A DNA stretch of 49,045 bases. Source: Verrucomicrobiales bacterium (lineage in GTDB: Bacteria; Verrucomicrobiota; Verrucomicrobiia; Limisphaerales; CAIMTB01). The position numbers were made by a program, and so were the translations under genes. A model generated the notes under the pieces. That model ran no database searches and was not told the origin of the DNA. It saw nothing but the letters and a program-made list of their open reading frames with translations. Positions 1 through 49,045 of the stretch are shown piece after piece. Location: NCBI GenBank assembly GCA_020845805.1, contig JADLFD010000035.1, forward strand, positions 1-49,045. Direction: 5' to 3'. Each line of letters starts with the position of its first letter. Position 1 is the first letter of the stretch.

Positions 1-51
1 GGCGGACTGGTGGCGGTGGTCGGGGCCGTGATCCACAAGTTGGGTCACTAA
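1..51 (+). CDS. C-terminal fragment of an unidentified plus-strand gene
   Basis: Frame 1 is open from the window edge to a TAA at 49-51. It encodes a short hydrophobic tail (GGLVAVVGAVIHKLGH) that looks like the end of a membrane segment. The fragment is too short to assign a family, and the open frame could be chance. It would converge on purM, whose 3' end lies 37 bp away. Sequence to the left of the window is needed to confirm it. Confidence 0.3.
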   Translation, partial: GGLVAVVGAVIHKLGH

Positions 52-88
52 CGGCGAAGCCGGCGGGCCGGGGCAAGGTTGGAGACCG

Positions 89-1147
89 TCACACCACCCG
101 CGACTGCCCGGAGCCCTTGGTCACTTCACCGATCGCCCAGGCGGCGTGTCCCTCTTTCCGGACGAAGCGCAGGATGGCCTCGGCCTGGTCTTGAGCCGCG
201 AGGACCACCATGCCGACTCCCATGTTGAACACCTGATAGAGCTCGGTTTCTTCGACGCCACCCTGCTCCTGGATGAGCTGGAAGATGGGGAGCATGTCCC
301 AGGAGCCCTTGCGGATGACGACATCACAGCCGGCGGGGAGCACCCGCGGGATATTGTCGATGAATCCGCCGCCGGTGATATGGGCGAGGGCATGCACGGG
401 GCGGGCTGAGCCGCGATGGAACTTGCGCAGCAGGCGCTGCACCAGCGGCCCGTAGCTGACGTGAACTTTGAGCAGTTCGTCGCCAATGGTGTTCTGGAAA
501 TCGGGCACCCAGGTCTTCGGCTTCATCATCAGCTGGTCGAAGAAGATCTTGCGTGCCAGCGAGTAGCCGTTGGTGTGAAGGCCGCTGGAGGCGATGCCCA
601 GGACCACGTCGCCGCGTTTGACGTGTTTCTGGCCGTTCAACATGGAGGACTTGTCGACCACGCCGACGATGGTGCCGCTCACGTCGTACTCGCCGGCCTG
701 GTAGAAGCCGGGCATTTGCGCGGTTTCGCCGCCGATCAGCGAACAATGGTTTTCGGCACAGGCCTTGGCGAAGCCGCGCACGATATCGGTGAACACGCGT
801 GGCTCCAACTTGCCGGTGCCGAGGTAGTCGAGAAAGAAGAGGGGTTCGGCGCCGAGGACCGCGATGTCATTGACGCAGTGGTTGACGAGGTCCTGCCCGA
901 TGGTGTCGTGGCGGTCCATCGCGAACGCGATCTTGAGCTTGGTGCCCACGCCGTCGACGGAGGAGACGAGGACCGGCTTGGGATGGCGTTTGACGTCGAT
1001 GGCGAACAGGCCGCCGAAGCCGCCCACTTTACCGAGGACCTCTTTGCGATGGGTGGAGGCAAGCAGCTTGGGCAGCGTGCCTTTCACGCGGTTCCCAAGG
1101 TCGATATCAACTCCGGCGGCAGCGTACGCTTTCTTCGATGGGCTCAT
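89..1147 (-). CDS. purM: Phosphoribosylformylglycinamidine cyclo-ligase (AIR synthetase)
   Basis: This cytosolic enzyme performs the fifth step of de novo purine synthesis, the ATP-dependent ring closure of FGAM to AIR. The 352-residue product has the usual PurM length and spans the full family. The N-terminal half carries the VSSVDGVGTKLKIA segment and the DLVNHCVND helix. The LIGGETAQMPGFY motif is a PurM hallmark near the active site. The C-terminal half contains the GGGFIDNIPRVLP block. The ATG at 1147 gives a normal family N-terminus (SPSKKAYAAAGVDIDLG). It lies 66 bp downstream of the SIS-domain gene on the same strand, so the two may be co-transcribed. No other pur gene is visible here. 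The assignment is secure. Confidence 0.97.
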   Translation of the reverse strand: MSPSKKAYAAAGVDIDLGNRVKGTLPKLLASTHRKEVLGKVGGFGGLFAIDVKRHPKPVLVSSVDGVGTKLKIAFAMDRHDTIGQDLVNHCVNDIAVLGAEPLFFLDYLGTGKLEPRVFTDIVRGFAKACAENHCSLIGGETAQMPGFYQAGEYDVSGTIVGVVDKSSMLNGQKHVKRGDVVLGIASSGLHTNGYSLARKIFFDQLMMKPKTWVPDFQNTIGDELLKVHVSYGPLVQRLLRKFHRGSARPVHALAHITGGGFIDNIPRVLPAGCDVVIRKGSWDMLPIFQLIQEQGGVEETELYQVFNMGVGMVVLAAQDQAEAILRFVRKEGHAAWAIGEVTKGSGQSRVV

Positions 1148-1213
1148 CGGTCAGGGCGGTGACTGTCGGCACCTGGCGCGGTTTTGTCCATGCCAGGCTT
1201 GCTGGCGTGGGGG

Positions 1214-1948
1214 TCAGAGGTGCCGGACCTGGCCGCGGTACTGGGCGAGGAGCGCTTCATTCCAGCCGGGGACGTCGGCATTGCTGCTGGCGTAAATCTC
1301 AGGGGGATGGCCCGCGTGGGTGGCCAGTTCGATGGCGCGCGCCACCAGGGCGTTTACCAGGAAGAGGCCGGCAATGCTGGAGGTGGGCCCGAACTTGCGT
1401 GGGAGCCCGGGCAGGTCGAGCGCGGCATCGCCGATCGGTGACCCATGGTCCAGAACCATCTCGGCCACCTCGAATAGGCGTTTGCCGGAGGCATGGCGGG
1501 AGGGGAAGGCGCGGCTGTGCGCGAGGCTGGTCAGGGCGATGGTGCGCAGGCCGCGCTCGCGCGCCGCGAGCGTCAGTTCGATGGGGACCGCGTTGCGGCC
1601 GGAATTGGAGGCCACGATGAGGACGTCGCCGGCCCTGACGGGGTAGCGATCGAGCAGTTCCTGGGCGCGCCCGGATTCCTGTTCCAGCCGTGAGCTATCG
1701 GCGGCGCTTTGGTGGAGCATGAGTGGGGGATCCAGGATGGCGGCGGCGCGCGCGAGTCCACCGGCACGGTAGAAGACCTCTTCGGCGAGCATGTGCGAGT
1801 GTCCGGTGCCGAAGACGTAGAGGTAGCGGCCGTCCAGCAGTGCTGAGGCGAGCACGGAGGCGGCGTGCTCCAGGCCGGTGCGTTGTGAATCCGCCGCATG
1901 GCGGAGCTGTTCCAGGACGGTGCGCAGGTAGCGGTCGATGACATTCAT
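1214..1948 (-). CDS. SIS-domain protein, UPF0309-like sugar-phosphate-binding protein
   Basis: The 244-residue product is a single SIS (sugar isomerase) domain protein of the UPF0309 type. It is probably cytosolic and binds a phosphosugar, but the reaction is unknown. Visible features are YVFGTGHSHMLAEEVFYRAGG, a Gly/Ser-rich phosphosugar loop, and DVLIVASNSGRN, the second SIS nucleotide-like turn. SLAHSRAFPSRHASGKRL follows, typical of this subfamily. The open frame extends upstream to 2506, but the start at 1948 (MNVIDRYLR) is where family similarity begins, and the upstream extension would overlap the divergent BNR gene. No Shine-Dalgarno sequence is seen. In other bacteria such proteins neighbour amino-sugar genes; here the neighbours are purM and a sialidase-fold protein. 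Confidence 0.85.
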   Translation of the reverse strand: MNVIDRYLRTVLEQLRHAADSQRTGLEHAASVLASALLDGRYLYVFGTGHSHMLAEEVFYRAGGLARAAAILDPPLMLHQSAADSSRLEQESGRAQELLDRYPVRAGDVLIVASNSGRNAVPIELTLAARERGLRTIALTSLAHSRAFPSRHASGKRLFEVAEMVLDHGSPIGDAALDLPGLPRKFGPTSSIAGLFLVNALVARAIELATHAGHPPEIYASSNADVPGWNEALLAQYRGQVRHL

Positions 1949-2137
1949 GCGGCGTGGTGACGGGGCACGTTTGGGGTCTGCGGGTACGATGGCGGGGCGG
2001 ACAATGGCCGCGTGATTCGCGGGAGGTCGAGAGTGGCTTGGAGGTTCCGGGGAGGAAAGCGTGGGTTGGCAGGTGGGACATTCTCCGGTGGCGGCGGATT
2101 CGTTGCCGGAGTTGAAGGAGCCACGCATGCTCGCCCC

Positions 2138-3487
2138 ATGCATGGCACACGTGCGGCCGTCAGCATGGGGATGATCAGCGTCGCCTGCTGGCTCCTGGCG
2201 TCCATGGGTTCGGATGCGGCACGTCCACCGCAGCCGGTGGAACTCCAACTCAACGACGACGGCGGCTGGTGCTGGTTCCAGGACGAGCGCGCGGTGGTCG
2301 TGAAGGACCGGTTGGTGGTGGGCTCGGTGGCCACGGGATATCGGGACCGGGGGCGGCGTGGTGACATCGACGTGATGTCGCTGGATTTGCGCCGGGGAGG
2401 GGTGACCCGGTTCCCGCTGCACCGGGGACTCGAGGCGGATGATCACGACGCTCCTTCGTTCGCCGTGCTGGCGGATGGTCGCCTGTTGACGATGTACGCC
2501 AAGCATGGGAGCGAGAACCGCTTTTATATGCGCCGCACCGTGCGGCCCGCGGACGCGACCGCCTGGACGCGCGAAGAGGTGGTCGTGCCCAGCGAAACCT
2601 CACGCGTCACCTATTCCAACCTGCACCGGCAGCGTGGGGGGCGGATCTTTCAGTTCTTTCGCGGACTCGACGCGTCGTTCAAGCCCTCCTGGATTTACTC
2701 GGACGACGGGGGCGTCCGATGGCAGCGTGGGGGAATCCTGGTGGATATGCCGGACGCCCGGATTCGGCACCGGCCGTATGTGAAGTATGCCTCGGACGGG
2801 CGGGGCGTCATTCACCTGGCGTTCACGGAGGCGCATCCGCGCGACTACGACAACGGCATTCACCACGCGATGATTGTGGGGGACAGGTGGGAGCGCTTGG
2901 GGGCAGGGGTGATTCGCGGTCTGGGGGAGGCGCCGCTGACGACGGCGGAGGCCACGACGATTCAGAGCGGTGCGCCGGATCGAGTCTGCTGGATCCAGGA
3001 TATGGAACTGGACCGGCGCGGGCGCCCGCGGCTGGTCTTCTCCGTGCAGATGAACTCCGCGGGGCGACCTCCGGGCCAGGGAGGCGAGGATCTGCGTTAT
3101 CACTTCGCTGAGTGGGATGGTGCGGCGTGGTCCACGCAGGAGGTGGCGTACGCGGGGCGCCGGTTGTATGCCGGCGAGGACGATTATGCGGGAGGCATCG
3201 CCTTGCATCCGGATGATCCGAACGAGCTGTACCTCTCCACCTCGGTGGACCCGGTCGCGGGGACACCGTTGCCCGGCGGGAAGTATGAACTATTCCGAGG
3301 TCGTCGGTCCGGGGCGCGACCTGGCGTGGACTGGAGTTGGGAGGCTCTGACGCCGGGGGCGAAGGAGGATCAACTGCGCCCGCTGGTGCCGAGGTGGCGC
3401 AAAGGACGGACGGTACTTCTTTGGCTCAGCGGCACGTACCGTTCGTACACCGACTACGATCTGGCAGTGCGCGCACGGGTTTGGTGA
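2138..3487 (+). CDS. Secreted BNR-repeat (sialidase-fold, BNR_4-like) protein
   Basis: The product is about 449 residues and resembles the BNR_4 family of six-bladed beta-propeller proteins, often found with polysaccharide-degrading genes. After a signal peptide (ISVACWLLASMGSDAA) the mature part opens with LNDDGGWCWFQDERAVV, a family-typical block. Later blades carry FAVLADGRLLTMYAKHG, WIYSDDGGVRWQRGG (an Asp-box-like SxDxGxxW motif) and repeated Trp/Gly-rich strands. It is predicted to be periplasmic or extracellular, acting on or binding a glycan; no catalytic residues can be named. The frame is open from 2012, but ATG 2138 or ATG 2165 puts the signal peptide at the N-terminus, and I chose 2138. 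It diverges from the SIS gene and converges with gyrA. Confidence 0.75.
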   Translation: MHGTRAAVSMGMISVACWLLASMGSDAARPPQPVELQLNDDGGWCWFQDERAVVVKDRLVVGSVATGYRDRGRRGDIDVMSLDLRRGGVTRFPLHRGLEADDHDAPSFAVLADGRLLTMYAKHGSENRFYMRRTVRPADATAWTREEVVVPSETSRVTYSNLHRQRGGRIFQFFRGLDASFKPSWIYSDDGGVRWQRGGILVDMPDARIRHRPYVKYASDGRGVIHLAFTEAHPRDYDNGIHHAMIVGDRWERLGAGVIRGLGEAPLTTAEATTIQSGAPDRVCWIQDMELDRRGRPRLVFSVQMNSAGRPPGQGGEDLRYHFAEWDGAAWSTQEVAYAGRRLYAGEDDYAGGIALHPDDPNELYLSTSVDPVAGTPLPGGKYELFRGRRSGARPGVDWSWEALTPGAKEDQLRPLVPRWRKGRTVLLWLSGTYRSYTDYDLAVRARVW

Positions 3488-3519
3488 TGGCGTGCGCCCG
3501 TGTCCACCTGGCCGGAGGC

Positions 3520-3548
3520 GCCGCCCTGCCGGTAGGGAGGCGGGCGGC
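3520..3548. terminator. GC-rich hairpin between convergent BNR gene and gyrA
   Basis: GCCGCCC and GGGCGGC form a perfect 7-bp inverted repeat around a 15-nt loop in the 169-bp gap between two convergent genes. There is no T-tract on either side, so it is at best a weak or factor-assisted bidirectional terminator. Nothing else is recognised in the gap. Confidence 0.25.
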
Positions 3549-3656
3549 GGCGGCCGAGTAAGGCGAAGGCTCCGGATTGAACGTATCGACGGCCACGATC
3601 CGGGCCGACCATCCCGGCGCTTTCTGAATGGCGGCCGAGATCGAAGGAGGAGGCGC

Positions 3657-6317
3657 TCAGGGCGCCGTGGGAGTGGGAAGGATGCCCTCGGCGGGAGGGG
3701 CGGGTTCCTCGCCCTCTTCACTGATGACGGGGGCGATGGCCGTGAGGCGGTCCTCGGCGTCGAGGTTGATGAGTTTGACCCCCATGGTATTGCGACCGGC
3801 TTCGCGGATTTCCCGGACCTGGATGCGCACCATCTGGCCCCCTGCGGTGATGAGCATCAGTTCGTCCTGTTCGCGCACGGCGAGGGCGCCCACCACGCGG
3901 CCGGTCTTCTCGGTGGTCTTCATGGTGATGATGCCTTTGCCACCGCGGCTTTGGACGCGGTACTCGTCGAAGGCGGTGCGTTTGCCGATGCCGTTGTCCC
4001 CGGCGACCAGCAGCGTGGAGTCGGCGCTCACCACGGCGAGGGCCACCACCCGGTCCTGGGCGTCGAGTTCGATGCCTTTGACGCCGGCGGCGGGGCGGCC
4101 CATGGAGCGGACTTGGTCCTCCTGGAAGCGGATGCTCATGCCCTCCGAGGTGATGAGCACGACCTCGTTGAATCCGGTGGTGAGGCGGACCTCGATGAGC
4201 CGGTCCCCAGCCTCGATGCCAATGGCGATGATGCCGCCTTTGCGCACGTTGGAGAAGTCGGCGAGCGCGGTCTTTTTCACCGTGCCCTGCTGGGTCGCGA
4301 AGAAGAGGAACCCGGGCTGTTGCCAGGTGAGATCTTCTTTGCCGGGGCCGAGCACGGACGGGATGCGGATGAGCGCGGCGATCTTCTCGTCGGGGCGGAG
4401 TTCGAGCAGGTTGGCGATGCTGCGCCCCTTGGAGGCACGTCCCATGTCCGGGATTTCGTGAACCCGCTCGACATAGACGCGCCCGGTGCTGGTGAAGAAC
4501 ATCAGGTAGTCGTGCGTGCCGGCGGTGAACAGGTGTTCGATGAAATCGGCGGCCTCGCCCTCGACCACGGAGGTCTCGCGCGTGGCCATGCCGATGACCC
4601 CTTTCCCTCCGCGTCGCTGGGCGCGGTAGGAGCTCACGTTGGTGCGTTTGATGAGGCTGTTGTGCGTGATGGTGATGATCACGGCCTCATTGGCGATCAG
4701 GTCCTCGATGGCCATCTCGCCCTCGTCCGGGACGATGTCGGTCAGGCGTTTGGTGGCATGGCGGGCCTTGACGGCCTGCAGTTCGGACTTGATGCGGGCG
4801 AGCACCCGTTCTTCACGCGCGAGGATATCGAGGAGGTCCTTGATGCGCGCGACCAGTTCGTCGTACTCGCCCTTGATCTTGTCGCGTTCGAGGGCGGTGA
4901 GTTGGTAGAGGCGCAGTTCGAGGATCGCGTCGGCCTGGGCCTCGGAGAAGGCGTAGCGTCCGTCGACGATGCGGGCCTCGCTGCGGATCAGGATGCCGAG
5001 GCGCTCGACCGTGGCGCGGGAGAACTCGTAGGCGAGCAGTTTGATGCGCGCTTCGTCGCGATTGGAGGACGAGCGGATGATGCGGATGAAGTCATCGAGG
5101 TGGGCGAGCGCGAGGAGGTAGGCCTCCAGGCGTTCGGCGAGCTTCTCGGCCTCGCGCAATTGGAATCGCGTACGGCGGAGGATGACCTCGCGGCGGTGCT
5201 CGATGTAGCAGTTGAGCACCTCCTTGAGGTTGAGCGTCTTGGGCCGCCCGCCGTCGATGGCGAGCATGTTGACGCTGAAGGATGTTTCGAGCTGGGTGAG
5301 GCGGTAGAGGTTGTTGATGACCACCTTGGGCACCGCGTCGCGTTTGAGTTCGATGACGAGGCGGCAGTTCTCGTCCGACTCATTGCGCATGCCGGAGATC
5401 TCAGTGATCGCTTTTTCGGTGACCAGTTCGGCGATGCGTTTCTCGAGTTCGGCGGGATTGACCAGGTAGGGGACATCGGTGACCACCAACTGGGTGCGGC
5501 CGCCCTTGAGCTCCTCGACCCCGATCTTACCGCGCATTTTCAGGCTGCCTCGGCCGGTGCGGAAGTAATTGCGCACCCCTTCGATGCCGCACACCGCGCA
5601 ACGCTGCGGAAAGTCGGGTCCCTGGATGTAGCGCATCAGGTCGTCGACCGTGAGGGACGGTGTATCGATCAGGGCGCAGACGCCATCAATGACCTCGCCG
5701 AGGTTATGGGGCGGGATGTTGGTGGCCATGCCCACCGCGATGCCGGTGCCGCCGTTGACGAGGAGGTTGGGGAAGGCGGCGGGAAAGACGACGGGTTCGA
5801 CCGTGCGATCGTCATAGTTGGGGACGAAATCGACGGTGTCCTGCTCCATGTCCTGCATCATGACCGCGCCGAGGTGGGCGAGCCGCGCCTCGGTGTAACG
5901 CATGGAAGCCGGAGGATCGCCCTCGACGGAGCCGAAGTTGCCTTGGCCATCGATGAGCTTTTCGCGCATGGCCCAGGGCTGGGCCATGTGGACCAGGGTC
6001 GGGTAGATCGCCTGATCGCCGTGGGGATGGTAGTTACCCATCGTCTCGCCGACGATCTTGGCGCACTTGACGTGTTTCCGGTTGGGTTGCACGCCGAGGT
6101 CGTTCATGGCGTACAGAATCCGGCGCTGGGACGGCTTCAGGCCATCGCGCACGTCGGGCAGGGCGCGCGAAATGATGACCGACATCGAGTAGTCGAGGAA
6201 CGAGTTCTTGATCTCGTCGGCGACGTTGACTTTGGCGATCTTTTCGCCGGCCGCGAAGAGGGGCGTGCGGGAGACCGGTTGCTGCGGCGGGAGATTCGGT
6301 TCGGACGGTTCAGGCAT
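3657..6317 (-). CDS. gyrA: DNA gyrase subunit A
   Basis: GyrA is the DNA-cleaving subunit of gyrase, which introduces negative supercoils using ATP as an A2B2 complex with GyrB. The 886-residue product is close to the family length. The catalytic tyrosine is Tyr141 in SMRYTEAR. The breakage-reunion core and coiled-coil gate follow, then the C-terminal beta-pinwheel with the gyrase-specific GyrA box QRRGGKG, which separates it from ParC. A second SRGGKG repeat sits near the end, and the tail is acidic. In the quinolone-determining region, [11 protein letters not shown] has Gln102 and Pro106 where E. coli has Ser83 and Asp87. The gene follows gyrB after 69 bp on the same strand, so a gyrBA operon is likely. 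No Shine-Dalgarno sequence precedes the ATG. Confidence 0.97.
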
Positions 6318-6386
6318 GGTGGCGGAAATTGGGATCGTGGCGTGGGGGCGTGCGTTTCGGGCGGCGGCGCGGGAGTCGGGCGCGGC

Positions 6387-8972
<2,586 letters not shown>

Positions 8973-9009
8973 CTAGCGGAATCTCCGACCGATTCCGTTG
9001 CGCGACTGC

Positions 9010-9033
9010 GTTATAACATGCTGATTTGCAAAT
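9010..9033 (-). promoter_or_regulatory. Candidate gyrBA promoter (extended -10) with a palindromic operator-like site
   Basis: On the minus strand, TGTTATAAC (9010-9018) matches an extended -10 element (TGn-TATAAT) with one mismatch. No good -35 hexamer lies at the standard spacing, as expected for an extended -10 promoter. Immediately upstream is the perfect 10-bp palindrome ATTTGCAAAT (9024-9033). This is an AT-rich island in otherwise GC-rich DNA between the debranching-enzyme stop and gyrB. Transcription would start near 9003, leaving a leader of roughly 110 nt. Assigned from sequence pattern only. Confidence 0.4.
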
Positions 9034-9095
9034 GGTTGCCGTGACTGCCGTGGATCGGGTCAGGCCCCTGGACAACCTCCGCCTGGACGGGCGGC

Positions 9096-12000
9096 TCAGC
9101 GGGTGGATTTAGGGTCCGGCGCGTGGCCGTCGCGGAGCTTCCGCAAGAGCCGAAGCGCCTCGGTGGCCGACCACGCTTGCGCGTCGCATCCGCGGGATTC
9201 GTGCGGCGCATCGCCGTCGAGAACCTCGGGCAAATGGCCGAGGCAGCCGGTGTTCAGGAGGGTGCCCAGGCTGCCCAGGATGGCGAGCGCCGAGGTTCGC
9301 GCCGACAGTTCGTCGGGCCAGGCCACGATCATGGCTTCACACAGCGATGGGAGGAGCCAGCACCAGGCAGTTCCGTTGTGGTAAGCGGGTTTGCGTCGCG
9401 AGTCCTCATCGCCTTCGTACCGCCCCCAGTAGGGGTGATGCGGGTCGTTGAGGAGGCGTCCGTCGGGGGCGTGGATGGGCAGTGGCGGGGAGACCGGAAG
9501 GGGCGCGAGGGAGCGCAGTGCCCCGGGGACGAGGAGATAGCGGATGCTGGCCTCGACCAGACGGCGGGCGTGGGGCCCGGTGATCACGCCCAGGGAGACG
9601 AGGAAGAGGGCATTGGGACGCAGCGCCTGATCGGGCAGCGCCGAGGCCGCCGAGTCACCCGCCGGGGCGTGGAGCACATCGGCAAACCATCCCAAGGATT
9701 CGATCCAGAAGAGTTGTTGCACCGACGCGCGTGCGCGCTGGGCGAGGGTTTCCCAGGCCGCGCCGTCGACGCCTTCCCGAGCGAGGAAATCGAGGACCCG
9801 GATCCAGAGGGCCTGGATTTCCACTGGAAAACCTTGGCGCGGCGTGCCCGCGGGGTAGTTGGTGTCCATCCATGTGAAGTGCGAGGGACTCCAGACCAGC
9901 GCGGTGACGGGATCGACGCGGATGCCGTTGGGCGTGCCTCGAAGATAACCGAGGGCGAGGTCGCGCACGGTCTCGAGCAAGGTGGCGGAGGAACCCTTGG
10001 GCGAGAGGGAGAGGATCGACCGCCCGAGGCACGCTGCTGCTTCCTCCACGAGGACGCCGAACCAGAGGGGGGCATCGCTGGTGTCGCGGTTGGAGGCATT
10101 GGCGCCGTGGATGGAGTTGGGCAGGGTGCCCTGGTCGGCGAAGCGAGCGAAGACGTCCAGGATGCCCAGAACCTCGGTGTGCCAGCCGCCGGCCAGCAGG
10201 CCACGCGCGGCGATGAACGTGTCGCGTCCCCAGTCGAGAAACCACGGGTAACCTGCGATCACGGTCGCCCCTGTGTCCCGACGGACGATGAACTGCTGAC
10301 ACGCGGCGCTCAGCTGGCTCTCGACGTCGTCCCAGGTTGGGTGGCGGACTGATTGGTCCGCGGAGTCGGCGCTTTTGGCTTGGAGGGCGGAACGCACTTC
10401 CGGCGCGTCGGGGGGAAGCGGCGTCGGTTCGCCGTCGAGGACGAGGAGGACCGACTCGCCGGGGGCGAGGGAGATCTCGAACCAGCCGGGGGAGTAGGCA
10501 TCGCCGAAGCCGATCTGGCCGCGCGAGGCCTCGACGGGATGCCCCACGCGTTCGGACCACTCGGGTTGGGGGTGGTATCGGCCACGGCTGGCGAGCACGG
10601 AGACGGCGCGATCGGCGGCAGGGGTGAAGGCAAAGCCGACGCCGTGGGGGGCCGGGTGGAGGTGGCGGTGGAAGTGATGTTCGCTCCCGGGATTCCGTTG
10701 CGTTTCGGCGTGAAAGCTCCGGTCCTCGAGATCTACGCGCAGGACCAGGCGGGCATCGAGCGGCGTGTCCTCGGGTGCGCGTGAGAACGAGAGCGCGGTG
10801 GTATTGCGGCCGGGGAGCATGGCCGCGAGGACCTCGATGCTGGCGGTGCGCCCGTCTCCGGCGTTGACGATGAACGTCCATCGCGCCGGGGATGCCGAGG
10901 TCAGCGCGGCGAGGTTGTGCCGGTCGAGGGCGGAGATGAAGCCGTCGGCGTTGAGCCAGGCCCGCACGCGTTTCACGAGGACGTGCCGATCGACGGGAAG
11001 GGTGGGGTGCAGGTTGGCGGCCAAGGCGGCGTCGTATTTGGAAGCCACGGTGCCGAAGTCTGCTCGGAGCCGGGCCATGCCGCCCCGTCCGTTGGTCAGG
11101 AGGACGACTCCCCGTGGATCGGCGCTGGTTTCAGACGCCGGGGCGGTACCCAGGAAGAGGAGGGGCGAGGGCAGGGGTTCGGCGGCGGAGGGGCCGGAGG
11201 GTTCCAGTTTCAGGCTGGCGCGGAGAGCGGCGGGCTCGTCCCGGGGGGGCACACAGGCGAACCACATGGCGTGCCCACGGATGGATTCAAGATGGAGGCA
11301 AGGCTTGGCTTGGCCGAAGTCGAGAACCGCACGGAACGGCGCCGGATGTTCGATCAGGAGCCACCAACCGGGCGGGACCGCCACGACCCGGGTGGTCTCG
11401 GAGCAGGTCCAGTGGATGACATTCGGGAAGGCGCTTCCCTCGGCTGCGCGGGAGGCCAGCTCGGCGAGGTCCAGGCATGGTCGGCTCCCGGACCTGAGTT
11501 GTCGTGCGAGTTCCGAGAGCGCCGAGAGCATTCGGGCAGGGTGAGTGGCGATCGCGTCGGCGAGGCGCGCAGCTTGGGATTCCGACTCCTCACGCAGCGT
11601 CTCGGCGGGGAGCAGGGCGGTGGCGGCCTGGATGAGCCATGCGCGTCGTTCGCTCCGGCGGCGAAAGGTGTCGCCGGCCTCGGCCAGCCCGCAAGTGGCC
11701 ACGCAGCGCGCCTCGGCCGGGGCCAGGTGGACTTCGCAAGTTTCCGCGGTCCACTTCAGTTCGGGCAGCGAGGCGTCGAGCAGATCATGACGCCAATCCT
11801 CCCGCGGGCCGAGGGCGGAACGCGGCAGGGTGATCGAGGCAGAGCGCTCGAGCGAAGTATTGACGACGACGAGCGCGCGCGCATGCCGGTCCGCCGACAC
11901 GCGCAGCAGGGCGAAGACCGTGGACGCGGGTGGGCTGAGGCGAGTCAGTTCGGCGCCCTGGTAGAAGGCGGGATGCTGGGCCAGCACGCGGTTCAGTTGT

Positions 12001-13442
12001 GCCAGTTCGTCGACGAGGTTGTCGGGCTGGTCCCAGGCGAGTCCGGTGCGTTCGTGGACGCGGATCTTTTCCGCGGCGAGCCATTCGACGCCGGAGGTGA
12101 AGCCGAAGCCGCCTCCGACGGAAGTGAGCGCGCACAATCGGTTGCGGAGGCGGGACCATTTACGTCCGCGGAGGGCGAGCCGTTGGTTGTCGTGGGTTTC
12201 GCTGAAGTGGATGTAGGTCCCCACGCGCCGGCTTTGTTCCAGCGCGTAATCCAGGTAGGACTGCACGTCGGCCGGGGTTTCGTTCTGGAACAGTTCGGAG
12301 TAGGCCCACTGCATGCCGCCGACGGTGAGCAACTGCTCGGTGGCCTCCCAGGAACCGCCGAGTCCTTCGAGCAGAAAGACCACGTCGGGGAATGCCTCGT
12401 GCACGCGCGCGGTGATGTACTGCCAAACGTGCACGGGGATCTTATAGCCCGCGTCGCATCGGAAGCCGTCGACGCCGCGACGGCACCAGGTGAGAAGGGC
12501 TTCGGCGATCAGGTTCCAGAGTGGGACATGGTCCTGATCGAGCTCGACCAAGTCCTCCCAGACCACGCCCCAGGCGCCGGGGCAGGCGAAGCGGCCGTCC
12601 GGCTCGCGGCGAAAGAACTCGGGGTGTTCCTCGAACAAGCGGGAGCCCCATCCGGTGTGATTGATGACGATGTCGAGGAAGAGGCGGGCCTCGCGGGCGT
12701 GGATCTCGCGGGCGAGTTCGCAGAACTGCTCGACGCCGGTGGTGCGTTGATCGAACTCGACGAGCGCCGGGTCGATGGCGGTGAGGTCGAGCGCGGCGTA
12801 GGGGCTGCCCATCGGACCGAAACGCGCGAACACCGTGGGCGTGGGGTTGATGGGTAGCAGCTGGATGATGCGACAGCCGAGGCGGTCGATGACGTGCGGC
12901 AGTTGGCGACGGAGGTCGCGCAACGTCCCGGACGGGGGAAGAACGGCGGTGCCGGTGGAACGCAGGAGTTCGGTGGTTGGGTGATCAGGTTCGGGATGGA
13001 CTTGGGCGAGGTGGCGCGTCGCGCCCATGAGCCGCGTGAACGCGCAGTAGACGGTGTTGGCGGAGCGCGTCCAGGCGGGATGGACGCTGACGCCGAAGTC
13101 GGCGCCGCCGGGCCAGTGTTGGAATCCCTCGGGATCGATGAGGTAGGGTTTCCCCGTGAAAAAGCCCACCTCGGCCAGGACGAGGGTGGTGCTCCAGCGG
13201 GCGCCGTCCCAGGCGAGCGGGATATCATGCCAGCAGGCGCCGAACGGCGCGATGCGCGAGGTGGCGGCCGCGATGATCTCGGCGCGGCGCGCGGCGCCAC
13301 GGCCGAGGTTGGTTCGGAGTCGTGCGCGCCAGCCGTGCTCAGGGGAAGCGGAAGGGCTGGCGTGGATCGTGCATTCGATGCGGTCACCGACATGGCGCAC
13401 GATGCGGGTGCCGGCTGCGGGGCTCGAGGTGATGGGGTCCAT
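9096..13442 (-). CDS. Bifunctional glycogen debranching enzyme: GH13 glucanotransferase/amylase domain fused to GH133 amylo-1,6-glucosidase
   Basis: The product is about 1448 residues. An N-terminal beta-sandwich is followed by a GH13 barrel with the catalytic regions DIVINHTGWG, GFRCDAGYK (nucleophile Asp), FLLEGLGG (acid/base Glu) and ETHDNQR (transition-state Asp); all three catalytic acids are present. A beta domain and linker lead to a GH133 (GDE_C) module with AGYPWFLDWGRDTFIA, TWMDTNYPAGTPRQGFPVE and YHNGTAWCWLLP. The likely role is glycogen breakdown: moving maltooligosaccharides from branches and cutting the alpha-1,6 stub. Size and domain order resemble the eukaryotic enzyme AGL. 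The frame is open to 13517, but that start falls inside the rpoC terminator, so ATG 13442 (MDPITSS) is preferred. The neighbours are unrelated housekeeping genes. Confidence 0.88.
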   Translation of the reverse strand: MDPITSSPAAGTRIVRHVGDRIECTIHASPSASPEHGWRARLRTNLGRGAARRAEIIAAATSRIAPFGACWHDIPLAWDGARWSTTLVLAEVGFFTGKPYLIDPEGFQHWPGGADFGVSVHPAWTRSANTVYCAFTRLMGATRHLAQVHPEPDHPTTELLRSTGTAVLPPSGTLRDLRRQLPHVIDRLGCRIIQLLPINPTPTVFARFGPMGSPYAALDLTAIDPALVEFDQRTTGVEQFCELAREIHAREARLFLDIVINHTGWGSRLFEEHPEFFRREPDGRFACPGAWGVVWEDLVELDQDHVPLWNLIAEALLTWCRRGVDGFRCDAGYKIPVHVWQYITARVHEAFPDVVFLLEGLGGSWEATEQLLTVGGMQWAYSELFQNETPADVQSYLDYALEQSRRVGTYIHFSETHDNQRLALRGRKWSRLRNRLCALTSVGGGFGFTSGVEWLAAEKIRVHERTGLAWDQPDNLVDELAQLNRVLAQHPAFYQGAELTRLSPPASTVFALLRVSADRHARALVVVNTSLERSASITLPRSALGPREDWRHDLLDASLPELKWTAETCEVHLAPAEARCVATCGLAEAGDTFRRRSERRAWLIQAATALLPAETLREESESQAARLADAIATHPARMLSALSELARQLRSGSRPCLDLAELASRAAEGSAFPNVIHWTCSETTRVVAVPPGWWLLIEHPAPFRAVLDFGQAKPCLHLESIRGHAMWFACVPPRDEPAALRASLKLEPSGPSAAEPLPSPLLFLGTAPASETSADPRGVVLLTNGRGGMARLRADFGTVASKYDAALAANLHPTLPVDRHVLVKRVRAWLNADGFISALDRHNLAALTSASPARWTFIVNAGDGRTASIEVLAAMLPGRNTTALSFSRAPEDTPLDARLVLRVDLEDRSFHAETQRNPGSEHHFHRHLHPAPHGVGFAFTPAADRAVSVLASRGRYHPQPEWSERVGHPVEASRGQIGFGDAYSPGWFEISLAPGESVLLVLDGEPTPLPPDAPEVRSALQAKSADSADQSVRHPTWDDVESQLSAACQQFIVRRDTGATVIAGYPWFLDWGRDTFIAARGLLAGGWHTEVLGILDVFARFADQGTLPNSIHGANASNRDTSDAPLWFGVLVEEAAACLGRSILSLSPKGSSATLLETVRDLALGYLRGTPNGIRVDPVTALVWSPSHFTWMDTNYPAGTPRQGFPVEIQALWIRVLDFLAREGVDGAAWETLAQRARASVQQLFWIESLGWFADVLHAPAGDSAASALPDQALRPNALFLVSLGVITGPHARRLVEASIRYLLVPGALRSLAPLPVSPPLPIHAPDGRLLNDPHHPYWGRYEGDEDSRRKPAYHNGTAWCWLLPSLCEAMIVAWPDELSARTSALAILGSLGTLLNTGCLGHLPEVLDGDAPHESRGCDAQAWSATEALRLLRKLRDGHAPDPKSTR

Positions 13443-13463
13443 CTCTGACGCGGTTAGAAGACG

Positions 13464-13491
13464 CCGCTCCGAAGAGCGGTGCAAGCCGCTC
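13464..13491 (-). promoter_or_regulatory. Mutually exclusive hairpins in the debranching-enzyme leader
   Basis: Three 6-nt blocks alternate: CCGCTC (13464-13469), GAGCGG (13474-13479) and CCGCTC (13486-13491). In minus-strand RNA the middle block can pair with either neighbour. One choice gives a 6-bp stem with a UUCG tetraloop closed by C-G, an unusually stable fold; the other has a 6-nt loop. The element sits 21 nt upstream of the debranching-enzyme ATG and downstream of the rpoC terminator. The layout resembles an attenuator or an RNA switch on ribosome access, but no ligand or protein is implied. Confidence 0.4.
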
Positions 13492-13510
13492 GTGATGAAG
13501 AGTTGGCGGG

Positions 13511-13546
13511 GAAACAAGAAAGGGCGCCCGGGATGGCCGGGCGCCC
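13511..13546 (-). terminator. Intrinsic terminator of the rpoBC operon
   Basis: GGGCGCCCGG and CCGGGCGCCC form a perfect 10-bp stem with a 5-nt loop (13522-13546). On the minus strand it is followed by a T-rich tract (TTTCTTGTTT). It starts 27 bp after the rpoC stop codon and is a textbook rho-independent terminator. It also argues against the upstream start codon at 13517 for the debranching-enzyme gene. Confidence 0.9.
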
Positions 13547-13573
13547 TGTGAAGGCCGAGATAGGAAGGGACGA

Positions 13574-16500
13574 TTAGCCGACCAGCGGTTCCTCGTCGGG
13601 GACGAGTTCCATCGGCGGTTCCTCTTCGTTGCTCACATCGACCAGCGCCTTGACCTTGATGTTGCGGTGGTCGGTGAAGCCGGTGCCGGCGGGGATGATG
13701 TGACCCATGATCACGTTCTCCTTGAAGCCGCGGAGGTAATCGTACTTGCCCATGGTCGCGGCATCGGTGAGGACGCGCGTGGTGTCCTGGAAGGAGGCGG
13801 CGCTGAGGAACGACTCCGTCTCGAGCGACGCCTTGGTGACGCCGAGCAGGACGGGTACGGCTTCGGCCGGCTTGCCACCCATCTTCTCCACCCGGTTGTT
13901 CTCGTCCTCGAAGGTGATCTTGTCGATCTGCTCCCCCCAGAGGAACGTGGTGTCGCCGGGTTCCGTGATGCGCACCTTCTTCAGCATCTGGCGGATGATG
14001 ATTTCGATGTGCTTGTCGTTAATGGTGACACCCTGGAGGCGGTAAACCTCCTGAATTTCGTTCACCAAGTGCTCTTGGAGCGCCTGCGGCCCGAGAACGT
14101 CGAGAATCTCGTGCGGGACGATCGGGCCTTCGGTGAGCTGCTGACCCTTCTTCACGAAGTCGCCCTTGAACACGATGACGTGCTTGCCGATGGGGATGAG
14201 GTGTTCCTCCTCCTGGCTCGAGTTGGCGTCGCGCACCACGATGCAGCGTTTGCCACGCACGCTCGGGCCGAAATCGACGATACCGTCGATGCGGGAGATC
14301 TCCGCCGCGTCCTTGGGACGTCGCGCTTCGAAGAGCTCCGCCACGCGCGGGAGACCGCCGGTGATGTCCTTGGTCTTGGAGGTCTTGCGGGGCGTCTTGG
14401 CGAGCAGGGCGCCGGCGGCGAGCCGGGTGCCCTCCTCCACGACGATGTGCGCGCCCGAGGGAATCGGGTAGCTCGCGAGCGGCTCGTCACGATCGTCGGC
14501 GATGATGATCTGCGGGTGCAGGTCCTCCTTGTGATCGATGATCACCACGGCCTCCTGGCCGGTGGTCTCGTCGAACTCGTACTTCATCGTGACGCCCTCG
14601 ATGATGTCGTGGAAGCGGATGTGACCCGCCTTTTCCGAGATGATCGGGACGTTGTACGGATCCCATTGCACGAACATCTGGCCTTCCACCTTCTGCTTGG
14701 CGGCGGTGGTGTGGGCTCCCTTGACCTTGCCGGTGTCCGGGACGGAGATGATCGAGCCGATCGGAACCGGGTAGGTTTCGAGCTCCCGGTTGTTCTCGTC
14801 CATGATGCTGACGGAACCGGTCTTGTTGAGGACGATGTTGCTGCCGTCGTCGAGGGTGACGAAGCGGATATCGTTATAGCGCAGGCTGCCGTCGTGCTTG
14901 GCGCGGATCTGCGGTTGCTTGAACGCACCGGTGGCGGCGCCACCGATATGGAACGTGCGCATCGTCAGCTGCGTGCCGGGTTCGCCGATGGACTGCGCGG
15001 CGATGATGCCGACGGCCTCGCCCATTTCGACCAGGCGGCCGGTGCCGAGGTTGCGGCCGTAGCACTTCTTGCAGATGCCCTGCTTGGTTTCGCAGGTGAG
15101 CACGGACCGGATCTTCAGGCGCTCGAGTCCGAGGCGCGAGATGCGGGCGGCGCGTTCCTCGTCGATGAGGTCGCCGGCGGGAACGATCGGAGTGCGCGGG
15201 TCGTTGGGATCGATGATGTCTTCGGCCGCGTAGCGTCCGAGGGCGCGATCGGCGACCTTCACGACCTCTTCCTCACCCTCGAAGATCGAGTGGACGAAGA
15301 TGCCGTTGGTGGTGGCGCAATCCTCGTAGCGGATGATCACGTCCTGGGCCACATCGACCAGCTTGCGCGTCATGTAACCGGAGTCGGCCGTCTTGAGCGC
15401 GGTATCGGCGAGACCCTTGCGGGCGCCGTGTGTGGAGATGAAGTACTCGAGCACCGTGAGACCTTCACGGAAGTTCGAGAGAATCGGCTTCTCGATGATG
15501 TCACCGGAGGGCTTGGCCATGAGGCCGCGGACGCCGGCCAGCTGGCGGACCTGCGCCTTGTTACCACGCGCGCCGGAGTCGACCATCAGGAACACCGGGT
15601 TGTACTCCCGCTTTCCTTGGTTCTGTTCCAGCGTGCGGAGCATGACCGACGCGATCTGGTCGGTGCAATGCGTCCAGATATCGACGATCTTGTTGTAGCG
15701 TTCGCCCGGGGTGATGACGCCCTTGCGGTACTGCTTCTCGACGTCAGCGATCTGCTTCTGCGCCACCTCGATCTCGTGGGTTTTCTCCCGCGGGATGATC
15801 ATGTCATCGATGCCGATGGAACAACCCGACCGCGACGCTTCGCGGAAGCCGAGTTCCTTCAGCTTGTCGAGGACCTGGACGGTGCGTTCGTGTCCGCAGA
15901 CCTTGTAGCAGTTCCAGATCAGGTCACCGATCTCGCTCTTCTTGATCGGCTTGTTGGGGAAGCCGAGCTCCTTGGGCCAGATTTCTGAGAAGATCACGCG
16001 ACCGACCGTGGTCTCGATCATCTTCTTGGAAGGGTCGCCGTACGGAGGCTTCGGGGAGGTGACCGGGTCCCAGCGCGGATTGTAATCGGGGTTGGCGATG
16101 TGGATCCGATCGTGGGTCTTGAGGTCGCCCTCCATGTGGGCGAAGACCACCTCGTCCTTGGTGCCGAAGAGGCAGTAGCGGTCGCCGTCCTTGCGGGCCT
16201 GGCGCGGTTCCGCGGTGAGGTAGTAACAACCCAGGGTGATGTCCTGGGTGGGCGTCATGATCGGCTTGCCGCTGGACGGGCTGAAGATGTTCAGCGACGC
16301 CATCATGAGCAGGCGCGCTTCCATCTGGGCCTCCACCGAGAGCGGGACGTGCACGGCCATCTGGTCCCCGTCGAAGTCCGCGTTGTAGGCGGTGCAGACG
16401 AGGGGATGGATGCGGATCGCTTCGCCCTCGATCAGCATGGGCTCGAAGGCCTGGATGGAGAGACGGTGCAGGGTGGGGGCGCGGTTGAGGAGCACCGGGT

Positions 16501-17770
16501 GGCCCTTCGTGACTTCCTCGAGGATGTCCCACACCTCGGGCACCTGGCGTTCGATCATCTTCTTGGCCGAGCGCACGGTGTGGACGAGTCCACGCTCCTT
16601 GAGCTTGCGGATGATGAACGGCTCGAACAGGACGAGTGCCATCTTCTTGGGAAGACCGCACTGGTTGAGCTTGAGCTCGGGGCCGATGACGATGACGGAG
16701 CGGCCGGAGTAGTCGACGCGTTTGCCGAGCAGGTTCTGCCGGAAGCGACCCGACTTGCCCTTGAGCATGTCGGAGAGCGACTTGAGCGCACGATTGCCGG
16801 CTCCGGTGACGGGGCGTCCGTGACGACCGTTGTCGAACAGGGCGTCCACCGCCTCCTGCAGCATGCGCTTTTCGTTGCGGATGATGACCTCGGGCGTTTT
16901 GAGCTGGAGGAGGTTCTTCAACCGGTTGTTCCGGTTGATCACCCGACGATACAGATCGTTCAGGTCGGAGGTGGCGAAGCGTCCGCCCTCGAGTGGCACC
17001 AGGGGCCGGAGATCCGGGGGGATGACTGGCAGCACCGTCAGGATCATCCATTCCGGGCGCGACTTGGAGGAGAGAAAGCCCTGAAAGAGCTTGATGCGCT
17101 TGGCGAGCTTCTTGCGGGTCTGTTTGCTCTTGGTCTCCACCATTTGCTGTTGGAGGACCTCGACCTGCGGGGCGAGCTCGATCTTGGCGAGGGCGTCACG
17201 GACGGCTTCCGCGCCCATCTTGGCCACGAAGGCATCGACTCCGTAGGTGGCGCGTGCGTCGCGGAACTCCAGTTCGCTGAGGAGTTGGTGTTGCTTAAGC
17301 GGAGTGTTGCCGGGATCGATGACGAGGTAGTCCTCGTAATAGATCACGCGCTCGAGGTTGCGCGCCGTCATGTCCAGCACCAGACCGATGCGGGACGGCA
17401 TGCACTTGAAGAACCAGATGTGCGAAACTGGCACCGCCAGCTCGATATGGCCCATGCGCTCGCGGCGCACGCGGCTGAGTGTCACCTCGACACCGCAGCG
17501 ATCGCAGACCACGCCACGGTGCTTGATGCGCTTGTATTTGCCGCAAGAGCATTCCCAGTCCTTCACGGGACCGAAGATGCGCTCGCAGAACAGACCGCCC
17601 TTCTCGGGCTTGAAGGTGCGGTAGTTGATGGTCTCCGGGTTCTTGACCTCACCCTTGGACCAGGTGCGGATGGTCTCGGGGGAGGCCACCGAGATGGCCA
17701 CGTGGTCCACCTGGTTGACCTTGTCGAGACCAAGAAGTTCGCGGGCGGTTTCCTTTGCAGTCGTAAGCAT
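13574..17770 (-). CDS. rpoC: DNA-directed RNA polymerase subunit beta'
   Basis: This is the large catalytic subunit of RNA polymerase. The 1398-residue protein matches the bacterial family length. The N-terminal zinc site is [20 protein letters not shown], and the active-site [12 protein letters not shown] holds the three Mg-chelating Asp residues. The trigger-loop and bridge-helix region includes [21 protein letters not shown], and a second zinc site uses Cys residues around [17 protein letters not shown]. The ATG at 17770 ([14 protein letters not shown]) is preceded by a 36-bp gap to rpoB, and no Shine-Dalgarno sequence is seen. It is the last gene of the tuf-to-rpoC array and ends at a strong terminator. 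Confidence 0.98.
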
Positions 17771-17806
17771 AGGTGCGCGGGGAAGTAGGATCGTCGTCAG
17801 TGCGGG

Positions 17807-20800
17807 TTAGGAGGCGAGGCCGGCCAGCGCGATGGGCGCGGGTTGGCCGGGTTGATCGACCGGTCCGGTGTAGCCCACGCGGACGTCGAGTCCGAGCGAC
17901 TGCATTTCCTTGACCAGCACGTTGAAGGATTCCGGAACACCCGCCTCGAGGGCGTTGTCCCCCTTGACGATGCTCTCGTAGATCCTCGTACGGCCCTGGA
18001 CATCGTCCGATTTGACCGTGAGGAGCTCCTGGAGCGTGTATGCGGCGCCGTAGGCCTCCATGGCCCACACTTCCATTTCGCCGAACCGCTGACCGCCGTA
18101 CTGCGCCTTGCCGCCCAGCGGTTGCTGGGTGACGAGGGAGTAGGGGCCCACGGCGCGGGCGTGGATCTTGTCGGCCACGAGATGGCCGAGCTTCATCATG
18201 TAGATGTAGCCGACGACCACTTCCTGGTCGTAAGCCTCACCCGTGCGTCCGTCATAAAGGATGCTCTTGCCCGCCTCTGAGACGAGGGAGTTGCCCTGTT
18301 CCGTCTTGAGCTTGCTGGAGGCGCGCTTGAGGTGTTCGCGGATCTCGAACTCCTTGATGCCGTCGAACACCGGCGTGGCGAAGCGCATGCCGAGGATGCG
18401 CGCCGCCCAGCCCAAGTGGGTTTCCAGCAGCTGCCCGACGTTCATGCGCGAAGGCACGCCCAGCGGGTTCAGCACGATATCGACCGGGGTTCCGTCGGCC
18501 AGGAACGGCATGTCCTCCTCGGGAACGATCTTGGCGACGACACCCTTGTTACCGTGGCGTCCGGCCATTTTGTCCCCGACGGACAGCTTGCGCTTGGAGG
18601 CGATGTAGACCTTGACCTGCTTGATGATGCCGGGATCGACGTCATCTCCGGATTCGATGCGCTCCATCTCCTCGTCGTGCTGCATCTGGAGATCATCGAA
18701 CTTCTTCTTAAACTGCCCGATGATCTCGTTGATCTTGTTCCGGATCGGGGAGGGGTCGATCTCGATGCGGTCATAGACCTGAGCCAGCTTGCGCAGCAGG
18801 GTCTTGGTGATCTTGCGATTGGCGGGGATGATGATCTCGCCGGTCTCGCTGTTCACGACATCGAGCGGGATCTTCTCGCCGAGCAGGATGTTGGAGAGGG
18901 CCTCGGTGAGCTGCTCGCGCAGTTCCTCGGTCTTCGACTTGTGATCGTCCTGGACCTGCTTGGCCTGTTTCCGGTTGTCGCCATCGACGGTGCGGGCGGC
19001 GACGGTGGAGGCGACGGTCTTCTCGCTGTCCTTCTTCGAGGAGACCTTGACGTCCATGACGATGCCGTAGGTGCCGGAGGGAACCTTCAGGGAGGTGTCC
19101 TTCACGTCGGCGGCCTTCTCACCGAAGATCGCGCGCAGCAGCCGTTCCTCGGGGGCGAGTTCGGTCTCGGACTTGGGGGTGATCTTGCCGACGAGGATGT
19201 CGCCGGGTTTGACCTCAGCGCCGACGCGGATGACGCCGTCGGGTCCGAGGTTCTTCAACGCTTCCTCGCCCAGGTTGGGGATGTCGCGCGTGATTTCCTC
19301 GGGTCCGAGCTTGGTGTCTCGGGCGCCGACCTCGAACTCGTCGATGTGGATGCTCGTGAAGATGTCCTCCTTCACGATGCGTTCGCTGATGAGGATGGCA
19401 TCCTCGAAGTTGTAGCCGTTCCACGGCATGAACGCCACGAGCACGTTGCGACCCAAGGCCAGCTCCCCGTTCTCGGTGCAGGGGCCGTCGGCGATGACCT
19501 GGCCCTTCTTCACGGCGTCGCCCTTGGCGACGAGGGTTTTCTGGTTGATGCAGGTGGCGGCGTTCGAGCGCATGAACTTGCGCACGCTGTAGACGAACAC
19601 GCCGTTGCCCGGGTCGTTTTTGATCTTCTTCTTCGTCTCGGGGAGCTTGCCGTCCGAAGTGATGATGACCTGGCTGCCGGTGACGGAGGCGACCTTGCCG
19701 GTTTCCTCGGCGACGAGAACGGCGCGCGAGTCGCGGGCCACGCGTTCCTCGAGCCCGGTGGCGACGAAGGGCGCTTCGGTGACGAGGAGGGGCACGGCCT
19801 GGCGCTGCATGTTCGAACCCATCAGCGCGCGGTTCGCGTCGTCATGCTCCAGGAACGGAATGAGCGAGGCGGCCACCGAGACGAGCTGCTTCGGCGACAC
19901 GTCCATGTAGTCGATCGCCTTGGGTTCGGCGTCGATGAAATCCCCCTTGCGGCGGCAGGTGACGCGTTCGGTGAGGAAGTTGCCCTTCTCATCGATGGTG
20001 GCGTTGGCCTGGGCGATGACGTAGTTCTCGTCGCGATCCGCGGTGAGATACTCCATCAGGGTGGTCACCTTGCCGTGTTCCACCTTGCGGTAGGGCGTTT
20101 CGATGAACCCGAAGTCATTGATGCGCGCGAAGGTCGCGAGGGATGCGATGAGGCCGATGTTCGGGCCTTCCGGCGTTTCCACAGGGCAGATGCGGCCGTA
20201 GTGGGACGGATGGACGTCGCGGACCTCGAAGCCGGCGCGGTCGCGGGACAGACCCCCGGGCCCGAGCGCGGACAGGCGGCGCTTGTGCGTGAGCTCGGCC
20301 AGGGGGTTGATCTGGTCCATGAACTGGCTGAGCTGGGACCGTCCGAAGAAGTCGCGGATCACCGCCGACAGCGCCTTCGGATTGATCAGCTTCTGCGGCG
20401 TCATGGTGTCCATGCTCTGATCGAACAGAGTCATGCGTTCCTTCACCAGCCGTTCGGTGCGCGCCAGGCCGACGCGGCATTGGTTGGCGAGCAATTCCCC
20501 CACTGTTCGGACGCGGCGGCTGCCCAAGTGATCGATGTCGTCGAGGCTGCCTTCTCCCTTCTTGAGCATGAGCAGGTAGCGCGTGGCCGCGATCAGGTCC
20601 TGCTTGGTGAGGATGCGGGAGTCCTGCTTGTCGGGGAGTCCGAGTTTCTGATTGATCTTGTACCGGCCGACGCGGCCCAGGTCATAGCGCTTCGGATCGA
20701 AGAAAAGGCGCTTGATGAGGGCCCGTGCGTTGGCGGCGGTCGGCGGATCACCGGGACGGAGGCGGCGGTAGATGTCCTTGAGGGCTTCATCCTCGTTCCG

Positions 20801-21721
20801 CGTGGGATCCTTCTTGAGGCATTTGATGACGATGCCGTCATCCACCGTCGTGTCGACCACCTTGATCCGGTTGACGCCCAGCTCGGCGATCTGCTTGACC
20901 ACTACTTTGGAGAGGGGCTCGAAGGCCCGCGCCACCACGATCCCCTTGTCGAGGTCCATGGCATCCTCGATGAGGACCTTGTTCTGGATGTCATCCAGGG
21001 CTTCGGCCTGTTTCACCGAGAGCTCTTCGATGTCGTAGAAGAGGCGCAGGACCTCGTGGTCCGTACCGCGGATCTTCTCGTCGCCCTTCTCCTTGTCGTC
21101 GAGAAAGGCGAGGGCGCGGAAGAAAGTGGTGACCAGGAACTTCCGGCGGCGTTTCTTACGATCCAGGTAGACGTAGAGGAGGTCGCTGGTGTCGAACTGG
21201 GCCTCGTACCAGGAGCCGCGGTCGGGGATGATGCGGAAGCCGTGGAGCATCTTCCCGTTGGCATGCTGGGTGGCTTCGAAGGCGAGACCGGGGGAACGGT
21301 GGAGCTGGCTGACGATGACGCGTTCGGCGCCGTTAATGACGAAGGTTCCCTGAGGGGTCATCAGGGGCAGTTCGCCCATGAACACCTTCTCCTCCTTGAT
21401 GCCGGCTTCCTCCTCGAGGTGGAAGGTGACGTGGAGGGGGGCGCCGAAGGTGAGTCCTTCCCGGATGCAATCCAGCCAGTCGATCTTGGGATCGCCGATT
21501 TCGTAGGAATGGAACTTGAGCACGACTTTGCCGTCGTAACTCTCAATCGGGAACACCTCGGTGAACACGGCCTGGAGGCCGGTGTTCTTCCTGCGGGAAG
21601 GCGCGACGTCGCGCTGGAGAAATTCTTCGTAGGAATTAACCTGAAGCTCGATCAGGTTGGGTGGGGCGATGACCTCGCGGATCTTGCCGAAGTTGGTCCG
21701 TTCCGTCGCGCGGTGTGCCAT
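17807..21721 (-). CDS. rpoB: DNA-directed RNA polymerase subunit beta
   Basis: The product is about 1304 residues from ATG 21721 ([13 protein letters not shown]), or 1320 from the upstream in-frame ATG 21769. I prefer the shorter form because family similarity starts at [12 protein letters not shown]. With either start an attenuator-like hairpin lies in the leader. The rifampicin pocket reads [36 protein letters not shown]. It keeps the Gln, Asp, His and Ser contact residues of sensitive enzymes, and only the Asn518 equivalent differs (Ile). The region around [21 protein letters not shown] and the C-terminal [24 protein letters not shown] clamp segment are standard. It is followed by rpoC after 36 bp. 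Confidence 0.97.
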
Positions 21722-21786
21722 GGTGATGGGGGCTAGGGGCTGGGGCATTTGCCGGCCGAACACGTACATCGTCCCGAGCGGAGAAC

Positions 21787-21818
21787 AAAAAAGCAGGAGC
21801 CCGGCCGGCGCCGGCTGC
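21787..21818 (-). terminator. Attenuator-like intrinsic terminator between rplL and rpoB
   Basis: On the minus strand, GCAG-CCGGC, a GCCG loop, GCCGG, a 4-nt bulge and CTGC form a 9-bp interrupted stem followed directly by TTTTTT (21787-21792). This has the form of an intrinsic terminator placed inside the operon, 65 nt upstream of the preferred rpoB start. In E. coli, partial termination at the rplL-rpoB boundary lowers RNA polymerase synthesis relative to L7/L12. The same role is inferred here from position and structure. Confidence 0.6.
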
Positions 21819-21841
21819 CCGCTTTGCTAGTTTTGGCCCTG

Positions 21842-21944
21842 TGTGTCCCTCCGCCCGGGACGGCAATCGGACACAATCAGGGATGGTTTTTGCCTGGACG
21901 AACAGGAATCGAGACGCGGGGACGGCCAGGCAACCGTCCCCGCG
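21842..21944 (-). promoter_or_regulatory. Two further hairpins in the rplL-rpoB spacer
   Basis: An 11-bp perfect inverted repeat, CGCGGGGACGG / CCGTCCCCGCG with an 8-nt loop (21915-21944), starts 13 bp after the rplL gene. A second repeat, TGTGTCC / GGACACA (21842-21875), encloses 20 nt. Neither has a T-tract on the minus strand, so they look like RNA-processing or stability elements rather than terminators. With the attenuator at 21787-21818 they make this spacer very structured. Confidence 0.45.
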
Positions 21945-21957
21945 CGTGATAGGGATA

Positions 21958-22347
21958 CTACTTGATCTCGACCTTCGCGCCAGCCTCCTCGAGCTTCTTC
22001 TTGGCGGCGTCGGAATCGGCCTTGTTGGCGCCTTCCAGGACCGGCTTCGGAGCCTCTTCGACCAATTTCTTGGCCTCGGCAAGACCCAGACCCGTCTTGA
22101 TTTCGCGCACGACCTTGATGGCCGCGATCTTCTTGTCCGCCGGAACGGAAACGAGGATCACGTCGAACTCGGTCTTGGCTTCGGCGGCCGGAGCAGCGGC
22201 ACCACCTGCGGCCGGGGCAGCGGCGGCGACGGCGACGGGAGCAGCGGCGGAAACGCCCCAGTCGGATTCGAGTTTCTTCACGAGCTCGGCCACTTCGATG
22301 ACCGTGAGCTTGCCCAGTTGTTCTGCGATTGCGTTGATGTCAGCCAT
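21958..22347 (-). CDS. rplL: 50S ribosomal protein L7/L12
   Basis: This is the stalk protein of the large subunit, recruiting translational GTPases. The 129-residue product has an N-terminal dimerisation helix ([21 protein letters not shown]), an Ala/Pro-rich hinge, and a C-terminal domain with [20 protein letters not shown], the GTPase-contacting helices. Length and order are standard. It follows rplJ after a 136-bp spacer that holds small GC-rich hairpins but no strong terminator. No Shine-Dalgarno sequence precedes the ATG, although this is normally a very highly translated gene. Confidence 0.98.
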
Positions 22348-22483
22348 GGTACTTTCAGTCTCGTCGTCGCCCGCAGCCGCGGGTGAATTGTTCGAAAGAG
22401 CCCTTCCGTCGACGATTTACTCTTAGGGTTTTGGTTGTCCCCGCAGACCTTGGGAGGAACGCGGGAAAGGGGGTGAGGTTGGT

Positions 22484-22996
22484 TCAGGCTTCCTTGGAAG
22501 CTTTCGCGTTGAGGACGCGGGCGAGGCTGGAGGCGGGCTCGTTGAGCACGCGGACGAGCTTGCCCGAGGGCGCCTGGAGGACACCCAGGAGGGTGGCGCG
22601 CAGGACTTCGAGCGGGGGCAGGTCGGCCAACGCGGACAGGGAGGCCGCGTCCAGACGCTGGTTGTCCAGAAACCCGAAGCGCACCTTGGGGCGTTCGAAT
22701 TCGGCGGAGAAGGTCTTGAGCACCTTGGCGACGGCGGAGACATCCTTGGCTCCGGTGACCACGGCGGTCTGTCCGGCCAGGGCGGCTCCGAGGTCGGCCA
22801 CGCCGGCTTCACCGGCGGCGATCTTGAAGATCGTGTTCTTGACCACGTGGATCTCGGCGCCGGACTTCCGGAGCCGCTTTCGCAGCTCATTGAAGTGCTG
22901 GACCTTGAGACCCGTATAGTCGGTGACGATGAAGAACGGGGACTGATTGAGGCGGCCGAGGTACTCGGCGCTGATGAATTTCTTCTCTGGGCGCAT
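22484..22996 (-). CDS. rplJ: 50S ribosomal protein L10
   Basis: L10 anchors the L7/L12 stalk on 23S rRNA. The 170-residue protein matches the family: FFIVTDYTGLKVQHFNELRKRLR in the N-terminal RNA-binding domain, HVVKNTIFKIA next to it, and a C-terminal helix (LVRVLNEPASSLARVLNAKA) where L12 dimers bind. It starts 20 bp after rplA. The short gap means any L10-L12 autoregulatory leader would have to lie at the rplA end rather than in a separate long leader. There is no obvious Shine-Dalgarno sequence. Confidence 0.97.
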   Translation of the reverse strand: MRPEKKFISAEYLGRLNQSPFFIVTDYTGLKVQHFNELRKRLRKSGAEIHVVKNTIFKIAAGEAGVADLGAALAGQTAVVTGAKDVSAVAKVLKTFSAEFERPKVRFGFLDNQRLDAASLSALADLPPLEVLRATLLGVLQAPSGKLVRVLNEPASSLARVLNAKASKEA

Positions 22997-23016
22997 GGCG
23001 GTGGGGAGAAAAAGGG

Positions 23017-23709
<693 letters not shown>

Positions 23710-23799
23710 GTGACTTGCGGTTCAAGCGGACCGTGAGGTCCTCCCGCGGTTTAGGTTGTCGGACGGGGGTAAGCTGGGATTGGTACCGGTGGGAATCAA

Positions 23800-24225
23800 T
23801 CAATCGATGACATCGATACCCATGCTGCGCGCGGTGCCGGCGATGACGCGAACGGCGGCGTCTTCGGAGGCCGCGTTGATGTCATCTTTCTTGGTCTTGA
23901 TGATTTCGAGGATCTGCTTGCGCGTCACCTTGCCGACTTTGTCCTTGTTGGGGACCTTGGAGCCGGAGGCGATGCCGGCGGCCTTCTTCAGGAGGGCGGA
24001 AGCGGGCGGGGACTTGGTGATGAACGTGAACGACTTGTCCTGATAGACCGTGATCACGACCGGCACGATCATTCCGCCGGTGTCCTTGGTGCGGGCATTA
24101 AATTCCTTGCAGAATCCCATGATGTTGACGCCGTGCTGACCGAGCGCGGGACCAACGGGGGGGGCAGGGTTGGCCTGGCCACCAGGGATCTGAAGCTTGA
24201 TTTGGGCGGTAACCTTCTTAGCCAT
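23800..24225 (-). CDS. rplK: 50S ribosomal protein L11
   Basis: L11 binds the GTPase-associated region of 23S rRNA and takes part in elongation-factor action and RelA signalling. The 141-residue protein is standard. It has [30 protein letters not shown] with the Pro-rich thiostrepton-region segment, [20 protein letters not shown], and a C-terminal RNA-binding domain ending [12 protein letters not shown]. The gene starts 12 bp after nusG. No Shine-Dalgarno sequence is visible upstream of the ATG, so translation may depend on coupling to nusG. Confidence 0.98.
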
Positions 24226-24237
24226 GAGAGTAACGGA

Positions 24238-24786
24238 TTAAGCCTTCTCCACTTTCCAGTATTCCAACTCGACCGGGGTATTTCGGCCGAACACGTTGAC
24301 GGTGATCTTGAGTTTGCCCTTTTCGGCGTCGATCTCTTCGATGACCCCGTTGAAGTTCAGGAACGGGCCGTCGTTGATTTTGACCGTTTCGCCGACGCCG
24401 AAGCTGACCTTCGGACGTTCTGCGTCTTCCGACTCTGCCACCTGGGCCTTGATGGCATTGATTTCCTCTTCCGGGACTTCCACGGGGCGTTCCCCGCCCA
24501 CGAAGCCGATGATCCCGGTGGTTTCGCGGATGAAGTACCAGGGCCGATCCAGGAGGCGGTGCTCCTCATCGACCAAGGCAAGATTGATGTAGACGTAACC
24601 CGGGTGGAGTTTCCGCAGCGAAACCGATTTCTTCCCGTTGCGGACCTCGGTGACCTTTTCCATCGGCACGAGGACTTCGGAGATGAACTCCGTCATTTCC
24701 TCGGCTCGAGCCCTTTTTTCGATGTTCTCCTTCACCTTCTGCTCCTGTCCGGAGAGGGTGTGGAGGACGAACCAGCGGTGGCGCAT
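24238..24786 (-). CDS. nusG: Transcription termination/antitermination protein NusG
   Basis: NusG binds the RNA polymerase clamp, increases processivity, and links polymerase to Rho or to ribosomal protein S10. The 182-residue product has an NGN domain beginning RHRWFVLHTLSGQEQKVKENI and containing LHPGYVYINLALVDEEH. A short acidic linker leads to a KOW domain (GPFLNFNGVIEEIDAEKGKLKITVNVFGR). Length matches the compact bacterial form without insertions. It lies 28 bp after secE and 12 bp before rplK in the conserved order. The sequence upstream of the ATG contains no Shine-Dalgarno motif. Confidence 0.97.
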   Translation of the reverse strand: MRHRWFVLHTLSGQEQKVKENIEKRARAEEMTEFISEVLVPMEKVTEVRNGKKSVSLRKLHPGYVYINLALVDEEHRLLDRPWYFIRETTGIIGFVGGERPVEVPEEEINAIKAQVAESEDAERPKVSFGVGETVKINDGPFLNFNGVIEEIDAEKGKLKITVNVFGRNTPVELEYWKVEKA

Positions 24787-24814
24787 GGGAGGTTTGGGGT
24801 AGGGAGCGGAGAGA

Positions 24815-25072
24815 TCAGATGATACTGCTCACGACCCACGCCATGACCAGTTCCACGACCACGGTGAAGATGCCGAGCATGGCGGTCGAGACCATGACCA
24901 GGACGGTCGAAGCCCAGAGCTCGTCCCGGCTGGGCCAGGTGCATTTGCGGAGCTCCTCCCGGGTCTCGTTGACGTACTTCGTGAGGCGGTTGAGCCACCC
25001 GAGCCGCCACACGATCGCGAAGGCGACCGCGATGACCACCGACCAGACGATAAAGCTTGTTGTCTTGTTCAT
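24815..25072 (-). CDS. secE: Preprotein translocase subunit SecE
   Basis: SecE clamps SecY in the SecYEG translocon at the inner membrane. The 85-residue product is a short SecE with two hydrophobic segments: residues about 6-24 (FIVWSVVIAVAFAIVWRLG) and a C-terminal helix. Between them is the conserved amphipathic motif YVNETREELRKCTWPSRDELWAST. The longer frame in the ORF track runs back through a tRNA gene; ATG 25072 (MNKTTSF) is the sensible start. That ATG lies only 6 nt after the CCA end of trnS, so a processed mRNA would be nearly leaderless. It is followed by nusG after 28 bp. Confidence 0.93.
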   Translation of the reverse strand: MNKTTSFIVWSVVIAVAFAIVWRLGWLNRLTKYVNETREELRKCTWPSRDELWASTVLVMVSTAMLGIFTVVVELVMAWVVSSII

Positions 25073-25078
25073 GAGCAA

Positions 25079-25168
25079 TGGCGGAGGGGGAGGGATTCGA
25101 ACCCCCGGTGCAGTTGCCTGCACAACGGTTTTCAAGACCGCCGCATTCGACCGCTCTGCCACCCCTCC
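25079..25168 (-). tRNA. trnS(uga): tRNA-Ser (anticodon UGA)
   Basis: The minus strand folds as a class II tRNA. The acceptor GGAGGGG pairs with CCCCTCC, the anticodon loop carries TGA in the CTTGAAA context, a long variable arm (TGCAGGCAACTGCA) is typical of Ser, and the T-loop is TTCGAAT. The CCA end is encoded (25079-25081). It lies 11 nt after trnW and 6 nt before the secE start codon, which is an unusual placement. Confidence 0.95.
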
Positions 25169-25179
25169 ACGGCCGACGC

Positions 25180-25255
25180 TGGCAGGGCGTGAGGGACTTG
25201 AACCCCCAACCAACGGTTTTGGAGACCGCTACTCTACCAATTGAGCTAACGCCCT
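25180..25255 (-). tRNA. trnW(cca): tRNA-Trp (anticodon CCA)
   Basis: The 76-nt cloverleaf has acceptor AGGGCGT / ACGCCCT, a D-arm with TAGCTCAATTGGTAGAG, an anticodon loop with CCA, a T-loop TTCAAGT, discriminator G and an encoded CCA. A tRNA-Trp between tuf and secE is a widely conserved arrangement in bacteria. Confidence 0.96.
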
Positions 25256-25303
25256 GTGTTGCGACGAAGGCGGATCTTGGACCGGATCTACCTCCTGTGA
25301 GCA

Positions 25304-25374
25304 AGGCCGAATCCTTGGGAGAGTCTCCGCCGGATTCGGCCTCAAACCGAGGCAAGTTGCCGACGAGCGGCAAC

Positions 25375-25376
<2 letters not shown>
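25304..25376 (-). repeat. Stacked inverted repeats in the tuf-trnW spacer
   Basis: Three hairpins fall within 73 bp. AAGTTGCCG / CGGCAACTT (25354-25376) is a perfect 9-bp stem with a 5-nt loop that overlaps the tuf stop codon. GCCTC / GAGGC brackets AAACC. AGGCCGAATCC / GGATTCGGCCT (25304-25342) is a perfect 11-bp repeat whose loop contains a further GGAGA/TCTCC pair. The last two share the bases GCCT and cannot both form fully. None has a T-tract, which suggests mRNA 3'-end protection, RNase processing before trnW, or an attenuating switch. Confidence 0.6.
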
Positions 25377-26568
<1,192 letters not shown>

Positions 26569-26575
26569 TGCCTGA

Positions 26576-26580
26576 CTCCT
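26576..26580 (-). promoter_or_regulatory. tuf ribosome binding site
   Basis: AGGAG on the minus strand, 7 nt from the tuf ATG. It is notable because the ribosomal-protein, nusG, rpo and gyr genes around it show no comparable motif. Confidence 0.8.
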
Positions 26581-26671
26581 GAGCTTGCGGTCGTTCTGGT
26601 CTGGTCTCGCGTGCGGTTGTCATCACGCCCGTTGTGGCAGCGGTGAAGCTGTCCTTGAACGGGTCGTTTGG

Positions 26672-26747
<76 letters not shown>

Positions 26748-26776
26748 GCCCGCCCCAAACTGGCCCTGCCAGACGA

Positions 26777-26817
26777 CAAAAAGACAAACAGCTCACCTCA
26801 CTTCCGGCGCGAGCTGT
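26777..26817 (-). terminator. Terminator-like hairpin in the trnT-tuf leader
   Basis: On the minus strand ACAGCTC / GAGCTGT forms a 7-bp stem around 16 nt, followed by TTTGTCTTTTTG. It lies between the candidate promoter and tRNA-Thr, so it would act on the leader of the operon. The stem is short and the loop large. It could be an attenuator or simply an AT-rich spacer. Confidence 0.35.
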
Positions 26818-26853
26818 GTTGTCCTTTGCGCTGCGGTCCAGTTAGGAACGCCT

Positions 26854-26882
26854 TACTTAGGGAACCGCGCTTCGAGTGTCAA
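26854..26882 (-). promoter_or_regulatory. Candidate sigma-70 promoter for trnT-tuf
   Basis: A perfect TTGACA (26877-26882) is separated by 17 bp from TAAGTA (26854-26859), a poor -10. An AT-rich tract (TTTAGAAACGA) precedes the -35 like an UP element. Transcription would begin about 100 nt before the tRNA-Thr 5' end. The strong -35 and its position at the head of the array support the call; the weak -10 limits confidence. Confidence 0.5.
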
Positions 26883-27332
26883 ATCGTTTCTAAAGTTCTT
26901 TGATGTGCTGCCGCCGAAAGTGCCGGTGGCGGAGCTCCCGGACTGACCGACCGTCGCTCCGATCGGGGGAATGGGCTTTGGCAAGGAGGGGGCTGGGGCC
27001 GTTCCAGTTGGCGGGGGTAGGGTCCAGTTACCGGGGGGATTTTGGCCCCGGCATGGCGGGCGAAGTCGACGGGGCGCCTCTCTTGGAGGACTCCTCAGGG
27101 CCTTGGCTTTGGGGAAGGCACTCCCGAGGAGCTGGTCGCCGAAGGAAGCATCCCGCCTCGCAACGGATGGGAGGAGCGCTCCGCGCGAGAAAGGTTTTGG
27201 CGGGCCCAAGGCGGGCAGCCATGCTGCGCGGGCGCACCCGAACTCACCTTGGAACCTTCCACTCTTCAATCTTCCGAACCGCGGCATCGAACGGATCCGG
27301 CGAAGCGTGACGGTCCGAGGGAATGGCCCAAA

Positions 27333-28955
27333 GTGGCCGAGGTTCGGTCGAGGCTGCGACGGTTTTGTCTCTGGGGCGGGCTTTTGGGAACCCTGACTCG
27401 GGTGGTGGTTCCCGTGGTTCCTTGGCTGTTGGGGGACTGGTGGGTGGGATTTCCGAGGGGGCTGCGGGCAGCCGGTTTGGGGATTTGGCTGGGATGGGTG
27501 CTGTGGACCGTGTGGAGGCAGGTCGTGCGGCCCTACGGGAAACTCCCGCAAGGGGATGCCCTGGCACTCTTTATCGAGCGCAGCGCGCCGTCCCTGCGCA
27601 GCCGTTTGATCAGTGCGGTCCAGCTGGGGCGGGACTCCTTGGACGCCATTCCAGCGGCGTTTGTCGATCGGCTGCAAGCGGATGCGCATCGTGCCGCGGC
27701 CACCCTGGATCCGAGAACTCTGGTGCCAGTGGAGGGCCTCCGCCGGCAGGCGTGGCGGACGCTTCCCGGGCTGCTGGTGCTGGGGATTTGGCTGGGGTTG
27801 GCCTGGCCCACGAGCGGCATCCTGATCCGGCGCGCCCTCCTCGAGGACGTGGCGGTTCCGCGAAAAACGCGGCTCCTGGAAGTGACGGGTCCGGTGCGGG
27901 TGGGGCGAGGCGACGAGGTCACGTTGCGCGCGCGCGCCGAAGGCATGATTCCCGACGCCGGGGTGCTGGAGATGCGACATGGCTCCGGGCGCGTGCAGAC
28001 CGTCCCGCTGGACCGCGAACCAGGGAAGCCGGGCGCGTTTGCCCGTGTGCTCCCTGGACTGGCCTCCAGTTTCCAGTATCGCGTGCGCGTCAACGATGCG
28101 GAGAGTGAGCCATTTACCGTGGAGGTTCTGCCGAGGCCGCTGATCACCAATCTCACTCTGACGCAGGTGTGGCCGGCCTACACCGGCCGTGGCGAACAGG
28201 TGCGACGCGCCGGGGAGCTCTCGCTGCTGAAGGGGAGTCGGTTGCGGGTGGAGGGTGAGGCCAACCGACCCCTGACCAACGCGGTGCTGCGGATTGGCGG
28301 TGCGGATCGTATGATGGAGGCGGAACTCGATGCGGGGACTCCGGACCGCGTCCGTTTCGAATTCCCGGTGGACGACGAGCGCATCAACAGTTTGACCCTC
28401 GATTTGAAGGATCGCGACGGCATTCCCTCCCGGGACTCGGCCGTGTACGCGGTGGAAGTCGTCCCCGATCGTGCCCCGCAAGTGCGGTTGGTGTTGCCGG
28501 CGAGACGGGAGGAACTGGCCACGCGTCGCGGCACGGTTCTGGTGGCGTTCGAGGCCGAAGACGACGTGGGCTTGGGCGAACTCTGGCTGTGCCATCAGGC
28601 CGCGGGCAGCACGAACACGACGCCGGTACGAGTGGCGTTGGAGGTCGAGAAGGACGTGGGAACGGCGTTGAAGCGTCGGGTGGACTGGGTGATTGCCTCC
28701 ATGAAGCCGGGGCCAGCCGAGGGGGCGATGATCGAATTTTGGATCGAAGCCACGGACCGAAACGACGTCGCGGGCCCGGGGGTCGGGCGCAGTGAGAAGT
28801 ATTTGTTGCGGGTGGTGTCGGAAGCGGAGAAGCGGGCGGATTTGCTGGCCCGCGCGGGGGACGCGATTGGTCGGCTGGGGGACGTGGCCCAAGGGCAGGA
28901 TCGTTTGAATGAATCCCTGGGTCGGATCATTATGCTTCGTCAGACCGCGCCATGA
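27333..28955 (+). CDS. DUF4175-like envelope protein, first gene of a five-gene operon
   Basis: About 540 residues from GTG 27333, or 637 from ATG 27042; the extra 97 residues look non-coding. The N-terminal part has membrane helices (CLWGGLLGTLTRVVVPVVPWLLG; AAGLGIWLGWVLWTVW) followed by LIERSAP-like helix text reading DALALFIERSAPSLRSRLISAVQL, which is characteristic of the DUF4175 family. A third helix (LPGLLVLGIWLGLAWP) leads to several beta-rich Ig-like periplasmic segments (VTGPVRVGRGDEVTLRARAEG; LTLTQVWPAYTGRGEQV). Function is unknown; it is probably a membrane-anchored periplasmic scaffold. Its stop overlaps the next start as ATGA. The usual MoxR/DUF58 partners of such clusters are not in this window. 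Confidence 0.7.
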   Translation: MAEVRSRLRRFCLWGGLLGTLTRVVVPVVPWLLGDWWVGFPRGLRAAGLGIWLGWVLWTVWRQVVRPYGKLPQGDALALFIERSAPSLRSRLISAVQLGRDSLDAIPAAFVDRLQADAHRAAATLDPRTLVPVEGLRRQAWRTLPGLLVLGIWLGLAWPTSGILIRRALLEDVAVPRKTRLLEVTGPVRVGRGDEVTLRARAEGMIPDAGVLEMRHGSGRVQTVPLDREPGKPGAFARVLPGLASSFQYRVRVNDAESEPFTVEVLPRPLITNLTLTQVWPAYTGRGEQVRRAGELSLLKGSRLRVEGEANRPLTNAVLRIGGADRMMEAELDAGTPDRVRFEFPVDDERINSLTLDLKDRDGIPSRDSAVYAVEVVPDRAPQVRLVLPARREELATRRGTVLVAFEAEDDVGLGELWLCHQAAGSTNTTPVRVALEVEKDVGTALKRRVDWVIASMKPGPAEGAMIEFWIEATDRNDVAGPGVGRSEKYLLRVVSEAEKRADLLARAGDAIGRLGDVAQGQDRLNESLGRIIMLRQTAP

Positions 28956-31639
28956 GCCCTTACCTTGAATCCAAGTTTCCTTCCCGGGCGTGCGAGGGCC
29001 TGGGCGCGGTCGCCCCAGGAGCGACCCACGCGCGTCCGGGGCTGAAGCGCCCGGCAGGGGCGTTGGTGCTGGGGCTGGTGCTGATGCTTGGCCTGGTGAT
29101 GGGGCCGGGGATTCTGCGACTCCGGGCCGCGGCATCGCCACGAAATGACGGGGTGGCCCAGGCGCAAGCCGGGCAGGAACAACTGCGGCAGGGGACCGCG
29201 CGGGTCGGGGCTCAACTGGATCTCATCCTGGAAGAGACGCGACGCAACGGTATCACGGGAGAGGACGTGCAACTTCTGGGGGCCATCCGCGGCATCCTGG
29301 GACAATTGAGTGAGGCTGATATGGTGGCGGTAATCAGCCTGCTTCAGGAAGCGCGCGGCAACTTGGAGGGCGGCGTGCAGCGGGCGCGGTTGCTGGATGC
29401 CTTCAGCACCCAGAAAACCGTGGGGGTGAAGCTGCGGCAGATTTTGATGGAGTACCAGCGGCAGCAGGAGTTGAGCGGCATCGCGGCGCGCCTGGAAGAG
29501 TTGGCGGCGAGGCAGCACGTGGCCATGCGCGACGTGCGCGAGCTGGCGGCTTCCGTGGCCGGGCGGAAGAAGGAGTGGCTGGCGGAGAATCACCGTATCT
29601 CGCTTCAGCTGCAGGTGAGCGAGCAGCAGTCCCTGCGCGACGAGGTGGAAGCGGTCATCCGCCGGCTCACCGGTTGGAAATCCGAGGACGAAGAGGACGA
29701 CTCCGCGGCACGGGCCGCCGAGGTGCTGCGGGACCCCGCGGTGATTCAGTTGGCGCGCCGGTTGGACCGCGTAGTGCTCGATCTCAACCAGGGATTGATG
29801 CTGAGCGCGGCGGGAGGGCAGCGCGAAGTTCGTGGATTGCTGCGCGAAGTCGCTCGTCAGTTGCAGCCTCCGCAGGACGAGTTGGACGCGCTGCAAGCCT
29901 CGCTGCACGAGGTGGAGGGACTGTTGGGGCGGCAGGAGGAGACCCAGGCTTCGACCCGTGCGTTGCCGGATCGCGCGGCGAAGCTGGAACCGCTCGTGCG
30001 TTCCCTGGCCGAGTTGGTGGATGACACCGACGTGGCACGGCTGGCCTCAGCACGCGTGGACAACGAAGTGGCGGAGCAGATCGGGGCCGCGGTGGGGCGG
30101 ATGCAGGAGGCGCGTGGAGCGTTGGAGGGGGCCACGGGGGAATGGCGTGCCCGACGACTGGCGGCCACCACCCAGCAGGAACTGGCCGTGGCGCGGTTGG
30201 AGACGGCGCGTCGGATCCTCCAGGAACGCATCGACGCCTTGGAGAAACGCCGGGAGGCCATGGTGGATCCCATGTCCAATCTCAAGCAGGTGCGGGACGA
30301 CGTGGCGGAATTATTGCGGCGCGAGCAGGAGCTGAAAGCGGCGGCGGCGGAGGTAGCCACGGACCCGGCCAAGCTTCGGCCGATGGCCCCGTCGCAAGGC
30401 GATATCGGCGATCGAAGTGAGGATACGGCGCGGCGGGCGGCCGTGGATTCCACCGAGGCCGCGGAGCAGATCGCGGAGGCCACCGCTCAAATGCGTCGAT
30501 CGCAGCGGAGTCTGGGCGAGGGCCGGAACGAGGCGGGGGCCCAGCAGGCGGCGGTAGACGCCCTGAGCCGCGCCCTGGCCATCCTGGACGAACAGATGGC
30601 GGCGCTGGAGGCAGCGGAGAAGGAGTTGGCGGACCTGGAAAAGCTGCTGCAGGAATTGATCGCGCTCATCGAACGTCAGAAGAAGCTCAACGCCGAGACG
30701 GCGCGCCTGGCGCGCAAGATGAGCGGGCGCGAACCCAAGGTGGTCGGCACCGATCAGAACGCGATCGCGTCGGCCACCCGCGATCTGGAAGGGCGCGTGC
30801 CTCCCAGTGTTCCCCAAGCGGCGACCTATCTCGGGGACGGCGCCACGCAGATGGTCCTGGCGGGCAATGAGCTGGGATCCGCTCGGGCGGCGGAAGCCCG
30901 ACCCGCGCAGGATGAAGCCCTGGAGAATCTGCTGCGGGCGCGACGCGAGTTGGAGGAGCGCATCGCCCAGTTGAAGGACATGCTGGGGGAGCCCGCCGAG
31001 GAGGCTTCGTTGGAGGAGTTGGCCAAGATGGTCAAGGAGGCGCAGCACGACACGACGGAAGCGTTGGCGGCGGATCAGATGCCAAAGAAGGCCACGGGTC
31101 TACACGAAGCGGGAGAGCATATTGAGCCCGCGACCTCCGGGCGCATGGGGCGGGTGCCGCGCATGATCCGCGATGCGCTGCAGCAGGCCGATCGCTCGCT
31201 CCAGGAGGGGTCAGCTTCTGCCGAGGCGGGGGACGGGGCGTCCGCCGACCGGGAGGGAGCGAAGGCGCAGGAGGCTTTGGCAGCGGCGGCGGCGGCTTTG
31301 GACCTGGCCATGGCCGGGATGGGGCAGCAGCCCGGCGAGGGTGAGGGGCAGGGTGGCCAAGGCAAAAACCCGTCTGCGAGCCAGGGTCGTGGCCGCGGCA
31401 AGAAGCCGGGCGCGGTCGCGGGGAAAGGTACGGGGGACGCCGGAAACTTTTTTGGTGCGGGGGGTGCTGACGGGCCCAAGCGTGCGGCTGCCGGCGGTGG
31501 GAAATTCATTGGTCTCCCGGCGCGCGAACGCGCGGCGCTGCTGCAGTCGCAGGGCGAGCGGTACCCACAGGAGTACGCGCCGCAGATCGAGCAATATTTG
31601 AAGAACCTCTCCGACCAGGTGCAGGGGGCGCCGCGATGA
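28952..31639 (+). CDS. Large coiled-coil envelope protein, unknown function
   Basis: The 895-residue product has one N-terminal hydrophobic segment (residues about 37-57, ALVLGLVLMLGLVMGPGIL) and then mostly long Glu/Arg/Ala/Leu-rich heptad-like helices. These are likely extended coiled coils in the periplasm. A low-complexity Gly/Gln/Lys stretch (about 785-840) precedes a C-terminal block, GLPARERAALLQSQGERYP followed by EYAPQIEQYLKNLSD. That block resembles the tail of proteins found beside DUF4175 genes in Planctomycetota and Verrucomicrobiota. The start overlaps the upstream stop (ATGA), indicating translational coupling. It looks like the other half of what is a single DUF4175 protein in Proteobacteria; this is inference. 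No enzymatic motif is seen. Confidence 0.65.
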   Translation: MSPYLESKFPSRACEGLGAVAPGATHARPGLKRPAGALVLGLVLMLGLVMGPGILRLRAAASPRNDGVAQAQAGQEQLRQGTARVGAQLDLILEETRRNGITGEDVQLLGAIRGILGQLSEADMVAVISLLQEARGNLEGGVQRARLLDAFSTQKTVGVKLRQILMEYQRQQELSGIAARLEELAARQHVAMRDVRELAASVAGRKKEWLAENHRISLQLQVSEQQSLRDEVEAVIRRLTGWKSEDEEDDSAARAAEVLRDPAVIQLARRLDRVVLDLNQGLMLSAAGGQREVRGLLREVARQLQPPQDELDALQASLHEVEGLLGRQEETQASTRALPDRAAKLEPLVRSLAELVDDTDVARLASARVDNEVAEQIGAAVGRMQEARGALEGATGEWRARRLAATTQQELAVARLETARRILQERIDALEKRREAMVDPMSNLKQVRDDVAELLRREQELKAAAAEVATDPAKLRPMAPSQGDIGDRSEDTARRAAVDSTEAAEQIAEATAQMRRSQRSLGEGRNEAGAQQAAVDALSRALAILDEQMAALEAAEKELADLEKLLQELIALIERQKKLNAETARLARKMSGREPKVVGTDQNAIASATRDLEGRVPPSVPQAATYLGDGATQMVLAGNELGSARAAEARPAQDEALENLLRARRELEERIAQLKDMLGEPAEEASLEELAKMVKEAQHDTTEALAADQMPKKATGLHEAGEHIEPATSGRMGRVPRMIRDALQQADRSLQEGSASAEAGDGASADREGAKAQEALAAAAAALDLAMAGMGQQPGEGEGQGGQGKNPSASQGRGRGKKPGAVAGKGTGDAGNFFGAGGADGPKRAAAGGGKFIGLPARERAALLQSQGERYPQEYAPQIEQYLKNLSDQVQGAPR

Positions 31640-32796
31640 GCGCGGATTCGCATCATGACCTTCGTCCGGGCGTCGGGAGATGCCGACCGGAGTTCGGGTC
31701 CCGAATCAGGAGGCGAATCCTGGGCTGGGGCTGGGTGATGCTCGTCCTGTGCCTGGGTCACGGGACCGTGCCGGGGGCGGAGACGGCTCCCCGGCGTGAA
31801 GATCCGGCGGCGGCCAGCCTGAAACTGGACGCCACGACCGACGTCCCGGTGGTGGATCCGAGCACGGAGGAATTGATCCGTGCGGCGGTCCGGTTCCTGG
31901 CTTCCAAACAGCTGCCCAACGGTTCGTGGGGGATGACGGATTTTGAGCGGCGGCATCCAGTGGCTATGACCGGCTACACCTTGATGGCTTTCCTGGCGGC
32001 CGGCCATTTGCCGGGCGAAGGCGAGGAAGGCAAGGCAGTGCGGTCTGGACTCCAATACCTGCTCGACGTGGCCAAGCCGGACGGGACCTTCGGCGATCGC
32101 AACCTCGGGCAGTACATGTACAACCACGGCGTGGCCACCATCGCGCTGGCCGAGGTCTATGGTCAGAGCCCTTCGCCTGATCTGAAGGTCAAGCTGGACC
32201 GCGCCATCCGGCTCATCATCACCTCGCAGAATGCGGAGGGAGGGTGGCGGTATCGCCCCGTCGCCCAGGACGCCGATGTTTCGGTGACGGTGTTGCAGGT
32301 CGTCGGGTTGCGCGCTGCCAAGAACGCGGGCATCGACGTGCCGCAGGAGACCATCGAGCGCGCAGTGAAGTATGTGCGGACCTGTTTCGATCCGGGATCC
32401 GGCGGTTTCACTTATCAGCCGGGCAACCGGGCGCCGGGTTATGCCCGAACGGCAGCGGCGATCTATTCGCTCCAGGTTTGTGGTGTCTACGACGATCCCC
32501 TCGTGCAGCGTGGTTCCGAGTATCTGATCAAGAACTGGGGGCAGCGAGAATGGTTCACCTACGGGACGTTTTATTCCGTTCCCGCCCAGTACATGCTGGG
32601 TGGCGAGGCGTGGAAATTCTGGTACCCGCGCATGCGCACCCAGTTGCAGCGGCAGGCCATACGGGAGGGGGACCGCGCCTACTGGGACGGGTCGATGGAC
32701 ATGGGGTCCAACGGGCTGGGGCCCATTTATGCCACCGCTGTTTACACTGCGGTGCTCGCGATGCCGTGGAACTACGTCCCCATCTACCAGCGATGA
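31636..32796 (+). CDS. Exported prenyltransferase/squalene-cyclase-fold (alpha-toroid) protein
   Basis: The 386-residue product has an N-terminal signal segment (RRILGWGWVMLVLCLGHGTVPGAE). It then has repeated helical units typical of the alpha6/alpha6 toroid: FLASKQLPNGSWGMT, LIITSQNAEGGWRYRP, and GSGGFTYQPGNRAPGYARTAA. These QxxxGGW-like repeats are the QW motifs of the squalene-hopene cyclase family. The cyclase catalytic DxDD motif is absent and the protein is exported, so it is unlikely to be a cytosolic-face triterpene cyclase. Such proteins recur beside DUF4175-type genes in PVC bacteria, and a structural or peptide/lipid-binding role is possible. The start overlaps the previous stop (ATGA). 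Confidence 0.8.
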   Translation: MSADSHHDLRPGVGRCRPEFGSRIRRRILGWGWVMLVLCLGHGTVPGAETAPRREDPAAASLKLDATTDVPVVDPSTEELIRAAVRFLASKQLPNGSWGMTDFERRHPVAMTGYTLMAFLAAGHLPGEGEEGKAVRSGLQYLLDVAKPDGTFGDRNLGQYMYNHGVATIALAEVYGQSPSPDLKVKLDRAIRLIITSQNAEGGWRYRPVAQDADVSVTVLQVVGLRAAKNAGIDVPQETIERAVKYVRTCFDPGSGGFTYQPGNRAPGYARTAAAIYSLQVCGVYDDPLVQRGSEYLIKNWGQREWFTYGTFYSVPAQYMLGGEAWKFWYPRMRTQLQRQAIREGDRAYWDGSMDMGSNGLGPIYATAVYTAVLAMPWNYVPIYQR

Positions 32797-34139
32797 GAAT
32801 TTTCGCCGCGTTGTTGTTTCTGGGGAGCATGGTCTGGACCTCGGCCCAGGCGGCGGCGCGCCCGGGCACCGTGCGCGTGGTGACGGGCGACACCGTGCAG
32901 GGTTTGGTGACGGCGGCCACCAACGGGTTGGCAGTGTCTCCCGCGTCCGGGGAGCCCAAGATCATCCCGTGGGCCCAGTTGATGGAAGCCACCTTCGGGG
33001 ACGCTACGCCGCCCGCGGCTTCGATTACTGCGCCCGCTACGCCCGCAACAGCGACGGCGGCGCCTACCGAAGTGGGCGGGTGGAACGGAGTGCCAGTCGG
33101 AACCACCCTGGCCGGCAAACTCGAGGAGGCCCCGGAGCACCTGTTGGTCACCGGACAAGGCCGCGGGCTGATGGGCAATGCGGACGCCTGTTTTCTGGCG
33201 GAGCGAAAACTGGACGGGTCGGGTCAGGTATCCGCCTCGCTGGAATCCTTCGATGGCCAGGCGCCCGAGGCAGCGGCGGGGATCATGCTGCGCGACAACC
33301 TGGGGGAGGCGGCGGCCTATGCGTTCCTGGGGCAGCGCGTCGGCTCGGGCGTTTGTTTCCAGTACCGGCAGATCGCGTCGGGTATGACCATGCGCGTGAC
33401 CAATGTCGCCATGCAGCTGCCGGCCTGGCTGAGATTATCGCGGGTCGGGGGGGCGATCCTGGCGGAGGTCTCCACCGACGGTCTGCAATGGAGCCAGGTG
33501 GGGCGTGTGAACGTGAACCTGGGGCAGAACGTCCGCGCGGTTTTGGCAGTGGCCAGTGGCTCGGATGAGGCGGCCGCCACGGCGCGCTTTCGCAAGCCCG
33601 CCGTGGGTGCGCGGGGCCTGGGTTACGTGGCGTCCACCGGCTATCCTCGGCTGCGGCTGCGGGGCGGTTCCACCTTGGTGGGACCGGTCGAATCCGCGGA
33701 CGATTCCGTGGTTCGGCTGGGAGGGCCGTGGAAGGGGACGATGGTTTCGTTGCTGAATGTCGCGCGCCTGGAGTTTGCACCGCTCAGTCCGGATCACGAG
33801 GCCCGATTGGCGGACGAACGCGTGGGCGTCATGCTGGCCGACGGCGATTTCCTTGACGGTCGGTTGCGGGGAATCGCCACCAATACCGCCACCCTCAGTT
33901 CGTTGCTGTTCGGGTTTCGCAAGTTCGCCCTCGGCAGCGAGGCTGCGGTGGTCGTGGTCGGTTCCCCGGAAGAGGACGACACGCGGTTTCAGGTGTTGAT
34001 GAAAAATGGTTCCGAACTACGCGCGCGCGATCTCGGCACCTCAGGCGAGACGCTGCTGGTGGAGGCGCCGCTGCTGGGGGCGCTGCGTGTGGATTGGAAT
34101 GAGGTGAGCCGCATCCAGCGTTTTGCGGAACCCCGTTAA
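32793..34139 (+). CDS. Secreted protein with a central jelly-roll-like domain, unknown function
   Basis: About 448 residues from ATG 32793, which overlaps the stop of the toroid gene (ATGA). The signal peptide is MRIFAALLFLGSMVWTSAQA. An N-terminal small beta domain (VRVVTGDTVQGLVTAATNGLAV) is followed by an Ala/Pro/Thr-rich linker. A central domain with AGIMLRDNL, AYAFLGQR, QLPAWLRLSRVGG and VSTDGLQWSQVG resembles the concanavalin A-like DUF1349 / LamG type. Two more beta segments repeat the theme of the first (LRLRGGSTLVGPVES; VMLADGDFLDGRLRG), each reading like 'property at a residue value' modules. It is likely periplasmic or surface-exposed with binding rather than catalytic function. 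I do not recognise a named family. Confidence 0.65.
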   Translation: MRIFAALLFLGSMVWTSAQAAARPGTVRVVTGDTVQGLVTAATNGLAVSPASGEPKIIPWAQLMEATFGDATPPAASITAPATPATATAAPTEVGGWNGVPVGTTLAGKLEEAPEHLLVTGQGRGLMGNADACFLAERKLDGSGQVSASLESFDGQAPEAAAGIMLRDNLGEAAAYAFLGQRVGSGVCFQYRQIASGMTMRVTNVAMQLPAWLRLSRVGGAILAEVSTDGLQWSQVGRVNVNLGQNVRAVLAVASGSDEAAATARFRKPAVGARGLGYVASTGYPRLRLRGGSTLVGPVESADDSVVRLGGPWKGTMVSLLNVARLEFAPLSPDHEARLADERVGVMLADGDFLDGRLRGIATNTATLSSLLFGFRKFALGSEAAVVVVGSPEEDDTRFQVLMKNGSELRARDLGTSGETLLVEAPLLGALRVDWNEVSRIQRFAEPR

Positions 34140-34151
34140 GGGAGCGGTGCC

Positions 34152-34823
34152 ATGGCGTGTTCGCTCTCGCAGCACGACGATCCGGCACGTGGAGCTGGGG
34201 GCCGGATCCCGGGGATCCGCAACCGAAACGTACGCCGACGCTTGCTCCGGGTGGTCGGTATCGGGTTCGCGTGCGCCCTGCTTTCTTCCTGCACGGGAAC
34301 CCAGCCCCCAGGTCCACTTCACTCGTCCGCAAAGCCACGTCCCACCGTGGTGCCGTCGGAACCGCGGCAGGATCCGTCCTCGGACGGATCGGATTGGGCG
34401 CGAACCGCGTTGGAGCAGGGCGCAGATCCGGAGGCGTTGGCCGCCACGTTTCGTCGAGTTCCGGGCGGAGAGTTGGAGCTGCTGGCGCGGATGCTCAACG
34501 CCGCCATGCACGAGTCTCGAGACGTGGGGGCTGCGCTTCGCGTGGCGGCGGGACTGGCGGGGCAGGCCGAGTTGGATCGCGCGGGCTGCCGGGTGGTGGG
34601 CGAGGTCGCGGGTCGCGTCTGCTGCCTGCGCGGATCGTTTGCAGCGCGCGCCTTGGATGGACTGGCGGATGCGGTTCGGGCGGGGTCGGCGCCGGTCTGT
34701 CTGGACGCGGAGACTGCCGGTCGGCTGGAGGTGATGCGGGCCTCACCCGATCGTGACCTGGCTGCCTCCGCGGGGACGCTGCTGGAGCTTTTGCTGGGGC
34801 TTCCGCACGGACCGGGGTCCTGA
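34152..34823 (+). CDS. Hypothetical lipoprotein closing the envelope operon
   Basis: The 223-residue product has an Arg-rich N-region and a hydrophobic stretch ending in a lipobox, CALLSSC, with the lipidated Cys at about residue 47. The long N-region suggests the true start may lie downstream of 34152, but no closer ATG exists. The mature part begins with a Pro/Ser-rich linker and continues as Ala/Leu/Arg-rich helices (ALEQGADPEALAATFRRVP; AALRVAAGLAGQAELDRAG). No family is recognised. It starts 12 bp after the upstream stop, so it is probably the last gene of the operon, and it converges with argA over a 133-bp gap. Confidence 0.55.
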   Translation: MACSLSQHDDPARGAGGRIPGIRNRNVRRRLLRVVGIGFACALLSSCTGTQPPGPLHSSAKPRPTVVPSEPRQDPSSDGSDWARTALEQGADPEALAATFRRVPGGELELLARMLNAAMHESRDVGAALRVAAGLAGQAELDRAGCRVVGEVAGRVCCLRGSFAARALDGLADAVRAGSAPVCLDAETAGRLEVMRASPDRDLAASAGTLLELLLGLPHGPGS

Positions 34824-34956
34824 GGAGGGGAACCGGGCTGGCTGCGCGGAAAGGTGAGCTTCTCGCGGCTCCGACTTGGTGCAGGGCGCGGGGTGGGAAG
34901 CCTCGGAGCTTTCAGGGGCCCGCGACCGGAGTGGGGAGTGGTGCGGGGGATCCCGA

Positions 34957-36237
34957 TTACACCAGGTGCTTGATCAGGACCTTGGAATTCCGTCCGCTGG
35001 CGTCGTAGCGCTCCCGTCGGGACGGGGGCAGATCTTCCGGCGAGCCCTCGACGAAGCCGGCCTTGGATTGGAAGAAGGTGAAGGCCTGGGTGGAGAGCGC
35101 GATGAGTTGGTGCACTCCCGCTTCGCGTGCCTTGTCTTCGACGAAGCCGATGAGTTTGCGGCCGAGCCCCTGGTTTTCGTGGGCGGGGCTGACGAAGAGG
35201 TAGGCGAGTTCGGCTTTGCGCTGTTCCGGGTAGAGATGGAGCGCCACGCAGGCGACCGGATTCCGGTCGATCTCGTAGAGGTAATAGTCCCCGATCTGCC
35301 GCTCGATTTCGGCGCGCGTGCGCTTCATCAGCTCGGCGCTGTTCACGCTCTTGCGTGTGAGCATGAGGATCTGGCGGATGTCTTTTTTGAGGGCGCGCCG
35401 GATCTGCTCGTATTCGTTGGCGTAGACGAGGGTGCCGATGCCTTCGTTGGAGAACACCTCGGCGAGCAGCGCGTCATCCTGGCAGCCGTTGATGATGTGG
35501 ACGCGCGGCACTCCGGCGTGGCAGGCCTGGGCGGCGAATTGGGCCTTGGGCAGGAGCTCGGGCGGAAAGTCGGCGCGCTGCCGCTGCAGCAGGAGATCGA
35601 GTTCGGAAGCCAGGATCTGGCGGATGAGTTGGCCGCCGCAGGTGAGGCCTTCGTAGCTGGTCACGTAGATGATCTTGGCGGCTTTGAGGGATTCGCCGAT
35701 GGCCACGGCGATGGCGTCCGAATTGACGCGATAGGTGCGGCCCTCACCGTCGAAACCCAGTGGCGGGATGACGGGAATGATGCCCTGGGTGAGCAGCGCC
35801 TGCAGCATCTCGTGGTCGATGCGTTCGACCTTGCCGGTGAACTGCTGGTCCACGCCGTTGAGGATGCCTTGGGGATGGCCAATGACGGCGTTGGGGGACG
35901 CGGCCCGCAGGTCATTCGTGGACAGCCCTTCGAGAATCTCGTGAGTGAGGCGGTTGGCGGCGGTGAGCGAGAGCTTGAGGGTGTTTTCGTCCGTGATGCC
36001 CACGCCGTCCAGATTGGTGGCGGTGAGGTTCGATTCCGTGGCCAGTTGCCGGATCATGGCGGCGGCGCCGTGGACGAGGAGGATGCGGATGTTCAACGAG
36101 CGCAGGACCGCCACATCCAGCAGGATGTTAGCGAAGTTCTCGTTCATCACCACGGCGGCGTCGACGCTGAGAACGAACGTGCGCTCGCGAAAGCGAGGGA
36201 TGTACCGCAGGATGCCGCGGAGGTCGGTGGGTTTCAC
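34957..36237 (-). CDS. argA: Amino-acid N-acetyltransferase (N-acetylglutamate synthase)
   Basis: This enzyme makes N-acetylglutamate from glutamate and acetyl-CoA, the first step of arginine synthesis. The 426-residue protein has the ArgA two-domain layout. An N-terminal amino-acid-kinase fold (RTFVLSVDAAVVMNENF; ILLVHGAAAMIRQLA; GIIPVIPPLGFDGEGRTYRVNSDAIA) has a regulatory, non-kinase role in this family. A C-terminal GNAT domain has the acetyl-CoA loop ENQGLGRKLI. The start is GTG at 36237, since the nearby ATG is in another frame. It stands alone with no other arg gene. Arginine feedback is expected from the family but cannot be read from the sequence. It diverges from exbB with a 172-bp intergenic region. 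Confidence 0.93.
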   Translation of the reverse strand: MKPTDLRGILRYIPRFRERTFVLSVDAAVVMNENFANILLDVAVLRSLNIRILLVHGAAAMIRQLATESNLTATNLDGVGITDENTLKLSLTAANRLTHEILEGLSTNDLRAASPNAVIGHPQGILNGVDQQFTGKVERIDHEMLQALLTQGIIPVIPPLGFDGEGRTYRVNSDAIAVAIGESLKAAKIIYVTSYEGLTCGGQLIRQILASELDLLLQRQRADFPPELLPKAQFAAQACHAGVPRVHIINGCQDDALLAEVFSNEGIGTLVYANEYEQIRRALKKDIRQILMLTRKSVNSAELMKRTRAEIERQIGDYYLYEIDRNPVACVALHLYPEQRKAELAYLFVSPAHENQGLGRKLIGFVEDKAREAGVHQLIALSTQAFTFFQSKAGFVEGSPEDLPPSRRERYDASGRNSKVLIKHLV

Positions 36238-36409
36238 TTCGTAGTGGTCATGGGCCGCGCCAGGGGCAGCGGACGGGCGATTTAGTGAGGGCAGCGGGAC
36301 TCCGTGGCAACGGAAAAGCGCGGCGGAGGGCCGGGTGTGGGCGTGGCGATTCCGCGATCATTCGGGAAAAGCCCTTGAATGGGGAGGGGCGGCGTCGCTA
36401 TGCAACCAC

Positions 36410-37033
36410 ATGCCTCTGCTGCTGGCGAAGGGCGGATGGGTTTTCTGGCTGATCCTGGTGACGGGCGCGATCGCGGTCGCGGTCTTCATCGAGCGTCTGC
36501 TTCATTATCACCGCGCCCAGATCAATTCCGTCGAGTTCCTGAACGGCGTGAAGAACGTGTTGAAACGCGCGAACATCGTCGAGGCGGTGTCCATTTGCGA
36601 CGCCACGCCCGGGCCGGTGGCGCGCATGGTGAAAGTGGCCATTCTGAATCGCGACCGCGGCCGGGAAGGCATGCGCGAGGCGCTGGAGGAGGCGGGGTTG
36701 GTGGAGGTGCCGCGACTGGAGGAAAAGCTGGGGGTGCTGGCCACGGTGGCGCAGATCGCGCCGCTCATGGGGTTGTTCGGCGCGGTGATCGGCTTCATGC
36801 GCGTCTTCTGGCGGGTGCAGGTCACCGGGTTGCCGCTGCAGCCGCCGGAGTTTGCCGCCGGCATGTGGCAGGGCCTGATCTGCCTGGGCGCGGGAATCGC
36901 GGTGGCGGTGCCCGCCTATGTGGCGCACAACTTTCTCGTCTCGAGGTTGAACGATGTGCTGCTCGAAATGGAGACTTCCTCGACGGAGATCATTCATCTG
37001 CTGAGCGGACGCGCCGAGAGCACTTCGTCATGA
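36410..37033 (+). CDS. exbB: ExbB/TolQ/MotA-family protein lacking the proton-path residues
   Basis: About 207 residues from ATG 36410; the longer frame to 36335 adds nothing family-like. ExbB forms the pentameric ring of proton-driven ExbBD-TonB motors in the inner membrane. The fold is clear: TM1 near residues 10-27, a cytosolic domain, then TM2 with TVAQIAPLMGLFGAVIGFM and TM3 with GMWQGLICLGAGIAVAVPAY. Against E. coli ExbB, Thr148 is Ala125, Glu176 is Gln154 and Thr181 is Leu159. All three polar residues of the ion path are therefore replaced while flanking Gly and Pro residues are kept. The stop overlaps the exbD start (ATGA). It may be an ExbB repurposed for something other than proton-driven force. 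Confidence 0.88.
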   Translation: MPLLLAKGGWVFWLILVTGAIAVAVFIERLLHYHRAQINSVEFLNGVKNVLKRANIVEAVSICDATPGPVARMVKVAILNRDRGREGMREALEEAGLVEVPRLEEKLGVLATVAQIAPLMGLFGAVIGFMRVFWRVQVTGLPLQPPEFAAGMWQGLICLGAGIAVAVPAYVAHNFLVSRLNDVLLEMETSSTEIIHLLSGRAESTSS

Positions 37034-37461
37034 GACTGACGCGCTCCATCAAGATGCTGCGCGGTCCGATCGACGCCTCGGCGCTGGCGGGGACCTTGTT
37101 TCTGCTGTGGACCGCAACCTTGATGCATTCCTCGTTGGTGCTGCCTCCGGGGCTGCGTCTGCAACTGCCGGAGGCCAAGGGCCTGTGGGGCGAGGTGATC
37201 CCTGAGATGTCCCTCGCGGTCGATGCGCGTCACCGCATCCTGTTCGAGCACCAGTTGGTGGCGGAGACCAATCTGGCGCCCCTGCTGCGGGCTCGCGCGC
37301 GCCAGTACGGCACCAACGCCAGTCTCCTGTTGATGGCGGATCGCGGGGTGACCACGGAGGTATTGCTCAGGCTGGGCAATCTCGCTCGGGAAGCAGGGGT
37401 CGCCGAGGTGGTGATCGCCTCCAGTCCGACCTTGGCGACCGAGGTGGGGGAGGGGCCGTGA
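37030..37461 (+). CDS. exbD: ExbD/TolR-family protein with the essential Asp replaced by Gly
   Basis: About 143 residues. The N-terminal helix aligns without gaps to the ExbD consensus through to the family's PG..LQLPEA motif (PPGLRLQLPEA). At the position of the obligatory transmembrane Asp (E. coli ExbD Asp25, TolR Asp23) the sequence has Gly21, in ALAGTLFLLW. A different Asp lies six residues earlier (Asp15) near the predicted membrane edge. The periplasmic domain (LAVDARHRILFEHQLV; LLMADRGVTTEVLLRLGNLAREAGV) retains the ExbD fold. The gene overlaps exbB (ATGA) and the next gene (GTGA), so the three are translationally coupled. Confidence 0.85.
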   Translation: MRLTRSIKMLRGPIDASALAGTLFLLWTATLMHSSLVLPPGLRLQLPEAKGLWGEVIPEMSLAVDARHRILFEHQLVAETNLAPLLRARARQYGTNASLLLMADRGVTTEVLLRLGNLAREAGVAEVVIASSPTLATEVGEGP

Positions 37462-38255
37462 GTGTGGTGACGACGGCACGCCGTGACTGGTGGCGTTGGT
37501 TTCGTCAGCCTTGGGTCGTGCTGGCGGCCGGGGTCCTGGTGATGGAGTTCGTGGTGCTGTGGGCGGTGTCGGCCAAAGGCCATTGGGGCACGGGAAAATC
37601 CCCGCGTGCGCGGCATTCCCTGGCGCCGCTGGCGGACGTGGACACCAGGTTGAGCCAGTGGCTCTGGGTGATGCATCCCGGGATCATGCTCGCACCGACC
37701 ACCAAGGATTTCTCCGGGGCGGCATGGATGGTCCGCAAAGGCGTGGAGGTGGAGTTCGAAAGCCTGAAGCCCACCGTGCAACCCCTCCCTTACGAACCGC
37801 TGCCGCGAGTGGTGACTGAGGTTGGGCTGGGATTGCGCAGCGGACGATCCCACGACTGGCAGTGGGAGCTGCCGACGGTGCCGCTGACATTTCCCGCGGT
37901 GTCCGCACTTCCGTTTCCCGCCACCACCTCCGCGCGGTTGGAGCAAGGTGGGTCGAGCCTCGTCCTACGGTTGGCAGACGAATTGCCGCTGGCCCCGGCG
38001 GGAACCGCGCCGGAACGATTGGTATTGCGCCTGACCGTCGACCGCCAAGGGGCGGTGGCCGCGCCACCTTTGGTCTGGGAGAGCAGCGGCGATGCGGCAT
38101 TGGACGCGGCCCTGGTGTCTCGCGCGTTGCGCTGGACGTTTGAAGTCCCCGCCGATCGCCAGGCACCGGGCGGGGATTTCTCGGTGCTCGTCCGGGTGGA
38201 TTGGGGAATTCAGACTGTAGCGGCGCCGACCCCTACGCCCGGCGTAACCCCATGA
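37458..38255 (+). CDS. TonB-like energy-transducer protein without typical TonB N-terminal signature
   Basis: The 265-residue product starts with GTG overlapping the exbD stop (GTGA). One transmembrane helix (WVVLAAGVLVMEFVVLWAVS) contains Glu and lacks the TonB Ser..His pair. There is no long Pro-rich, Lys-rich spacer. The C-terminal 70 residues (RLVLRLTVDRQGAVAAPPLV; SSGDAALDAALVSRALRWTFEV) resemble a TonB C-terminal domain. Position after exbB-exbD supports TonB kinship. The middle (about residues 60-160) is family-unknown, with repeated hydrophobic-Pro segments. It could connect the membrane complex to a periplasmic partner rather than to outer-membrane receptors, none of which is encoded in this window. 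Confidence 0.65.
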   Translation: MSVVTTARRDWWRWFRQPWVVLAAGVLVMEFVVLWAVSAKGHWGTGKSPRARHSLAPLADVDTRLSQWLWVMHPGIMLAPTTKDFSGAAWMVRKGVEVEFESLKPTVQPLPYEPLPRVVTEVGLGLRSGRSHDWQWELPTVPLTFPAVSALPFPATTSARLEQGGSSLVLRLADELPLAPAGTAPERLVLRLTVDRQGAVAAPPLVWESSGDAALDAALVSRALRWTFEVPADRQAPGGDFSVLVRVDWGIQTVAAPTPTPGVTP

Positions 38256-38482
38256 GACCGGACTTCGTGCTCTTCGCCGTGATGGCCTGCCCGCTGGTGG
38301 GGTTGGTGGCGCTGTGGCTGCTGAACGCCATGCGTCGCCGGCGATTCCTTGCCGGCCCGGCTGAGGATCGCGTGTTCCGATGCTCGCGCTGTGCGTGCGT
38401 TTACACCGACGACCCGGACGTGGATCTCTCTCGTTGCCCCCAGTGCGGGCTGATGAACGAGAGTTTCGATTTCCGCGCGTAA
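38252..38482 (+). CDS. Small membrane protein with zinc-ribbon motif
   Basis: The 76-residue product starts at ATG 38252, overlapping the TonB-like stop (ATGA); the ORF-track start at 38201 is less likely. One N-terminal transmembrane helix (FVLFAVMACPLVGLVALWLL) is followed by a basic patch and two CxxC pairs (CSRC, then CPQC about 20 residues later), which form a rubredoxin/zinc-ribbon knuckle on the cytosolic side. It is the last gene of the exbB operon. The metal could be Zn or Fe, and a regulatory or assembly role is possible. No named family is recognised. A GC-rich hairpin (38484-38499) directly follows the stop. Confidence 0.7.
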   Translation: MRPDFVLFAVMACPLVGLVALWLLNAMRRRRFLAGPAEDRVFRCSRCACVYTDDPDVDLSRCPQCGLMNESFDFRA

Positions 38483-38483
38483 G

Positions 38484-38499
38484 CCGGCCTGCGGGCCGG
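38484..38499. terminator. Short GC hairpin after the zinc-ribbon gene
   Basis: CCGGCC / GGCCGG forms a 6-bp stem with a 4-nt loop one base after the stop codon, in the 32-bp gap before the convergent rsmB end. It has no T-tract, so it is a weak candidate. Confidence 0.25.
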
Positions 38500-38514
38500 A
38501 ACTGGGCCGGGCCG

Positions 38515-39843
38515 CTACGCGGTGTGACGCAGGACGGCGACGAAGGCGCCATCCACCCCATCCGGCACCGGCGCCAGTTGCCGTGATTGCTCCAGTCGGA
38601 AGGCAGGTTGCGCAGCGAGGAAGGCGTCGACCATGCCCTGGTTTTCCTCCGGTTCGATGCTGCAGGTGCTGTAGACGAGACGTCCGCCGGGACGCAGACG
38701 TTTGGCCGCCGTTTCCAGCAACCGCTTTTGGAGGGCGCAGCAGCGTTCGAGGTCCGGGGGGCCGAGTCGCCAGCGCGCGTCGAGGCGCCGGCGCAGCACG
38801 CCAGAGTTGGAGCACGGGGCATCCACGAGCACGGCATCAAAGGGGCCGGCCGCTTCGCGATCGTCGGGAACCGTCACTTCCACGTCTGCGCCGAGGCGTT
38901 CACAATTCTGTTTGAGACGTTCGCGCCGGGTGGGGTCCGGGTCGCAGGCGACCACCGTGCCGTCGTTGTCGAGGAGTTGGGCGATGTAGGTGGTCTTGCC
39001 GCCCGGAGCAGCGCAGAGATCCAGGATGCGCTCCCCGGCCTTGGGCTCCAGCAAGCGGACGGAGGCGAGGGTGCTGGGGTCCTGGATGTAGTACCATCCC
39101 GAGTTGAAGCTCGGAAGCCGTTCGAGGGGAGGGTGGCGTTTGAGTTGGAAGACCAGGTGGGAACCGGTCCAGTCCCAGGTTTTGAAGTCGTAGTCGACCC
39201 CCTCGGTGCGCCAGGACTCGATGACCTTGGCGGCATCGGACTTCAGGGTGTTGATGCGCGCGAACGCGACGGCGGGGGTATTATTCCAGGCGAGCAGGGA
39301 TTGGACATCCGCGGCGGGCATGCGCTTCTGCCAGCGATCGACGAGCCAGCGGGGATGCGACCAGCCGAGGGCGGGATCCTCGGTCTTCAAGCGTGCCAAG
39401 GTGGCGCGCGTCTCGGCATCGGCGCGGGTGTAGTTCCGCAGCATCGCGTTGATGAACCCGGCGTATCCGTCGAAGCCGAGGCTGCGGGCGCAGGCCACCG
39501 TCTCGTTGACTGCGGCGTGATCTGGGATCCGGTCCAGCCAGAAGAGTTGGTAGAGCCCGAGGCGAAGGAAGACGCGCGCCTGGGGCGCGGGAAGCCGGTC
39601 GAAAGACTTCGCGTCGATCATCCAATCGAGCGTGGCCCGCCAGCGTACGGCACCAAAACAAAGCTCCTGAACCAAGGCTCGATCATCCTGTCGCAACCGT
39701 GTTTCCGCGAGCTCGCGGGTGAGTATGTCTTCCACGAACCCTCGCCCCTCGTTGTGGGCGAGGAGGATCCGTACGGCATTTTCTCTTGGTTTTTGCCAGA
39801 CCACGCCGGATGTTTGCGGATCCGTCGGCGGCGGGCCAGACAA
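38515..39843 (-). CDS. rsmB: 16S rRNA (cytosine-C5)-methyltransferase RsmB
   Basis: RsmB methylates C967 of 16S rRNA. The 442-residue protein has an N-terminal NusB-like RNA-binding domain (NAVRILLAHNEGRGFVEDIL; LDWMIDAKSFDRLP; NETVACARSLGFDGYAGFINAMLRN). The C-terminal Rossmann-fold methyltransferase has the SAM motif DLCAAPGGKTTYIAQLL and the two catalytic Cys motifs DAPCSNSG and YSTCSIEPEEN. The open frame starts at TTG 39843, only 2 bp from the divergent greA start. An internal GTG at 39804 (VVWQKPREN) would leave 41 bp and still keep the whole conserved core, so the start is uncertain. Confidence 0.93.
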   Translation of the reverse strand: MSGPPPTDPQTSGVVWQKPRENAVRILLAHNEGRGFVEDILTRELAETRLRQDDRALVQELCFGAVRWRATLDWMIDAKSFDRLPAPQARVFLRLGLYQLFWLDRIPDHAAVNETVACARSLGFDGYAGFINAMLRNYTRADAETRATLARLKTEDPALGWSHPRWLVDRWQKRMPAADVQSLLAWNNTPAVAFARINTLKSDAAKVIESWRTEGVDYDFKTWDWTGSHLVFQLKRHPPLERLPSFNSGWYYIQDPSTLASVRLLEPKAGERILDLCAAPGGKTTYIAQLLDNDGTVVACDPDPTRRERLKQNCERLGADVEVTVPDDREAAGPFDAVLVDAPCSNSGVLRRRLDARWRLGPPDLERCCALQKRLLETAAKRLRPGGRLVYSTCSIEPEENQGMVDAFLAAQPAFRLEQSRQLAPVPDGVDGAFVAVLRHTA

Positions 39844-39845
39844 GT

Positions 39846-41747
39846 ATGAAGGACGAACTCGATAGACTGGTAGCGATCGGCAAACTGGAGCGGCGTCATG
39901 TCGAGCCGCTGTCGGCCTTGCATGGTGCCGGGTATTGCCTGCATCGCGCCTGGGGCTGCGGCAAGGTCACGGGCCTGGATCCCGTGCTGGGCCGGCTCAC
40001 CATTGATTTTGCCGGGAAACCCGGGCACGGCATGGATTTGGCTTTCGCGGCCGAGTCGCTCAAGCCCGTTCCACCCGCACACATCCTGGTGCGCAAGCTG
40101 ACCGAGTTGCCGGCGCTCCGGCAACTGGCCGTGACTCAACCCACCGAATTGTTGCGCATTGCGCTCGCCAGCTTCGGCGGACGCGCCACGCAGGATCAGG
40201 TGCAGAACGTGTTGGTTCCCGACGTCATCAAAGCCGACTGGAAGAAATGGTGGGAGGGGACGAAGCGCGCGTTGCGCAAGGACGGGCATTTCCAAATTCC
40301 CGCCAAGAAGACGGATCCCATACTGCTGCTCGAACAGGCCGTGGGTGCGCGGGAGCGATTGGTCTCGGACGTGCACCTTGCCAAGGGGCTGAAGGCGCGG
40401 CTGCTGACCGTGCTGGAGTTGATGAAGAGTCTGGAGGACGTGGGCGACAAGCCGACGGTGGGCGACGAGGTCATCCATTTGTTGAATCCCGAGATCCAGA
40501 GCCACATGAAGACCATGCCCGGCCTCGCGATCGAGGCGGTGCTGGTGCGCGACGATCTGCGGCAGGCGACGGGGGCGGCGGCGGTGGCGGGCGAACTGTC
40601 CACGGCGGATGTTTGGGCCGGCAACCCCACGGTGTTGGCGGTGCTGGCGGAAGCTTCGGTCGGCAAGCACTCGCGCGTGCTGGATTCGTTCCGTTCGGCG
40701 CATCCGGAGACCTGGGCGGAATCCATCCTGGGGATGATGAACGACGCCACGGCCAAAGTGGCGGGCGAGATGGCGGACCTGCTGCTGCGTGGCAATCAGG
40801 GTCAGGCCCTCAAGGAGAAGATCGTGCGTCTGGTGAGCCAGCACGCCGCCACCAGCGAGCTGTTGCTCTGGCTGGCTCGGGCACGCTCCGACGTCTTCGC
40901 GGACGTTCTCGGGCCTGAGGTCTTCCGCGCCATGCTGACGGCCATCGAGCGGGATCAGTTCCTGGAGAAGAAATCCAACAAGCTGCGCGACTACGTCCTG
41001 GACGACCAGGGATTGATCGTCGAGTTGATCGAGTCGGCTGACATCGATCTGATCAAGGATCTGACGCGCGCGCTCCAGTTGTCGCCGAGCTTCGACGACA
41101 TGGACAAGCGCTCGTTGCTGGCGCGCATCGTGAAGGCGTTTCCCTCCGTGCAATCGCTGATCTCGGCGGAGCACGTGAAGCAGGACATCACGCTCCTGGT
41201 GACCTGGGAGAGCCTCGAACGTCGCAAGAACGAGTATCACGAGCTGGTCAACAAGACGATTCCGGCCAACGCCAAGGACATTGCCCTCGCGCGCAGTTAC
41301 GGCGACCTGCGCGAGAATCACGAATACAAGGCGGCCAAGGAGCAGCAGAAGGTGCTGATGCGCCGCAAGGGCGAGCTGGAGCGCGATCTCGGTCGCGCGC
41401 GAGGTACCGACTTCTCCAATCCCCGCGTGGATGTGGTGAGCCCGGGCACGGTGGTTACCGTGGCGGAAGCCGGTTCGGCGCACCACGAAGCGTTCGTGAT
41501 CATGGGGGCTTGGGATTTCGATCTCGAGAAGGGGGTCATTAGTTACCTCAGCCCGATCGCGCAGAGCCTGCTGAACAAGGCGGTTGGTGATGAAGTGGAG
41601 TTCGACTTCGAAGGATCGCGGAAGCGGTACCGGGTGGTGTCCATCGCCCCGGCGCCGGCTCCCAAGCCTGTGGTAGGGGAATCCTCCGAGCCCGACGCCC
41701 CGGCGGCGGGTGAGTCGGGATCGGGCGTCACGCCGACCGCGGGATGA
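39846..41747 (+). CDS. greA: GreA-type transcript cleavage factor with a ~460-residue N-terminal extension
   Basis: The 633-residue product has a standard Gre module only in its last ~175 residues. The coiled coil contains ARSYGDLRENHEYKAAKEQQ with the catalytic Asp487 and Glu490 at the tip, followed by the FKBP-like C-terminal domain (GTVVTVAEAG; FDLEKGVISYLSPIAQSLL). Gre factors stimulate RNA cleavage by backtracked polymerase. The N-terminal 458 residues are predominantly helical and of unknown function. Chlamydial GreA proteins are also unusually long with an N-terminal extension, so this may be a PVC trait (recalled, not searched). The start ATG 39846 gives MKDELDRL. The stop overlaps the nitroreductase start (ATGA). 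Confidence 0.9.
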   Translation: MKDELDRLVAIGKLERRHVEPLSALHGAGYCLHRAWGCGKVTGLDPVLGRLTIDFAGKPGHGMDLAFAAESLKPVPPAHILVRKLTELPALRQLAVTQPTELLRIALASFGGRATQDQVQNVLVPDVIKADWKKWWEGTKRALRKDGHFQIPAKKTDPILLLEQAVGARERLVSDVHLAKGLKARLLTVLELMKSLEDVGDKPTVGDEVIHLLNPEIQSHMKTMPGLAIEAVLVRDDLRQATGAAAVAGELSTADVWAGNPTVLAVLAEASVGKHSRVLDSFRSAHPETWAESILGMMNDATAKVAGEMADLLLRGNQGQALKEKIVRLVSQHAATSELLLWLARARSDVFADVLGPEVFRAMLTAIERDQFLEKKSNKLRDYVLDDQGLIVELIESADIDLIKDLTRALQLSPSFDDMDKRSLLARIVKAFPSVQSLISAEHVKQDITLLVTWESLERRKNEYHELVNKTIPANAKDIALARSYGDLRENHEYKAAKEQQKVLMRRKGELERDLGRARGTDFSNPRVDVVSPGTVVTVAEAGSAHHEAFVIMGAWDFDLEKGVISYLSPIAQSLLNKAVGDEVEFDFEGSRKRYRVVSIAPAPAPKPVVGESSEPDAPAAGESGSGVTPTAG

Positions 41748-42415
41748 GTGGTTCAGGTCCGTGGACAGAGGGTGGCGTCGAGGGGTTGCTGCTACGTCAG
41801 TTGCGTTGGCGGTACGCGGTGAAGTCATTTGATCCCGCGCGTCCCATTCCGGCGGCGACTTGGGAGGCCCTGGAGGAGGCGCTGGTCCTGACGCCTTCCT
41901 CGTTCGGGTTGCAGCCGTGGCGGTTCCTCGTGCTGACCGATCCTGCGCTACGCCGGCAACTGGTCCCCCACTCCTGGGGGCAGAGTCAGGTGGTGGACTG
42001 TTCCCATTACGTGGTGTGCTGTCTGCGCCGCGGGTTGGGGCTAGGCGACATCGAGCGTTACCTCCAACGGATTTCCGAAGTGCGCGGCGGTGAGGTGGCA
42101 CGGTTGGCCGGCCTGCGTTCGCTGCTGGTCAAGACGCTGGTGGACGGGCCGCTTCAGAGCTCGATTGACGAATGGGCTGCCCGGCAGGTGTACATCGCCC
42201 TGGGTAACTTCATGACCGCGGCCGCGGTGGCAGGGGTGGATACCTGCCCGATGGAGGGAATCGAACCGGCTCGGTACGACGAAATCCTGGGGCTGACCGC
42301 GACCGGATACGCCACCGTGGTCTGTTGCGCGGCCGGGTATCGATCCGCCTCCGACAAGTATGCGAGCCTGCCAAAGGTCCGTTACCCGCGTTCTGAAGTG
42401 ATCGAGCGTCGGTGA
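41744..42415 (+). CDS. Nitroreductase-family NAD(P)H:FMN oxidoreductase
   Basis: The 223-residue protein has the nitroreductase fold. The N-terminal RRYAVKSFD-like start reads RWRYAVKSFDPARP, followed by LTPSSFGLQPWRFLVLTD (FMN-binding Ser/Gln region), ARQVYIALGNFMTAAAVAGVDTCPMEG (FMN contact and dimer helix), and a C-terminal GYRSASDKYASLPKVR segment. Such enzymes are FMN homodimers that reduce quinones, nitroaromatics or flavins with NAD(P)H; the substrate cannot be told. It is translationally coupled to greA (ATGA overlap), which suggests co-expression. It converges with namZ. Confidence 0.9.
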   Translation: MSGSGPWTEGGVEGLLLRQLRWRYAVKSFDPARPIPAATWEALEEALVLTPSSFGLQPWRFLVLTDPALRRQLVPHSWGQSQVVDCSHYVVCCLRRGLGLGDIERYLQRISEVRGGEVARLAGLRSLLVKTLVDGPLQSSIDEWAARQVYIALGNFMTAAAVAGVDTCPMEGIEPARYDEILGLTATGYATVVCCAAGYRSASDKYASLPKVRYPRSEVIERR

Positions 42416-42462
42416 GGTCCGGGCTCCCTCGTGCCGGGCGAAGGATTGATGTCTGGAGCACT

Positions 42463-42478
42463 TGCTTCGGGGGAAGCA
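42463..42478. terminator. Hairpin between nitroreductase and namZ genes
   Basis: TGCTTC / GAAGCA forms a perfect 6-bp stem with a GGGG loop in the 95-bp gap between convergent genes. It lacks a T-tract, so it is only a weak terminator candidate. Nothing else is seen in the gap. Confidence 0.25.
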
Positions 42479-42510
42479 GCGATGCCCGGGGTCCTGGCGA
42501 CGAGGGGCCT

Positions 42511-43797
42511 TCAGGGATAGAGGAGGTACGGCTGACGGCGTTCGCGGAAGGCGACCTCATCCGTGCGCCAGGAGCGGACGATATCCTTCGCGGAGCGGCC
42601 CGCCTGCAGTTGGCGGCGGAGGGAGTCCGACCCGGCGACTTTGTCGAACATGGTCCAACTTTTTCCGCGACTCACCGCCTGTCGGAACAGGTCGCGGCCG
42701 CTGGTTTTCTTGATGGCTTCGAGGGCGTAAAGATTGATGGCCACCAGCGGGGCGGTGTCAGGCCGGGTAAACTCCAGCCGGACCCCACGGACTTCCTGGC
42801 CGTCGGCCTCGGATCGGTTCATGTCCTGGGCGAAGGGGTGGAAGGTGACGCCACTGAGTTTCTGTGCGTTGAGCGCGGCGGCGAGCCGGCGGGGATCGAG
42901 GTACGGGGCTCCGATGATCTGGAAGGAGAGGGGCGAGCCGGTGCCGAGATTGACGCCCCCGATCTCGCCCAGCATGCCCGTGGCCACGAGGTAGAGCGGC
43001 GAGTTTCCGTAGGGGACGTTGGGAGAACTGGCGACCCAGCGGAGCCCGGTATCGTTCCAGGTCATCGACCGCGTCCAGCCGCGCATGGGCACCACGGTGA
43101 GCGCGCAACGGTTGGTGATCCAGCGTTCGCCTTGGATCATACGGGCCAGTTCCCCGGCCGTGAGGCCGTAGGCGTAGGGGATGGGCCACTGTCCCACGAA
43201 CGACTTGAAGCGCGGGTCCAGCCGGGCTCCTTCCACGCGGGTTCCCCCAAGCGGGTTGGGGCGATCCAGCACCATGACCGCGACCCCAGCGGCGCCGCAG
43301 GCGTCCAGCATCAGGCCCAGGGTGCTGATGTAGGTGTAGCTCCGGCAGCCGGTGTCTTGGATGTCATAGACCATCACGTCGATCCCCTCGAGCATGCGCG
43401 GGGTCGGCCGGCGGAGCGGGCCCTGACCGTAGAGCGAATAGATCGGCAGGCGGGTGGAGGGTTCGATGGCGTTCGGGACCTCGACACCGGCACGGGCGCG
43501 CCCGTCGAAGCCGTGCTCGGCCCCGAAGAGCGCGACCACTTTGACCCCGGGCGCCCGCGCGAGGCGACGCCAGGTGGGCTCCCCGGCTCGGGTGACTCCG
43601 GTGGGATTGGTGAGGACACCCACGCGTTTGCCTCGAAGCGGGGCAAAGTCCAGGGACTCCAGCACATCGATACCGGGGAGTACCGTGGCTTTGGCGGATT
43701 TGGGGGTGGCCGCAGCAGCGTCGGTAGCGAACACCGCGTGGCAGATCAGGAGGGCAACCGCCGCAACCCAGCTGGCCGCGGTGGAGAGGGATCGCAT
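42511..43797 (-). CDS. namZ: Exo-beta-N-acetylmuramidase NamZ-like protein (DUF1343, GH171)
   Basis: The 428-residue product has a signal peptide (WVAAVALLICHAVFATDAAAA). It then has a DUF1343 domain: GKRVGVLTNPTGVTRAG, VVALFGAEHGFDGRARAG (the EHG motif is a family hallmark near the catalytic Glu), IDVMVYDIQDTGCRSYTYIST, and VMVLDRPNPLGG. Characterised members release terminal MurNAc from peptidoglycan fragments. It is periplasmic and probably functions in cell-wall recycling. The gene follows the membrane protein gene after 44 bp on the same strand, so they may be one unit. No other muropeptide gene is present in the window. Confidence 0.92.
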   Translation of the reverse strand: MRSLSTAASWVAAVALLICHAVFATDAAAATPKSAKATVLPGIDVLESLDFAPLRGKRVGVLTNPTGVTRAGEPTWRRLARAPGVKVVALFGAEHGFDGRARAGVEVPNAIEPSTRLPIYSLYGQGPLRRPTPRMLEGIDVMVYDIQDTGCRSYTYISTLGLMLDACGAAGVAVMVLDRPNPLGGTRVEGARLDPRFKSFVGQWPIPYAYGLTAGELARMIQGERWITNRCALTVVPMRGWTRSMTWNDTGLRWVASSPNVPYGNSPLYLVATGMLGEIGGVNLGTGSPLSFQIIGAPYLDPRRLAAALNAQKLSGVTFHPFAQDMNRSEADGQEVRGVRLEFTRPDTAPLVAINLYALEAIKKTSGRDLFRQAVSRGKSWTMFDKVAGSDSLRRQLQAGRSAKDIVRSWRTDEVAFRERRQPYLLYP

Positions 43798-43841
43798 GAG
43801 CGGAGGGGATTTGGGCTGGCCGCGGGTCGCGCCTGGGCAGG

Positions 43842-44690
43842 CTACTCCAGGGAGGGCCAGCGGGTGCCGTCGGCGAAAACCACTCCTTCCACGCCTAGCC
43901 GCACACTCTTGGTGAACTGCGGGACGAAGAAGGCCTGGAGGTTGACGGGGGAGGAGGTGGCTCCGCCTACCACGGCCGGGGAGTCGGAGTGCACGGTGGT
44001 CCAGCGCCCAAGTCGAACGCCGCGGCGGTCCAGGTACTCCAGCTCGATTTTCAGTTCGCGCACGGGGCGTGAATCTTCGTTGCGGGCCAGAACCCGAAGG
44101 AGGCGAAGCTGATTCGGGGCGGGGTCCCCGAGCTGCAGGACCTCCAGTTGGACCGGCGGGCGCGCGGGGTCACGGTCCGAGTCGGCGGAGCGGCGGCCAG
44201 GTGTGGAAGGAGTGGACGACTCGTTCCCGGGGCCAGGGTTTTTAGGCGGTGTGACGGAAGCGGGGGACGACGGGGCCCGGGCTGCTTTGGCGGGGGCACC
44301 CGGCGTGGCTTCAGGGTGGACCATGGTGTCCGTAGGGGGAGGCGGAGCCGAGGATTCAGACACTGGCGCCCCTTCCTGCGACGCTGAAGACGTGGAGGTC
44401 GTGAGCGTGATTTGGGCATCCTGTGCCGACCAGATCATCAGGAAGGCGCCGAAGATCGCGACCAGCCCGGAGCCCAGGATCAGCATGGCCGGCGCGCGGG
44501 CGATGCGCCAACGGAGGATGGCAAAAGCCAGGCCGACAAATGGTCCGATGGGGAGGAAGATCGAGGCTACCAGGAGCCAGCCCCAGACCTGCTCCCGATG
44601 TTGGAAGGCGACCCGCGTGAGCCAGATCCAACCCGCCAAACCGAGTGCTCCGCCCGCGAACATCAAAAAGCTTCCAGCACTCAGTCCCAT
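43842..44690 (-). CDS. Membrane protein with Pro/Ser-rich linker and C-terminal beta domain, unknown function
   Basis: The 282-residue product has an N-terminal set of three hydrophobic segments (FLMFAGGALGLAGWIWLTRV; VWGWLLVASIFLPIGPFVGLAFAIL; MLILGSGLVAIFGAFLMIWS). A roughly 80-residue low-complexity Ser/Pro/Ala linker follows. The C-terminal domain is beta-rich (LEVLQLGDPAPNQLRLLRVLARNED; ELKIELEYLDRRGVRLGRWTTVH; LQAFFVPQFTKSVRLGVEGVVFADG), reminiscent of a periplasmic FxLD-like adhesion or Ig-like domain. No named family is recognised. It diverges from parE and precedes namZ. Confidence 0.65.
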   Translation of the reverse strand: MGLSAGSFLMFAGGALGLAGWIWLTRVAFQHREQVWGWLLVASIFLPIGPFVGLAFAILRWRIARAPAMLILGSGLVAIFGAFLMIWSAQDAQITLTTSTSSASQEGAPVSESSAPPPPTDTMVHPEATPGAPAKAARAPSSPASVTPPKNPGPGNESSTPSTPGRRSADSDRDPARPPVQLEVLQLGDPAPNQLRLLRVLARNEDSRPVRELKIELEYLDRRGVRLGRWTTVHSDSPAVVGGATSSPVNLQAFFVPQFTKSVRLGVEGVVFADGTRWPSLE

Positions 44691-44942
44691 GGGAGTTCCC
44701 GAGAGCTAAGGGCAGACGGGGATCATGAGCAAGGTTGATCGTGTTCCGAGTCTGCGGGAATCGATGCCTGGCGTAGCCGACGCGGGGCGGGTGATGAATT
44801 ATCCGGCGGGCATTGCGGAAACGAGGTGTTCCGACCGTGGGGGTGCGATTCAGCCGGGGCAGGGCGACGGGTTGGGGGGGCAACGAGTGTGAGTTCGCGT
44901 TTGCAAGCTGGCGCAGGGTTCGAACAATCCGCGCTCCGTAAC

Positions 44943-46763
44943 ATGGCAGAGCCCAAGGTTCATTCGTACGACGAGAGCAAGATCCAGACCCTGTCCTCGA
45001 TCGATCACATCCGGAAGCGCACCGGCATGTATATCGGTCGGCTGGGGGATGGCAGCCACTACGACGATGGCGTGTACATCCTGATGAAGGAGGTGGTCGA
45101 TAACGCGGTGGACGAGTACATCATGGGCCACGGACGCCAGGTCGAGATCCGCACCTCTCCGGAGGAGATCTGCGTGCGCGATTTCGGGCGGGGCATACCC
45201 CTGGGCAAAGTCATCGAGTGCGTCAGTCAGATCAACACGGGCGCCAAGTACAACGACCAGGTCTTCCAGTTCTCGGTGGGGTTGAACGGCGTCGGGACCA
45301 AGGCGGTGAACGCCCTTTCGGAAAGCTTCCTGGTGCGCAGCCATCGGGAGGGGCAGTTTGTGGAGGCCACGTTCAAGCGGGGCAAACTGGTCCAGGAGAA
45401 GAAGGGGAAGACCACCGAGCCGGACGGCACCTTCGTGTCATTCCGGCCCGACCGGGAGATTTTCAAGTCGTTCGAATTGCAGGACGAACACATCGAGCAT
45501 CGTTTGCGGCACTACGCGTATTTGAACGCCGGCCTCAAGCTGCGCTGGAACGAGCGCGAGTTCATCTCACGCAAGGGCTTGCTGGAATTGGTGATGGACG
45601 AGATTAAGGAGGAGGCGATCTATGCGCCGCTCTATTTCCAGTCCAAGACACTCGAGTTCTGTCTCACCCACAGCAACAGCCGCTTTGGGGAGACGTTCTG
45701 GTCCTTCGTCAATGGTCAGTACACCTCCGACGGCGGGACGCATCTGAGCGCGTTCCGGGAAGGTCTGCTGAAGGCGATCAATGAGCTGGCGGGGGGGAAG
45801 TTCGAAGGGGATGACGTGCGGGAGAGTATGGTCGGCGCGATCGCCATTCGGCTGCAGGATCCGGTGTTCGAGTCCCAGACCAAGAACAAGCTCGGCAACA
45901 CGGAGATCCGCGGTGATCTGGTGAACCGCGTCCGCGAGGAGGTGCTGCACTATCTCCATCGCGATAAGGTGACCGCGGACAAGATCATCGCCAAATGCAG
46001 CGACACGCAGCAGATGCGGAAGGAGTTGCAGGAGGTCAAGAAGCTCGCGCGCGAGCGCTCCAAGGCCATATCCCTGCGCATTCCGCAGCTCAAGGATTGC
46101 CGGGTGCATCTCGATCGGGCGAAGGGCAAGGGGGAGAACTCCATGGTCTTCCTGTGCGAAGGCGTGAGTGCGGCAGGGTCGATCACCTCGTGTCGTGACG
46201 TGAGCACGCAGGCGATCTTCACCCTGCGGGGCAAGCCGCTGAACGTCTGGGATCTCAAGCGCGACGTGATGTACAAGAACGATGAGATGTACAATCTCAT
46301 GCGGGCCCTCGACATCGAGGACTCGATCGAGAACCTGCGCTACGGGAAGGTGATCCTGGCGACGGACGCCGACGTGGACGGGCTGCACATCCGCAATCTG
46401 ATGATCACCTATTTCTTCCGGTTCTTTGAGGATCTGGTGAACGACGGGCGGCTGCACGTGCTGGAGACGCCGCTCTTCCGCGTGAGGAACAAGGCGGAAA
46501 CCGTCTACTGCTACTCCGAGGCCGAGCGCGATGAGGCGGGGAAGCGCCTGGGGCGTTCTCCGGAGGTCACTCGGTTCAAGGGACTCGGCGAAATCTCGCC
46601 CAAGGAGTTCAAGCAATTCATCGGGGACGACATGCGTCTGGCGCGCGTCGAGTTCGCGCCGAAGCCGGAGTCCACGCACATCCTGGGATTCTACATGGGA
46701 CGCAACACTCCGGAGCGACGCGATTACATCATGGAGAACCTGGTGGTCGCGGCGGAGGACTGA
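44943..46763 (+). CDS. parE: DNA topoisomerase IV subunit B-like protein (PVC/Bacteroidota-type ParE)
   Basis: About 606 residues from ATG 44943 (MAEPKVHSYDESK); the longer frame from 44826 is not family-like. It has a GHKL ATPase domain (RKRTGMYIGRLGD; KEVVDNAVDEYIM; RDFGRGIPLG; GLNGVGTKAVNALSE), a transducer, and a Toprim domain with ATDADVDGLHIRNLM and a C-terminal RFKGLGEISPKEFKQFI. The usual EGDSA motif reads EGVSA: the catalytic Glu is kept but the next Asp is Val. The sequence resembles the second type II topoisomerase of Bacteroidota and Chlamydiae more than GyrB. No A subunit (parC) follows, since the next gene is on the other strand. No Shine-Dalgarno sequence is seen. Confidence 0.9.
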   Translation: MAEPKVHSYDESKIQTLSSIDHIRKRTGMYIGRLGDGSHYDDGVYILMKEVVDNAVDEYIMGHGRQVEIRTSPEEICVRDFGRGIPLGKVIECVSQINTGAKYNDQVFQFSVGLNGVGTKAVNALSESFLVRSHREGQFVEATFKRGKLVQEKKGKTTEPDGTFVSFRPDREIFKSFELQDEHIEHRLRHYAYLNAGLKLRWNEREFISRKGLLELVMDEIKEEAIYAPLYFQSKTLEFCLTHSNSRFGETFWSFVNGQYTSDGGTHLSAFREGLLKAINELAGGKFEGDDVRESMVGAIAIRLQDPVFESQTKNKLGNTEIRGDLVNRVREEVLHYLHRDKVTADKIIAKCSDTQQMRKELQEVKKLARERSKAISLRIPQLKDCRVHLDRAKGKGENSMVFLCEGVSAAGSITSCRDVSTQAIFTLRGKPLNVWDLKRDVMYKNDEMYNLMRALDIEDSIENLRYGKVILATDADVDGLHIRNLMITYFFRFFEDLVNDGRLHVLETPLFRVRNKAETVYCYSEAERDEAGKRLGRSPEVTRFKGLGEISPKEFKQFIGDDMRLARVEFAPKPESTHILGFYMGRNTPERRDYIMENLVVAAED

Positions 46764-46803
46764 AGCCGGGCGGCGCGCGAGGCCTGTCTGGCCACGGGGT
46801 GGG

Positions 46804-48636
46804 TCAGGGGGCCGACGCTGAGGCGCCGGCGCCGGAATCCGACCCGGGTGCTGGCGCGGGCGGCGTCACATACCAATCCCGCCGGAGCCAGTCCGTGAGC
46901 TGCGCGATTTCCTGGGCGGTGATGACCTGATCGCGCGCGTAGGCGGGCATGCGGTCGTTGCGTTTGCCGTAGAAATGGTCGCTGGTGGGGTCGCCGATGA
47001 AGTCGATGAGCCATTGGCGCGAGCCATAGCCGGTGAGGCGCGGTGCGGTGGCGTTTTCGTTCGGCTTACGGAACTCGTGGCACTCTGTGCAGCGCATGGC
47101 CTCGGTGTCGATGAGACGCCGGCCGGCGGCGATGTCCGATCCCTCGGCTGCGTCGGCCGCGCGCTGGGAGGGCAGGGCGGCCTCGGCCGACACCGCCTTG
47201 AGGACCTTGGCGAGGTCGGCCTTCTGCGCGTCGTTGAATCCCGCGACCGTCCGTTTCACGAAGCGCACCATCTTGCCTTCTTTGAAACGAGTGCCGCCGA
47301 AGTAATCCGCGGAATCCACGTGCGCGGGATCGACGAACTTCGTCAGCCAGGCGCGCGAGGCGAAGTCTTTGAGGTCGGGTGCGGACGCGGCGTCCGCGGG
47401 GGTGCCGCCCATGCCATCATGGCCCCCGAACCGATGGCAGCTGGCGCAATGCTGGGCGAATAGGCGTGGGCCGCGGGTGGCGGGGTCGTCGCGCAGCAGC
47501 GCGGCGGCGCCTCCGACGGGAATGCCGGCCGGGGCGGCGGCGAGTTCCTTGGCTCGGGCGGCATCGGCCCTGGCCTGGGCGACGGCACGTGCGAAGTCCG
47601 GATCGTTCCGGTCCTGTCGCAGGGCGAGGATGGTGAGGATGGACGCGGCCAGGACAAGGGCGCCGAGGAAGGCCAGGTTGAAGGCGTGGCCACCCCGACG
47701 CCGTGCGATGAACGGCATGAGGAAGAGCACCCCCATGGTCAGTGACGGCAGGACGACGGCGCCGAGGACTTCGGTTTCACCTGGGAAGTACTTCAGCATC
47801 TGGAACAGGAACAGGAAGTACCACTCCGGTCGCGCGGCGCTGTAGGGTTCCGAGGCGTCAGCCGGAGCGTCGAGAGGCGTTCCCACGTAGACCGCGAGGA
47901 ACAGCACCGCGCCCATGATCACCAGGCACGCGACGGCGTCCTTGAGGAGTTGGTCAGGCCAGAAGTAGGCGTCGGGCTTGCGGAACGGCTCCTTGGCTTT
48001 GATGCCGTGCCGGCGGAACAGGAGGATATGGACGACCGTCAGCGCGACCAGTGCGGCGGGAAGCACGCCGGCGTGCAAGGCGAAGAACCGCGTCAGGGTG
48101 TGGTGTCCGTAGTCGGTGCCGCCCAGCATCATCTGCTGGAGGTAAGGGCCGACGACCGGGGTGACCGCGACGATGTTGGTGGCGACGCGGGTGGCCCAGT
48201 AGCCCTTTTGGTCCCAAGGCAGCAGGTAGCCGGTGAGCGAAAGGCCCATCACCACGGCGAGGAGCGCGATGCCAAACCAGAAATTCACCTCGCGTGGCGC
48301 GCGGTAGGCGCCATCGATCATCACCTGGGCCAGGTGCAGCACGAGCAGGACGTTCATGGCCTGCGCGGTGAAATGATGGATCCCGCGGACGAGCCAGCCT
48401 CCCCACATGACATGCTCGATGTAGAACACGCTCTCCCAGGCCGTCTGGGAACTGGGGCTGTAGGCGGCCCACAGGACGATTCCGGTGAGCACCTGGATCA
48501 GGAAGGTGAAGGTCAGCGTCGAGCCCCAGATGTAGCGCCATCGCGCCCCGCCGGGGACGCGTTCAAAGAGCGCCTCCTGCAGGAGGTGCTTCCAACCGGT
48601 GCGGTCGTCGAGCCAGGCGGAGAGGGAGCGGAACAT
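46804..48636 (-). CDS. Cytochrome b (b6-like) of a bc complex fused to two cytochrome c domains
   Basis: The 610-residue protein begins with a cytochrome b core. His87/His101 and His188/His203 are the haem b ligands; the 15-residue spacing of the second pair is b6-like. Around residue 270 comes PEWY, the Qo-site motif of subunit IV / cytochrome b C-terminal half. About 270 C-terminal residues carry two c-type haem sites, CASCH (about 397) and CTECH (about 517), with a candidate axial Met in NDRMPAY. The single chain therefore joins quinol oxidation to cytochrome c-like electron output at the membrane. It sits 6 bp after the Rieske gene. The C-terminus is Pro/Gly/Ser/Ala-rich. Confidence 0.88.
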   Translation of the reverse strand: MFRSLSAWLDDRTGWKHLLQEALFERVPGGARWRYIWGSTLTFTFLIQVLTGIVLWAAYSPSSQTAWESVFYIEHVMWGGWLVRGIHHFTAQAMNVLLVLHLAQVMIDGAYRAPREVNFWFGIALLAVVMGLSLTGYLLPWDQKGYWATRVATNIVAVTPVVGPYLQQMMLGGTDYGHHTLTRFFALHAGVLPAALVALTVVHILLFRRHGIKAKEPFRKPDAYFWPDQLLKDAVACLVIMGAVLFLAVYVGTPLDAPADASEPYSAARPEWYFLFLFQMLKYFPGETEVLGAVVLPSLTMGVLFLMPFIARRRGGHAFNLAFLGALVLAASILTILALRQDRNDPDFARAVAQARADAARAKELAAAPAGIPVGGAAALLRDDPATRGPRLFAQHCASCHRFGGHDGMGGTPADAASAPDLKDFASRAWLTKFVDPAHVDSADYFGGTRFKEGKMVRFVKRTVAGFNDAQKADLAKVLKAVSAEAALPSQRAADAAEGSDIAAGRRLIDTEAMRCTECHEFRKPNENATAPRLTGYGSRQWLIDFIGDPTSDHFYGKRNDRMPAYARDQVITAQEIAQLTDWLRRDWYVTPPAPAPGSDSGAGASASAP

Positions 48637-48642
48637 GGCGGG

Positions 48643-49045
48643 TCAGACGGGGATTTTCTCGGCCGTGCCCATGCGGAAGTTCTGGAACTGCACCCAGACC
48701 TCCTTGCCGTTGCGAATCTCGACCGGCAGTGAATCGAGCCCCCGCGCCGACGGATTCCCTACACCGGAGACCGCGCCATCGACGGAGAAGGCGCTGTTGT
48801 GACACGGGCAATAGAACTGGCTCTTCCCGGGTTGGTAGTCGACGAAACAACCAGCGTGTGGGCAGATGCTGTGCACCGCGGTCACCGTCTGGTCGGCGGC
48901 TCGGCGCAGATACACCGCGCCCACTGCGGTGCGCGGGAAGCGGTTCCAGGCGTCCACGCGGTCCGCCAGGACCGCGAACTTGCGCGGACCTCCGTCGGCT
49001 GGAAGGGCATCCAGCGTGGTGATCCGCGAGAATCCCGCCGCCGAA
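48643..49045 (-). CDS. qcrA: Rieske iron-sulfur protein of the bc complex, 5' part outside the window
   Basis: The frame runs off the right edge of the window, so the N-terminus with its membrane anchor is missing. The visible ~133 residues contain the Rieske [2Fe-2S] motifs ICPHAGCFVDY and FYCPCHNSAF (two Cys and two His ligands) and the family's terminal GVGNPSARGLDSLPVEI block. The GTG-started 104-residue ORF in the track is internal, since the frame continues upstream through RITTLDALPADGG. It precedes the cytochrome b-c fusion gene by 6 bp, as expected for a qcrA/petC-qcrB pair of a quinol:cytochrome c oxidoreductase. Confidence 0.92.
   Translation of the reverse strand, partial: SAAGFSRITTLDALPADGGPRKFAVLADRVDAWNRFPRTAVGAVYLRRAADQTVTAVHSICPHAGCFVDYQPGKSQFYCPCHNSAFSVDGAVSGVGNPSARGLDSLPVEIRNGKEVWVQFQNFRMGTAEKIPV

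Follow-up and report, generated by a model that had tools for sequence, protein, structure and literature searches.

A gene for cytochrome b at the end of a Verrucomicrobiales contig raises the question of how electrons would leave the Qo site of its product for the periplasm. The gene lies in a window of 49,045 nucleotides, the whole stretch of DNA that was analyzed (contig JADLFD010000035.1). From the letters of the window, the sequence-only reading had proposed a b6-like cytochrome b that continues into two haem c domains and so dispenses with a separate cytochrome c1 or f. The protein, its gene neighborhood, its relatives, and the other respiratory genes of the same genome were analyzed here. 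The features of the locus are as follows.

46804..48636, minus strand: b-cc fusion protein of 610 amino acids, cytochrome b with two C-terminal haem c domains
47602..48636, minus strand: cytochrome b part, residues 1-345 (Pfam; AlphaFold2 helices)
48334..48378, minus strand: haem b ligands H87 and H101 with 13 residues between them, conserved in 100/100
48028..48075, minus strand: haem b ligands H188 and H203 with 14 residues between them (b6 spacing), conserved in 100/100
47818..47829, minus strand: PEWY motif of the Qo site, residues 270-273
47206..47478, minus strand: haem c domain 1 (Pfam PF00034), residues 387-477, with CASCH at 397-401 and candidate distal ligand M456
46867..47139, minus strand: haem c domain 2, about residues 500-590, with CTECH at 516-520 and candidate distal ligand M563
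48643..49045, minus strand: Rieske [2Fe-2S] gene, 3′ part only, with CPHAGC...CPCHNSAF (Pfam Rieske, 3.7e-10)

The Fused Chain and Its Rieske Partner

The open reading frame was confirmed as a single chain in which the N-terminal (7e-39 and 7e-42) and C-terminal (1.4e-6) cytochrome b domains of Pfam are followed by Cytochrom_C (1.1e-11). The second haem c domain gives a weak SoxX-like match. Across 100 aligned proteins the four histidine ligands of the b haems are invariant, with spacings of 13 and 14 residues throughout, and both CxxCH motifs are likewise present in every sequence. The PEWY motif of the earlier reading was recovered at the Qo site; the alignment has PEWY in 78 proteins and PDWY in 22. 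Each c domain has one apparent distal methionine, M456 (100%) and M563 (98%). An orthologue from the same genus is 70% identical over 605 residues. No NCBIfam model covers the fusion protein as a whole, the matches being partial and below the cut-off; the best profile is that of cytochrome b6.

The structure was modeled with AlphaFold2 from an alignment of 69 sequences (pLDDT 88.8). The model has the fold of cytochrome b, with seven long helices predicted at residues 33-58, 80-108, 116-137, 178-211, 228-250, 286-310, and 316-344. The seven-helix part is thus predicted to be the equivalent of b6 plus subunit IV within one chain. Because the number of membrane helices is odd, the haem c arm would lie on the periplasmic side if the N-terminus is cytoplasmic, as the orientation of solved cytochromes b suggests by analogy. 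A Foldseek comparison of the whole model with the PDB gave cytochrome b from bc1 complexes. The dihaem arm alone gave no Foldseek match at E<=0.001, and its haem geometry is therefore not anchored by a solved structure. By sequence, the solved protein to which the arm comes closest, through haem c domain 1, is QcrC, the dihaem subunit of the actinobacterial bcc complex (E 2e-7).

The stop codon of a Rieske gene, which the sequence-only reading had not mentioned, is found 6 nucleotides ahead of the ATG of the fusion. Its 5′ end is lost because the contig stops at 49045, and we infer the missing part from the sequences of relatives. A Rieske open reading frame stands immediately upstream of the fusion in 100/100 loci examined, and the Rieske protein is the essential partner of the fusion. 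An RRxF-type twin-arginine motif appears in 91/101 of the upstream Rieske frames (locus L004 is a full example). In the CHxSxY stretch, phenylalanine replaces the usual tyrosine in all common variants.

Downstream of the fusion the window has a convergent gene of the GyrB/ParE type, and no oxidase gene adjoins the complex within the window. The sequence-only reading had suggested a search for a third c-type cytochrome or genes of an alternative complex. No conserved same-strand gene for an extra c-type cytochrome was found beside the pair in 100 orthologous loci; genes of alternative complex III (ACIII) are present in the genome, on contig C456. At two loci (L023 and L025) a 1549-aa same-strand frame with one CxxCH lies 73 bp downstream of the fusion. 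At several Gemmatimonadota loci (L066, L076, L081-L086, and L090) a small stand-alone haem protein is encoded convergently, 20-139 bp downstream; that of L084, the one scanned, is PSCyt1.

Absence of Cytochromes c1 and f and Distribution of the Fusion

Cytochrome c1 (PF02167) and cytochrome f (PF01333) were searched for with curated cut-offs in 58 genomes, the window's own and 57 relatives. Neither gave a match over the cut-off; the positive controls were found in Caulobacter (c1) and Synechococcus (f). Nor was a c1 or f gene found in the orthologous operons at 100 loci; the earlier reading had named such a gene in the operons of relatives as grounds for refutation. With neither found in these operons or above the cut-off in these genomes, the Rieske electron would evidently leave through the fused c arm. 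The proposal that electrons pass from the Qo site to the periplasm without a separate c1 or f is supported to this extent, the transfer itself being suggested by the sequences.

The fusion architecture occurs in Verrucomicrobiota (Pedosphaera/Limisphaerales-type and Opitutae), Gemmatimonadota, and Planctomycetota, with both CxxCH motifs in every fusion frame examined. It was detected in 28/58 genomes of the sample from the window's order and in 21/200 of the Gemmatimonadota genomes drawn (E below 1e-130). Matches at E<=1e-60 were obtained in 66/392 Planctomycetota genomes, and nearly all of those read have two or three CxxCH motifs and an adjacent Rieske frame. The draw from the phylum Verrucomicrobiota returned only genome G000 and one relative at 37% identity; it samples the window's order poorly and gives no estimate of prevalence. 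At L024, L034, L041, and L069 the gene is carried by metagenome bins that look mislabeled, with names like "Akkermansia muciniphila" and "Klebsiella pneumoniae" in their titles.

A phylogeny of the cytochrome b part, which the sequence-only reading had named as a check, places all 40 fusions of this family with two or more haems on one side of a single branch (support 100/99). This clade is separate from the bc1, b6, unfused, and mono-haem forms and includes the sampled Planctomycetota sequences. Trees disagree on how the bc1, b6, and mono-haem forms are ordered at depth, where long branches are involved, and this deep order was not used. Genomes with Planctomycetota homologues at 39-45% identity were searched for the hydrazine synthase alpha family, which was found in 14/17 of those tested and identifies these 14 as anammox bacteria.

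Other Rieske/cytochrome b loci from the window's taxonomic order, only distantly related to this one, vary in their makeup. In some an unfused cytochrome b adjoins a mono-haem c protein of about 470 aa, and in others there is a single fused haem; one has three fused haems, and some have a hexahaem neighbor. These are separate complexes and not the orthologous operon. At L117 (G014:C71, 1157-4102, minus strand) a Rieske gene is followed by a 982-aa cytochrome b with three CxxCH domains and a terminal hydrophobic segment. The cytochrome b of L122 and L123 has KAPWY instead of PEWY; its neighbor is a hexahaem c protein, and a Rieske frame lies nearby.

Proposed Electron Route and Role in the Cell

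The product of the two genes is very probably a quinol:cytochrome c oxidoreductase, a Rieske/cytochrome b complex in minimal form, with the fused dihaem c arm in the role of c1 or f. Quinol, probably menaquinol, would be oxidized at the Qo site formed with the PEWY motif. From the Rieske cluster the first electron would enter the arm and go from one of its c haems to the other, provided that both domains are loaded with haem, before it leaves for a periplasmic acceptor, which may be a soluble cytochrome c or an oxidase directly. The second electron would be returned via haem bL and haem bH to the Qi site. In such a Q cycle the complex, presumably a dimer, would contribute to the proton-motive force. 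The genome has menaquinone biosynthesis genes of the MqnA/MqnD type; these genes and the change from tyrosine to phenylalanine in the Rieske protein would fit a lower-potential menaquinol chain. Electron transfer from the Rieske protein to c1c2 has been described for the actinobacterial bcc complex (PMC11189923).

Genes for ActD, an ActB-like protein, and an NrfD/ActC-like protein lie beside an oxidase gene on contig C456, and the ActB/ActC-type subunits are absent at the fusion locus. Because ACIII genes are also encoded in the genome, the fusion complex is one of two complex III-type routes. ActD was detected in 26/28 genomes with the fusion and in 24/30 without it (Fisher p 0.26), and mutual exclusion of the two complexes was rejected on these counts. 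Three genomes of the same genus do not have the fusion; with ACIII also present, the fusion is thus dispensable in this group. The cbb3, aa3-type, and ACIII-linked oxidases of the genome are all located on other contigs. On one of these contigs in the window's own genome, C413, a single frame (L109, 3-1958, minus strand) fuses CcoN and CcoO of cytochrome cbb3 (COX1 and FixO).

The position of the gene close to a contig end in an incomplete genome could suggest that the fusion arose from misassembly or a frameshift. The same architecture at about 100 independent loci in three phyla already refutes such an artefact by conservation, and we give it practically no weight. A further reading takes the arm to dock on a terminal oxidase, as in actinobacterial bcc-aa3, with direct electron transfer and no soluble cytochrome c. 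The arm is closest in sequence to QcrC, which substitutes for a soluble cytochrome c in mycobacteria (PMC11189923), and in the Planctomycetota loci L051 and L095 a third haem domain, PSCyt1, extends it. The window, however, has no oxidase gene by the complex, and we regard direct docking as rather unlikely. The third domain (PF07635) is fused at the C-terminus of the arm in L051 and L131 (Planctomycetota) and in L095 (Phycisphaeraceae).

The frequency of ActD among carriers of the fusion and the three same-genus genomes without it would also fit ACIII as the main route and the two-gene complex as a side branch, for example one that feeds a periplasmic reductase or runs in reverse, and not a general respiratory complex III. 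No conserved reductase gene was seen among the c-type neighbors of the orthologous pair, though, and the Qo motif and haem ligands are kept as in ordinary complexes; a side branch is accordingly judged improbable. Equally speculative is a broader view, in which the b-cc complex of uncultured Verrucomicrobiota, Gemmatimonadota, and Planctomycetota would act as a self-contained wire, docking straight on an oxidase with no need of a soluble cytochrome c, would carry a third PSCyt1 haem in some lineages, and would operate in parallel to ACIII as a second, switchable complex III. The preferred reading remains the minimal quinol:cytochrome c oxidoreductase.

A two-gene complex III of this kind, widespread in poorly cultured phyla, offers annotation pipelines no c1 or f gene to detect; in the window's order it usually stands alongside ACIII. 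Surveys based on modules may score its carriers as having no complex III. One survey reported no cytochrome bc1 in Phycisphaerales (PMC11266412); in contrast, L095, labeled Phycisphaeraceae, has the Rieske and b-cc complex.

Comparison with Known Systems

The complex of the window is neither a cytochrome b6f nor a classical bc1. It resembles b6f in the x14 spacing of the second histidine pair, the seven helices, and the best NCBIfam profile, and the label "b6-like" given by the sequence-only reading holds for the spacing and helix count. It does not extend to the other hallmarks: the cysteine for haem ci is absent (the aligned position 36 is V, I, or A in 100/100), the subunit IV region is part of the same chain instead of being split off, and there is no cytochrome f. 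The PEWY motif (PDWY in 22/100) is shared with bc1, but no c1 subunit is present and the second histidine pair is spaced by 14 residues in 100/100 proteins, not 13.

Cytochrome b with a C-terminal c domain is also found in mono-haem fusions (Deinococcus gobiensis L112; L116; L126), and a Rieske gene adjoins L112 and L116. These proteins have a single haem c and fall outside the dihaem clade. The actinobacterial cytochrome bcc (QcrABC) shares the dihaem c arm and a menaquinol chain, and its QcrC is nearest to haem c domain 1; QcrC is a separate subunit there, whereas both c haems are on the b chain here. Fused b-c forms have been reported in Bradyrhizobiaceae and Planctomycetes (PMC4013037); in Bradyrhizobium, cytochrome b is fused to c1 by that description, and the likeness drawn here is to the description and not to the sequence. 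CIII_2 of Nitrospira moscoviensis consists of a Rieske protein and a fused cytochrome b/c subunit (PMC6606698), but a further dihaem cytochrome c subunit belongs to that cluster, and none was seen here.

The fusion of cytochrome b with a two-haem c protein has already been published for Kuenenia stuttgartiensis, so the novelty of the architecture is limited. Kuste3096-3097 comprises a Rieske gene and a cytochrome b fused to a two-haem equivalent of c1; according to the authors of that description, such a fusion is frequent in Gram-positive bacteria as well (PMC12954380). The locus in the window is the same kind of two-gene unit, with Kuste3096 likened by its description. The link to anammox bacteria is drawn through the homologues at 39-45% identity in hydrazine-synthase-positive genomes, which belong to the same dihaem clade; Kuste3096 itself stands outside the alignment. 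The protein of the window differs from Kuste3096-3097 in its phylum and in its setting, a genome that also encodes ACIII and several oxidases.
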